A DNA stretch of 45,023 nucleotides from Bacteroidales bacterium. GTDB taxonomy: Bacteria > Bacteroidota > Bacteroidia > Bacteroidales > PWNQ01. Positions within the stretch are counted from its first letter, which is position 1; each line of letters opens with the position of its first letter. A program made the position numbers and the translations under genes. This document shows positions 1 through 45,023 of this stretch, in pieces. Under the pieces are notes generated by a model, which was not told the DNA's origin, ran no database searches, and worked only from the letters and a program-made list of their open reading frames with translations. The stretch lies in the NCBI GenBank assembly GCA_003557725.1, contig PWNQ01000205.1, forward strand, positions 1 through 45,023. Reading direction: 5' to 3'.

Positions 1-2571
1 GTGTTTTGCTGGCTGGGTAATGCCAACCTGTTGCTGGCCATTATCAAGCTTATTGAGGACTCCATGAACGTGCAACACGATGTGGAAGAAGTGGGTGTAC
101 AGGTGATCATCCTGGTGGAAGATAATATTCGCTTTTATTCCAGCTACCTGCCCATTATTTACCGCATTATCTTTAAGCAGTCCAAGGAGTTTATGGCCGA
201 AGGCCTTAACGAACACCAGAAGATGTTACGTATGCGTGGCCGACCCAAGATATTGCTGGCCCGTACCTATGAGGATGCGGTCCAATACTATGATAGATAC
301 CGCCATAACCTGTTGGGCATTATATCCGATATCAGCTATAACCGGAAAAATAAGATGGATAAGTATGCCGGTATTCGCTTATGTCAAAAGGTGCGCAAAG
401 AAGATAAGTTTTTGCCCTTCCTACTCCAGTCAAGCGAAGGAGCCAATGAAAAGCTGGCCCGAAGGGAGCGGGTAGGGTTCATCAACAAAAACTCCAAAGC
501 CCTGTTAAAAGAGCTGCGGGATTATATTGTTCAAAACTTTGCCTTTGGTGATTTTATCTTTCTGGACCCCCCCACGGGAGAAGAGATAGACCGTGCCACC
601 GACCTTAAATCCTTTCAACAAAAGCTGTTTTCCATTCCCAGCGACTCGCTCAACTACCATATTCAACGCAATCATGTTTCTAAATGGCTTAACGCCAGAG
701 CGCTATTCCCTATTGCGGAAATGTTTAAGCACATACGGCCCGAAGATTTTGATAACCTGGAAGAGGTACGCCGCTTTTTATTTGATACCATTGCCTCTTA
801 CCGCCGTGGAAAAGGGAGGGGGGTAATTGCCAAGTTCTACCGGGAACGGTTTGATGAATATCTGATCTTTTCCCGGATCGGGGAGGGGTCTATAGGCGGT
901 AAAGCCCGGGGGCTGGCCTTTATCGACTCCCTGCTGAAAAAGCACAGCCTGATGGACAAATACAAAAATGTGATCATTACCATCCCAAGAACCGTGGTGC
1001 TGAGCACGGATGTGTTTGATGAATATATGGAGGAAAACGAACTGCATTCGGTGGCCCTTTCCAACGCCGACAACCAGGAGATACTGGAGCACTTTATTGC
1101 TGCACGTCTGCCTTTCAGAATACATAAAGACTTGCTGGCCTTTATCCAGGTCATCTCCAATCCCATTGCCGTTAGGTCCTCCAGCCTTCTGGAAGACAGT
1201 CATTACCAGCCATTCGCCGGAATCTACAGCACCTATATGGTGCCCAATATCAAAAACGATGAGCGTCAGATGCTGGAAATGCTCAGCAATGCTATAAAAA
1301 GCGTCTATGCATCCGTATATTTTAAGGACAGCAAAGCATATATGGAGGCCACTTCCAACGTGATCGACGAGGAAAAAATGGCCATTGTCCTTCAGGAAGT
1401 TTGTGGCTCAGAGCGGAAAGAGCTGGACAACCTGTTCGCACCCAATATCTCAGGGGTGGCACGATCCATAAATTTCTACCCGCTGGGACCGGAAAAGCCG
1501 GAAGATGGCATTGCCAGTGTGGCCATCGGACTGGGGAAATATGTGGTAGACGGAGCACAAAGCCTGCGGTTCTCTCCAAAATATCCCAAAAAAATCCTGC
1601 AGCTATCTTCCCCTGATATGGCCCTGCGCGATACACAAAAATACTTCTTTGCCCTGGACCTAAAGGAAGACAGCTTTCAGCCTTCCGTGGATGACGCAAT
1701 TAACCTTAGGAAAATACCCATCAAAGAGGTAGCCCAATCCAAAGACTTTAAGCATGTGCTCTCTACCTATGATATGGAGAACAACCGCATCAGGGACGGA
1801 GTGAACTACAAGGGAAAAAAACTGGTGACCTTTGCCAATATATTAAAAAATAATATGTTCCCGCTGGCCAGCATACTGGATGATGTGCTTAAAACCGGGC
1901 AAAAGGCCATGAACAACCCCATTGAAATTGAGTTTGCGGTGAATATGAACACGCCGGAAAACCATCCAATGGTATTTAGTATGTTGCAGATCCGACCCAT
2001 TGTGGAGCAAAAGGCACAGGTGAACGTGGATCTGGAAAACGATATCAAGCCCGAAGACTGCATTATCTTCTCGCAGAATGCTTTGGGAAATGGGGAGATC
2101 AGCGACCTGCACCATGTGGTCTATGTGAAACCCCGCTCTTTTAAAGCGGCCAATAACCCGAAAATCGTTCAGGAGGTGGAGAAAATCAATGCCTCGCTCC
2201 GGAAAAACAAGGAGAATTTCATCCTCATAGGACCCGGACGGTGGGGGTCCAGCGACCCCTGGCTGGGAATTCCCGTCAAATGGCCGCAAATATCTCAGGC
2301 ACGAGTAATTGTGGAATCAGGATTGCCCGACTACCGCATAGACCCCTCCCAGGGAACCCACTTCTTCCAAAACCTTACCTCCTTTCATGTGGGATACCTC
2401 ACCGTAAACCCCCATGAAAATAGCGGATACTATGATGTGGAATACCTGGATAAACAAAAAGCCGTTGATGAAACACAATACCTGCGGCATGTGACCTTCG
2501 AAAAACCGGTGATCGTGAAAATTGACGGAAGAAAAAATATGGGCGTAGTACTCAGGGACGATTTTCAGTAA
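1..2571 (+). CDS. PEP/pyruvate-binding domain protein with receiver-like N-terminus (5' truncated)
   Basis: The reading frame is open to the window edge, so the GTG at base 1 is probably not the true start; 856 residues are visible. Residues about 30-180 resemble a degenerate response-regulator receiver. They are followed by the nucleotide-binding PPDK_N/PEP-synthase domain, with GSIGGKARGL near residue 295 and AVRSSSLLEDS near 389. The C-terminus has the conserved block IGPGRWGSSDPWLG near 743. I see no phosphohistidine swivel motif (GGxTSHxAI) and no PEP-binding TIM barrel, so this is not a complete PEP synthase even though relatives are often annotated that way. The family is common in Bacteroidota and its reaction is not established. 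The protein is probably cytosolic. A role as a sensor-linked phosphotransfer or ATP-grasp enzyme is inference only. Confidence 0.85.
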   Translation: MFCWLGNANLLLAIIKLIEDSMNVQHDVEEVGVQVIILVEDNIRFYSSYLPIIYRIIFKQSKEFMAEGLNEHQKMLRMRGRPKILLARTYEDAVQYYDRYRHNLLGIISDISYNRKNKMDKYAGIRLCQKVRKEDKFLPFLLQSSEGANEKLARRERVGFINKNSKALLKELRDYIVQNFAFGDFIFLDPPTGEEIDRATDLKSFQQKLFSIPSDSLNYHIQRNHVSKWLNARALFPIAEMFKHIRPEDFDNLEEVRRFLFDTIASYRRGKGRGVIAKFYRERFDEYLIFSRIGEGSIGGKARGLAFIDSLLKKHSLMDKYKNVIITIPRTVVLSTDVFDEYMEENELHSVALSNADNQEILEHFIAARLPFRIHKDLLAFIQVISNPIAVRSSSLLEDSHYQPFAGIYSTYMVPNIKNDERQMLEMLSNAIKSVYASVYFKDSKAYMEATSNVIDEEKMAIVLQEVCGSERKELDNLFAPNISGVARSINFYPLGPEKPEDGIASVAIGLGKYVVDGAQSLRFSPKYPKKILQLSSPDMALRDTQKYFFALDLKEDSFQPSVDDAINLRKIPIKEVAQSKDFKHVLSTYDMENNRIRDGVNYKGKKLVTFANILKNNMFPLASILDDVLKTGQKAMNNPIEIEFAVNMNTPENHPMVFSMLQIRPIVEQKAQVNVDLENDIKPEDCIIFSQNALGNGEISDLHHVVYVKPRSFKAANNPKIVQEVEKINASLRKNKENFILIGPGRWGSSDPWLGIPVKWPQISQARVIVESGLPDYRIDPSQGTHFFQNLTSFHVGYLTVNPHENSGYYDVEYLDKQKAVDETQYLRHVTFEKPVIVKIDGRKNMGVVLRDDFQ

Positions 2572-2794
2572 TAACGGTGACTTTTCTTTATAGAATTGCC
2601 AGTAGAGAATTTAGCTTTTCATTTAAATTAGAGGAAGCCATGGAAGGCGCTTTGGGGGCGCAAGACTTTAGCAGAATGGATATACCCGCCATATGGTGCC
2701 AGGTAATATAGTCGGAATTTCTATAGTTTTGGTTAACTGAAATATATAATATTTTGCAGTAAGCCTGTTTGTTTGTATTTCGGCCGTTAAAAAA

Positions 2795-2838
2795 TATGTA
2801 CTATACTTCTGTAAATTATGTACGATACTTCTGTAAAT
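2795..2838. repeat. 22-bp direct tandem repeat, two copies
   Basis: Units at 2795-2816 and 2817-2838 share 21 of 22 bases; each runs from TATGTAC to TTCTGTAAAT. They lie about 340 bases upstream of ybaB. They could be tandem protein-binding sites or a simple replication-slippage duplication. Confidence 0.8.
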
Positions 2839-3074
2839 AATGAAGCTGTCCGATGGGTCAAAGATAATTGAGCCCGCTCTCAATATTCCATAAACCAATT
2901 CCTTTTTGTATTTTTGCACTGTAAAAGATGTTTTGCATGGCAAAACAGGTTCTAACATGTTGCAATTATGCATGTTAACCCACTTTATGCTGCTTTTTTA
3001 CATATTTTACTTTTACTGCTGTCATAAAGCGTCTATTTACGTGCGAAACTTTATTAATTAATGGATTATTATTT

Positions 3075-3148
3075 ATGAGGCCGGTCTAAAAACACACATT
3101 TTTTACATCCGCTGAAAATCAAAAGTAACCTTTTTAGATTGGACTCAT
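3075..3148 (+). repeat. 74-bp dispersed element with imperfect inverted ends, copy 1
   Basis: It begins ATGAGGCCGGTCTAAAAA and ends TTTTTAGATTGGACTCAT, so the two ends can pair imperfectly. The centre holds ACATCCGCTGAAAATCA. It is 71/74 identical to the reverse complement of 37793-37866. It ends 26 bases before the ybaB start codon. I use this copy to define the plus orientation of the family. Confidence 0.9.
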
Positions 3149-3174
3149 TTATATAAATCAAAAATTAAAATCAA

Positions 3175-3471
3175 ATGTTTGGAAATTTAAAAGATAAGAT
3201 CAAAGACGCCCATGAGGAAATGAAAGTCAAGTTGGAGCAGGTAACTCAAACGGGCAGTGCGGCAGACGGTAAAGTGAAAGTGGAAGTGAACGGCAACCGG
3301 AAAGTGCTGACCGTGCTGCTGGATCCGCAAGTCTACAGGGATAGCAAACCGGAAGAAATGGAAGACCTGGTGAGGGAAGCCGCCAATAATGCTTTGAAAA
3401 AGGCTGAGCTTCACGCAGAAGATGAAATGGTGAATATGGCTAAAGGAATGCTTCCCCCCGGGTTGTTGTGA
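3175..3471 (+). CDS. ybaB: YbaB/EbfC family nucleoid-associated protein
   Basis: This 98-residue protein has the length and layout of YbaB/EbfC. It starts with a helix rich in Lys and Glu (MFGNLKDKIKDAHEEM), continues with a central strand segment (KVKVEVNGNRKVLTVLLDP), and ends with a helix containing VREAANNALKKAE and a MAKGMLPPG tail. Members form dimers that bind DNA and help organise the nucleoid. In many bacteria ybaB sits next to dnaX and recR, but neither is present here. The gene stands alone with the 74-bp repeat as its immediate 5' flank. The ATG at 3175 is the only sensible start. Confidence 0.93.
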   Translation: MFGNLKDKIKDAHEEMKVKLEQVTQTGSAADGKVKVEVNGNRKVLTVLLDPQVYRDSKPEEMEDLVREAANNALKKAELHAEDEMVNMAKGMLPPGLL

Positions 3472-3754
3472 TTGTGGCCCCGAAGCAAACCCTTGTTGCG
3501 TTAAAAAACGGAAAATGGCCGGATTGTAACCCAATATGATTATGAGGTTATGCTTTTTTGGCGGATTTTTTGCCTGTTTCCGGTTTTTTTGCACGGAATT
3601 TTCCCTGCTCTGGGTTTTAAAAAATGCTAAATATTAGCTTACTACCACTTTCAGAGCGGTTATTATTACGAAAATGATAATTTGTTTTTGCACACCGGAT
3701 AGTATTATTATAAAAGCTGTATATTAGTGGTGTTTTTTTAACGATAAAGATATT

Positions 3755-4024
3755 ATGGAATTTGATTTTTCAATTGGCGATCAAGACCTAATGGCACAGA
3801 TCGATGATATTATTGATCAGCACCTTGAGGAGGGTGAGCCTGCCATTACCGGCGAAACGTTAAAGCGTCTCGCGGCGGAAGGGTACACCGATTTTCAGGC
3901 GCGTGAGCTGATAGGGCAGTGTGTTGCTTTTGAGATCACCAGCGACCGGGGGTTTAGCGATCGACGGTATGTCAAGCATCTGACTTCTTTGCCGGCCATT
4001 AATTTTGAATGGGAAGGGAGATAA
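3755..4024 (+). CDS. small acidic protein of unknown function
   Basis: I do not recognise this 89-residue protein. It is acidic, with no signal peptide or membrane segment, and looks mostly helical. Visible stretches are an Asp/Glu-rich start (DFSIGDQDLMAQIDDIIDQHLEEG), a central KRLAAEGYTDFQARELIG and a C-terminal LPAINFEWEGR. The codon usage resembles its neighbours and there is no competing frame, so it is probably real. It lies 283 bases after ybaB, and the gap between them holds only T-rich sequence. It converges on the Tricorn gene across a hairpin terminator. Confidence 0.7.
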   Translation: MEFDFSIGDQDLMAQIDDIIDQHLEEGEPAITGETLKRLAAEGYTDFQARELIGQCVAFEITSDRGFSDRRYVKHLTSLPAINFEWEGR

Positions 4025-4110
4025 CTATAGGCCCGGGGCGCTTTTTTTCTGAATGGCCGTTCGGGTAAGGCATAACTTTTACTTTTTTTTACAGGGGGCA
4101 GAAAAAAGCA

Positions 4111-4143
4111 AACAGGCCGGAGAACATTGTTCGCCGGCCTGTT
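4111..4143 (-). terminator. hairpin terminator after the Tricorn gene
   Basis: A perfect 10-bp stem (AACAGGCCGG pairing with CCGGCCTGTT) is extended inward by GAAC/GTTC. On the minus strand it is followed by a T-rich run (TTTGCTTTTTT). It lies 37 bases beyond the Tricorn stop, between two convergent genes, and could slow transcription from both sides. Confidence 0.85.
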
Positions 4144-4179
4144 GCATTTCTTTAGTACGGATGATCCACCCGGTAGTGG

Positions 4180-7100
4180 TTATTGGTCATCATCCTGGTT
4201 TTCATCATCTTCTTCGGGCTGTTCCTCTTCATCTTTTGACTTGTCCGGGAAGGGGGGGATTTCCGGGATCTCTTTATATTGGTCCAGTTGTTCAAGGATC
4301 ACCTCGATAGCTTTTTCCAGCTGTTGGTCAGTACCTTTAAATTCTTTTGCCGGGTCGTTAACCACTACGATATGGGGTTCCACACCGTGTCCCTCAATGA
4401 TCCATTTCTGTTCCTCGGCAGAATAGGATGCATATTCGGGCTTTCTCATATCGGCGCCATCAATAAAAGGCAATGATCCCCGGATGCCTACCACACCACC
4501 CCATGACCTTACGCCAATGACCGTTCCCAGGTTATGTTTCTTAAACGAGTATGGAAACAGGTCGCCATCAGAGGCAGAATATTCGTTGATCAGCAGTACG
4601 ATGGGGCCTCGCATCATTTGGCGGGGCGTTTGTCCCGGGATTTCCACGTTGCGGGCCATATTGGAGCGGGTCATCTCCCGGCGCAGGCGCTCAATAATCA
4701 TGGGAGATACGTTTCCGCCACCATTGCCACGGTCATCTATGATCAACGCTTTTTTGTCCAACTGTGGATAAAAATATTTGGCAAACTCATTCAACCCATC
4801 AGTCACCATATTGGGGATATGAATATAGCCCACCTGGCCGTCGGTAGCTTCATTTACCCGGTCCACATTGTTTCTGACCCAGTTGAAATAATACAGGTCC
4901 GATTCATCCTTCACAGGCTTCACCAGCACCGTGCGGCTGCCTTCCATGGATGGGCGCTGGTTTATACGAAGCTTAACGGTCTTTTCTGCCGTATTAAGAA
5001 GATGCTCATAGATGGAGCGGCTTCCCTTTAGGTCGTTGCCATTGATGGCCAAAATATAGTCGCCCTCGTTTACATCTACTCCTATTTCTGTAAGGGGTGA
5101 ACGTACGTTGTCACGCCAGTTTTCCCCACGCAGGATTTTTGTTACCCGGAAATAGCCCGATGCGTCATCTTTTTCAAACCGGGCACCTAAAAGGCCGGTA
5201 TATACTTTTTCGGTAGTGATCTGGTCGCCACCATTCACATAGGCATGACCCACATTAAGCTCTCCGATAAGCTCTCCAATAATGTAGTTCAAGTCGTTCC
5301 GGTCGCGGGCATGCGCTACCAGTGGCTTATATTTGGCATGCATATCCTCCCAGTCCACGCCATGCATGTGGGGATCGTAGAAAAAGTCACGCATCTGACG
5401 CCAGCTTTCATCATAGATCTGCTCCCATTCCTTGCGCTTATCCACCTGTATCTTCATATGGGACAAGTCCATGGGGTCTTTTACCTCAATGGATGAGGCG
5501 GGTAGAGGGATAATGGCATAGTTGCTGCCTTGCCTTACCAGCATATGCTCACCGTTGGCTGCAATGGAAAAGCCCAGGTTGCTGCCCAGGGTCACTTCTT
5601 CTTTGGTGTTGAAGTCAAACATTTTCAAGCTGGTACTGCCTGCACTGTGAGAACGCTCATGGTAGTAGAGGCGTCCGGGCGTAGCGCTAAGGCTTCCATA
5701 ATTGGAGGCCGATATGGGAAGCACGGTGATACGGTCTTTGATACCCGAAATATCCACCTCCATGTCTTCCCCACTGCTGCCTTCATTGTCGCCTTCATCA
5801 TTTGTGGAGACCTCATCATTTTCATAGGCAAAAGGCGAGGGAGTCTGGCCATTCAAAGTGATCAGGTAAATCTTAGACATATCCCTGTAGGCATGGTTCC
5901 ATTCGGTTTCGCTGTAAATGGGATTAAAACTCCGTCCGGAGACAAAAAACAGATACTTTCCGTCGGTGCTGAAAGCGGGACTGGAGGAGCTGTACCAGGT
6001 GTCGGTTACAGGATGGCTTTCCTGGTTATCCACATCATACAGGAATATTTGGTTCATTTCATTGGGTTGCCGGTCAGCATAGGCGATCCATTTCCCGTCG
6101 GGCGACCAGTCGAAACCGGTGATCTCCCATTTTTTGGACCGGGTTACTTCGGTGATCTCTTTGCTGTTTATATCCAGATAACGTAAACGCAGTTTTTTAT
6201 CGCTCCAGAGCAGTTTGTCGCTGTTGGGCGACCACTGAAGTCTGAACTTATAGGTGTGGGCATCACCGGTAAGCTGCACAGCCGTTTTGCTTCCGTCCTG
6301 AGCTACAATATATATTTCAAACTCACCGCTGTCGTCGGAGATGTAGGCAATATGTTTGCCATCGGGCGACCAGGCAGCATTTCGTGCATGCACGCCGGGA
6401 GCCTGTGTAAGGTTGCGGGTGATGCCGCTGCTGGCCGGAACGGTGAATACTTCGCCACGGGCACAAAAAACCGCCCGCATACCATCGGGAGAAACACCGG
6501 CGATGTTGATATATTGAGAGGCATCCACCCACGCCTGGCGGCCACGAACTTTGTCATCCTCAACATAAATGTCCAAACGCTCATGCTCTTCCGTATCCAG
6601 ATCCATACGATAAATATATCCACCATTTTCAAAAACAATGGCATTATCACCGATGGAAGGAAACTTAATATCAAACCGGGTGAAGTGGGTCACCTTACGT
6701 ACCTCTTCCGTATCCAGGTCATAGGCAAACAGGTTCATGGTACGGTCACGGTCGGAAATAAAATAAATGGTGTTATTATGCCACATGGGAATAATATCCT
6801 GGGCTATATGATCGGTGATGGTTTGTGTTTCTTCGGTCTCAAAGTCATAGATATGGATATCGTCGGCCATTCCTCCCCGGTAGTATTTCCAGGTTCGAAA
6901 CTCACGAAAGACCTGGTTATAGGCCATTTTAGACCCGTCATCATTAAACGATAGAAATCCTCCACGGGGTACCGGAAGCTGGGTTTCCATGCCACCCTCC
7001 ACAGGCACACTGTAGAGCTGGCCCACAAAATCGTTGAATGTGCGGTTTCTTGACCGGAATACCACCTGGCTGCCATCGGGCTTCCAGGCCATTACTATGT

Positions 7101-7458
7101 TGTTGGGCCCCATGCGGTCCGAGACATCATCGCGATCCAGCGTGGCGGTATAAGTCAGACGGCGGGGTTCGCCGCCCCGGGAGGGCATCACATAAACTTC
7201 CAGGTTACCATCATATTGCCCGGTAAAGGCGATCTGACTTCCATCGGGAGAAAAACGGGCAAACATTTCATAGCCCTGTCCTGATGTGATCTTTCGGGCT
7301 GTACCCCCTTCACTATTCACTAAATACAGATTACCCGCATAGGTGAATACGATCTGATCCCCATGAATGTGGGGGAAACGCAACAATCGCGTGCTCTCAC
7401 GGGAAAAGCCGGCCAGAAAAAACAGCACCGCCATACCCGTTAATATAAACTTCCTCAT
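4180..7458 (-). CDS. Tricorn-type protease (S41 family), exported
   Basis: At 1092 residues it is the usual size for a Tricorn protease homologue. An N-terminal signal peptide (LTGMAVLFFLAGFS) points to the periplasm. Two beta-propeller regions follow (about 25-340 and 340-680), with repeated motifs such as SPDGSQIAFTG, WSPDGKHIAYIS and WSPDGKWIAYAD. After them come a core domain, a PDZ domain (about 760-850) and the catalytic C-terminal domain. The expected catalytic residues are visible: His in LNVGHAYV near 744, Ser963 in NEYSASDGD, and Glu1022 in WIIEGHGVE. They match the spacing known for the archaeal enzyme. The last 20 residues are an almost purely acidic tail. It probably trims peptides in the periplasm. 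It appears to be a single-gene transcript. Confidence 0.93.
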   Translation of the reverse strand: MRKFILTGMAVLFFLAGFSRESTRLLRFPHIHGDQIVFTYAGNLYLVNSEGGTARKITSGQGYEMFARFSPDGSQIAFTGQYDGNLEVYVMPSRGGEPRRLTYTATLDRDDVSDRMGPNNIVMAWKPDGSQVVFRSRNRTFNDFVGQLYSVPVEGGMETQLPVPRGGFLSFNDDGSKMAYNQVFREFRTWKYYRGGMADDIHIYDFETEETQTITDHIAQDIIPMWHNNTIYFISDRDRTMNLFAYDLDTEEVRKVTHFTRFDIKFPSIGDNAIVFENGGYIYRMDLDTEEHERLDIYVEDDKVRGRQAWVDASQYINIAGVSPDGMRAVFCARGEVFTVPASSGITRNLTQAPGVHARNAAWSPDGKHIAYISDDSGEFEIYIVAQDGSKTAVQLTGDAHTYKFRLQWSPNSDKLLWSDKKLRLRYLDINSKEITEVTRSKKWEITGFDWSPDGKWIAYADRQPNEMNQIFLYDVDNQESHPVTDTWYSSSSPAFSTDGKYLFFVSGRSFNPIYSETEWNHAYRDMSKIYLITLNGQTPSPFAYENDEVSTNDEGDNEGSSGEDMEVDISGIKDRITVLPISASNYGSLSATPGRLYYHERSHSAGSTSLKMFDFNTKEEVTLGSNLGFSIAANGEHMLVRQGSNYAIIPLPASSIEVKDPMDLSHMKIQVDKRKEWEQIYDESWRQMRDFFYDPHMHGVDWEDMHAKYKPLVAHARDRNDLNYIIGELIGELNVGHAYVNGGDQITTEKVYTGLLGARFEKDDASGYFRVTKILRGENWRDNVRSPLTEIGVDVNEGDYILAINGNDLKGSRSIYEHLLNTAEKTVKLRINQRPSMEGSRTVLVKPVKDESDLYYFNWVRNNVDRVNEATDGQVGYIHIPNMVTDGLNEFAKYFYPQLDKKALIIDDRGNGGGNVSPMIIERLRREMTRSNMARNVEIPGQTPRQMMRGPIVLLINEYSASDGDLFPYSFKKHNLGTVIGVRSWGGVVGIRGSLPFIDGADMRKPEYASYSAEEQKWIIEGHGVEPHIVVVNDPAKEFKGTDQQLEKAIEVILEQLDQYKEIPEIPPFPDKSKDEEEQPEEDDENQDDDQ

Positions 7459-7491
7459 TTGATTATGATTTAATGATTTATAAAAATTCTG

Positions 7492-7517
7492 TATGAGCCA
7501 GCACCGCCTGGCTCATA
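7492..7517 (-). terminator. perfect hairpin between the efflux operon and the Tricorn gene
   Basis: A 10-bp perfect stem (TATGAGCCAG pairing with CTGGCTCATA) encloses a 6-base loop. On the minus strand it lies 136 bases beyond the PG0541 stop and 34 bases before the Tricorn start, with a TTTTTA run shortly after. It may end the efflux operon or act as a leader structure of the Tricorn mRNA. Confidence 0.55.
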
Positions 7518-7589
7518 ATTCAGAGAAACCAGAGAGTCGGGCGGTAGCTTGCAACAACTTATGTGTATTTAACAGAAAAATACCGACAG

Positions 7590-7607
7590 ACTACCCCGGA
7601 GGGTAGT
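7590..7607 (-). terminator. short hairpin downstream of the PG0541 gene
   Basis: A 6-bp stem (ACTACC/GGTAGT) has the 6-base loop CCGGAG. It lies 46 bases after the PG0541 stop, with a short T run a dozen bases further on the minus strand. It is weak alone but may act with the hairpin at 7492-7517. Confidence 0.35.
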
Positions 7608-7652
7608 TTGCCGGCAACAAAAATAATCAAAAATACAGAGAGGACAAATGGC

Positions 7653-7946
7653 TTAAACCATTTGTTCAATATTCCATACGAATGCACGGATACCCACCTC
7701 TTTATTAATTTCATCAAGGCGTTTTACCGCCTCTAACAGTTTATTCACTTTTTCTTCTTCCACCACCGTAATGATGGCATGGTTTTTTTCCGGCCAGGTA
7801 TGGGTTCCCATGTGTGGGTCACCGGTATGGGAACCTCTTCCAAAGACTTCATTCCATTGGGAGAAGCCGCGTACTTCCAGGTAGTCCAGCATGTATTCCA
7901 CTTTTTCCGAATGGGCTTGATTAAAAACTATAAAAACAGACTTCAT
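7653..7946 (-). CDS. PG0541 family transporter-associated protein
   Basis: This 97-residue protein opens MKSVFIVFNQAHSEKVEYML and contains GRGSHTGDPHMGTHTWPEKNHAIITVV, typical of the PG0541 family found beside RND pumps in Bacteroidota. Its length and pattern resemble small P-II-like trimers, with a flexible loop rich in His and Gly (about residues 36-52) that could bind metal or nucleotide. It is the last gene of the efflux operon, 127 bases after the pump. The position suggests it modulates or senses the transporter, but no biochemical role is established to my knowledge. Confidence 0.82.
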   Translation of the reverse strand: MKSVFIVFNQAHSEKVEYMLDYLEVRGFSQWNEVFGRGSHTGDPHMGTHTWPEKNHAIITVVEEEKVNKLLEAVKRLDEINKEVGIRAFVWNIEQMV

Positions 7947-8073
7947 GGGTTAATATTGATTTGTAATAATGTTTTTGTACTACTACTGTTAGCATTTAGC
8001 ATCGGTGATAAATGGCGTTTCTGCAGCCTTTTGGTTCTCACATATTCCCGGCCGTAATCCGGGGTGGGGCGAA

Positions 8074-11000
8074 TTATGCTTTATCCATTTTTTCTTCCAT
8101 AAAGGAGAATTTAGCTCTAACCCGTTGTTTTTTATTTCGTTCTCCTTTTGTTCCGAAGATTCTGTAAATCACGGGGACGATGATCATAGTAATAATGGTA
8201 GATGCCACCAGTCCGCCGATTACAGCTATTCCCATTGGGCTCCATATTTCGGCACCTTCTCCGGTAGACAGGGCCAGGGGCAGCATTCCCAGGGTTGTTG
8301 TGGCCGCGGTCATAAGCACGGGGCGCAGCCTCAGTCTTCCGGATCGAACGATGGCTTCATCCAGCTCATATCCCCGGTCTCTCATTAGGTTAATATAGTC
8401 CACCAGCACAATAGCGTTTTTCACTACGATTCCCACCAGCATCACACTTCCCAGTCCTGCGATAATGCTAAGGTTGGTGTTGGTAACCAGTAGTGCCAGA
8501 ATCACCCCGGAGAAGGCAAAGGGGATGGAGAACATAATGATAAAGGGCATTTTCAGTGATTCAAACTGGGATGCCATGACGATATATACCAACACCAGGC
8601 TTAATGCCAACAGCAGGGCCAGGTCGGTAAATCCTTCCTGTTGGTCTTCAAAGGCACCACCCACTTCAATAATGACCTCTCTGGGTTTTTCCATTTGGTT
8701 TACCACCTGGTTGATTGCCTGGGCCAGATCGCCCAGCGAGGCTCCATAAGGAGTTGCCGAGACGGTTACCATGCGTTCCCGTCCTTTTCGTTCAATATTG
8801 GGCGGTGAGTAGTGTTCCACCACCTTCCCCAGTTCTCCCAGACGCACAGAAGTTCCCATGGGGGTTTGCAGGGCAATATTTTCAATATGGGAGATGCTGT
8901 TACGGAACTCTTTTTTAAAGCGGACCACCACGTCATATTCTTCGCCTTCTTCCCGGTATCGTGTGGCAGTCATTCCTTCCACTCTGTTGTACAAGGCGGT
9001 GGATACATTTGCTGTATTTAGTCCGTGGGCGGCCATTTTTTCCCGGTCCAGTTCCACGCGCATTTCAGGCTTTTCATCTTCCCGGCTGATGCTTACCTCC
9101 CGTGCTCCGGGAATCAATTCCAGGCTATCAGCTATTTGTTCTGCCAGTCTGGTGGTGGTTTGGAAGTCATATCCAAAGATTTCCACATCCACCTGGTTTC
9201 CACCAAAGCCGGTACCGGCAGCAGTTACGCTATAGTCAATAATATCAGGGATCTTTCCCAGGTCGCCCCGAACCGACTCAACAATCTCCCAAACAGATCG
9301 TTTCCGGTCTTCCAGGTCAGTCAGGCCAACCGTAATATTAATGATATTGGATCCGGTAGACTGGAACATGGACATGAATCCACCCTGGTCGTCGGCCCCT
9401 GCGGAAGTGGATATAAGTCTCATTTCCGGCACGTTGGCTTCCAGCAGGCTGTCCACATAGCGGGCCACTTCAATGGTTTTATCGGCTCGGATACCCGGTT
9501 GAAGTTCAACGGATATATTAAAGCGGCCCTCATCGGTTTCCGGAATAAATTCTGTGCTGAGACGGCTGGCCATCAATACAGATAAAACAAGGATGCCCAG
9601 GGCAGAAAAGACAATAATTCGTTTATGGCTTAAGCTCCATTTTAAGAACTGGCTGTATTTTAAATCCAGCTTATCCAGTAACGGCCTGATTTTTCGGTCG
9701 TAACTCCAGGATGAAGAAGAAGTCGTTTGCTTTTTCATGCTTAACAGCTTTGAGCTGAGCATAGGCGTAAGGGAAATGGCGGCCAGGGTAGAGGTGATTA
9801 CGGTGATGGTTACAATCCATCCCAATTGCCGGAACATTACACCGGTCATGCCGCCCAGTAAGGTCATGGGGAAAAATACGGCCACAATGGTGAGGGTGGT
9901 CACAATCACCGCCAGCCAAACCTCATTGGTGGCATATATGGCCGCCTCCCGCGGACTGGCACCCCGCTCAATATGCTTGCTAATGTTCTCTAAAATCACA
10001 ATGGCATCGTCTACCACCATGCCAATGGCAATGGATAGCGCGGATAATGAAATAACATTCACTGAATTACCCGATATTCGCAGATAAATAAAGGCTACAA
10101 TGAGCGAAATGGGGATGGTGAGTACCACAATAAAGGTGGCTCGCCAGCGACCGAGGAAAAATAATACCACCAACACCACGAAAATCAAGGCGAAAAGCAA
10201 GGTGCGGGTAAGGTTGTTGATGGAACCACGGATAAATTCACTGGTATCAAAGACGGGTAAAATACTAACATCGGCGGGAAGGCTTCCGCTCACCTCATCA
10301 ATCAGTTGGTTCACTTCCCGGGCTACCCGCACCGTATTGGCTCCTGACTGCTTCATAACCAGCATGCGCACGCCGTCTTTGCCGTCGATCTTTTCATCCA
10401 TGGACATCTCCCGCAGGGAGTCGCGCACGGTGGCCACATCCCTGAGATAGATGGCCTGGCCGTTGGCGTTACCCACCACAATATCCCGGATATAATCACT
10501 GCTTTTAAACTCTCCTTCCACCCGTAAGGGGTAATTCATTTCTCCCATTTCAATATTTCCGGTGGGCATGTTCATATTTTCCGCAGCCAGTATGCCTCCG
10601 ATCTGCTCAATGGTAAGGTTATAGGCTTCCAGCTTGCGCGGGTCTGCCTCAATGGCCACTTCCCTGACGGGGGCGCCGGCAATATTGATGGAGCCCACGC
10701 CGCTAATGCGGTTTAAGGGGTTGACCAACCGCTCTTCCAGTAGCTTTTCAAGCCCTTCATAGTGCTCATCGGCCGTAATGGCAAACATCTGAATGGGCAT
10801 CATGCTGGTGTTAAACTTGAAAATATTGGGCTCATCGGCCTCTTCCGGCAAGGCATCACGCACAAAAGCCAATGCATCACGGATATTATTGGCCGCCTCA
10901 CTGAGATCGGTCTCGTATTCGAACTCCAGGATCACAATGGACAGGTTGTCGCGGGAAACCGACCGTACCTCCTTCAAATCATCTACCGTGTTTACTGCAT

Positions 11001-11205
11001 TTTCTATCGGTTCCGATACATTGGTTTCAATATCCTGCGCACTGGCCCCCGGATAGGTAGTGAATACGGTGATGGCCGGGAATTCTATTTCAGGATACAG
11101 GTCTACCGGAAGACGAATAATGGAATATATTCCAAAAACAACGATAGCGGCAAATACCATCAGGGTGGTTATGGGTTTTTTTACCGCACTGGCATATATA
11201 CTCAT
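8074..11205 (-). CDS. RND efflux pump inner-membrane subunit (AcrB/MexB-like)
   Basis: At 1043 residues this has full AcrB length and layout. The first membrane helix is near residues 11-30, with a conserved RLPVDLYPEIEFPAI after it. Large periplasmic loops follow each of TM1 and TM7. The proton-relay aspartates are Asp399-Asp400 in GMVVDDAIVILEN (TM4), and the matching lysine is in GIVVKNAIVLVDYIN (TM10). It exports hydrophobic compounds by proton antiport and works with the adaptor and TolC protein encoded just upstream on the same strand (58 bases between adaptor stop and pump start). The substrate is unknown. The HAE1 group rather than the heavy-metal group is suggested by the helix motifs. 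Confidence 0.95.
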   Translation of the reverse strand: MSIYASAVKKPITTLMVFAAIVVFGIYSIIRLPVDLYPEIEFPAITVFTTYPGASAQDIETNVSEPIENAVNTVDDLKEVRSVSRDNLSIVILEFEYETDLSEAANNIRDALAFVRDALPEEADEPNIFKFNTSMMPIQMFAITADEHYEGLEKLLEERLVNPLNRISGVGSINIAGAPVREVAIEADPRKLEAYNLTIEQIGGILAAENMNMPTGNIEMGEMNYPLRVEGEFKSSDYIRDIVVGNANGQAIYLRDVATVRDSLREMSMDEKIDGKDGVRMLVMKQSGANTVRVAREVNQLIDEVSGSLPADVSILPVFDTSEFIRGSINNLTRTLLFALIFVVLVVLFFLGRWRATFIVVLTIPISLIVAFIYLRISGNSVNVISLSALSIAIGMVVDDAIVILENISKHIERGASPREAAIYATNEVWLAVIVTTLTIVAVFFPMTLLGGMTGVMFRQLGWIVTITVITSTLAAISLTPMLSSKLLSMKKQTTSSSSWSYDRKIRPLLDKLDLKYSQFLKWSLSHKRIIVFSALGILVLSVLMASRLSTEFIPETDEGRFNISVELQPGIRADKTIEVARYVDSLLEANVPEMRLISTSAGADDQGGFMSMFQSTGSNIINITVGLTDLEDRKRSVWEIVESVRGDLGKIPDIIDYSVTAAGTGFGGNQVDVEIFGYDFQTTTRLAEQIADSLELIPGAREVSISREDEKPEMRVELDREKMAAHGLNTANVSTALYNRVEGMTATRYREEGEEYDVVVRFKKEFRNSISHIENIALQTPMGTSVRLGELGKVVEHYSPPNIERKGRERMVTVSATPYGASLGDLAQAINQVVNQMEKPREVIIEVGGAFEDQQEGFTDLALLLALSLVLVYIVMASQFESLKMPFIIMFSIPFAFSGVILALLVTNTNLSIIAGLGSVMLVGIVVKNAIVLVDYINLMRDRGYELDEAIVRSGRLRLRPVLMTAATTTLGMLPLALSTGEGAEIWSPMGIAVIGGLVASTIITMIIVPVIYRIFGTKGERNKKQRVRAKFSFMEEKMDKA

Positions 11206-11263
11206 GGATTTATGTTTTATTCTTTATTTGATAACCTTATTGTCTTATTGTTGCAATCATCAA

Positions 11264-12367
11264 TTAGCGTATTACTTTGATGGCTTCTCCTCCGGTTAAG
11301 CGGGTTTGTCCGGCAACAATAACCTCCATGCCTGTTTCCAGTTCATCGGAGATGATCTCCAGCCGGTCATCATAACGCTCGCCGGTTTCTACCATAATTT
11401 TCTTTGCTTTTCCATTTTCTTCCACAAAGATGTATCGTCTGTTGGTTCCATCTTGTCTGAGCACCACATTGGAAGGGACCAGCATTGTGCTGGCTGTTCG
11501 CAGGTTGATTCTCACCCGTGCAAACATGCCGGGCCGTAGCTTCTCTCCGGGGTTGTCCGCTTTTACTTCAATGGTGAAGTTTCTACTCACAGGGTTGATC
11601 ACGGGGTGAACCTTGTGGATGGTTCCCATAAACATTTGTTCTGGATAAATATCCGTGCAAATACGTGCCGACATGCCGGTTGTTATCTGAGGAAAATATT
11701 TTTCTGAAATATTAACTTCTGCTTTTAAGGGCGATATCTGCATCAGCGTAAGTATGGCGGCTTTTCCTTCGGCAGTATTGGGAGCGCCTGAATAAACTTC
11801 TCCAGGTTCAAAATAACGGCCGGTGACCACCCCGGAAAATGGAGCTGAGAGGGTGGTATTTTCCTTTAAAAATTCCAAATTAGCCACTGCTACCTCGTAT
11901 TGGGTCTTTGCCTGCTCATATTGCTGCTGGGAAATGCTGTTCATGGAATATAAGGTATCCATGCGCCGGTAGGTGGAGCGAGCATTTTCCACTTGTAAAA
12001 GAGCCTGGGACAACTGGGTACGGTCCATTTCTACCAATACCTGCCCTTTATGAACACGATCTCCCACATTCACATGGATCCGCTCAATGCGGCCCGGCTG
12101 AGAAGGAGCGTAATGTACCTGCTCAAAAGCCACCAGATTGGCCGTATAAATAAGCTCACGATCAACAGAGTCTAAGGCTAATGACATTACTCTTACCGGA
12201 ATAGCTTCCTCAGCACTGGATGATGAATCATCATCTGAGCTAAAAGGGGAGGACTCACAGGACGACCATGATAAAGCGGCCAGTAACATTACTGAAAACA
12301 AACTGGCAGGCCTCTTTAATACAAATGACTTGATTGATTGTGAAAACATTATTTTGGGGTTTTTCAA
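11264..12367 (-). CDS. RND efflux membrane-fusion (periplasmic adaptor) lipoprotein
   Basis: The 367-residue adaptor has a hydrophobic N-terminal segment ending in a lipobox-like WSSC (Cys37), so it is probably a lipoprotein. The biotinyl-lipoyl half domains are visible as HVNVGDRVHKGQVLVEMD and LSAPFSGVVTGRYFEPGEVY. They flank a helical hairpin with SISQQQYEQAKTQYEVA. The beta-barrel and membrane-proximal domains follow. It bridges the pump and TolC. The start at 12367 gives a long pre-signal region, and the Met at residue 7 is an equally plausible start. It overlaps nothing and lies between tolC and the pump gene. Confidence 0.92.
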   Translation of the reverse strand: MKNPKIMFSQSIKSFVLKRPASLFSVMLLAALSWSSCESSPFSSDDDSSSSAEEAIPVRVMSLALDSVDRELIYTANLVAFEQVHYAPSQPGRIERIHVNVGDRVHKGQVLVEMDRTQLSQALLQVENARSTYRRMDTLYSMNSISQQQYEQAKTQYEVAVANLEFLKENTTLSAPFSGVVTGRYFEPGEVYSGAPNTAEGKAAILTLMQISPLKAEVNISEKYFPQITTGMSARICTDIYPEQMFMGTIHKVHPVINPVSRNFTIEVKADNPGEKLRPGMFARVRINLRTASTMLVPSNVVLRQDGTNRRYIFVEENGKAKKIMVETGERYDDRLEIISDELETGMEVIVAGQTRLTGGEAIKVIR

Positions 12368-12462
12368 TAATTAATAACTGATTATTCTTTCCTTCTGGTT
12401 TATAACAAATGCTGATCACTGATAATATATGGTATTAATAATCTTTGAGGTTGTTGGTTCCT

Positions 12463-13866
12463 CTATTCCAGGTTGTTATACAGCTTATTGATTCGGGTAT
12501 TGGCCTGGAGCAGCTCCAGTACTGCGCTTAAATAGTTGCTTTCAGCTTCCAGGTAGTTGGCATTGGATTGGGTAAGCTCCATGGCCGACACCATTCCCTG
12601 CCGGTACTTTCGGCTCACACTTTCCTGTAAGCGTCTTGCTATTCGAATATTTTGGGCCTGGGTGCGATAGTTCTCATAGGCGCTGGCCAGCTCATACCGT
12701 AGCTGATTGTCTTGCAAACGAAGTTGTTCTTCTGTCATTTCTTTGGCGCGGTTGGCTTGCTCCAGCTCCAGTTTGGCCTTTTCCAGGCGTGCCTTCCTTA
12801 CTCCGCTGCTAAATATGGGGACATTGAGCTGTACCCCCGCTGCATTATTGGGTGCCAGGTCAAAACCAGTGGTCTTAATCTTTTCCGTGTAACTGTAAAA
12901 ACCGGTTAAAGTGGGGCCAAATGCCCACCGTTCCATGTCTACCATTTTCTCCTGAAGCTGCTCCTGCTTTTGAATGATTTGATAGGTAGGATTTTGATCC
13001 ACCTGAAGGGGAGTGGTCACGTGGTCCAGGCCGGTTAGGTTGTCCAGAATACCCGGCAGCGAATCGGTTAAGATCAGCTCGTGGTCCATATTCAAACCCA
13101 GCTGAAAGCGTAACATATTGTAACTTAAGTTTATATTGCGCTCCAGGGCACGCTTTTGGTTCTCTATCCCCGATAAAGTGACGGTAAGTTGGTCTACATC
13201 CGTCTCTTCAGCCACACCGGCCTGGTACATATTCACCGTATGCTCTTTTATTTCCTCCATGGCTCTTATGCTTTCCTCCATCACCTCAATAATACTTTCT
13301 GTGACCAAAATCAACTGATAGGTATTGGTCACATTTTCCAATACGTCCAGCCGGGTGATGTTTACGCTTTCCCGGGCCAGCTCCCGCGCTATGCCGGCGG
13401 TCTGAAGACCCACCCAGTACTGTCCGCTGAAAATTAGCTGGGAAACCTGTACCTGGGCATTGGACTGATCAGTCATCACTATGGTGGTAGCTCCCGGTGA
13501 AGCCATTTGCTGCAAGATCTTTAATATTTCAAAATCCCCCGCATCCAACTTGCTGTAGTCAATATCCGGCATATCTCCATTGCCGGCACCCATCTCAAAA
13601 GTGGCCTCATAATTGAAGTTGGTCATGTAGTCTAACTGGCCGCTTACCTGGGGAAGACCTTGTCCACGAGCCTCATTGTATTGCTGATCGGCAATCTCTA
13701 TATCCAAACGGGCATTCTTTAATTGCTTGTTGTGGGACAGGGCATAAGCACGCGCCTGCTCCAATGAAAAGGATGCGGGCTGATCACCGGTGCCCGAATC
13801 CTGTCCCTGCAGGGAAAAACCGGTGATGAAACACAATGCAACGAATAACTTTGATAGGGTCCGCAT
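12463..13866 (-). CDS. TolC family outer-membrane efflux protein
   Basis: This 467-residue protein starts with a signal peptide (MRTLSKLFVALCFITGFSLQG) followed by FSLEQARAYALSHNKQLKNARLDIEIA, the standard opening of the outer-membrane efflux protein domain. Two long helical repeats carry the coiled-coil hairpins, for example KQEQLQEKMVDMERWAFGPTLTGFYSY in the second half. It ends LELLQANTRINKLYNNLE, as TolC relatives do. It is the outer-membrane exit duct for the RND pump and the first structural gene after the regulator. Confidence 0.93.
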   Translation of the reverse strand: MRTLSKLFVALCFITGFSLQGQDSGTGDQPASFSLEQARAYALSHNKQLKNARLDIEIADQQYNEARGQGLPQVSGQLDYMTNFNYEATFEMGAGNGDMPDIDYSKLDAGDFEILKILQQMASPGATTIVMTDQSNAQVQVSQLIFSGQYWVGLQTAGIARELARESVNITRLDVLENVTNTYQLILVTESIIEVMEESIRAMEEIKEHTVNMYQAGVAEETDVDQLTVTLSGIENQKRALERNINLSYNMLRFQLGLNMDHELILTDSLPGILDNLTGLDHVTTPLQVDQNPTYQIIQKQEQLQEKMVDMERWAFGPTLTGFYSYTEKIKTTGFDLAPNNAAGVQLNVPIFSSGVRKARLEKAKLELEQANRAKEMTEEQLRLQDNQLRYELASAYENYRTQAQNIRIARRLQESVSRKYRQGMVSAMELTQSNANYLEAESNYLSAVLELLQANTRINKLYNNLE

Positions 13867-13971
13867 TTTTAAAGGTTTTTATCGTTTGATGATTTTATTA
13901 TGGTATCTATGGCTGGCAGGGATCCTTTGGCTTTGGCAGTCAGCATACAGAAATCCCCCTGTTTGAAGTAT

Positions 13972-14442
13972 TTATTTTTCCTCCCTGTAATATTGAAGCT
14001 TGGTTAAATTCAAACTTTCCAGAAAAAAGTCTATAACATCCATTACGTTATTTAAAAATACACAGTTTGGGGATGATGGATCCTCTTTCAGACTAATAAT
14101 GTCCTTTAGGTTGCTCCTGTGGTCTTTAAGCTCATTGATGATATCGTTAACCAATGCAAATGGCTCTTGCCTTCGCAGGTGAAAGTATCGTTTACGATCA
14201 CCGGGATAGGTCTTATAGTCCACCTTTTCACCCATCTGAAGGGTCTTTAACCCGGTACTGGCAGCACTTTTGCTGATCCCCAACTCTTCAACGATCTGGT
14301 CAAAGGTGTATTCCTCCTTGTCCATAACCATCAGTAATGCCAATATGCGCCCGGCAACGGGCTGCATACCTTCTTTTTCCATTTTTAACCCAATGGTCTC
14401 TACCATCTGTAACTGCTTCTCTCTCCGCTCTTCTTTATTCAT
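13972..14442 (-). CDS. GbsR/MarR family transcriptional regulator
   Basis: The 156-residue protein has a winged helix-turn-helix: ILALLMVMDKEEYTFDQIVEELGISKSAASTGLKTL (about 29-64), then a basic wing region (DYKTYPGDRKRYFHLR). A helical C-terminus probably forms the dimer. This matches the GbsR/MarR group that often heads RND efflux operons in Bacteroidota. It lies 105 bases before tolC on the same strand, so it probably represses the operon and responds to an efflux substrate. Autoregulation is inferred from position only. Confidence 0.88.
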   Translation of the reverse strand: MNKEERREKQLQMVETIGLKMEKEGMQPVAGRILALLMVMDKEEYTFDQIVEELGISKSAASTGLKTLQMGEKVDYKTYPGDRKRYFHLRRQEPFALVNDIINELKDHRSNLKDIISLKEDPSSPNCVFLNNVMDVIDFFLESLNLTKLQYYREEK

Positions 14443-14843
14443 CCTTTATATGAGTTTTGGTTTGCAAAAATGCGCCACCCGGGTTTAATGTCACAAAAGT
14501 TTATGGATAAACCGGCTGTTTCTACCTTTAAACAACCTGTATCCACCCTTGAATGCCCATCTTTCAATGCAACAATATGCCTTAACATTTGGCAGTTTGT
14601 TTTGTTCATAAGTAAAAGAACTAAAAATAGGGGGGATTATTATCTGTGAGGAGGATTTTTTTTTGAGTTGCTCCCGCTCCCGCCGCCTCCGCCGCCGCTC
14701 CCGCCTCCGCCCCAGAATTCCGCCGCCTCCGCCGGACCCACTAAAGCGCCCGCCGCCGCCGCCCCTGGCAGTTGACAAATCCGCCGCCGCCGGCCACCAC
14801 ATGCCGGGGTAAAGTGCCCATTGGTTTTGCCATTAGGGGGTAT
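14443..14843. other. 401-base intergenic region with C-rich/G-rich tract
   Basis: The part nearest the GbsR gene (14443-14640) is ordinary A+T-rich promoter-side sequence. From about 14664 to 14800 the plus strand is a run of CCGCC, CCTCCG and CTCCCG units, making the minus strand very G rich. The stretch 14717-14779 shares ATTCCGCC, CCGCCGGACCC and GGCAGTTGACAA with 39528-39559. I see no convincing gene. Confidence 0.6.
14664..14800 (-). repeat. G-rich low-complexity tract (GGCGG/GGGAG units)
   Basis: On the minus strand this is a nearly continuous set of GGCGGCGG, GGCGGAGG and GGGAGC units interrupted by short linkers. It lies in the 3' region of the feoAB-M50 transcript and upstream of the GbsR gene. 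Many runs of two or three G could allow G-quadruplex formation. It stands out sharply from the roughly balanced base composition around it. Confidence 0.7.
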
Positions 14844-15506
14844 TTAGGGAAATTGTTGTACCGTATACCAGGCCAGTGTCAGTGTGGCGGCAAATAACAG
14901 GACACTCCATATTAATGGGTGTATCCGTGTAATTTTGGCCAGTATGGTGGCATCGCCGGCATTTTTGGGTGTTTTAGCAGCCAAGTATATAAGGTACAGG
15001 GGGGTTGTAAGCGACTGCCAGAACAGTATGCCGGCAAAAAAGCACACAGCCAGGTACATGGCCAGCGGGATATCCAGGTAATAGAGCAAATACAGGAGTG
15101 CTCCAAAGCTGATTAGCCACAGGATACCGTAGGTATTGCGCACAAAAAGCAGCAGGTTCAGCAGGATAAATGTGCTTATGGCTATAAGCAGAGACAGGCT
15201 GTTATGGGTATTTACCAGGTAGAACAGCAGCAGGGCGCCGGCGCCGGATGCGGGATATCCGGCCAGGGCGGTGAGGAAGTGGCTTAGGGGATATCTGGAA
15301 GCCATGGTAGTAGTACCGGAGGTGTCGGCAAAAAGGTGGATATGTTTAACTTTTCCATGGGTGATTAGCGCCATAATAGCATGGCCGTTCTCGTGAACCA
15401 GTGTGTTAAACACGTTAAAATAACGGCCCAGCACCGGCACCTTAGGTAAAATAAGTGCCATAAACAGGCATAGATAAAAATATCCGGTGGGAGAGGGAGT
15501 TTCCAT
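14844..15506 (-). CDS. M50 family membrane metallopeptidase
   Basis: The 220-residue protein has a zinc site HENGH at residues 38-42 within FNVFNTLVHENGHAIM, directly before a polytopic membrane region. About five hydrophobic segments follow. This fits the M50B group of integral membrane peptidases, of which many in Bacteroidota and Firmicutes have unknown substrates. The second metal-ligand motif of site-2 proteases (an Asp-containing NxxPxPxLDG) is not obvious, so activity is uncertain. It starts 20 bases after the feoAB stop, so it is probably co-transcribed with iron uptake. Whether that link is functional is unknown. Confidence 0.78.
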   Translation of the reverse strand: METPSPTGYFYLCLFMALILPKVPVLGRYFNVFNTLVHENGHAIMALITHGKVKHIHLFADTSGTTTMASRYPLSHFLTALAGYPASGAGALLLFYLVNTHNSLSLLIAISTFILLNLLLFVRNTYGILWLISFGALLYLLYYLDIPLAMYLAVCFFAGILFWQSLTTPLYLIYLAAKTPKNAGDATILAKITRIHPLIWSVLLFAATLTLAWYTVQQFP

Positions 15507-15526
15507 ATTTCCGCGTGTAATTCATA

Positions 15527-18061
15527 TTACAGAACTGCCGAGCCAATCTGGTATGTCATAAAAGACACCAGCCAGGCCAGCGAGGTGGTATATACAACCG
15601 TAAATACTGCCCACCGCCAGGTTCCTGTTTCTCTCCTGATGGTGGCAATAACGGCAATACAGGGGAAGTAAATAAGTACAAACAGCATAAAGCTCATGGC
15701 GATCAGCGGTGTGAATACCGGTTGTCCTTTTTTGGGCCCACTGGTATAGTATTGGTTTTGCAGCTTGCTGATGAGGGATGACTGTTTTTGCAGGGCAGGT
15801 TCTTCCGGGTTAGCCATATACAATATGCCCAGGGTGCCCACCACGATTTCCTTGGCGGCCACTCCGGTGAGTATTCCCACCGTCATTTTCCAGTCAAACC
15901 CCAAAGGGGCCATCATCGGTTGCACGGTTTTTCCCAGTCTTCCAATATAGGATTGTTCCTGGTGCCTGCTTTCCTCCTGCAGGTCCAGCTGCTTTATGGC
16001 CATTTGCTTTGCTTCTTTCAGGCTGTCAGAGGCTCCGGGCCCATAATGACTGTTGTGCATCAACTGGTTAAAATGCTGTTCCGTTTGTGCCCGCTTTTGG
16101 TCATAGTCACGGGATATGCTTTCACTACGCGGGAAGTATCCCAAAACCCATATAATAACAGACGCTATAAGGATCACCCCTGCGATTTTTTTCAGATATT
16201 GTTCGGCACGAAACCACATATGTTTAAGCAGTGTTTTGGGTGCGGGCATACGATAAGGTGGCAGCTCCATAACAAAGGGCACATCGGTGGTTTTAAACAT
16301 GGTCTTGCGCAATACCAGGGCGGAAAGGATAGCTAAAGCCACTCCAAAGCCATATAAAGCAAACAATATGGTTCCCTGATAGGCGGTAAAAAAAGCGGTG
16401 ATAAACAAAATGTATACGGGCAGGCGGGCGCTGCACGACATAAACGGGTTGATCAATATGGTGATCAGCCGGTCCTGGCGGCTTTCAATGATACGGGTGC
16501 CCATAATGGCCGGCAAATTGCAGCCAAAGCCCATGAGCAAGGGAATAAATGACTTGCCATGCAGGCCGATACGGTGCATGGCTTTATCCATTATAAATAC
16601 CGCCCGGGCCATATAGCCGGTATCTTCCATCAAGGCAATAAAAAAATAAAGAAATAAAATATTGGGCAGAAAAACGATCACCCCGCCAACCCCTCCCAGA
16701 ATGCCCTGGATAAAAAAGTCTTTGATAATGCCGTCGGGCAGGCTTAGCTGAAGCTGAACCGATGTTTGTCCTACCAGCCACTCTATCCAGTCCATGGGGT
16801 AGGCCCCCAGCTTGAAAGTGGTATAAAAAGTGAGCCACATAAAAAACATAAATACCGGAATACCCCAGTATTTATGCGTAAGAAACCGATCTACCCAACG
16901 GGTCTTTGCATGATGACGGATGTGACTCTTCTTATGGGTCTCCTGCAAAGCACCGGCAATAAAGCCGTAACGGGCATCAGTGATAAGGTTTTCCGGGGCA
17001 TCCCCCAATGTGGAAGCTATCCTTTTCTGCTCTTCCTCCCGGGCACGGAATAATTCTCCACTGTTATGCAGAGAGCTGATCTTTCGCTCTGTCTCTTTGT
17101 CACCCTCCAACAGCTTTATGGCCAAAAAACGTTTGGATATTTTGCTGGTAAGCAGATGATTGTCACGTTTATCTATAAGCGGTTGCAATACCTTTATGCT
17201 GCTTTCTATGGTGCGACCATAATTGATGTGAATATGGCGGACGGTTTGGTCTTCATCTTCATATACTTCACGCACTTTTTGTAGCAACTCTTTGACACCC
17301 TTCCCCCTGGATCCTACAGTGGGTACCATGGGAATACCCAGCATCTTTCCCAGTACCTCATAGTCCAGCTGGTCCTGATGCTTCTGGAACTCATCGTACA
17401 TGTTTAAGGCTACCACCACCTTTATATTCATGTCAATAAGCTGGGTAGTCAGGTACAGGTTACGCTCCAGGTTGGTGGTGTCGAGAACATTAACCACCAC
17501 GTCGGGGGCCTTTTCAAAGATAAAGTCGCGAACAAACAGCTCTTCAGGAGAATAGGCCGTTATACTGTAAGTGCCCGGCAGATCCACCACATTATAGGTG
17601 TAGTCATAAAGCTTAAACCGGGCCTCCTTGGCATCTACCGTAACGCCCCCATAGTTGCCCACATGCTCACGGCTGCCCGAAGCATTGTTGAATAAAGTGG
17701 TCTTCCCGCAGTTGGGATTACCCACAAAAGCCACATGAATGGTCTTTCCCTTTTCCCGGGCACTGAGCTTTAGTAACTGCTCATCGATGGGGCCACCGGA
17801 TTCCTTCAAACGCCGGTTGTCAGACCCCGAAAGATCCCCTCCTGAAACAACCTCTATTAACCGGGCTTCGCTGTTGCGTAAGGATACATTGTACCCCATA
17901 ATATTGTACTCCACAGGATCCTTTAATGGTGCTTTACGGATAACCGTGATCTCCTGACCGGGAACAAAACCCATTTCGATCATCCGCTTACGAATGGCTC
18001 CATGGCCCTTGACCTTTACTATAATACCCGTATCACCCTGCTTCATCCTGGACAATAACAT
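15527..18061 (-). CDS. feoB: ferrous iron transporter, FeoA-FeoB fusion
   Basis: This 844-residue protein imports Fe(II) across the inner membrane. Residues 1-75 are a complete FeoA SH3-like domain (MKQGDTGIIVKVKGHG through NSEARLIEVV) fused to FeoB, an arrangement common in Bacteroidota. The G-protein domain has G1 GNPNCGKTT (114-122), G3 DLPGTYS, G4 NMYD and G5-like GSRGKG. The membrane part contains the two gate motifs MSCSARLPVY and FPCIAVIATIRRETG. A 70-residue soluble insert (about 635-705) separates the helices. The divergent promoter region it shares with htpG has a candidate -7 box and inverted repeats (see 18077-18150). The start at 18061 keeps the whole FeoA domain. Confidence 0.96.
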   Translation of the reverse strand: MLLSRMKQGDTGIIVKVKGHGAIRKRMIEMGFVPGQEITVIRKAPLKDPVEYNIMGYNVSLRNSEARLIEVVSGGDLSGSDNRRLKESGGPIDEQLLKLSAREKGKTIHVAFVGNPNCGKTTLFNNASGSREHVGNYGGVTVDAKEARFKLYDYTYNVVDLPGTYSITAYSPEELFVRDFIFEKAPDVVVNVLDTTNLERNLYLTTQLIDMNIKVVVALNMYDEFQKHQDQLDYEVLGKMLGIPMVPTVGSRGKGVKELLQKVREVYEDEDQTVRHIHINYGRTIESSIKVLQPLIDKRDNHLLTSKISKRFLAIKLLEGDKETERKISSLHNSGELFRAREEEQKRIASTLGDAPENLITDARYGFIAGALQETHKKSHIRHHAKTRWVDRFLTHKYWGIPVFMFFMWLTFYTTFKLGAYPMDWIEWLVGQTSVQLQLSLPDGIIKDFFIQGILGGVGGVIVFLPNILFLYFFIALMEDTGYMARAVFIMDKAMHRIGLHGKSFIPLLMGFGCNLPAIMGTRIIESRQDRLITILINPFMSCSARLPVYILFITAFFTAYQGTILFALYGFGVALAILSALVLRKTMFKTTDVPFVMELPPYRMPAPKTLLKHMWFRAEQYLKKIAGVILIASVIIWVLGYFPRSESISRDYDQKRAQTEQHFNQLMHNSHYGPGASDSLKEAKQMAIKQLDLQEESRHQEQSYIGRLGKTVQPMMAPLGFDWKMTVGILTGVAAKEIVVGTLGILYMANPEEPALQKQSSLISKLQNQYYTSGPKKGQPVFTPLIAMSFMLFVLIYFPCIAVIATIRRETGTWRWAVFTVVYTTSLAWLVSFMTYQIGSAVL

Positions 18062-18076
18062 ACCTGAACCCCAATT

Positions 18077-18150
18077 AATTTAGAATCAATTTAAATTGCG
18101 ACAAAAATATTCTATTTATCCAACATAGAAAAACTTTTCCATTCTAAATT
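18077..18150. promoter_or_regulatory. inverted repeat flanking the feoAB promoter
   Basis: AATTTAGAAT at 18077-18086 is the exact reverse complement of ATTCTAAATT at 18141-18150. The arms bracket the candidate feoAB -7 box at 18102-18109. They could be paired half-sites of an iron-responsive (DtxR-like or Fur-like) repressor that loops or co-occupies the promoter. The regulator identity is inference. Confidence 0.45.
18102..18109 (-). promoter_or_regulatory. candidate -7 promoter box of feoAB
   Basis: The minus strand reads TATTTTTG, matching the Bacteroidota consensus TAnnTTTG, 40 bases before the feoAB start codon. A clear TTTG at the usual -33 distance is not visible, only a T-rich stretch. 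Confidence 0.45.
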
Positions 18151-18331
18151 ACAGTATGGAGTCCGTTCTGAATGAAAATCAATTCATTTCCCCTGATAAT
18201 CAGCCTGACCCATTTCTAAGGGGTGGCATTGCCAAATTGACAGTATATAAGTTATGGCACATCCTTTGGTAAGAGGGTTGAGAGTAAAGCAAAGGGGCGA
18301 GTTGCCCATGTATTATAAAAAATAGAAAGTT

Positions 18332-20233
18332 ATGCATAAAGGCAAGATTAATGTACAGACGGAAAACATTTTTCCGGTAATAAAGAAGTTTTTGTATTCC
18401 GATCAGGAGATCTTTTTACGCGAGATCATTTCCAATGCGGTGGATGCCACGGAGAAGCTTCGCATGTTGGCTCGTGGGGGCAAGCTGGAAGAGGAGATAG
18501 GGGACGATACCATTCAGGTATCCTTTGACAAGGATAAGAAGACCATTACGGTTTCCGACCGGGGTATCGGGATGACCGGGGAAGAGGTGGAGAAGTTTAT
18601 CAATCAGATTGCCTTGTCCAGTGCCCAGGATTTTGTGGAGAAATATAAGGATGCTGACAGTAAGCGGCTTATCGGGCAGTTTGGGCTGGGTTTTTACTCT
18701 TCTTTTATGGTTGCTGATAAAGTGGAGCTGGTTACCCGGTCGTATATGGAAGATGCCAAAGCAGTCCGGTGGTCATGCGACGGATCCCCGGAATATACGC
18801 TGGAGGAGACCGACAAAAAAGACCGGGGTACGGATGTGGTTATGCATATTTCAAAAGACGGGGAAGAGTTTTTAGATGAGCACAAGCTATTGGATCTACT
18901 GAAAAAGTATTCTGGCTTTGTTCCCGTACCGGTTCAGTTCGGTATGGAGACCCATGAAGAAGAGATTGAAGGGGAGAAGGATAAAGATGGTAAGCCCAAA
19001 ACTAAAGAGGTGGAAAAGCCGCGGGTAATTAATAATCCGGATCCCGCCTGGACCAAGCCTCCGGCAGATTTGAAGAAGGAAGACTACCAAAGCTTTTACC
19101 GGGAGTTGTATCCCATGACCTTTGAAGAGCCTCTTTTCCATATCCATCTGAACGTAGACTATCCCTTTAAGCTTACTGGCATTTTGTATTTCCCCAAGAT
19201 CAAGCCCAATTTGGAGGTCCAACGCAATAAGATCCAGCTCTATTCCAACCAGGTGTTTATCACCGATTCGGTGGAAGGCATTGTGCCTGAGTTTTTGACC
19301 ATGTTGCATGGGGTGCTGGACTCGCCTGATATCCCGCTGAATGTTTCCAGAAGCTATCTTCAAAGTGACTCCCGGGTGAAAAAAATCTCCAACCATATCA
19401 TGAAGAAGGTATCGGATAAGCTGGAGGAACTGTTTAAGAATGAGCGGGAAGACTTTGAGAAAAAATGGGATGATATTAAAATATTCATCCAGTATGGCAT
19501 GATCTCTGAAGATAAGTTTTATGACCGTGCCAAAGCTTATGCCTTGCTTAAAAATACAGATGATAAGTATTTCACTTTTGAGGAGTATGTCAAGCTTATC
19601 AAAGAGAACCAGACCGATAAAGATAAGAATGTGGTACACTTGTATGCCACCGACCGGGAGAATCAATATGCATATATCCAGGCAGCAAAAGACCGGGGTT
19701 ATGATGTACTGCTATTGGATGGTCCTATCGACAGCCATTATGTAAATATGCTGGAGCAAAAGCTGGAAAAAACCACCTTTAAGCGAGTGGATGCAGAGGT
19801 GTTGGATAAGCTTATTGTTAAGAAAGAAGAGGATAAGCCGGAGCCTGTTTTCAGTGAAGAACAGAAGGAAAAGATTAAGCCTTTGTTTGAAGAGCAGGCT
19901 GGTAAAGAGAAGTATACGGTTAAGTTTGAGGCAATGAAGGCTTCGGATATGCCGGTGATGATCACTCAGGATGAGTTTATGCGGCGTATGATGGATATGC
20001 AAAAGACGGGAGGTGGCGGTGGAATGGCTTTTATGGGCAATATGCCTGAAAACTACAATATGGTGGTTAATGAAAACCATCCATTGATTGGTGAGTTGAT
20101 CAAACAGGAGGACGAGGAAAAGCAGAAAAGGGTGGTGCAGCAACTTACCGACCTGGCAAAATTGTCACAGAACCTGCTTAAAGGGGAAGAGCTTTCCGGG
20201 TTTATCAAACGTAGTGTGGATGTAATCCGGTAA
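18332..20233 (+). CDS. htpG: molecular chaperone HtpG (Hsp90)
   Basis: The 633-residue Hsp90 homologue has all N-terminal ATPase motifs: LREIISNAVDATEKLR, DRGIGMTGEEV and GQFGLGFYSSFMVADKV. The middle-domain segment DSPDIPLNVSRSYLQ is present. The C-terminal dimerisation domain ends without the eukaryotic MEEVD tail, as expected for bacteria. An acidic/basic linker (EEEIEGEKDKDGKPKTKEVEKP, about 210-231) and a Gly/Met-rich loop (KTGGGGGMAF, about 558-567) are typical of Bacteroidota members. It folds and remodels cytosolic client proteins. It is divergent from feoAB and ends at a strong terminator. No CIRCE-type heat-shock element is evident. Confidence 0.97.
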   Translation: MHKGKINVQTENIFPVIKKFLYSDQEIFLREIISNAVDATEKLRMLARGGKLEEEIGDDTIQVSFDKDKKTITVSDRGIGMTGEEVEKFINQIALSSAQDFVEKYKDADSKRLIGQFGLGFYSSFMVADKVELVTRSYMEDAKAVRWSCDGSPEYTLEETDKKDRGTDVVMHISKDGEEFLDEHKLLDLLKKYSGFVPVPVQFGMETHEEEIEGEKDKDGKPKTKEVEKPRVINNPDPAWTKPPADLKKEDYQSFYRELYPMTFEEPLFHIHLNVDYPFKLTGILYFPKIKPNLEVQRNKIQLYSNQVFITDSVEGIVPEFLTMLHGVLDSPDIPLNVSRSYLQSDSRVKKISNHIMKKVSDKLEELFKNEREDFEKKWDDIKIFIQYGMISEDKFYDRAKAYALLKNTDDKYFTFEEYVKLIKENQTDKDKNVVHLYATDRENQYAYIQAAKDRGYDVLLLDGPIDSHYVNMLEQKLEKTTFKRVDAEVLDKLIVKKEEDKPEPVFSEEQKEKIKPLFEEQAGKEKYTVKFEAMKASDMPVMITQDEFMRRMMDMQKTGGGGGMAFMGNMPENYNMVVNENHPLIGELIKQEDEEKQKRVVQQLTDLAKLSQNLLKGEELSGFIKRSVDVIR

Positions 20234-20263
20234 CCAGGGCATTGCTCAGCAGTATTGAAAAAG

Positions 20264-20313
20264 AAAAAACCTCCACCCGGACGGCCTTAGCGCTAAAGGG
20301 GTGGAGGTTTTTT
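20264..20313. terminator. bidirectional terminator between htpG and the prolyl oligopeptidase gene
   Basis: A long stem (AAAACCTCCACCC pairing with GGGTGGAGGTTTT) is flanked by A and T runs on either side, so it works as an intrinsic terminator in both directions. It lies 30 bases after the htpG stop and 24 bases beyond the convergent peptidase stop. Confidence 0.93.
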
Positions 20314-20337
20314 TATTGAGGTATATCCAATAACGGA

Positions 20338-22470
20338 TTAGAACTTTGGCTTTATATCCATATTATAAAACAGGAAAGAAAGCACATCCGTTGTTTCTTC
20401 AATCATCATTTCCGTAGATTTCCCGGCTCCGTGTCCTGCTTTAGTTTCTATACGTATGAGCACCGGGTTTTGTCCTTCATGCATTTCCTGCAGGGCGGCA
20501 ATAAATTTAAAGCTATGAGCCGGGACTACGCGGTCGTCATGGTCGGCGGTAGTAACCATTGTTGCGGGGTATTCCACTCCCTTTTCCAGGGTGTGCAGTG
20601 GGGAATATCCTAACAGATAGCGGAACATCTCCTCAGAATCGTCCACGGTCCCATAGTCACCGGCCCAGTGCCATCCAATGGTAAACTTATGATACCTTAG
20701 CATATCCATTACGCCAACGGCGGGCAGCGCTACACCGAACAGGTCGGGGCGCTGGATCATGCATGCACCCACCAGCAAACCCCCATTAGATCCGCCGGCA
20801 ATGGCAATACGCTCCGGACGGGTATAGTCCTGGTCGATAAGATACTCGGCCGCCGCAATAAAGTCATCAAACACGTTTTGCTTTTGCAATTTTGTGCCAG
20901 CCTGGTGCCACTCTTCGCCATATTCGCCACCACCACGCAGGTTGACCACTGCATAGATCCCTCCGTTCTCCAAAAAGGGAATCATAGTCATCCGGAACCG
21001 GGGAGTAAGGCTCACGTTAAACCCACCGTAACCGTAAAGGTATACTGGGTTATTACCATCCATCTCCAGGCCTTTCTTATAAGTGATAAACATGGGCACT
21101 TTGGTGCCGTCCTTGCTTTCATAAAATATCTGGCGGGTTTCATAGTCATCGCTGTTAAAGTCAATCTCAGAGCGTCGGAACAACTCCGAACGGTTATCTT
21201 CTACGTCATAGCGGTAAATGGCAGAAGGCATGTTATAGGAAGAGAAGGTATAAAACCCTTCATTATCCTCTTTATCTCCGGAGAAACCGCCCAAAGAACC
21301 AATTCCTGGCAGCTCAATCTCATGCAGCAAAGTGCCGTTCACCTCATATACATAAGCCCGGCTGGTAGCATCTTCCATATAAGAAGCGACGATCCTGCCG
21401 CCGGCCAGCGTGGCTCCGCGTAATACCGATTCTTTCTCCGGAAGGATATCCTGCCAGTGCTCCGGATCCGGATTGTGAGGGTCCATCAACACCAAACGAT
21501 AGCGGGGAGCCCCATAGTTGGTGCGCACAATAAAGTGTCCGTCTTTGTGGTCAACCACCCGGTATTGATGGTCAAACCCCGGAGCAATGCGGTGAAAGTT
21601 GCTGCCCTCCAGCTCCAGGTCCTTATAATACATGGCATTACCCTGGCTTGCGGCCGATTCATAGATGATGAGAAAGCGCTCATCATCGGTGATTCCCGCT
21701 GTATAATTGCGACGTGGCTCCTGAGGGTTCCAGTAAACCAGACGGTCATCCTTTTGAGAAGTGCCCAACTGATGATAATAAACCTTGTGGTATTCATTGG
21801 AAGCAGATAGCTCAGCACCCTCCTCAGGCGCATCATAACGACTGTAATAAAAACCATCGCCCTGCCAGGAAATGCCGGAAAACTTGATCCACTTCAAATG
21901 ATCATCCAGCATCTCACCCGTTTCAATATCCTTAACAAAAACCTCGTTCCAGTCCGACCCGCCACGGGAAATACCATAAGCCAAATACTTGCCGTTATCC
22001 GAAATCCCCATACTGGCCAAAGATACCGTGCCATCTTCACTAAACCCATTGGGATCAAGCAATACCTCACCGTCCTTTTCCGGGTCATGCGTCATATATA
22101 AAACGCTGTAGTCTTGAAGACCATCATTATGGAAGTAAAAATATAAATCATTCTTCTTAAATGGAGCCGAATAACGAGGGTAGTTCCATACATCGGTCAA
22201 ACGCTCCTTTACCTTATCACGGAAAGGAATGCTTTCCAAATACCCGAAAGTCACCTCATTTTGCGCTTCCACCCATGCCTTTACATCCCTGGCCGTGTCA
22301 TGCTCCAGCCAACGATAAGGGTCTTCAACAATAGTACCATACAAGGTGTCCCGAGCATCTACCTTCTTGGTATGAGGATACTCCAACACCATCTTTTTGT
22401 CTTTCCCGTCACCACAGGAAAACAGAGCCGCTAAAAATGCACTCATAATAATTAATGCGTTTCTTTTCAT
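20338..22470 (-). CDS. prolyl oligopeptidase family serine peptidase (S9A), lipoprotein
   Basis: This 710-residue protein is the normal length for prolyl oligopeptidase plus a lipoprotein signal (lipobox LFSC, Cys19). The substrate-gating beta-propeller follows (YPHTKKVDARDTLYGTIVEDPYRWLE opens the domain), then the alpha/beta-hydrolase domain. The catalytic triad is visible: Ser561 in AGGSNGGLL, Asp in ADHDDRVVPAHS near 646, and His680 in KAGHGAG. It cleaves short peptides after proline, here probably in the periplasm. With the Tricorn protease it indicates active periplasmic peptide processing. It is a single gene ending at the terminator shared with htpG. Confidence 0.95.
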   Translation of the reverse strand: MKRNALIIMSAFLAALFSCGDGKDKKMVLEYPHTKKVDARDTLYGTIVEDPYRWLEHDTARDVKAWVEAQNEVTFGYLESIPFRDKVKERLTDVWNYPRYSAPFKKNDLYFYFHNDGLQDYSVLYMTHDPEKDGEVLLDPNGFSEDGTVSLASMGISDNGKYLAYGISRGGSDWNEVFVKDIETGEMLDDHLKWIKFSGISWQGDGFYYSRYDAPEEGAELSASNEYHKVYYHQLGTSQKDDRLVYWNPQEPRRNYTAGITDDERFLIIYESAASQGNAMYYKDLELEGSNFHRIAPGFDHQYRVVDHKDGHFIVRTNYGAPRYRLVLMDPHNPDPEHWQDILPEKESVLRGATLAGGRIVASYMEDATSRAYVYEVNGTLLHEIELPGIGSLGGFSGDKEDNEGFYTFSSYNMPSAIYRYDVEDNRSELFRRSEIDFNSDDYETRQIFYESKDGTKVPMFITYKKGLEMDGNNPVYLYGYGGFNVSLTPRFRMTMIPFLENGGIYAVVNLRGGGEYGEEWHQAGTKLQKQNVFDDFIAAAEYLIDQDYTRPERIAIAGGSNGGLLVGACMIQRPDLFGVALPAVGVMDMLRYHKFTIGWHWAGDYGTVDDSEEMFRYLLGYSPLHTLEKGVEYPATMVTTADHDDRVVPAHSFKFIAALQEMHEGQNPVLIRIETKAGHGAGKSTEMMIEETTDVLSFLFYNMDIKPKF

Positions 22471-22788
22471 CGATTTGTGTATTAGTTATAACCTATATGT
22501 AATCAGACAAATATTTAAGTCCGAGAACACTTAAATTTTCTCAAGGGCAAAGATAATATATATCCGGTCTCATAATCAATAAAAATTATCCATATACAAC
22601 ACCGCCTTTGCATAAACGAATAGCCGTTTATACGCCGGTTGCCAGATACCTCATGGATCAACTATAGCGATAAAACACATGCTAACCAACCCGCAGCCCG
22701 AAACTCCAAAAATAAGAATTAATCCTGATGGGAGAGGGGAAAGGAGGGAAAAATCGCCTAAGCTTCATCTGTTTAAAAGTTTATAAAT

Positions 22789-22835
22789 AGAGCCCGGTCT
22801 AAAAACACACATTTTCCACATCCCTGAAAATCAGC
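22789..22835 (+). repeat. 74-bp element, truncated copy 2 (left half)
   Basis: It matches the first two thirds of the copy at 3075 (CCGGTCTAAAAACACACATT, then CACATCC and TGAAAATCA) and stops after the core. The right arm is missing, and 10 bases later the second repeat family begins. Confidence 0.8.
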
Positions 22836-22845
22836 TATGCCCCAT

Positions 22846-22944
22846 GCCCCCAAAGGGGAGTTAGAGGGGCGCGCGCGCGAGCTTTCCGGTAAGGAAATAA
22901 TCAATCACCTGTGTGTGGAAAAAATTTCGGCATGGGCGTTTCAT
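22846..22944 (-). repeat. ~100-bp dispersed repeat, family 2, copy 1 (reverse orientation)
   Basis: On the minus strand it runs ATGAAACGCCCATGCCGAAA, then CACAC, GATTATTTCCTTACCGGAAA, GCTC and finally CCCCTCTAACTCCCCTTTGG. The copy at 30622-30720 has the same order of blocks. An alternating GCGCGCGCGCGC run sits where the other copies have GCGC-rich sequence. Confidence 0.88.
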
Positions 22945-22985
22945 ATAATAATTACCACACCATACCCACCCCCATCACTAAAAAT

Positions 22986-22997
22986 TCACATTTGTAA
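22986..22997. promoter_or_regulatory. operator-like palindrome, one mismatch
   Basis: TCACATTTGTAA differs at one base from the TTACAnnTGTAA palindrome seen next to the XRE gene. It is the most distant site, about 340 bases upstream of the gene. Confidence 0.35.
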
Positions 22998-23263
22998 TCA
23001 GTGCAAAAATGTAACATGTCCGTAAAATATATCCCATGAATAATCAACAAGCGTAAATTTGCCAAAAAACACATCATTTAGCAATTATAATACTCATATT
23101 CAGGTTTAATACAAACTAACCCCAAGTAACACTTTAATAAAAATCCAATAATTTCCAAACCCCAAATCATAAAAATATTATTCACCCTATACCCCTATAT
23201 AAAAGCATTATAAACACACCATATAAACCAAAGATTAAACATAACATCCCACCACCATACATA

Positions 23264-23275
23264 TTACAGATGTAA
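23264..23275. promoter_or_regulatory. operator-like palindrome TTACAGATGTAA
   Basis: A perfect TTACA/TGTAA inverted repeat with a 2-base spacer, 62 bases before the XRE start codon. It does not fit the TAnnTTTG promoter box, so it is better evidence for a protein-binding site than the other copies. Confidence 0.55.
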
Positions 23276-23286
23276 AAACCGTTTGT

Positions 23287-23298
23287 TTACATTTGCAA
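23287..23298. promoter_or_regulatory. operator-like palindrome, one mismatch, overlapping a -7 box
   Basis: TTACATTTGCAA matches the palindrome except at one base. It contains TACATTTG, which fits the TAnnTTTG promoter consensus, so it may be operator, promoter or both. Confidence 0.45.
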
Positions 23299-23310
23299 CC
23301 ACAATTATTA

Positions 23311-23322
23311 TTACATTTGTAA
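23311..23322. promoter_or_regulatory. operator-like palindrome TTACATTTGTAA next to the XRE start
   Basis: A perfect palindrome whose last base is 14 bases before the ATG at 23337. It too contains TACATTTG (23312-23319). Binding here would block transcription or initiation of the regulator gene, suggesting autorepression. Confidence 0.55.
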
Positions 23323-23336
23323 AAAATTTCATCATC

Positions 23337-23939
23337 ATGATTGACCGCATTAAACTATTATTAGAGACCCAGGGGATGACCGCCACGGAATTTGCCGACC
23401 GGTTAGGCATCCAGCGGTCGGGTTTATCGCATATCATGTCTGGGCGTAACAAGGCCAGTCTTGACTTTGTGCGCAAGGTATTAACAGCCTTTCCGGAAGT
23501 ATCCCCCGACTGGTTAATACGCGGCAGCGGGAGCCTGTTGCGTAAAGACCATGCTTCTGCAGCCATTGGTGATGCCCCTGCCACCCGCAGCCATTCTTCC
23601 CCACCGGGTTCTTCCGGCCTGTCAGCAGGCCGTCAGCAGGAAATGTTTCCCTATAGTCATGTGGAACAACCTGAAGAACAAGCGCCTTATGAAAGGGCCT
23701 CCCAGGGGAAAGGCGACCCTGAAGCGCCCCGCCGGGAACAGCAAGAAGTGGGCAGAAGTCGAGAGGATTCTGGCGAAAATAACCGGCACTCCAGGGAAAA
23801 CTACGCCGCAGCCCAACGGGATTCATCTTCCCGTTTATCAGAGGCTTCTCCCAATGTTGAGCAGATGGTTTTGCTTTATTCCGATGGGTCTTTTGAAGTG
23901 TTTAAACCTAAAGGTGCTAAAAAAAATGTGCCGGACTGA
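23337..23939 (+). CDS. XRE family helix-turn-helix regulator
   Basis: I choose the ATG at 23337 (200 residues), because the upstream in-frame ATG at 23283 lies within the operator region and would add 18 residues of unlikely sequence. The first 65 residues form an XRE helix-turn-helix: MIDRIKLLLETQGMTATEFA, DRLGIQRSGLSHIMSGRNKA, then LDFVRKVLTAFPEVSPDWLI. The middle (about 70-170) is low in hydrophobic residues and rich in Ser, Glu, Gln and Arg, so probably disordered. The C-terminal VEQMVLLYSDGSFEVFKP is a motif seen in Bacteroidota XRE proteins. Four palindromes upstream and one downstream match TTACAnnTGTAA, the likely binding site. Its target process is unknown. Confidence 0.88.
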   Translation: MIDRIKLLLETQGMTATEFADRLGIQRSGLSHIMSGRNKASLDFVRKVLTAFPEVSPDWLIRGSGSLLRKDHASAAIGDAPATRSHSSPPGSSGLSAGRQQEMFPYSHVEQPEEQAPYERASQGKGDPEAPRREQQEVGRSREDSGENNRHSRENYAAAQRDSSSRLSEASPNVEQMVLLYSDGSFEVFKPKGAKKNVPD

Positions 23940-23971
23940 TCGGTTAATTGATTTTGGGTGATTCGTACTGT

Positions 23972-23983
23972 TTACAAATGTAA
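23972..23983. promoter_or_regulatory. operator-like palindrome TTACAAATGTAA at the ndk 3' end
   Basis: A perfect match to the upstream palindromes, 33 bases after the XRE stop. It overlaps the ndk stop codon on the other strand. It may be a second binding site flanking the regulator gene. A chance match is less likely given the other copies but cannot be excluded. Confidence 0.45.
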
Positions 23984-24406
23984 CACCCCGCTTGTAGTGG
24001 GGTCTCCGGGGGTAAAGAGGAGGGCTGTTTCTCGTTGTGCGGCCGCATGGCTGTCGGCGCCATGGACGGCATTTTTCCGTAGTGTTTTTCCAAATGTTGC
24101 TCTCAGGGTGCCCTGGGATGCCTGGCTGGGATCGGTGGCTCCCATTAGCTTGCGGTATCGGTCTACGGCTTGATTTCCTTGTAACAGGGCTACGATCACC
24201 GGACCGCTGGTTATGTACTGCACTAATGGGGTGAAAAAGGGTTTTTTGCGGTGTTCTTTATAGAATGCCTGGGCCTGGGCGGGGGTAAGATGGATCATCT
24301 TCATGGCGATGATCTGAAAATCGGCCCGGAGGATTTGATCCAGGATGGCGGGATATTCTTTATCGGCTACTGCCGTGGGCTTGATTATGGTAAGGGTGTG
24401 CTCCAT
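23972..24406 (-). CDS. ndk: nucleoside-diphosphate kinase
   Basis: The 144-residue enzyme balances nucleoside triphosphate pools by transferring a phosphate through a histidine. The opening EHTLTIIKPTAV, the FFTPLVQYITSGPVIVALLQG block, and the active-site motif KNAVHGADS with His115 are all present. The family consensus is NxxHGSDS, and here the first Ser is Ala. Length is normal. It is transcribed convergently with the XRE gene and divergently from the NrnA-like gene, with about 100 bases between starts. Confidence 0.95.
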   Translation of the reverse strand: MEHTLTIIKPTAVADKEYPAILDQILRADFQIIAMKMIHLTPAQAQAFYKEHRKKPFFTPLVQYITSGPVIVALLQGNQAVDRYRKLMGATDPSQASQGTLRATFGKTLRKNAVHGADSHAAAQRETALLFTPGDPTTSGVLHL

Positions 24407-24468
24407 GGCTTTACGAAGGAAATATTGGGTTTAGCAGGATGAGTATGTCTGCTTAAACAATTTATTTT

Positions 24469-24476
24469 TACTTTTG
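24469..24476 (+). promoter_or_regulatory. candidate -7 box for the nrnA-FKBP operon
   Basis: TACTTTTG fits TAnnTTTG and lies 29 bases before the start codon at 24506. I see no clear -33 TTTG at the standard distance. Confidence 0.35.
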
Positions 24477-24505
24477 TTTGCTCTTAAATAAAAAGCTTAT
24501 TATAT

Positions 24506-25543
24506 ATGACGCCCCGGGAGATCGCACGTATTAACGAATTGTTGGACAAGTCACAAAAGGTGGTTTTAATATCGCATGCCAGTCCTGACGGCGATGCCAT
24601 CGGCTCTATTTTAGCCATGACTGCTTATTTACGGGGTCGTGGTTTGGACCCTCTGCCCATGCTTCCCGATGGGTTGCCTGCCTACTACAGCTGGATGCCT
24701 TACAGTTCTTTGGTGTGCGATGCGGACAGGGAGCCTGACCGGTGCCGCGAGGCGCTGGAGCAGGCAGAGCTGATCATCTGCTTCGACTTTAACGGGTTTA
24801 AACGCGTGGAAGGGCTTCAAGAACCCCTGGAAAAGGCTAAAGGGGTTAAAGTGCTTATTGACCACCACCCCAACCCCCAGAAGGGCTTTGACCATTTGAT
24901 GTCTCAGCCCAGTGCTTCCTCTGCGGCCGAACTGGTGTATTATTTTATCCATGCCCTGGCCGGAACAAATAAGGAGGTCATCGACCTGCCAATGGCTCAA
25001 GCCATATATGTGGGCATGATGACCGATACAGGATCATTCAATTATAACGCCAATAACCCTGAAATGTACAGTGTGATCCGCCACCTGGTTGAAATTGGCG
25101 TTGACCCGGAGCTGATGCATCAACGAATATACAATAACTTCTCTGTTAGACGAATGCGATTTCTCGGAAACGCCCTGCTCAATAAAATGGTGGTGCTGCC
25201 GGACCAGGCAGCGGCATATATCCCCCTTACATTAAGTGATCTACAACAGTTTAAACATCAAAAAGGCGATACGGAAGGACTGGTAAACTACCCACTGAGC
25301 ATTAAAGGCATTGTGTTCTCGGCTTTATTGACTGAAACCAGTGAGTATGTCAAGGCTTCCTTCCGTTCTATATCTCCCTTCGATGTGAACGTGTTTGCCA
25401 AAAATCACTTTAACGGGGGAGGACATATCCATGCCGCCGGAGGGAAAAGTTTTCAGCCTATGACAGAAACTATTCAGCTGTTTGAATCGTTAGTAAAAAG
25501 TAACTACTTAAAACAACTAAAGGATGCACAAAAAAGCATTTAA
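24506..25543 (+). CDS. DHH family phosphoesterase, NrnA-like (nanoRNase/pAp phosphatase)
   Basis: This 345-residue protein has the DHH/DHHA1 layout: SHASPDGDAIGS (residues 23-34), CFDFNG near 93, the signature DHHPNP near 121, and MTDTGSF near 170. The DHHA1 motif NGGGHIHAAGG is near 307. NrnA-type enzymes degrade 2-5-nucleotide RNA and dephosphorylate pAp in the cytosol using Mn2+. It is the first gene of an operon with three FKBP proteins, and its 3' end overlaps the next gene by 20 bases. The pairing of an NrnA-like gene with a GldI-like gene also occurs in other Bacteroidota. Confidence 0.92.
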   Translation: MTPREIARINELLDKSQKVVLISHASPDGDAIGSILAMTAYLRGRGLDPLPMLPDGLPAYYSWMPYSSLVCDADREPDRCREALEQAELIICFDFNGFKRVEGLQEPLEKAKGVKVLIDHHPNPQKGFDHLMSQPSASSAAELVYYFIHALAGTNKEVIDLPMAQAIYVGMMTDTGSFNYNANNPEMYSVIRHLVEIGVDPELMHQRIYNNFSVRRMRFLGNALLNKMVVLPDQAAAYIPLTLSDLQQFKHQKGDTEGLVNYPLSIKGIVFSALLTETSEYVKASFRSISPFDVNVFAKNHFNGGGHIHAAGGKSFQPMTETIQLFESLVKSNYLKQLKDAQKSI

Positions 25544-26096
25544 TACGATTACAGGAATCTGTACTTTGTTCCTTTGGGCTTTGTTTCTGGGGGGATGCAA
25601 CAACGACCCCCCGGTAATTGACGTCACCCCGGAAGCCAGAAACCAGTCATCCCCACACCAAACGCGCAAAGAAGGAATGGTGGTGGTGAATAAGGAGATC
25701 GTTCGACTGGAAGAACAGTTTATAGACAATTACATCCGCCGCCATAACCTTAACGTGACCCAGGCGGGCAACGGCATCCAGTATGATATTTATAAACCCA
25801 ACCCGGAGGGTAAGCAGGTAAACGATGGGGACCGCGTTTCCATGGTCTATTCCTCCAAACTGCTCACCGGAACCATGGTTGAAAGTAAAGATACCATGAA
25901 AACCCGGTCGTTCAATGTAAATGCCTCCCAACACATCCAGGGGCTTCATTTTGCAGCCATGCAAATGAGGGAAGGGGAAAAGGCGGTGTTTATTATTCCC
26001 TCCAAAATGGCCTATGGTGTTACCGGAAAGCGAGGACTGGTGCCCCATAATGCCGCCCTGGTATATGATATCCAATTAACCGCAGTGAACAAATAA
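25524..26096 (+). CDS. FKBP-type peptidyl-prolyl isomerase lipoprotein, GldI-like
   Basis: The 190-residue protein has a lipoprotein signal ending LGGC (Cys25) and then one FKBP-like domain (about 80-188): GDRVSMVYSSKLLTGTMVES, HIQGLHFAAMQMREGEKAVFIIP, MAYG and the closing strand VYDIQLTAV. The pocket tyrosine, tryptophan and FDSS positions are partly altered (Trp replaced in HIQGLH), as in GldI of gliding bacteria. GldI is a lipoprotein needed for gliding in Flavobacterium. Here the assignment rests on size, lipobox and location only, so I leave the symbol blank. It overlaps the upstream DHH gene by 20 bases, implying translational coupling. Confidence 0.85.
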   Translation: MHKKAFNTITGICTLFLWALFLGGCNNDPPVIDVTPEARNQSSPHQTRKEGMVVVNKEIVRLEEQFIDNYIRRHNLNVTQAGNGIQYDIYKPNPEGKQVNDGDRVSMVYSSKLLTGTMVESKDTMKTRSFNVNASQHIQGLHFAAMQMREGEKAVFIIPSKMAYGVTGKRGLVPHNAALVYDIQLTAVNK

Positions 26097-26131
26097 TCTT
26101 AACCCAATTAAATGACAAACGAATAATCACC

Positions 26132-27424
26132 ATGAAAGCCTACCAAATTGTTTTTCCTGCTTTTTTCCTGTTAATGGCATCTTTTTTTTCATGCCACCAG
26201 CCGCCGGAACCCTATCCGGGGTTCAAGTATGCCGAACCGGGAATCTATTATCAATTTCATCACCAGTCGGAAACCGGCATCCGCCCGGATACGGGAGACA
26301 TGTTGACCCTGAGCCTGCGGTGGTACTCGGAAGATACTACCATTTATTTTGATACCCATGACCTCCCCGGAGAGTTTTCCATTATTATGGAAGACCCCAG
26401 AACCTCCATGGACCTGTTTACCTGTTTGAAAATGATGCGTCTGGGTGACAGCGCCACCTTTATTTTACCCCCGGATTCCCTGCTGGGGTATGAGCTCCTG
26501 GAAGACACAGCTTCTATTATCTTGCTGGATGTGAAAATCCTTAATATTGTGCCCCGGGAAGAACACCAGGCCACATTGGAAAAAGAACGCCAGGAAAACA
26601 AAGACAGGGAACGCTCGGAAGTGGAAAAATTCCTGGAGGAGCATAACATCCGCTCCAAAACCACAAGTAGCGGGATACATATATTCAACCATGAGAAAAA
26701 GCCCGCTAACCCACCCGTTGAAGCGGGAAAGGTGGTCATGTTAACCTTTAAGGGCCGCTTGCTCAACGGAGACGTATTTCAGGAAACCTCCCCGGAATTT
26801 GCTTATGTAGTGGGAGAGTCACCCCATTATCCCATCGACTGGGATGAGGGCTTACTGGAAATGAGAAAAGGAGAAAAAGCCACCATGCTGCTGCCCTTCG
26901 ACCTGGCTTTGGGTAGTGAAGGGGCAGAAGGCCTTATCCCTCCCTATTCACCAATAATTATGGAAGTATGGATAAACGATGTGATCAGCAAGCAAGAGTA
27001 TCAGCAAATGCAGCTTTCACAGGGCAGGGATAGCCGGCAAAATGCAGAGAGGGAGATGAAAGAATACCTAAGAAAGCATGAGATCACCCAGGAGCCAACG
27101 GCCAGTGGGCTGGTTTATATCACCCAAAAAGCGGGCACCGGTCCCTATCCGCAGCCCGGAGAAACAGTACAGGTGCATTATACAGGCTATATGCTCAACG
27201 GAGAGGTGTTCGACAGCTCACACAACCGGGGAGTACCCCTGGAGGTGGTTATTGGTCAGGGAGGACTTATACAGGGATGGCTGGAAGCACTACCCATGAT
27301 GCGCCAGGGAGAAAAAGCCAAAGTGATCATCCCCTGGCAACTGGCCTATGGGAGGTCGGGAAAAGGAAATATACCCCCCTTCGCCAATCTGGTTTTTGAG
27401 ATGGAATTAATAAACATTATATAA
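26132..27424 (+). CDS. lipoprotein with three FKBP-like units
   Basis: The 430-residue lipoprotein (lipobox FFSC, Cys21) appears to contain three FKBP units. Unit 1 (about 30-140) keeps only the fold pattern (GDSATFILPPDSLLGYELLE). Unit 2 (about 165-290) has VVMLTFKGRLLNGDVFQ, IDWDEGLLEMRKGEKATMLLP and a closing strand but lacks the usual Phe-Asp pocket. Unit 3 (about 305-430) is canonical: VQVHYTGYMLNGEVFDSS, LIQGWLEALPMM and AYGRSGKGNIPPFANLVFEMEL. So probably one active isomerase plus two chaperone-like or binding units. It starts 35 bases after the GldI-like gene, in the same operon. Confidence 0.9.
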   Translation: MKAYQIVFPAFFLLMASFFSCHQPPEPYPGFKYAEPGIYYQFHHQSETGIRPDTGDMLTLSLRWYSEDTTIYFDTHDLPGEFSIIMEDPRTSMDLFTCLKMMRLGDSATFILPPDSLLGYELLEDTASIILLDVKILNIVPREEHQATLEKERQENKDRERSEVEKFLEEHNIRSKTTSSGIHIFNHEKKPANPPVEAGKVVMLTFKGRLLNGDVFQETSPEFAYVVGESPHYPIDWDEGLLEMRKGEKATMLLPFDLALGSEGAEGLIPPYSPIIMEVWINDVISKQEYQQMQLSQGRDSRQNAEREMKEYLRKHEITQEPTASGLVYITQKAGTGPYPQPGETVQVHYTGYMLNGEVFDSSHNRGVPLEVVIGQGGLIQGWLEALPMMRQGEKAKVIIPWQLAYGRSGKGNIPPFANLVFEMELINII

Positions 27425-27436
27425 ATCTTTATTCAT

Positions 27437-28606
27437 ATGATACGCAATCTGTTGTTCGTTGCAGTGACCCTTATTCTGCTTACCGTCACCGCCTGTTCCT
27501 CATTAAAAAACCCTAAAACAGGGAAGAGCTATAAAACCGATGAAGGGGTGGAGATCACCTTTTATGACCGTGGAGAAGGGCCCACAGCCCAAAACGGTGA
27601 TAAGCTGGAGATGCACTATGTGGGGCGCCTGGAAAATGACTCCATGTTCGGGTCCAGCTATAAACGAAACCAACCCCTGTCCTTTGAACTGGGCAATGAG
27701 GAAGTGATCCGTGGATGGGAGGTGGGCGCCCGGTACATGAAAGAAGGCGATAGCGTACTGATGGTTATTCCGCCGGAAATGGCCTACGGCGACACACGCA
27801 GAGGACAGATTCCCGCCAACTCTACCCTGTACTTTACCGTAAAACTGGAAAACCTGTGGGTAACCCCCAAGCCTTTTGATATTTCAAAAGCCGGAAAAAC
27901 AACCCTGGAGGACGGACTGGAAATATATACCGTGAAAAAAGGGAAAGGACCTGCCCTGCAAGACGGACATTTTGTTACCGTACACTATACCGGCTATCTG
28001 GAAAACGGTGAAGTATTTGACTCCTCCGTGGAGCGAGACGCCCCCATTGATATCCAACTGGGCAAGAATCAGGTGATCCAGGGATGGGAAAAAGCATTGA
28101 AAAACATGACTGTAGGCGAAAAAGCCCGCATAGTTATACCCCCCGAGCTGGCCTACGGACCCCAGGGAAGAGGACAGATACCCCCAAATGCAACCCTCAC
28201 CTTCGATGTGGAGATCGTGGATGCCAAAATGCCCCGAACAACAGAACCGTTCAACGTTGAAGGAAAAGACACCCTGTTTACACCATCCGGACTGGGGATT
28301 ATTAAACTGAACCAAACCGACCAGCCCAAAGCAGCACCCGGGAATGTGGTTACTGTACATTATACCGGATACCTGGAAGACGGAGAAGTGTTCGACTCCT
28401 CCATCGAAGCAGACCAGCCCATCTCATTCCCACTGGGACAAGGACAGGTGATCCCCGGGTGGGATGAAGGCTTGCAACATATGAGAATGGGCGAAAGAGC
28501 ACGACTGATAATCCCTTATCAACTGGGATATGGTGAAAACGGCGCCGGACCCATTCCCCCTAAAGCCAAACTTATCTTTGATGTGGAACTCATGGATATC
28601 AAATAA
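27437..28606 (+). CDS. lipoprotein with three FKBP domains
   Basis: The 389-residue lipoprotein (Cys20 at LTVTAC) holds three FKBP domains. The first (about 40-140) has MHYVGRLENDSMF, VIRGWEVGARYM and IPANSTLYFTVKLE. The second (about 155-265) has VTVHYTGYLENGEVFDSS, VIQGWEKALKNM and IPPNATLTFDVEIV. The third (about 280-389) has VTVHYTGYLEDGEVFDSS, VIPGWDEGLQHM and IPPKAKLIFDVELM. Domains two and three have the full pocket residues and should isomerise prolyl bonds in periplasmic proteins. It starts 12 bases after the previous gene, so the cluster is one operon. The next downstream feature is a repeat copy that can form a hairpin. Confidence 0.93.
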   Translation: MIRNLLFVAVTLILLTVTACSSLKNPKTGKSYKTDEGVEITFYDRGEGPTAQNGDKLEMHYVGRLENDSMFGSSYKRNQPLSFELGNEEVIRGWEVGARYMKEGDSVLMVIPPEMAYGDTRRGQIPANSTLYFTVKLENLWVTPKPFDISKAGKTTLEDGLEIYTVKKGKGPALQDGHFVTVHYTGYLENGEVFDSSVERDAPIDIQLGKNQVIQGWEKALKNMTVGEKARIVIPPELAYGPQGRGQIPPNATLTFDVEIVDAKMPRTTEPFNVEGKDTLFTPSGLGIIKLNQTDQPKAAPGNVVTVHYTGYLEDGEVFDSSIEADQPISFPLGQGQVIPGWDEGLQHMRMGERARLIIPYQLGYGENGAGPIPPKAKLIFDVELMDIK

Positions 28607-28633
28607 AATAACCCCAATGCCACCAACGAACCA

Positions 28634-28708
28634 ATGAGTCTGGTGTACGAATACATATTTCTTCACATCCGCTGAAAATCATTGGTTGCCTTTTTATACC
28701 AAACTCAC
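28634..28708 (+). repeat. 74-bp element, diverged copy 3
   Basis: It has ATGAGTCTGGT at one end and ACCAAACTCAC at the other, pairing with one mismatch, with the core CACATCCGCTGAAAATCA intact between. It starts 28 bases after the FKBP operon stop, where it could act as a terminator hairpin. Confidence 0.8.
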
Positions 28709-28744
28709 CAACTGAAGAACACCTTTCTAATATATACCTCGCTC

Positions 28745-28816
28745 TATACTGCCTTGATTGGACTTCACTGATGAACGCTTTATACTGCCTTGATTGGACT
28801 TCACTGCTGAACGCTT
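28745..28816. repeat. 36-bp tandem duplication, two units
   Basis: Units 28745-28780 and 28781-28816 are identical except for one base (GATGAAC against GCTGAAC). Each contains TGCCTTGATTGGACTTCACT. A third unit seems to begin (TATG) and then diverges. Confidence 0.9.
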
Positions 28817-28889
28817 TATGCTTCCGGGTGCACAAAAAGGTGCTTTCTGCCATTAGGTTTAGCTATCTCAGCGGTTTCCTGGTTACTTC

Positions 28890-28920
28890 TTGACATAATC
28901 TCTGTTATTGATTACCTTTG
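28890..28920 (+). promoter_or_regulatory. candidate promoter for the exported-protein cluster
   Basis: TTG at 28890-28892 (within CTTGACA) and TACCTTTG at 28913-28920 are separated by 20 bases, as in Bacteroidota -33/-7 promoters (TTTG and TAnnTTTG). The first gene starts 106 bases further on. Confidence 0.45.
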
Positions 28921-29026
28921 CCATATTTTCACATCATTTATCTCCCATGGTGTGAGTGATAATTTATACACCCTATATGCAAGATTATCAAATAAAACAG
29001 CAAGATTCTTTTAACCCTTAAATCCC

Positions 29027-29653
29027 ATGAAAACAAGTAACCGGTTTGCCCTTCTTTTTCTTCTGGTTTTTTCCCTTTCCGGCAGTCTCCGTGCCCAGTT
29101 TCCCGTACATTTTAAGGTAGATCAGTCTCCCAGGCTGGAAGCCCATGCGGGCGATGATATACATGTACAGCCGGGCACCACGGTAACCCTGGGTGGCAGC
29201 CCCTCAGCCACCGGTGGCAGTCCACCCTATACTTACCTGTGGACACCCCCGCACAACCTTGACGACACCAGTGTGGCTTACCCGTCACTGACCGTGGATA
29301 CCATTACACAATATACCTTACATGTTACCGACACCCAACACTGTACTGCTTACGACTCCCTTTGGGTGTCCATAGAAACCAGTATCCCTGCACACAACCG
29401 AAGCCAACAGCCCTTTTCCGTATATCCCAACCCACTGCATGGGGAGCAGTTGACCATCGAAGCCGCCAAAGGAACACCCGGATTTTCCGTAACCCTGCTA
29501 ACCGCCAAAGGAAAAGAAATAGCACAACATGCTTTTCCCGGGGAAGGCACCCACCGTATCCCTGTAAATAGAACCAAAAACCCTCCGGGAGGTATATATC
29601 TATTAAAGATCCACCAGGAAAAAACCTACGTATTTAAGATAATAGCACATTAA
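29027..29653 (+). CDS. T9SS type A sorting-domain protein with an Ig/PKD-like domain
   Basis: The 208-residue protein has a signal peptide ending LRAQ (residues 1-24). A short beta-sandwich domain follows (about 38-115; AGDDIHVQPGTTVTLGG, PPYTYLWTPP, TQYTLHVTD), like the SprB/PKD-type repeats of Bacteroidota adhesins. A type IX C-terminal sorting domain closes it (about 130-208; FSVYPNPLHGEQLTIEA through GGIYLLKIHQEKTYVFKI). It should cross the outer membrane through the T9SS and be attached or released at the surface. No T9SS machinery genes are in the window. It is first of a run of exported proteins and 20 bases before the next gene. Confidence 0.9.
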   Translation: MKTSNRFALLFLLVFSLSGSLRAQFPVHFKVDQSPRLEAHAGDDIHVQPGTTVTLGGSPSATGGSPPYTYLWTPPHNLDDTSVAYPSLTVDTITQYTLHVTDTQHCTAYDSLWVSIETSIPAHNRSQQPFSVYPNPLHGEQLTIEAAKGTPGFSVTLLTAKGKEIAQHAFPGEGTHRIPVNRTKNPPGGIYLLKIHQEKTYVFKIIAH

Positions 29654-29673
29654 TTAATAAAATCCATAGGGTT

Positions 29674-30612
29674 ATGTTCAAAATATTATCCCCATTAATC
29701 ATTATATTTTTGGCACTGGCCATGCCAGTATCCCTTAGCGGCCAGGTGATAAAGGTATATTCCGGCGAGCCGGCCATGCTCATTGCTCAGGGTTACAGCC
29801 ATGGGCATATCCAATGGCAGCAGTCGTCCGACCAGAATACCTGGACGGATATTCCGGGAGTAACCGGCGATTCAGCTTTGGTTGACGCCGACTCGGTAGT
29901 TACCTGGTACCGTGGTAAGATCACCTCAGGAACCTGCGCTACCTTATATACCGACACCCATGCCATTAAGCTCTTTGAATGTGGAGATACCATTATGGAT
30001 TACCGGGATGGTCGCAAGTACCCTACGGTACAAATCGGAAGTCAGTGCTGGATGGGTAAAAACCTGGCGGTGGGGCAAATGATCCCCGGAGATCAGGATA
30101 TGGAAGACAACGGAGTCATTGAACGCTATTGTTACGACGATGACACACTTAACTGTCAGCAATACGGTGCCTTATACCAATGGGATGAAATGATGCAATA
30201 CGACACCACCGAAGGGGTGCAGGGAATTTGCCCCACCGGATGGTATATCCCCAGCGACCAGGACTATATCCAGCTGGAGTTGGAGTTGGGAATGAGCATA
30301 TCCCTGGCCAACCTGGTGAACACCTGGCGCGGTCACAACCAGGGTACACAGCTAAGCCCATCGGGAAACACCGGATTCAATGCCAATTATACCGGTATAC
30401 GCTTCTCAAGTGGCGTATTTTACAACATGGGAACCTTTGAATACCTGTATACATCCACCCAAAATAGCTCCAACCCGGTAGCAGCCTGGAGAAGATGCCT
30501 GGATGTTAACCAGTTCTCCATCGGACGATATAATAACACCCATAAAAATACCGGCGGATCGGTGCGCTGCATTAAAAAAGAAAATGCAAAGGACGCAAAG
30601 AGTGTACGGTAA
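29674..30612 (+). CDS. FISUMP-domain exported protein
   Basis: The 312-residue protein has a signal peptide (FLALAMPVSLSGQ), an Ig-like N-terminal domain (about 25-105; IQWQQSSDQNTWTDIPG), and a Fibrobacter succinogenes major paralogous domain (about 108-308). That domain is marked by YRDGRKYPTVQIGSQCWMGKNL, YGALYQWDEMM, GICPTGWYIPSDQDY and the closing GGSVRCIKK. The domain has a C-type-lectin-like fold and occurs on surface proteins of Bacteroidota and Fibrobacteres, with unknown function. Paired cysteines in the domain suggest periplasmic or extracellular folding. There is no T9SS sorting domain, so secretion beyond the periplasm is uncertain. Confidence 0.88.
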   Translation: MFKILSPLIIIFLALAMPVSLSGQVIKVYSGEPAMLIAQGYSHGHIQWQQSSDQNTWTDIPGVTGDSALVDADSVVTWYRGKITSGTCATLYTDTHAIKLFECGDTIMDYRDGRKYPTVQIGSQCWMGKNLAVGQMIPGDQDMEDNGVIERYCYDDDTLNCQQYGALYQWDEMMQYDTTEGVQGICPTGWYIPSDQDYIQLELELGMSISLANLVNTWRGHNQGTQLSPSGNTGFNANYTGIRFSSGVFYNMGTFEYLYTSTQNSSNPVAAWRRCLDVNQFSIGRYNNTHKNTGGSVRCIKKENAKDAKSVR

Positions 30613-30621
30613 TAATGAAAG

Positions 30622-30729
30622 ATGAAACGCCCATGCCGAAAATTATTCGACACACAGGGGAATGATTATTTCCTTACCGGAAGCTCCCGCACGCGCCCCT
30701 CTAACTCCCCTAAAGGGGAGGACCGGGCC
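30622..30729 (+). repeat. ~100-bp dispersed repeat, family 2, copy 2
   Basis: It contains ATGAAACGCCCATGCCGAAA, TCGACACACAGGGG, GATTATTTCCTTACCGGAA, and CCCCTCTAACTCCCCTAAAG followed by GGGAGGACCGGGCC. CTCCCCTAAAGGGGAG within it is a small perfect palindrome. It begins 10 bases after the FISUMP gene stop. Confidence 0.9.
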
Positions 30730-30751
30730 AACCCGCGGCAGTTTGCGGTGA

Positions 30752-30806
30752 CATATTATTCGTGCATTCGTGAGAACGAACAACGAAAAAAACATATAAA
30801 CACATG
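30752..30806 (+). repeat. shared leader segment ending in a start codon, copy A
   Basis: CATATTATTCGTGCATTCGT at 30752 and ATAAACACATGAAA at about 30796 both recur in the same order at 34466-34508. Here the ATG in the shared segment is the start of the lipoprotein gene at 30804. Confidence 0.75.
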
Positions 30807-31163
30807 AAACATTTGAGCATTCAAGTTTGGATAATATTGGCTTTGGCAGCCCTTATAGCCGCTATGGCCCTGGGTTGCGACAAGGATAATGGCCCGGCCA
30901 AAGACTCGGAATTACGTAGCTTCTCCCACCTGGAGGCGGAGATGGACAGTATGTATATCGGGGAGATCACCCAAATTCGGGCCATTTATGATGGAGACAA
31001 TGTGACCTTTGAGTGGGAAGCCTCCTCTGGAGATATCCTGGGAAGCGGCCATACTGTGGAGTATCTAGCAGCCTCCTGCACCGAACCAGAAGCCACAATT
31101 ACCTGCAAAGCCATTGCCAAAAACCAGTCCAAAACCCGCAGCATCAGCATTTATGTTTATTAA
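30804..31163 (+). CDS. small lipoprotein with Ig-like domain
   Basis: The 119-residue protein has a hydrophobic signal and lipobox MALGC (Cys25). One small beta-rich domain follows (about 40-119), with DGDNVTFEWEASSGDILGSG and ATITCKAIAKNQSKTRSISIYV, resembling bacterial Ig/PKD-like folds. I do not recognise a family. Its last codons overlap the following gene by 11 bases, so the two are probably translated together; a lipoprotein partner for the barrel protein is a reasonable guess. Confidence 0.78.
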   Translation: MKHLSIQVWIILALAALIAAMALGCDKDNGPAKDSELRSFSHLEAEMDSMYIGEITQIRAIYDGDNVTFEWEASSGDILGSGHTVEYLAASCTEPEATITCKAIAKNQSKTRSISIYVY

Positions 31164-32121
31164 CAAAAAAACCATAAGCCTTCTTCCCCTGCTGCTAATG
31201 CTTGTGTTTAACCAGCAAAAAGGCAAAGCACAGTGTTTTGCCACCCCGGGAAACCCGGTCGGGGGGGCGGAAAATATTGGGGTGATGATGAAAAACCACT
31301 TGCGTGTGCAATCTTCATTCCGCTATCATAAGGCCTCAAACTATTATAAGGGCGACAGCCCCTACCTTGGCCACAAGCGCACACTGGATGAAGCTTACTT
31401 TAGCTATGGCGGCATACTGGCCGCCTATGGCATTACCAACCGGATCACCGTGGAACTGGATGCCGGATACTTCTTCAATAAAACACAAGAATATCTGAAA
31501 TGGGACGGAACCCTAACCGGCTATGGCCCCTCCAACATGACCGCCATGGTTAAATATGCGCTGTATCAGGATATGCTTAATCGCATAGAATTTACCCTGG
31601 GAGCAGGAGGGAAGATACCCCTGTCCCGCACATACCAAAGAGTGGACGGAGTGGTGCTGCCCATCGACCTGCAGCCCTCCACAGCATCTTACGGCCTGAG
31701 AGCACAGTCATTCCTGGTTAAAGAAAATTCAATAGGCTCATGGCGACTATTCTGGATCAACCGGTATGAAAAAAACTTTGAAAACCCCTACAACTTCCTT
31801 TTTGGGGACCACTTTTCCAGCGCAATATTTTACAGTAAACATACCCACCTGGAAGCATCCCAACGATTTAAACACTGGACCCTGATCCTTCAGGCACGAT
31901 ATGAATTTAACGATCAAAATATCCGCAACGGACAATTGGTGGAGGCCTCCGGTGGGCACCTGGCCATTATTGCACCCCAGGTCAACTGCAGCATTGACCA
32001 AACCTGGAACTTATCACTGCTCTTTGAAAAAGTGATCTACCGTTATTATAACCATGTGCAATTGGGCGGAAACTACTCGGTGGGTGTGCAACTGAGCAGA
32101 GATTTACCTATTAACCAATAA
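31153..32121 (+). CDS. putative outer-membrane beta-barrel protein
   Basis: I choose the ATG at 31153 (322 residues, MFINKKTISLLPLLLMLVFN with cleavage after KAQ), because it gives a signal peptide. An in-frame ATG at 31114 would add 13 hydrophilic residues that spoil it. The mature part alternates polar and hydrophobic residues in many short strands ending in aromatic residues (RITVELDAGYFFNK, RIEFTLGAGGKIPLS, TLILQARYEFND, LGGNYSVGVQLS). A short plug-free barrel of perhaps 12 strands fits this pattern. No enzymatic motif is seen. It overlaps the upstream lipoprotein gene and is followed within 18 bases by the SUMF1 protein. Confidence 0.72.
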   Translation: MFINKKTISLLPLLLMLVFNQQKGKAQCFATPGNPVGGAENIGVMMKNHLRVQSSFRYHKASNYYKGDSPYLGHKRTLDEAYFSYGGILAAYGITNRITVELDAGYFFNKTQEYLKWDGTLTGYGPSNMTAMVKYALYQDMLNRIEFTLGAGGKIPLSRTYQRVDGVVLPIDLQPSTASYGLRAQSFLVKENSIGSWRLFWINRYEKNFENPYNFLFGDHFSSAIFYSKHTHLEASQRFKHWTLILQARYEFNDQNIRNGQLVEASGGHLAIIAPQVNCSIDQTWNLSLLFEKVIYRYYNHVQLGGNYSVGVQLSRDLPINQ

Positions 32122-32139
32122 AATATATTTACATTATCC

Positions 32140-33645
32140 ATGAAGACCTTTACCCTTCGCTTTTTGTCAGCCGGCCTGATATTCTTTTTGTTGGCCTTAC
32201 CCGTTCTTAAAGCCAGTAATATAATGGCAGATTCGGTTATGTTGGTGCATAAAGACACCTCCAGTCAGACCATTCAGGTACGTTTCAACTTATCCTGGGA
32301 GCATTCCTGGCGGGCCGATACCGCACCGGGAAATCACGATGCGGCTTGGGTATTCATCAAATACTCCCAGGATGGTGGCCTCACCTGGCACCATGCTTCT
32401 CTGGAACCCCAGGGCCATGGCTCCGGCTCCGGCACCAACGCCTGGGTACAGGCAGGGGTGATGGATGAACGCCAGCCGTTTCAGCCCGACAGCAACCCCG
32501 TGACCGGCGCATTCTTTTACCGGAGTGACCCCGGATACGGACTGTTTACCATCAGCAGAGCACACCTGCTATGGAACTATGGAGCAGACGGACTGACCCA
32601 TACAGATACAGTACTCGTGCGGGCCTTTGCCATTGAAATGGTCTATGTGCCAACAGGGCCATTCTATCTGGGCAGCGGAGCATCTGAAAGCGGTGAGTTT
32701 TTTCCCTACCCCCATAACGACTCGGTATACCTTGTAGACAGTGAAGACCCCATCATAGTAGGAGACTCTTCCGGACAGCTTTATTATGAATACAGCCCCC
32801 ATTCCGGCGACCAGAGTGGCGTGATTCACAAACATTTTCCCAAAGGATACCAGGGGTACTACGTGATGAAGTACAACATTACCCAGCAGCAGTATGTAGA
32901 CTTTTTAAACACCATTACCAATGCTCAGGCACAGAACCGCAAGAGCCAGATCACCGGATTCCGGCATGCCATTACCGACACCACCGGGATATTTACCACT
33001 GCCCATCCTTATGTGGCCTGTAATTTTTTGAGCTGGCCCGATGGGTCAGCCTATGTGCATTGGGCAGGATTGCGGCCCATGACCGAGACCGAATATGAAA
33101 AAGCCTGCCGTGGCCCCCTGTATCCAGTAGCCGAAGAGTTTGCGTGGGGCAGCACACACTTTGTGCAGGCCAAGGGCATAGCCAACCCAGGAACAGCCCA
33201 GGAGAAACCCACCAATGCCCAAAGCAATGCCGTAGCCGGGTTTGACCAAAATGTCCAGGGACCCATGCGCGTGGGAGCCTTTGCCACAGACAGCTCGGGA
33301 AGAACAGAGGCCGGAGCATCCTATTATGGCATTATGGAACTGAGCGGAAACGTAACTGAAAAGGCCGTAACCATCGGAAACAGCCAGGGAAGAGCCTTTG
33401 ACGGACTGCATGGAAACGGAACCCTTACCAGTTGCGGACATGCTAACGTAAGCTCCTGGCCAGGATATCACAACGGAACGGTGAGCCAGGCCGCAGGCAG
33501 CGGACTCAGAGGGGGAGACTGGATCAACTGTGCCATCACTATGAGAGTATCCAACCGGGGAAGAGCAGCATATGGAACCTCCAACAGAAGCATGGAATAC
33601 GGCTTCAGAGGAGCAAGAACAAAACCCCAAACACCCAAAGAATAA
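32140..33645 (+). CDS. SUMF1/EgtB/PvdO-fold exported protein
   Basis: The 501-residue protein has a signal peptide (LIFFLLALPVLKAS). A beta-rich N-terminal domain covers about 28-165 (VRFNLSWEHSWRAD, AWVFIKYSQDGGLTWHHA), and the rest is a SUMF1-like domain (about 165-498). Markers are FAIEMVYVPTGPFYLGSG, YYVMKYNITQQQYVDFLNTI, GLRPMTETEYEKACRGP, MELSGNVTEKAVT and the end RGGDWINCAITMRVSNRGRA. The cysteine pair of formylglycine-generating enzymes is not present in that last block, so sulfatase activation is unlikely. Related Bacteroidota proteins include the gliding/T9SS proteins GldJ and GldK. A structural or ligand-binding role at the surface is more likely. Confidence 0.87.
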   Translation: MKTFTLRFLSAGLIFFLLALPVLKASNIMADSVMLVHKDTSSQTIQVRFNLSWEHSWRADTAPGNHDAAWVFIKYSQDGGLTWHHASLEPQGHGSGSGTNAWVQAGVMDERQPFQPDSNPVTGAFFYRSDPGYGLFTISRAHLLWNYGADGLTHTDTVLVRAFAIEMVYVPTGPFYLGSGASESGEFFPYPHNDSVYLVDSEDPIIVGDSSGQLYYEYSPHSGDQSGVIHKHFPKGYQGYYVMKYNITQQQYVDFLNTITNAQAQNRKSQITGFRHAITDTTGIFTTAHPYVACNFLSWPDGSAYVHWAGLRPMTETEYEKACRGPLYPVAEEFAWGSTHFVQAKGIANPGTAQEKPTNAQSNAVAGFDQNVQGPMRVGAFATDSSGRTEAGASYYGIMELSGNVTEKAVTIGNSQGRAFDGLHGNGTLTSCGHANVSSWPGYHNGTVSQAAGSGLRGGDWINCAITMRVSNRGRAAYGTSNRSMEYGFRGARTKPQTPKE

Positions 33646-33742
33646 ACCATGAGGACAGTATAATAATACAAAGTTTTATACCCGCAGAAAAGCTGCTTTG
33701 CCCCACCCTAAAAGACACCTGGTTTTCAGCAACCCTATTTTA

Positions 33743-33799
33743 AGAGGCCGGGATAAAAAGCCGCTGAAAATCAAAAGAAACCGTTTTAAACCGGCCTAA
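33743..33799 (+). repeat. 74-bp element, internally deleted copy 4
   Basis: It has the left arm AGAGGCCGGGATAAAAAG, the core CCGCTGAAAATCAAAAG and a right arm TTTTAAACCGGCCT. The AGGCCGG/CCGGCCT ends pair perfectly. About 17 bases of the usual left loop are missing. It lies 33 bases before the small T9SS gene. Confidence 0.75.
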
Positions 33800-33818
33800 A
33801 CCATTAATACCTTAATTG

Positions 33819-33856
33819 TAAAATCTATATCATGAATTATAAAACCTATATCATGA
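33819..33856 (+). repeat. 21-bp-offset duplication across the start codon
   Basis: TAAAATCTATATCATGA at 33819-33835 recurs as TAAAACCTATATCATGA at 33840-33856, one mismatch in 17 bases. The offset of 21 bases keeps the reading frame and creates two in-frame ATGs. Confidence 0.85.
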
Positions 33857-34251
33857 CCATAACAAAAATAATAACCACCGTGCTAATAACCATGACCACC
33901 TTGTCAGCCTTTGCCCAATATACCGGCGGACAGGGAAGGGGAGACCATATGGCTCAGTCTCTGCCGCTGATCATGAGCGTAGAAAAGCATGAACAGCCCC
34001 AGGCCGGAATCATTACACTGTATCCCGTTCCCGCCAGACAAATGTTAAACATCAAACTGAATCCGGAAACAGAAGCCGAAAAGGTGATCAAAATACAAAT
34101 GTTTGACCCATGGGGAAAAGAGGTAATAACCTATCAAAGCCATGTAAAACAAATCCCCGTCCAAAACCTGGCCTCAGGCGTCTATTTCCTACGTTTTACC
34201 TTTACATCAGGACCACCACAAATATTTAAGATTATGGTTGCAAAGACCTAG
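33832..34251 (+). CDS. minimal T9SS type A sorting-domain protein
   Basis: The 139-residue protein starts with a signal peptide (KIITTVLITMTTLSAFAQ). The Met at residue 8 (33853) is an equally good start because of the duplication across the start. Most of the mature protein is the sorting domain: YPVPARQMLNIKLNPETEAE to GVYFLRFTFTSG and FKIMVAK. Only about 30 residues lie between the signal peptide and the sorting domain (QYTGGQGRGDHMAQSLPL), too little for an ordinary cargo domain. It could be a decayed larger substrate or a genuine mini-substrate. A family-2 repeat copy lies just downstream. Confidence 0.83.
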   Translation: MNYKTYIMTITKIITTVLITMTTLSAFAQYTGGQGRGDHMAQSLPLIMSVEKHEQPQAGIITLYPVPARQMLNIKLNPETEAEKVIKIQMFDPWGKEVITYQSHVKQIPVQNLASGVYFLRFTFTSGPPQIFKIMVAKT

Positions 34252-34309
34252 CCAAGCCTGCGCAATACACCCATGCCAAAGGTCCCGCGATACCTTAGGA
34301 TCGAAGCTA

Positions 34310-34392
34310 TCGACACACAGGGGGATGATTATTTCCTTACCGGAAAGCTCCCGCGCGCGCCCCTCTGACTCCCCTAAAGGGGAGGACCGGGC
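34310..34392 (+). repeat. ~100-bp dispersed repeat, family 2, copy 3
   Basis: It contains TCGACACACAGGGG, GATTATTTCCTTACCGGAAA, CTCCCGCGCGCGCCCCTCTG, ACTCCCCTAAAGGGGAGG and ACCGGGCC. The left part is interrupted: CCCATGCC occurs at 34269-34276 but is then separated from the rest by about 34 unrelated bases. Confidence 0.88.
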
Positions 34393-34465
34393 CACCGCAC
34401 GCGCCCCTGTCCAAACCCTTCGGGGCCTGGACCAACAACGAACAAAATTCTAAACAGATAAAACC

Positions 34466-34526
34466 CCATATTATTCGTGCATTCGTGGCAAAAAATAAAC
34501 ACATGAAAAGAGCTAAAGGGCAGTAG
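34466..34526 (+). repeat. shared leader segment, copy B, without an intact gene
   Basis: CATATTATTCGTGCATTCGT at 34466 and ATAAACACATGAAA near 34495 match 30752-30808. Here the ATG at 34503 opens a frame of only seven codons (MKRAKGQ) before a stop. This looks like a gene start whose gene has been lost. Confidence 0.6.
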
Positions 34527-34556
34527 CCGTATGCCGGCGGATGGTGGCAGGAATTT

Positions 34557-36743
34557 CTACACCTCCAGGTTAGACATTGCACTTGTGATCTCAAAGGGGT
34601 AGTCCGGGTATTCATAAATAGGCATTATCTCTTCCGTCTCGCCTATTGAATAGCCAAAAACACCGGAATATTCTTCAGGATTTTCCCCCATATCCGTCAT
34701 TTGGCGGATATACTCGTCTATGGATTTAGATTCCACGATAGTTACCCGTCCCATCTGGTCGATAATGGGGCTGTGTCTTCGGGTATGATCGTGGTCAAAC
34801 AGCAGTACCCTTCGGCCGTCGTTGGTTATGCCGATGGTTCGGAAGGTATTGCTTTTTCCCACTCCCGGCATATTGAGCACATTGCGGTCGGTAGCCAAAA
34901 AGGGCAGGCCGTAAGTTTCACGGAGCCTGTTGATATTTTCTTTCATCTTTTCCGCCTCCTGAGGAAATGAGCGTATGGTTTTATGTTCTTTGGCATCAAT
35001 TTCTCCCAGCACTTTTTCTTCGGCACGTTCCTGGATAGACCGTGCATTATTGGCGAAGTTATGTTTATTTTCCAGGTATCCTTTCACGGTAAAGGTATAA
35101 TAGGGCAGTACGCCCAGGTCGTTGAGCACTTTTCTCAGTTTGGCCGTATGCCCTTTCCGGGAGGCTGCGGCAGTAAACACCTGCTGGTTGGTGATGGTCC
35201 ATCCTGCCTGGCGCAGCTTGTTCATGCCGTGGGCGGCTTCCGGGGTGATCTCCATAGCCGTTTCAAAGTGGGTCTGGATCACGAATTGCCTGATCCCCGC
35301 TTCCCGGGAGGCTCTTTCCTTAAAATCCCGAAGCAGCGTCACCAGATGATCGGTAATCCGTTGGGGAAGATAAACCGGCAGGCGTGTACCCAGGCGCACT
35401 CTCAATATCTCGGCCTTTTTTTCGCCAACAGGTAAGCGTTTATTGTTTTCTTTTTTCCGTTTAGCCATTTCATAGACGGCATCCAGGATACGTTTTAGCG
35501 ACTTATCAGCGCTCATGAGAGCATCTCCACCGGTGATTAAAATATCCCTGAGCTGGGTATCTTCTTCAAAGTATTTTAGCAATCGCTCCAGCTTCTGGGG
35601 CCAGCTCTCGGTGGGCTTCAACTGCTCCAGGTTGAAATTAAGCTTGCCACTCTGAAAGTCATACATGCGCTGACAACTGGTGCACAGCCCCCCACAGGCA
35701 CGACCCATGGAGTCGGGGATCATAATGGCCACCTCCGGATAACGCCGGTGAATGTTCCCTCCTTCCGGAAGATGCCAGCCGGCAGCATTGGGCTCACCGG
35801 GCTTAACAATGTCCTCCTTCTCCCAGGCATTGATATGACCAAACTGGTTGATCAGCTCCCTGGAATAGAGGATATAATCACGGATGGCCTGGTCAGAGGC
35901 AATATAGCCGCCAATATTGGTGGTGCAAAGCAGGCTAAGGTAATAAGGGTTAACGAAAAATGGAATGCCAGCCTTTTTGGCATCACGCAATACCTGCATG
36001 GTCTCATAGGACAAGGAGTAGCCCAGCATCTCATTGATAAGTTCCGGATCACGAAAAGCGAAGCGTAGATGAAATAAACGGTCGTGCCACCATTGGCGGG
36101 CAATGCTTAAGCGGTCCTCCCGGGACAGACCCGCTTCTTTAAAATAAAACTTCCGGTCGGTAATTTCCCCATTATCCATTTTATCCAAAATAATACCAAG
36201 GATCCGGTCACGGTTCATTTCCCGGTGGCGAACCACCTGCTCATCCAGTCCCGACGGGTGGCGATCCATCCACTCTTCCACCTTTTCAAGGGTAGGAAGA
36301 CTATATTCATAGGAGGCCTCCAGCTGGCTGAACAGTTGGGCCATATCACGGAAAAAATCGGGATTGCCTCCTCCAGTACCACGTGAAAGACCCAGGTATA
36401 ATGTGTTAAACGGCTCATTAATAAATGTTTCTCCTCCCATGTTCAGGTCTTCAACCTCATTACCTGTATGATCAATATAATCCAATACACGAATAGCCGC
36501 CATATCTTGCCAACGCAGTTTGTCATATGCCTTTTTACCTCTCTTACGCTCTTTGTAATAATCCACCCCGCCCTCACCAGACTCAAGGATACTATAGGCC
36601 CAACGCGATAACTGATTCTCAAAATCTTTATACTCATTACTCTGCTCAAGGATCTGTGCTATCCGGGGGTGGTTGGACAGCATTTCCTGAACCATCTTCT
36701 GTGAAATCCCATTGATGCTAATGGACTCAAAATTACGACTCAT
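34557..36743 (-). CDS. KamA family radical SAM protein (lysine 2,3-aminomutase-like), long form
   Basis: The 728-residue protein has the radical SAM cluster motif CGGLCTSC (Cys350, Cys354, Cys357) and further KamA features such as LITGGDALMS and RLGTRLPVYLPQRIT. The C-terminal part includes TNDGRRVLLFDHDHTRRHSP. Classic lysine 2,3-aminomutases are about 415 residues, so the roughly 300-residue helical N-terminal extension is notable. The PLP lysine of KamA is not obvious to me by eye, so the aminomutase reaction is not assured. Relatives of this length occur in Bacteroidota with unknown substrate. It is a single gene, convergent with the exported cluster. Confidence 0.85.
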   Translation of the reverse strand: MSRNFESISINGISQKMVQEMLSNHPRIAQILEQSNEYKDFENQLSRWAYSILESGEGGVDYYKERKRGKKAYDKLRWQDMAAIRVLDYIDHTGNEVEDLNMGGETFINEPFNTLYLGLSRGTGGGNPDFFRDMAQLFSQLEASYEYSLPTLEKVEEWMDRHPSGLDEQVVRHREMNRDRILGIILDKMDNGEITDRKFYFKEAGLSREDRLSIARQWWHDRLFHLRFAFRDPELINEMLGYSLSYETMQVLRDAKKAGIPFFVNPYYLSLLCTTNIGGYIASDQAIRDYILYSRELINQFGHINAWEKEDIVKPGEPNAAGWHLPEGGNIHRRYPEVAIMIPDSMGRACGGLCTSCQRMYDFQSGKLNFNLEQLKPTESWPQKLERLLKYFEEDTQLRDILITGGDALMSADKSLKRILDAVYEMAKRKKENNKRLPVGEKKAEILRVRLGTRLPVYLPQRITDHLVTLLRDFKERASREAGIRQFVIQTHFETAMEITPEAAHGMNKLRQAGWTITNQQVFTAAASRKGHTAKLRKVLNDLGVLPYYTFTVKGYLENKHNFANNARSIQERAEEKVLGEIDAKEHKTIRSFPQEAEKMKENINRLRETYGLPFLATDRNVLNMPGVGKSNTFRTIGITNDGRRVLLFDHDHTRRHSPIIDQMGRVTIVESKSIDEYIRQMTDMGENPEEYSGVFGYSIGETEEIMPIYEYPDYPFEITSAMSNLEV

Positions 36744-36857
36744 ATTATTCTATTTATGGAATTATACATAATACAATACGTGTTTGTTTGATCAAACAAA
36801 ACAAGAACATCACCTTTAATACATGTTTGATTGGCGGCTTTCAAGCCGGCCGGGCCA

Positions 36858-37550
36858 CTACCTGAAATGACTGAAATCCGTGGTTTTACGGGTATTGTTA
36901 TTCTTCGGGAAACTGACAGGCTCCTCCTGGTGCAGAATATTTTTAAATGTGGTATAGATACTCAGGTAGGTGAGTGGCAGGGTAAACACTATGCCCAGAC
37001 CAAACAATAAAACGCCGAGTAAGTTGATAAGCAGTAGAATAAGTATCAGCCCCAATGCACCCCAGAAAGCTTTGGTTATCAGTTTACGGCTGGCCTCCAT
37101 GGCCTCCCAGAAGTCCATGCCGGAAAACATAATAAAAGGAATAACCAATATATAGGCTACCCCAAGATAAATGCCGGGAGCTACCAACATTATCACTCCC
37201 AGAAAAATAAGAAGACCCGAGAGGGTAGTGGCCACAAAAATATTGAGCCATCGGGAAAACCCATCAAAGAAATGATAAATATGCAGCTTCTCACCCCGGT
37301 CAATACGTTTTGCCGCTGCAAAATAACCCGCCACCAGGGGAGGCATGAGAAAAACGTTTATCATCGTACCAACTAATTGTATGCGAAGTGTAAAAAGTGC
37401 CAGCGTAAGTAAAAAGGCTGAGTATCCCAGAAACATTACAGGTTCTGCTTTAATATATTCCAATGCGGCTATCAGGTTCCGCCGGGGATCAATAACAATG
37501 GGTTGGTCTAATCTTTCACGAAGCTTCTCTCTATAATCTTGTTGATCCAT
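36858..37550 (-). CDS. predicted multi-pass inner-membrane protein
   Basis: The 230-residue protein has a cytosolic N-terminus with basic and acidic residues, then about five or six hydrophobic segments: FLGYSAFLLTLALFTLRIQL, VGTMINVFLMPPLVAGYFAA, ATTLSGLLIFLGVIMLVAPG, then VAYILVIPFIMF and LGLILILLLINLLGVLLFGL. The pattern of a conserved GIYLGVAYILVIPFIMF followed by WEAMEASRKLI resembles uncharacterised membrane families such as DUF975/DUF4013. I cannot name one with confidence. It starts with MDQQDYREKLRERLD and lies 114 bases upstream of the KamA-like gene on the same strand. Confidence 0.72.
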   Translation of the reverse strand: MDQQDYREKLRERLDQPIVIDPRRNLIAALEYIKAEPVMFLGYSAFLLTLALFTLRIQLVGTMINVFLMPPLVAGYFAAAKRIDRGEKLHIYHFFDGFSRWLNIFVATTLSGLLIFLGVIMLVAPGIYLGVAYILVIPFIMFSGMDFWEAMEASRKLITKAFWGALGLILILLLINLLGVLLFGLGIVFTLPLTYLSIYTTFKNILHQEEPVSFPKNNNTRKTTDFSHFR

Positions 37551-37719
37551 AGTCTATTGGTTTAACCCAAAGTGAAGTGTTAATTTTTTGCAAATATACA
37601 GAATGCGTTGGTAATACAGGGATAAATTTTTCATCGCCACTGAAGATCATCCAAACTCCCCAAGCCACCTTTGATTTTCAGAGGGATACCCCTAAAGGAG
37701 GCGGTGAATTTTTCTTTAC

Positions 37720-37757
37720 TTTGGTATGATGCAGGTTGCCCGGCTTTTGTATTTTTG
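37720..37757 (+). promoter_or_regulatory. candidate promoter of the OppA-like gene
   Basis: TTTG at 37720-37723 and TATTTTTG at 37750-37757 fit the Bacteroidota -33 and -7 boxes, though the 26-base gap is longer than the usual 19-23. If used, the transcript would begin near 37765 and carry the 74-bp element as its leader. Confidence 0.4.
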
Positions 37758-37792
37758 TGGCATGATAAGGGGGATTGCGCCTGTATTAATCA

Positions 37793-37866
37793 ATGAGTCC
37801 AATCTAAAAAGGTTACTTTTGATTTTCAGCGGATGTGAAAAATGTGTGTTTTTGGACCGGACTCAT
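37793..37866 (-). repeat. 74-bp element, copy 5 (reverse orientation)
   Basis: The reverse complement is 71/74 identical to 3075-3148. On the plus strand it starts ATGAGTCCAATCTAAAAA and ends TTTTTGGACCGGACTCAT. It ends 16 bases before the gene at 37883. Confidence 0.93.
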
Positions 37867-37882
37867 CAATAATTAACACCTT

Positions 37883-39529
37883 ATGTTTATGTTTCATAGG
37901 ATTTTGATACCGCTGTTGTTCACGGCCACTATTTTTTTTTCCTGCGGATATGCGCCCGCTCCCCCGGAGGGGAAGCAAGTATTCCGGTATAACCAATCTT
38001 CGGGTATATCCTCTTTAGATCCGGCATTTTCCCGCGATCAGGCCAATATCTGGGCCGTTCACCAGATGTATAACAGCTTATTGCAGTTGGATGATAACTT
38101 AAATGTGCGTCCATCCATAGCTCGCCGCTGGGAGGTTTCCCCTGAAGGCACTCTATATACGTTTTATCTGCGTGATGATGTTTACTTTCATGAGCATGAA
38201 TTATTCCATAGCAAAGAAGACCGCCGGGTCACTGCGCATGACTTTGTATACAGCTTTAACCGCCTGTTGGACCCCTCGCTGGCGGCCCCCGGAGCCTGGG
38301 TGTTTAACAATGTGAAAGAAACCCCCTCAGGATATGCCTTTAAAGCCCTTAATGATACCGTACTGCAAATAGAACTGAAAAGGCCTTTCCCCGCTTTCCC
38401 GGGAATACTCACCATGAAATACTGCTCTGTTGTTCCGGAAATAATTGTGCGCCACTACGGGGCCGACTTCCGAAACAACCCGGTGGGTACGGGGCCATTT
38501 TATTTTAAAATGTGGGAGGAGAACATCAAGCTGGTCATGTTGCGCAATCCGGATTATTTTGAAAGGGATGACCAGGGGCAACAGCTACCTTACCTGGATG
38601 CCGTATCGGTTAGCTTTATCATAGACAAGCAATCTGAATTTCTTGAATTTATTAAAGGCAACCTGGATTTCCTTTCCGGACTGGATGCCAGCTATAAAGA
38701 CGAGCTGCTCACCCGTAATGGCAACCTGAACCCCCGCTACAGGGATCGTCTGGAGCTGATCACACAGCCTTACCTTAACACGGAGTACCTGGGTATCCTG
38801 GTGAATGACTCCCTGGGAATTGTGCAAAACAGCCCCCTCAGGTACAAAAAGGTGCGGCAGGCCATCAATTACGGATTTGATCGTAAGCGAATGATGCGCT
38901 ATTTAAGGAACAATATTGGCACCCCCGCATTGTCGGGGTTTATTCCCATGGGGCTGCCTGCCTTTGATGCAGAGAAAACACAGGGGTATTCTTATAACCC
39001 GCAAAAAGCACGCCGCCTGCTCCGTGAGGCCGGATTCCCCGACGGAGAAGGAATGCCACCAATAACGCTGGTCACTACTGCTTCCTACCTGGACCTTACC
39101 ACATTTATCCAACACCAGTTGCAAGACCTGGGAATGAACGTGGCCATCGATAATACCCCGCCTGCCACACTGAGGGAGATGGTGGCCAACTCCAGAGTGA
39201 ATTTTTTCCGGGCATCATGGATAGCCGACTATCCGGATGCAGAAAACTATCTGGCATTGTTTTATTCCAAAAACTTTACCCCCGACGGACCAAACTATAC
39301 TCATTTTTATAACCCCCGGTTTGACTCCCTGTATGAAAAATCTCAAACCATAGTGAATGACTCCCTTCGCAGAGAGCTATATCGCCAGATGGACCAGTTG
39401 GTGATGGAAGAAGCACCTGTGGTGGTGCTCTACTACGACCAGGTACTGCGTTTTGTGCACAATAATATCCGGGATTTGGGAAGCAATCCCCTTAATCTGC
39501 TGACTCTTAAGAAAGTGAGGAAGATTTAA
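37883..39529 (+). CDS. ABC transporter substrate-binding lipoprotein, family 5 (OppA/DppA-like)
   Basis: The 548-residue lipoprotein (lipobox FFSC, Cys21; a second Met at residue 3 is an alternative start) has the family-5 solute-binding layout. FRYNQSSGISSLDPAFSRDQ opens the domain, followed by WAVHQMYNSLLQLDDNLNV, VTAHDFVYSFNRLLDP, NPVGTGPFYFKMWEENIKLVMLRN and AINYGFDRKRMMRYLRNN. The end is typical too (MDQLVMEEAPVVVLYYDQVL). Such proteins bind peptides or nickel and feed an ABC importer, but no permease or ATPase gene is beside it. It converges on uvrB with 38 bases between stops. Confidence 0.93.
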   Translation: MFMFHRILIPLLFTATIFFSCGYAPAPPEGKQVFRYNQSSGISSLDPAFSRDQANIWAVHQMYNSLLQLDDNLNVRPSIARRWEVSPEGTLYTFYLRDDVYFHEHELFHSKEDRRVTAHDFVYSFNRLLDPSLAAPGAWVFNNVKETPSGYAFKALNDTVLQIELKRPFPAFPGILTMKYCSVVPEIIVRHYGADFRNNPVGTGPFYFKMWEENIKLVMLRNPDYFERDDQGQQLPYLDAVSVSFIIDKQSEFLEFIKGNLDFLSGLDASYKDELLTRNGNLNPRYRDRLELITQPYLNTEYLGILVNDSLGIVQNSPLRYKKVRQAINYGFDRKRMMRYLRNNIGTPALSGFIPMGLPAFDAEKTQGYSYNPQKARRLLREAGFPDGEGMPPITLVTTASYLDLTTFIQHQLQDLGMNVAIDNTPPATLREMVANSRVNFFRASWIADYPDAENYLALFYSKNFTPDGPNYTHFYNPRFDSLYEKSQTIVNDSLRRELYRQMDQLVMEEAPVVVLYYDQVLRFVHNNIRDLGSNPLNLLTLKKVRKI

Positions 39530-39559
39530 TTCCGCCCCGCCGGACCCGGCAGTTGACAA
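39528..39559 (+). repeat. short shared segment with 14717-14779
   Basis: ATTCCGCC, CCGCCGGACCC and GGCAGTTGACAA occur in this order here without a gap and at 14717-14779 with C-rich insertions. It sits between the convergent oppA-like and uvrB genes. Confidence 0.55.
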
Positions 39560-39567
39560 TTATGTCT

Positions 39568-41595
39568 CTACATTATTTCCATTTGTTTTTCCAGCGCCAT
39601 TAGTTCATCGCGGTAGTGAGCTGCATCCATAAAGTTCAGTTCTTTTACGGCTACTTTCATTTTTCTGGCGGCTTCTTTAGCAGCTTTTTCCAGTTGTTTC
39701 CGGTTCATGCTTTGCATGATGGGGTCTTCGGCCACCAGGTTATTTTTTTCCGGTTCCACATAGGGATTTCTTTCTTCTCCGCGGGCGTCGATCGCGGTAG
39801 TTTGTCCCAGGATATGACTTTCAGATTTTTTCAGTGGGTGTGGGGTGATATTATGTTTCTCATTATATGCCAGTTGTTTTTCTCTTCTGCGGTCTGTTTC
39901 TTCCAGGGTTCGTTTCATGGAGTTAGTAACTTTATCGGCATACATGATCACTTTAGAGTTCATATTTCGTGCGGCTCGTCCTGCGGTTTGTGTAAGAGAG
40001 GTTTCAGATCGCAGGAATCCTTCTTTATCCGCATCCAGGATAGCCACCAGTGCTACTTCGGGCAGGTCCAGTCCTTCTCTGAGCAGGTTTACTCCCACCA
40101 GCACGTCAAATTCTCCGGTTCTCAGTCCCCTCAATATTTCCACTCTTTCCAGGGTATCCACGTCCGAGTGGATGTATCGTGTTTTCACGTTAACATCGGA
40201 CAGGTAGCGTGTTAGCTCTTCGGCCATTCGTTTAGTGAGGGTAGTTACCAGCACTCTTTCTTTCCGTTCCACCACCTGTTGCACTTCTTCCAGCAGGTCA
40301 TCGATCTGGTTTAGTGTTGGTTTCACCATCACCGGTGGTTCCAGCAGGCCGGTGGGTCTCACCACCTGTTCCACCAGTACGCCTTGGGCTTGTTGCAGTT
40401 CATATTTTCCTGGGGTTGCGCTCACATATACCACCTGGTTAACCACGTGATTAAATTCTTCAAACTTCAGGGGTCGGTTATCCAGTGCTGCCGGCAGGCG
40501 AAAGCCATATTCCACCAGGTTTTCTTTCCGGCTGCGGTCACCACCGTACATGGCGTGCAGTTGGGGGATGGTCACGTGGCTTTCATCGATCACCGTAAGG
40601 AAGTCCCGGGGAAAATAATCCAGCAGGCAGAAGGGTCTGGTGCCGGGTTTTCGTCCGTCAAAATAGCGTGAATAGTTTTCTATACCGCTGCAATAGCCTA
40701 GTTCTCTCATCATTTCCACATCGTAAGTGACCCGGTCGCTAAGCCTTCGTGCCTCCTGGCTTCTGCCGGTGGCTTCCATGTGGCGCACTTGTTGTCCCAG
40801 GTCCAGTTGTATTTGTTCCAGGGCCTGGTTCATTCGTTCCTGGGAGGTGACGAAGATATTGGCGGGATAGATGGTCACCTCGTCCACGCGTTCCAGCACC
40901 TTTCCTGTTTCCGGGATAATCACTTCCAGGGCCTCCAGTTCATCGTCCCAAAACAACAGCCGGTAAGCATATTCATCTGAATAAGCAGGATAAACCTCTG
41001 TAGTATCGCCGGCAACCCGGAAGGTTCCCCGGGTAAACTCTCCGGTAGTTCGGCTGTACAGGCTGGTAACCAAACGGTGTAGAAGTTTGTTACGGGAAAT
41101 GACCTGTCCGGTTTGGAGTGTGATCACGTTTTTATTAAACTCATCCGGGTTGCCAATACCATAGATACATGATACCGAAGATACTACCAGCACATCGCGC
41201 CGGCCTGACAGCAGGGAAGAGGTGGTGCTGAGACGTAGTTTTTCAATCTCGTCATTGATGGATAAGTCCTTTTCAATGTAAGTATTGGTTACCGGTATAT
41301 AGGCTTCTGGCTGGTAATAGTCATAGTAGGAAACAAAATATTCCACGGCATTATGGGGAAAAAACTGTTTAAATTCGCCGTAAAGCTGCGCTGCCAGGGT
41401 TTTATTATGGCTCAGCACCAAGGTGGGCCTTTGTATTTGTTCCACCACATTGGCCATGGTAAAGGTTTTTCCTGATCCGGTAACGCCCAGTAATACCTGG
41501 CGGGAGTCACCGCGAAGCACTCCGTCAATCAACGCTTTAATGGCTTCAGGCTGGTCTCCGGTAGGCTTAAAGGGAGATATGAGCTTAAAATCCAT
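39568..41595 (-). CDS. uvrB: excinuclease ABC subunit B
   Basis: The 675-residue DNA-damage helicase subunit of nucleotide excision repair has the Walker A GVTGSGKT (37-44) and the damage-probing beta-hairpin SYYDYYQPEAYIP near 90. The helicase motifs VIDESHVTIPQL, VVYVSATPG and QTAGRAARN are present. The C-terminal UVR motif is AAKEAARKMKVAVKELNFMD with AAHYRDELMALE, which contacts UvrC. No uvrA or uvrC is nearby, as usual. The start MDFKLISPFKPTGDQP is the family norm. Confidence 0.97.
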   Translation of the reverse strand: MDFKLISPFKPTGDQPEAIKALIDGVLRGDSRQVLLGVTGSGKTFTMANVVEQIQRPTLVLSHNKTLAAQLYGEFKQFFPHNAVEYFVSYYDYYQPEAYIPVTNTYIEKDLSINDEIEKLRLSTTSSLLSGRRDVLVVSSVSCIYGIGNPDEFNKNVITLQTGQVISRNKLLHRLVTSLYSRTTGEFTRGTFRVAGDTTEVYPAYSDEYAYRLLFWDDELEALEVIIPETGKVLERVDEVTIYPANIFVTSQERMNQALEQIQLDLGQQVRHMEATGRSQEARRLSDRVTYDVEMMRELGYCSGIENYSRYFDGRKPGTRPFCLLDYFPRDFLTVIDESHVTIPQLHAMYGGDRSRKENLVEYGFRLPAALDNRPLKFEEFNHVVNQVVYVSATPGKYELQQAQGVLVEQVVRPTGLLEPPVMVKPTLNQIDDLLEEVQQVVERKERVLVTTLTKRMAEELTRYLSDVNVKTRYIHSDVDTLERVEILRGLRTGEFDVLVGVNLLREGLDLPEVALVAILDADKEGFLRSETSLTQTAGRAARNMNSKVIMYADKVTNSMKRTLEETDRRREKQLAYNEKHNITPHPLKKSESHILGQTTAIDARGEERNPYVEPEKNNLVAEDPIMQSMNRKQLEKAAKEAARKMKVAVKELNFMDAAHYRDELMALEKQMEIM

Positions 41596-41598
41596 ATA

Positions 41599-42735
41599 TT
41601 ATTCCTTTTGCTTTAAATGGGTGCGTACAGGGTAGTGGTCCGAGTATTTTTGTTTTACAATTTCTGTGTTAGCTGCTCTAAAATGATGATCATGAAAAAT
41701 ATAATCGATCCGAAAGGAGGGGAAATTTCCCTGGTAGGTGTATATTTTCCCTCCGGATCGTTTCCTGTAGCTGTCGGTAAGCAAGGCATTCATCCGGCTA
41801 TAGGCATAACTGGACGGAGTGTCATTGAGGTCACCGGCTACAACGACCGGATAGGGAGATTCACGGATATGGCTTTCCAAAATATGTATCTGCCTGGAAC
41901 GACGTTGAAAGGCATACTTAAGCTTACGGGTAAGGCTCATGGTCTTGGCTTTTACCCGGCTCTGATAGTCCTTGTCACCAAAATTGGGGGAGGCAGTAAA
42001 CAAAAACTCCTCTTCACTAAGGTTATTCGACTGAAGGTGGATACTATAAACCCGTATGGTATCTCTGGGAAGTTTAATATCGGCATAAACAAAGAACGTT
42101 CGCTCCCTGCCCTGGTAGTCTGCTTGCTCAAAGCCGTGTCTCACAATAGGGTATCGAGAAAAAATGCCGATACCCTGCGATTTTTTAAAGGTGTTATAGT
42201 ATTTCTTCAGATAATAATGGGGTGTCCCGGCGGTATCTATGATCATTTGGCGGATCTGACGCTCCACGCTATCATAGGCCAAATGTTCCTGGATACAAAG
42301 GATATCAGGTTGTTCATTGTGAAAAAATGAAAGGAAGTGATGGGTAAAGGGATTATGATGGTCATCCTTCCATTCTCGTCGTTCATATGCACTCACATTA
42401 TAGGATATCACCTTCAGGTATGTTTTGGTATTGCTGTCTTCGACGGGGCTGTTCCATCGTACATACCGGGTCATAAGTTGGGCTCCGGGCAGCAGTATTA
42501 GTATGGGCAGCAGGGCCAGTGGTTTTTTAACCAGTATCCAGTAGGGGATAAAAGCCATGTTCAAAAGGGCCAGGGGGGGAAAAAGCAGTCCCATAAACGC
42601 CAGGGGCCAGAATCGTTCCGGGGATATCCATGAGGCGCTGTACGACAGCAATAGGGCCATTGCGGCCAGCAAATTGCCCAACAGCACCAGCCGGTTAAAC
42701 AGGGAAAGCTTTTTACTGGTCTTAATGGTATTCAC
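41599..42735 (-). CDS. membrane-anchored endonuclease/exonuclease/phosphatase family protein
   Basis: The 378-residue protein has about three N-terminal membrane segments (residues 12-95, for example LVLLGNLLAAMALLLSYSAS and LALLPILILLPGAQLM). They are followed by an EEP-superfamily domain with LKVISYNVSAY, DILCIQEHLAYD (metal-binding Glu), VVAGDLNDTPSSYAY, FRIDYIFHD and the final catalytic SDHYPV. The domain faces either side of the membrane. Related Bacteroidota proteins sit beside the rhomboid pair, as here. The substrate could be nucleic acid or a lipid-linked phosphate. It ends three bases before the uvrB start, so the two are tightly coupled. Confidence 0.9.
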   Translation of the reverse strand: MNTIKTSKKLSLFNRLVLLGNLLAAMALLLSYSASWISPERFWPLAFMGLLFPPLALLNMAFIPYWILVKKPLALLPILILLPGAQLMTRYVRWNSPVEDSNTKTYLKVISYNVSAYERREWKDDHHNPFTHHFLSFFHNEQPDILCIQEHLAYDSVERQIRQMIIDTAGTPHYYLKKYYNTFKKSQGIGIFSRYPIVRHGFEQADYQGRERTFFVYADIKLPRDTIRVYSIHLQSNNLSEEEFLFTASPNFGDKDYQSRVKAKTMSLTRKLKYAFQRRSRQIHILESHIRESPYPVVVAGDLNDTPSSYAYSRMNALLTDSYRKRSGGKIYTYQGNFPSFRIDYIFHDHHFRAANTEIVKQKYSDHYPVRTHLKQKE

Positions 42736-42812
42736 TGCATTACTCTTTACTTTGTTTAAACAGAAATTCTTTTTCTTCTTTGGTTAGGCTATCATATCCG
42801 GACCTGGATATT

Positions 42813-43502
42813 TTATCCAGGATAATGTCCGTTCTTTTTTTGTTTTTCCACTTTTATGCGGTTATATTCCTGGTCATCGGCGGGTGGTGTTTTATGCTGG
42901 CTTCGTCCGCCTTTTTTGGCTTTCATTTTGCTTTTAGAGCTGGTATAAAGCCAACTAAAGATCTTATGGGTTTCATATCCTTTTTGTCTCAGGTAGATAA
43001 AGGCAAATCCTGCGGCAGCCCCCATCAGGTGAGCAAAGTGCGCCACCCCGGTTCCTGTGGCTTGTGCGTCGGCATCCCGGCTAAATACGTTAAGGACAAT
43101 CAGTCCAATGGCCAGATATTTATAGGGGAATGGGCCCAGCACAAACAGGCGCATGGGTGCATTGGGCATATAGGTTGCACTGGCGGCGATCAGGGCCATA
43201 ACCCCGCCGGCAAGAGAGGCCACCACCAGTCCATCCCAGGGAAAGATGGGGAGCTGAGAGGCGAATAAGGTGTAAACCAATGAGGTAGCAAACGTTCCCA
43301 ATAGCCAGATATGCAGATAGTCTTGCCGGCCCATATAGTCAAAAAACAACCGGCCGGAAAAAATAAGCAGCCAGCTGTAAAAGAACAAAGTAAAAAAATG
43401 GGACCCCGCCAAAGCCAGGGCAATAACATACATGCCACCAAGCCATACAGGCAGGGTATACCGCCGGTAAAAATTTTTAAGATCAAAACCACCTTGTCTC
43501 AT
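42813..43502 (-). CDS. rhomboid-like protein, probably proteolytically inactive
   Basis: The 229-residue protein is rhomboid-like by position and by its final helix (GVAHFAHLMGAAAGFAFIYL). The site that should read GxSG has S96-L97-A98-G99 in VVASLAGGVM, so the catalytic serine appears replaced by Ala98. The helix-2 HxxxxHxxxN motif is also lost (AGSHFFTLFFYSW). His158 remains. The N-terminus is shorter than in typical second rhomboids of this cluster. The C-terminal 50 residues are strongly basic and hydrophilic. It looks like an iRhom-style pseudoprotease or a decaying paralogue of the next gene. Confidence 0.82.
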   Translation of the reverse strand: MRQGGFDLKNFYRRYTLPVWLGGMYVIALALAGSHFFTLFFYSWLLIFSGRLFFDYMGRQDYLHIWLLGTFATSLVYTLFASQLPIFPWDGLVVASLAGGVMALIAASATYMPNAPMRLFVLGPFPYKYLAIGLIVLNVFSRDADAQATGTGVAHFAHLMGAAAGFAFIYLRQKGYETHKIFSWLYTSSKSKMKAKKGGRSQHKTPPADDQEYNRIKVEKQKKNGHYPG

Positions 43503-43544
43503 ATGTCTAAAAATTTTAAATTATCACAATCGCTTAATGGTATG

Positions 43545-44300
43545 CTAATAATACCCTCCGGGCGGCAGTTTATTTTTCCACAGCCTGATCATAATAAAGC
43601 CAAAGATCATTCCCCCCAGGTGGGCAAAGTGAGCTACACCGCTTCCGTGTCCTGAAGCAAACCCACTGTACAGCTCCAGGGCTCCAAGTAGAATAACCAG
43701 GTATTTGGCTTTAATGGGGAAGAGAAAGTAGATATATACGAGCATATTGGGAAAAAGCATGCCAAAGGCCAGCAATATCCCGTACACCGATCCGGAAGCC
43801 CCAACCATAGGGGTATTTATTAGCCGGTTAAGCTCAGCCATCTCCGGGTTGGTGTAGTTTTTTCCCATAAGAAGCACCTCCAGGCCTTGTTCCTGAACAG
43901 TTTCCACCATCTCAGGCGACATGCTGTTCATCAGGGAACTGAGCGCAAACTGAACGATAATAAGATGAATAATGGCCGCTCCCAGTCCACAAACCACATA
44001 AAAAATAAGGAATCGCTGCGAACCCCATACCCGTTCAAGCATTACCCCAAACATCCATAAAGCAAACATATTGAAAAATATATGAGCTAAATTGGCATGC
44101 ATAAACATATAAGTAATAAACTGATAGGGGCTAAAGTTTTGGGATGCAGGGTTAAATAGGGCCAAATACTGGGTAATATCCCAGCGGAAAGCCTGGGCAA
44201 AGGCCATGGTAGCCAGGAAAAACAACCCGTTGATGATCAACAGGTGCTTAACAACGGGCGATAAATATGAAAAGCCCCGGGGGCTGTAGGATCCGTTCAT
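43545..44300 (-). CDS. rhomboid family intramembrane serine protease
   Basis: The 251-residue protein has the full rhomboid set: HANLAHIFFNMFALWMFG with the helix-2 motif (residues 68-78), the serine motif PMVGASGSVYGIL with Ser169, and His227 in GVAHFAHLGG. About six membrane segments are evident. It cleaves transmembrane substrates within the inner membrane. It lies 84 bases after the mutL stop and 42 bases before the pseudo-rhomboid, all on the minus strand, which is the arrangement common in Bacteroidota. Confidence 0.95.
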   Translation of the reverse strand: MNGSYSPRGFSYLSPVVKHLLIINGLFFLATMAFAQAFRWDITQYLALFNPASQNFSPYQFITYMFMHANLAHIFFNMFALWMFGVMLERVWGSQRFLIFYVVCGLGAAIIHLIIVQFALSSLMNSMSPEMVETVQEQGLEVLLMGKNYTNPEMAELNRLINTPMVGASGSVYGILLAFGMLFPNMLVYIYFLFPIKAKYLVILLGALELYSGFASGHGSGVAHFAHLGGMIFGFIMIRLWKNKLPPGGYY

Positions 44301-44384
44301 AATAGAATAGCTTATTGTAATGAATAATACATTATATGTTATGGTTGATATATGCTTGTGTCTGTCTGTTATTCCGGCAGTTTA

Positions 44385-45023
44385 CTACTTAAATCTTTCC
44401 TTTATTTCATCTATCCGGACCACCTGTATCACAGACTTTCCTTCCATAGAGTACTCAGGCATTTCACAAGCAAACAGGGAGTCGATAAGTGCTTTCATTT
44501 CTTCCTGTTTCAGTGGTTTGCCAGATTTTATGGCCGTTTTTCGTGCCATGGCTTTAGCCAGGTTGCTGTATCTGTCCATCCCTGCGTTCATCATTTGCGC
44601 TTTATAGTCTTCCAGCACCGATTCCATGAGGCTTTGCAGGTTTTCTTTATTAAAGTTGGCGGGGCATCCTTCAAATTCCCACGTCAGGGTTTGTTTTTGT
44701 TTGAGTCGGAATCCCATATCCTTCAATTGGGGAGCCACTTCCTGCATCAGTTCATTATCAGCGGGCGACAGGGTGACCGTTTCGGGAAATATCAGGCTTT
44801 GCGAGCTGCCATCGCCTTTTTTCAGTCGGTGTAAAAAGTGTTCATAGAGCACCCTTTCATGAGCTCTTTGCTGGTGGATAAGCATAAGTCCTGACTTGAT
44901 ATTGCTGGCAATATACTCACCATGAAGCTGCAAAAAATACGCCTTTTCATTTTCATTCTCTTTAGTTATCAAGGTATTGTCTATGGGTTGGCTTTGGGGT
45001 TCTCCGGGAGATGGGCTATTATA
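44385..45023 (-). CDS. mutL: DNA mismatch repair protein MutL, C-terminal part (5' truncated by window)
   Basis: The frame is open through base 45023 on the minus strand; a TTG at 44972 is not the true start. About 213 residues of the C-terminal dimerisation domain are visible, opening ENEKAYFLQLHGEYIASNIK, and the linker ahead is rich in Pro, Ser and Gln. The segment matching the endonuclease motif DQHA(X)2E(X)4E reads HQQRAHERVLYE, with Asp and His replaced. The usual CPHGRP metal-site block near the C-terminus is FACEMPEYSMEGKS. So nicking activity may be weak or absent. It is the first gene of the mutL-rhomboid-EEP-uvrB run as transcribed. Confidence 0.9.
   Translation of the reverse strand, partial: YNSPSPGEPQSQPIDNTLITKENENEKAYFLQLHGEYIASNIKSGLMLIHQQRAHERVLYEHFLHRLKKGDGSSQSLIFPETVTLSPADNELMQEVAPQLKDMGFRLKQKQTLTWEFEGCPANFNKENLQSLMESVLEDYKAQMMNAGMDRYSNLAKAMARKTAIKSGKPLKQEEMKALIDSLFACEMPEYSMEGKSVIQVVRIDEIKERFK

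Follow-up and report, generated by a model that had tools for sequence, protein, structure and literature searches.

The XRE gene and its surroundings

The window analyzed here, a stretch of 45,023 nucleotides from a Bacteroidales bacterium (assembly GCA_003557725.1, contig PWNQ01000205.1), carries a gene for an XRE-family regulator of 200 amino acids, together with a convergent ndk gene and a gene for a NrnA-like DHH/DHHA1 phosphoesterase (Table 1). The latter is called nrnA hereafter, with a score below the cut-off of the NrnA equivalog model. Three successive genes for FKBP-type isomerases follow the DHH gene (25524-28606), with one, several and three FKBP domains.

Five palindromic sites had been described on both sides of the XRE gene, and a re-scan of the window recovered all of them: three are perfect copies of TTACAnnTGTAA, a palindrome of the form TTACA-N2-TGTAA, and two depart from it by one mismatch. 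Inspection of the sequence also bears out that 14 bases separate the site nearest to the gene from the XRE ATG at 23337, and that the ndk stop codon falls inside the downstream site. The three perfect sites lie within 720 bp of each other, in an A+T-rich region. Six sites with at most one mismatch occur in the window; the expectation is 1.5, and six was not reached in any of 100 shuffles.

Table 1. Positions of the XRE gene, its domains, the palindromic sites and the neighbouring genes in the window.
Feature	Position	Strand	Description
Candidate distal operator	22986..22997	.	TCACATTTGTAA, one mismatch; 278 bp before site 1
Operator site 1, proximal array	23264..23275	.	TTACAGATGTAA, perfect; array kept in relatives
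Operator site 2	23287..23298	.	TTACATTTGCAA, one mismatch; 23 bp after site 1
Operator site 3	23311..23322	.	TTACATTTGTAA, perfect; 24 bp after site 2
Predicted -7 box in site 3	23312..23319	+	TACATTTG, matches TAnnTTTG; sense bias in relatives
XRE-family regulator, 200 aa	23337..23939	+	PF01381 HTH_3, E 1.5e-10
Lambda-repressor-like HTH domain, residues 1-66	23337..23534	+	Five helices; Pfam, AlphaFold2, Foldseek
Conserved C-terminal beta-hairpin motif, residues ~175-190	23859..23906	+	VEQMVLLYSDGSFEVF; alignment, model pLDDT 86-92 in 171-190 blocks
Downstream site	23972..23983	.	TTACAAATGTAA, perfect; covers last codons and stop of ndk; role doubtful
ndk, nucleoside diphosphate kinase	23972..24406	-	PF00334, E 8e-48; convergent with XRE gene
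DHH/DHHA1 phosphoesterase, NrnA-like (nrnA)	24506..25543	+	PF01368, PF02272

With 41.4 bits against a gathering score of 23, the HTH_3 match places the protein in the XRE/HTH_3 family. The assigned start codon is backed by an alignment of 27 family members, in which M1 is invariant and HTH_3 is matched by all 27 sequences; at E <= 0.001, family matches are found in 251 of 295 sampled Bacteroidales genomes. In the same alignment a conserved HTH (residues 1-66) is followed by a linker that varies in both length and sequence, and then by a C-terminal motif, again conserved, that spans about 20 residues and reads approximately IEKIVxFYxDxTFxEYxP. The AlphaFold2 model agrees with this division, being confident in the five helices of the HTH and in a C-terminal beta-hairpin, with low confidence for the linker. 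The hairpin of the window protein is covered by no Pfam family and is a possible oligomerisation element.

The best Foldseek matches of the HTH include 434 Cro, the 434 repressor and SinR, which share the DNA-binding fold; the alignment, however, is confined to the HTH, and the linker and hairpin of the XRE protein have no counterpart in these regulators. Pfam detects no S24 peptidase/oligomerisation domain in the protein, and a disordered linker with a short hairpin stands in its place. Weak similarity of the HTH domain extends to the RstR-family phage repressors (NF041951, 21 bits) and the HigA antitoxins (TIGR02607, 19 bits), but these scores are far under the curated NCBIfam cut-offs of 80 and 47.7 bits and leave the protein outside both families. 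Its immediate neighbours (ndk, the DHH gene and a prolyl oligopeptidase gene) are likewise neither phage nor toxin genes, with no HigB toxin gene adjacent.

Conservation of the sites and their overlap with the promoter

In order to follow the palindrome among relatives, 130 orthologous Bacteroidales loci were collected, representing the better half of the protein matches and ranked by protein match and not by motif; 128 of them were counted upstream. Within 150 nt of the XRE ATG, a perfect site is present in 76 of these 128 loci and a site with at most one mismatch in 115, leaving about 10% of loci without such a site near the ATG. The 150-nt regions hold 108 perfect sites and 261 with at most one mismatch, compared with 0.47 and 7.9 in dinucleotide shuffles, while the corresponding regions of nrnA and ndk at the same loci, taken as a control, contain no perfect site. 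When every palindrome with 5-bp arms upstream of the XRE gene is counted without bias, TTACA-N2-TGTAA comes out as the commonest (76 loci), and most of the remaining frequent forms are offset versions of it. In a broader sample of the class, in which 42 of 99 genomes gave a match, relatives outside the order also have a site near the ATG. Hymenobacter matches in the first collection scan (L005 and L006) were discarded as orthologues, as they are S24-type proteins without the motif.

Of the palindromes that flank the gene on both sides, the upstream ones are conserved among relatives. The site at the ndk stop codon does not share this conservation, perfect downstream sites being found in only 4 of 129 loci.

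The XRE gene is preceded by two or three copies of the palindrome at regular spacing. Across the 130 loci, start-to-start distances peak at 23 bp (27 pairs) and 24 bp (35 pairs), 62 pairs together, with lesser peaks at 33-34 bp (14 pairs) and 46-47 bp (34 pairs); in the window, the steps from 23264 to 23287 and from there to 23311 are 23 and 24 bp.

The sites also meet the promoter. The Bacteroidetes -7 promoter consensus is TAnnTTTG (PMC7366714), and, as the earlier note had pointed out, the -7-like sequence TACATTTG is contained in the sites at 23287 and 23311; for the box in the site at 23311, a transcription start at about 23325 is predicted. At the family loci, TAnnTTTG in the ATG-proximal site occurs 83 times in the sense orientation and 11 times reversed, whereas the other sites show 40 and 34. 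Moreover, TTACTTTTGTAA, in which the palindrome is broken and the -7 box intact, is found 14 times among proximal sites, as compared with once for its mirror image. Because of this sense bias and of the excess over the mirror image, the proximal site can be regarded as operator and promoter at once, which lends support to the earlier suggestion of promoter occlusion. A -33 TTTG element is not evident at the family loci. At about 20 of them, for instance L025 and L027, the operator/-7 box stops 1-5 bases before the ATG, an arrangement that would predict very short or leaderless transcripts.

Among the other explanations, the one that fares best is activation or dual regulation by the protein, with upstream sites recruiting the polymerase and repression setting in once the promoter-proximal site fills, as for lambda CI at its own promoter. 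The presence of several sites upstream of the -7 box, the lack of an evident -33 element and the lambda-like spacing agree with such an arrangement, but the proximal site and the -7 box overlap as a conserved feature, which speaks for repression, and we consider activation improbable.

It could also be argued that the sites belong to a winged-helix repressor of the BlaI/MecI/CopY type and that the XRE gene is merely its target, given that the core TACAnnTGTA is nearly identical: the CopY operator core is reported as TACANNTGTA, with TACA/TGTA also attributed to BlaI/MecI (PMC7253601). That family is, however, unrelated to XRE. The corresponding domain (Penicillinase_R, PF03965) has no match in the XRE protein nor anywhere in the genome, a strong though not absolute argument in an assembly that is ~93% complete, and on these grounds BlaI/CopY was rejected as the reader of the sites. 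Furthermore, PF03965 gene loci in four other genomes contain no perfect site, whereas the sites track the XRE gene across the order, whether its neighbours are ndk/nrnA or pyrD. This alternative is thus highly improbable, and the use of nearly the same core by an XRE repressor and by the unrelated BlaI/CopY proteins would make the core alone unfit for assigning regulators.

An origin of the palindromes by chance, from A+T-rich intergenic sequence combined with the -7 box TAnnTTTG that TTACATTTGTAA indeed contains, can practically be discarded in view of the 108 perfect sites against fewer than one in dinucleotide shuffles, of the nrnA and ndk upstream regions devoid of perfect sites, and of the sites not nearest to the ATG, which keep the palindrome without the -7 bias.

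Genome-wide distribution of the palindrome

The assembly (2.82 Mb in 236 contigs) contains four perfect TTACAnnTGTAA sites, three of which are at the XRE locus, and a reversed-pattern control gives one. The fourth lies within a coding sequence on another contig (C161), which encodes a methyltransferase-like protein, and was dismissed as a regulon member for its position inside this unrelated sequence. Since the motif is this rare genome-wide and three of its four perfect copies are found here, the clustering at the XRE locus is not attributable to chance. With one mismatch allowed there is no excess in the whole assembly (70 sites against 118 for the reversed pattern), and hence the signal consists of a local cluster of near-perfect sites.

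A similar picture emerges from 52 genomes for which both counts are available. The XRE locus holds 61 of 258 perfect TTACAwwTGTAA sites, and the 197 sites elsewhere compare with 161 for the control pattern, with a median excess per genome of 0, that is, the motif is at background away from the locus. The earlier note had proposed a genome scan to define a regulon; in this assembly and in the 52 genomes there is none to define, and a genome-wide regulon was rejected. Control is therefore predicted from these counts to be local, and a large regulon is absent.

Some genomes do show a global excess of the motif. In one of them (G115; loci L048-L062, even numbers), 16 dispersed TTACAWWTGTAA sites, mostly TTACAATTGTAA, were counted against 0 for the control, and these possibly belong to the regulon of another regulator.

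A model of local autoregulation and the distal sites

Taken together, these findings allow us to propose, with a probability of roughly 0.85, that the XRE protein represses its own gene as a stand-alone regulator, acting locally through a cooperative operator array. The autoregulated XRE protein put forward in the earlier note finds strong support in the conservation of the sites, present in 115 of 128 loci and representing the leading palindrome of their kind; the conservation of operators at its own promoter is one of the marks of an autoregulated XRE repressor.

According to this model, XRE dimers would bind the TTACAnnTGTAA palindromes, and the spacing of 23-24 bp suggests that neighbouring dimers lie adjacent on nearly the same face of the DNA helix, where they could bind cooperatively. 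Occupation of the array would block RNA polymerase at the -7 box in the gene-adjacent site, holding the protein at a set level, and the C-terminal hairpin, carried on its disordered linker, may join dimers. The reach of control would comprise the XRE gene itself and, in relatives, also a same-strand pyrD directly downstream. In this regard, the XRE loci occur in two main settings, ndk/nrnA (59 loci) and pyrD/pyrK (45 loci), and the sites are retained in both. Where pyrD lies on the same strand, its frame begins within ~60 bp of the XRE stop at about half of the loci, and pyrD would consequently share the XRE promoter there.

More distant XRE relatives (L179, L180, L182, L184, L186 and L187) have a C-terminus that looks like a coiled coil and not like a hairpin, and several of them retain TTACAnnTGTAA-like sites near the ATG.

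While the general idea of an autoregulated XRE repressor is classical, the conserved operator appears to be undescribed, as had been surmised: searches with exact motif strings and keywords gave no relevant paper among the open-access literature. A defined operator on the promoter makes the XRE protein directly testable, and the repressor-operator pair could serve Bacteroidetes genetics.

A close parallel is the lambda system. Lambda OR has three operators spaced 23 and 24 bp, and CI shares with the XRE protein the lambda-repressor-like HTH, the number and spacing of the operators and the overlap with the promoter. The two systems differ in that the XRE protein lacks the cleavable S24 peptidase domain, recognizes what would be a different palindrome and is encoded in the chromosome, beside nucleotide-metabolism genes.

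A further likeness concerns a second, distant group of sites. In lambda, two sets of three operators are brought together by looping (PMC5880393), and the XRE family likewise has a distant group: between -700 and -200 from the XRE ATG, the family loci contain 68 perfect sites against 0.55 expected, a cluster as far above chance as the proximal one. It shows no -7 bias and is not accounted for by simple promoter occlusion. The idea that it serves as the promoter of the upstream gene was rejected, since the cluster occurs irrespective of the orientation of that gene (49 of 64 loci where it points towards the XRE gene and 28 of 31 where it points away). DNA looping between the clusters is possible, but unlike in lambda the distal spacing reveals no helical phasing with the proximal cluster at the family loci, and looping here is only a possibility. 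A broader proposal would see a lambda-switch-like circuit, with a cooperative three-site promoter array and a looping distant cluster, as a chromosomal control element conserved in Bacteroidales and in additional orders of the class, one that sets the level of a regulator tied to pyrimidine/nucleotide genes (pyrD/pyrK or ndk/nrnA); we offer it tentatively and regard it as rather unlikely.

The intergenic region that holds the distal cluster is unusually long, with a median of ~630-710 nt, and no gene is recognised in it. A hidden small RNA or small protein was considered for this region and rejected, as neither an Rfam family common to the loci nor a conserved small ORF was found between the clusters.

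A dispersed intergenic repeat is also present in the window at 22847-22941, with a second copy at ~30622-30718; its core (...GAGCTTTCCGGTAAGGAAATAATCATTCTCCTGTGTGTCGAAAAAATTTTCGCCATGGGNGTTTCAT) has a sharp end at GTTTCAT, and at least 40 copies occur in the genome, many of them near contig ends. In a relative of the same genus (L008; 557-615 and 973-1014), the operator array is found ~460 bp upstream of the XRE ATG, with a portion of the dispersed repeat in between, as if sequence had been inserted between the promoter and the gene.

Follow-up and report, generated by a model that had tools for sequence, protein, structure and literature searches.

Two recurring gene modules of exported proteins side by side in a Bacteroidales genome

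Genes and repeats at the locus

In this study, we analysed a cluster of genes for exported proteins in a 45,023-nucleotide stretch of DNA from a Bacteroidales bacterium (GCA_003557725.1, contig PWNQ01000205.1), the whole of which is called the window here. A preliminary description of the sequence had listed six consecutive plus-strand genes with export signals, and all six open reading frames were confirmed where expected, between 29027 and 34251 on the + strand, each with a signal peptide (judged by eye) and, in the case of LIP, an LGC lipobox (Table 1). The cluster is two separate recurring modules lying side by side, T9a-FIS-LIP-BAR (29027-32121) and SUM-T9b (32140-34251). The start of BAR was set at the ATG at 31153 instead of the TTG at 31114; the LIP and BAR genes overlap by 11 bases, and 18 bp separate BAR from SUM. 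In a promoter and terminator scan of the cluster, sites were not above shuffled counts, and a crude scan of its + strand turned up nothing terminator-like. Import of the cluster, judged by composition, was dropped as an explanation since GC content is flat across the region, and no plasmid relatives were found. Short tandem duplications lie upstream of T9a (28740-28811, 36 nt) and at the start of T9b (33814-33855, 21 nt).

Table 1. Features of the cluster and its repeats, in positions of the window
Feature	Position	Strand	Module	Description	Match or model
T9a	29027..29653	+	1	Exported; PKD/Ig-like domain and T9SS type A tail	TIGR04183; weak PKD matches
FIS	29674..30612	+	1	Exported; FISUMP (Fib_succ_major) domain	PF09603 1.2e-29; TIGR02145 2e-31
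Interspersed repeat copy between FIS and LIP	30640..30803	no strand		Outside function	
LIP	30804..31163	+	1	Lipoprotein; one Ig-like domain, two invariant cysteines besides the lipobox	
BAR	31153..32121	+	1	Predicted 12-stranded outer-membrane channel; cysteine-bearing N-terminal tail	AlphaFold2 pLDDT 89.2
SUM	32140..33645	+	2	Exported FGE/SUMF1-fold protein with N-terminal domain, without the FGE cysteine pair	PF03781 5.1e-14
T9b	33832..34251	+	2	Short, exported; Gly-rich start (QYTGGQGRGD) and T9SS type A tail	TIGR04183 1.1e-8
Second repeat copy, 3' of T9b	34310..34500 (about)	no strand		Outside function	

FIS scores far over the cut-offs of both of its models (110 bits versus 41.65 for TIGR02145; 104.4 versus 33.9 for PF09603), matches no solved structure by sequence, and carries a signal peptide and no T9SS tail. 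FISUMP is a multigene family in this organism, with 19 further matching stretches in its own genome. T9a and T9b both pass the TIGR04183 cut-off of 23 bits, at 26.7 and 35 bits, and are thus predicted to be exported by the T9SS; for T9a (E 4.1e-6) the corresponding Pfam T9SS model was narrowly missed (26.6 versus 27). SUM matches the FGE-sulfatase model PF03781 with 53 bits against a cut-off of 23.3 and has weak FGE matches among solved structures by sequence. Across 17 SUM-family rows, no FGE-type cysteine pair is conserved from residue 415 on, in the C-terminal part where we take the FGE active-site pair to lie, and some of the rows hold a single cysteine or none in this part. The FISUMP domain, the SUMF1 fold lacking its cysteines and the two T9SS tails that had been read from the sequence are borne out by Pfam and NCBIfam matches and by these rows.

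Diversity-generating retroelements are known to target both FISUMP and FGE domains (PMC4159848). Retroelement diversification of FIS or SUM was rejected: neither gene's 3' end has a second copy in the genome, and no such repeat occurs between 26 and 37 kb. The genome being a draft, this exclusion is not final.

The two repeat copies are related to each other and belong to a family with 58 matching stretches in the organism's own genome (fragments included), many of them at contig ends, and this high-copy repeat probably breaks the assembly. On one contig (C197), the internal unit of the family recurs in tandem about every 46 bases. A role for the repeats as a component of the system was ruled out, with copies interspersed genome-wide; since the family is found at dozens of genome sites, the repeats are not specific to the cluster.

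Upstream of the cluster, at 24506-28606, a DHH/NrnA-like gene precedes a run of three exported FKBP-type genes, of which the second and third are multi-FKBP; this row is kept in a same-genus genome. Downstream, 34557-36743 encodes a 728 aa KamA-family radical SAM protein that scores under the TIGR00238 cut-off, has long extra N- and C-terminal parts and shares 68% identity with its same-genus counterpart. A search for the empty site in same-genus genomes was uninformative, since in one of them (G001) the KamA-like gene is on a different contig from the FKBP genes and their neighbours are others.

Recurrence of the two modules in relatives

BAR is present in 34 of the 149 genomes searched (its own counted) and absent from both other genomes of the genus. 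An earlier search of contigs with a single barrel sequence confirmed nothing; rerun as a profile search with an alignment of the family (A2), it yielded 51 named barrel loci, 50 of which, with the window, made up the set in which gene order was counted. This set divides into 43 group A loci, defined by a barrel tail reading QCF or QCL or by the presence of FIS, and eight loci with QCC barrels. LIP lies upstream of BAR in 43/43 group A loci (window included), so the lipoprotein does belong with the barrel, as had been suggested. FIS is found in 42/43, a count partly built into the definition of the group; when group A is defined by the motif alone, FIS is present in 40/41. The sole group A locus without FIS is L074. 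None of the eight QCC barrels has FIS, and six have LIP, with no LIP detected at the other two. The LIP and BAR genes overlap in 28/43 group A loci, and the gap between FIS and LIP has a median of 12 bp in relatives versus 191 bp in the window, the extra space there being occupied by the interspersed repeat; neighbours and gaps in relatives rest on mechanical gene calls and carry some error. Since it is kept in relatives, the FIS-LIP-BAR order is beyond chance, and that these genes form a unit conserved far outside the genus is well supported. Cultured organisms that have FIS-LIP-BAR include Mariniphaga sediminis SY21 and Tangfeifania diversioriginum DSM 27063. A literature search that covered few subscription papers or preprints found no description of this module.

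Two further kinds of gene accompany the unit. A DUF1573 gene lies upstream of FIS or after BAR in 11/43 group A loci versus 0/33 other barrel loci. Thirty genes were listed as lying directly upstream of FIS, 17 of which were chosen by eye and aligned with T9a of the window, the remaining 13 (six DUF1573-type, two FIS and five unrelated) being left out, also by eye; 16 of the 18 aligned T9a-type genes carry a TIGR04183 tail. Conservation of gene order, which the preliminary description had proposed to examine, thus holds for FIS-LIP-BAR, which a small T9SS gene or a DUF1573 gene often accompanies, and fails for SUM and T9b.

SUM relatives occur in 30/149 genomes. No BAR, LIP or FIS match was found in 18 SUM loci, and the window is the only barrel locus examined that has a SUM-like gene. 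In 11 of the 18, an exported protein with a T9b-like Gly-rich start is adjacent or one gene off (judged by eye). Pairs of this type were noted at 32140-34251 and at L156, L158, L159, L162, L163, L166, L167, L169, L170, L172 and L173; the Gly-rich motif of the partners directly follows the signal peptide, and several have T9SS-like ends. We read SUM-T9b as a putative FGE-fold scaffold with a T9SS partner, independent of module 1. SUM more probably acts as a scaffold than as an enzyme, since the FGE cysteine pair is missing, as it is in PorK (PMC12421860). SUM is like the repurposed FGE folds of PorK, GldK and GldJ treated there, in having an FGE-type domain without the cysteine pair in a T9SS context; it differs from them in having no lipobox and an N-terminal domain of its own, and in having no known ring partner.

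These occurrences bear on the proposal that all six genes form one surface-attachment system with LIP and BAR as its anchor. The common strand, the short gap between BAR and SUM, the export of every product and the lack of a + strand terminator-like site in the crude scan are consistent with it, yet SUM and T9b turn up in other places with no module 1 beside them, and SUM is missing from every other barrel locus examined. Genes lying in unrelated places in relatives had been named beforehand as evidence against a single system, and this is what was found for SUM and T9b. We therefore regard a single six-gene system as very improbable. The recent assembly suggested from the repeats is plausible, with SUM, among the barrel loci examined, joined to one in the window only, and with a genome-wide repeat in the FIS-LIP gap.

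Barrel fold, tail cysteines and two barrel lineages

BAR has no Pfam or NCBIfam match and no match to solved structures by sequence. Its AlphaFold2 model (mean pLDDT 89.2) has strands from residue 49 to 319; counted by hand, with the last DSSP stretch (285-319) taken as two strands, there are 12. The top structural match is 4rl8, a channel of the COG4313 family (Z 26.3, rmsd 2.4 over 256 residues), followed by FapF (Z 23.5), with autotransporter barrels lower at ~20. Judged by its model, BAR resembles channels of the COG4313/FapF type and not the known carriers of adhesins. It shares with Pput2725 (4rl8; COG4313/Phenol_MetA_deg, PF13557) the 12 strands, a similar length and an N-terminal segment before strand 1, but identity is 7% and the window BAR has no PF13557 match (none at E 0.1). 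That model matches 7/40 BAR relatives, at best with 6.7e-6, and in a search of 41 genomes (its own and relatives) it found matches in seven and none in the organism's own genome. BAR also differs from COG4313 channels in its tail cysteine and its constant lipoprotein and FISUMP partners. FapF, the Pseudomonas amyloid secretion pore, is likewise a 12-stranded barrel, but BAR has no coiled-coil domain, no fap-type neighbours were seen, and its partners are a FISUMP protein and an Ig lipoprotein.

The N-terminal tail of BAR carries a cysteine. Q27 and C28 are invariant in 20/20 rows of an alignment picked from 23 loci with no Q-C filter (A1); in a larger alignment (A4, 39 of the 51 named loci) the same invariance is circular, since its rows were selected for length and a Q-C start. 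The tail (residues 28-47) is modelled at a pLDDT of about 40-60, and a plug in the BAR lumen is consequently suggested by analogy only. In the COG4313 structure, the lumen is blocked by about 14 residues at the N-terminus (PMC4493636), and FapF is a plugged 12-stranded barrel that is gated by its N-terminal plug and exports polypeptides (PMC5557850). LIP has no Pfam match and nothing convincing in NCBIfam; weak Ig-like matches among solved structures by sequence agree with the Ig-like fold of its AlphaFold2 model (pLDDT 91.2), and C25, C92 and C101 are invariant in 40 aligned rows.

In a tree of 69 barrel rows, each of at least 280 residues, the rows with FIS group together in a single clade (support 100/98); it contains 38 barrels, 37 of which have FIS, L074 being the exception. 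For neighbourhoods, 87 loci were considered and 11 dropped as near-duplicates or for want of a called barrel; the 76 kept exclude the window, and seven of them lack the Q-C start (fragments or distant rows). FIS occurs in 0/33 of the sister LIP-BAR loci outside group A. An ars-type neighbourhood, meaning at least two of ArsR, ArsC-like, ACR3-like, CcdA-like and permease genes within 9 kb, surrounds 11/33 barrel loci outside group A versus 0/43 inside, and the ars-type barrel loci fall in one clade of 12. At L042, L046-L049, L051, L052 and L054-L057, QCC-tailed LIP-BAR pairs were seen inside Bacteroidales ars/CcdA/thioredoxin clusters, with no FISUMP gene. These FISUMP-less QCC pairs are candidates for the outer-membrane components of systems that deal with arsenic or thiol redox. 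CcdA and thioredoxin genes are known within ars operons (PMC2963123); the accessible part of that account does not name a lipoprotein-barrel pair.

The cysteines of the two proteins vary together. The 66 loci scored, one of them the window, all have LIP next to BAR. In the FIS group, the LIP loop holds a single cysteine in 42/42 and the barrel reads QCF or QCL in 41/42; in the ars group, LIP carries an additional cysteine in 11/11 and the barrel reads QCC in 11/11. Eight of the other 13 loci pair a QCC barrel with a LIP that lacks the second cysteine, mostly having Cys-His. As few evolutionary events underlie this co-pattern, it is suggestive only. A precedent comes from the same phylum, where the barrels SprF and PorG have periplasmic-tail cysteines disulfide-bonded to the lipoprotein GldK (PMC12635249). 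The resemblance lies in an outer-membrane barrel whose periplasmic tail varies in cysteine number and a lipoprotein with conserved cysteines. The differences are that the cysteine tail is N-terminal in BAR and C-terminal in SprF and PorG, that LIP is a small Ig domain and GldK an FGE fold, and that the LIP-BAR bond is putative. With an N-terminal tail and an Ig-like lipoprotein, BAR and LIP would at most work like SprF/PorG-GldK. The co-pattern and this precedent together favour docking of LIP on the BAR tail; alternatively, Cys92 and Cys101 of LIP may bond to each other.

A putative channel unit and its rivals

Our tentative reading, which we put a little short of an even chance, is that module 1 is an outer-membrane channel unit in which LIP docks on the BAR tail and FIS and T9a are exported partners, with module 2 separate. 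We infer a co-transcribed unit. BAR would be a 12-stranded channel of COG4313/FapF fold, located in the outer membrane and passing some cargo, with its N-terminal tail and invariant cysteine on the periplasmic side. LIP would be its constant Ig-fold partner, whose own invariant cysteines probably contact the BAR tail, through either a disulfide or a common soft-metal/thiol site that may hold or gate the channel. The lectin-like FIS and the T9SS-secreted T9a would be exported as partners of the pair and probably sit on the cell surface. Given that sister pairs lie in ars clusters and that each of their two proteins has an extra cysteine, the older LIP-BAR pair probably had a role in metalloid or thiol handling, and the FIS lineage would be a derived re-use of it. 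SUM-T9b would be a separate FGE-fold scaffold and T9SS partner that was placed just downstream of module 1.

The likeness to FapF raises another explanation, that BAR is a dedicated secretion pore that exports FIS to the surface, with LIP a periplasmic or surface chaperone for FIS. FapF is the second-best fold match and a polypeptide exporter, and FIS, with a signal peptide and no T9SS tail, is encoded beside BAR at nearly every group A locus (42/43). The absence of FIS from all 33 sister LIP-BAR loci argues, however, that the pair works without it; the periplasmic coiled coil of FapF is missing, and the fold match is stronger to the COG4313 channel, which is of small-molecule type. We consider a dedicated pore for FIS unlikely. 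A different role, in which module 1 takes up or exports metal for anaerobic metal-cluster systems such as those of orange-protein type, is suggested by the neighbours of some group A loci: 11/43 group A loci versus 0/33 others have at least two of NifX-like, MinD-like (with 4Fe-4S), DUF134, CGGC and DUF5320 genes no more than 9 kb away (Fisher p 0.0017, with rows that are not independent), and no SUM locus matches any neighbourhood seed (0/18). The NifX-like class comprised two seeds, and the families were checked with Pfam. These genes were seen beside the modules of L031, L033, L064, L075, L077, L079, L081, L087, L097, L099 and L107, in varying order and orientation. Orange-protein systems of Desulfovibrio include Nitro_FeMo-Co and P-loop NTPase proteins (PMC6345978), and the wider set would be grouped with systems of that type. 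On the tree, the neighbourhood label is spread over separate places, changing 8 times for 11 rows, but it is also somewhat clustered, with 8/500 shuffles as low, so that shared neighbourhood ancestry may account for it; and 32/43 group A loci, as well as the window, have no two such families nearby, though some of the contigs are short. None of these genes lies near the cluster in the window. A role in supplying metal-cluster systems is, in our estimate, distinctly unlikely.

Carried further, our reading of module 1 as a channel unit would make LIP-BAR an undescribed channel class, controlled by thiols or soft metals through the plug cysteine and the LIP cysteines, which arose beside arsenic and thiol-redox operons and was re-purposed once, with the loss of one cysteine per partner, into a FISUMP-equipped surface system that spread through Bacteroidales. 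We offer this extended scenario as speculation with a low chance of holding in full.

Altogether, the one-system reading of the six genes is corrected to a FIS-LIP-BAR unit with SUM-T9b as an independent neighbour. In doing so, a barrel family missed by Pfam and NCBIfam gains a fixed partner set, and one lineage of FISUMP, a large family for which we found no role in the literature searched, gains a constant genetic context. The cysteines suggest that the tail of a channel is linked to a lipoprotein in a way that resembles the recent SprF/PorG-GldK case, and the sister pairs name outer-membrane candidates for the arsenic clusters of Bacteroidales.
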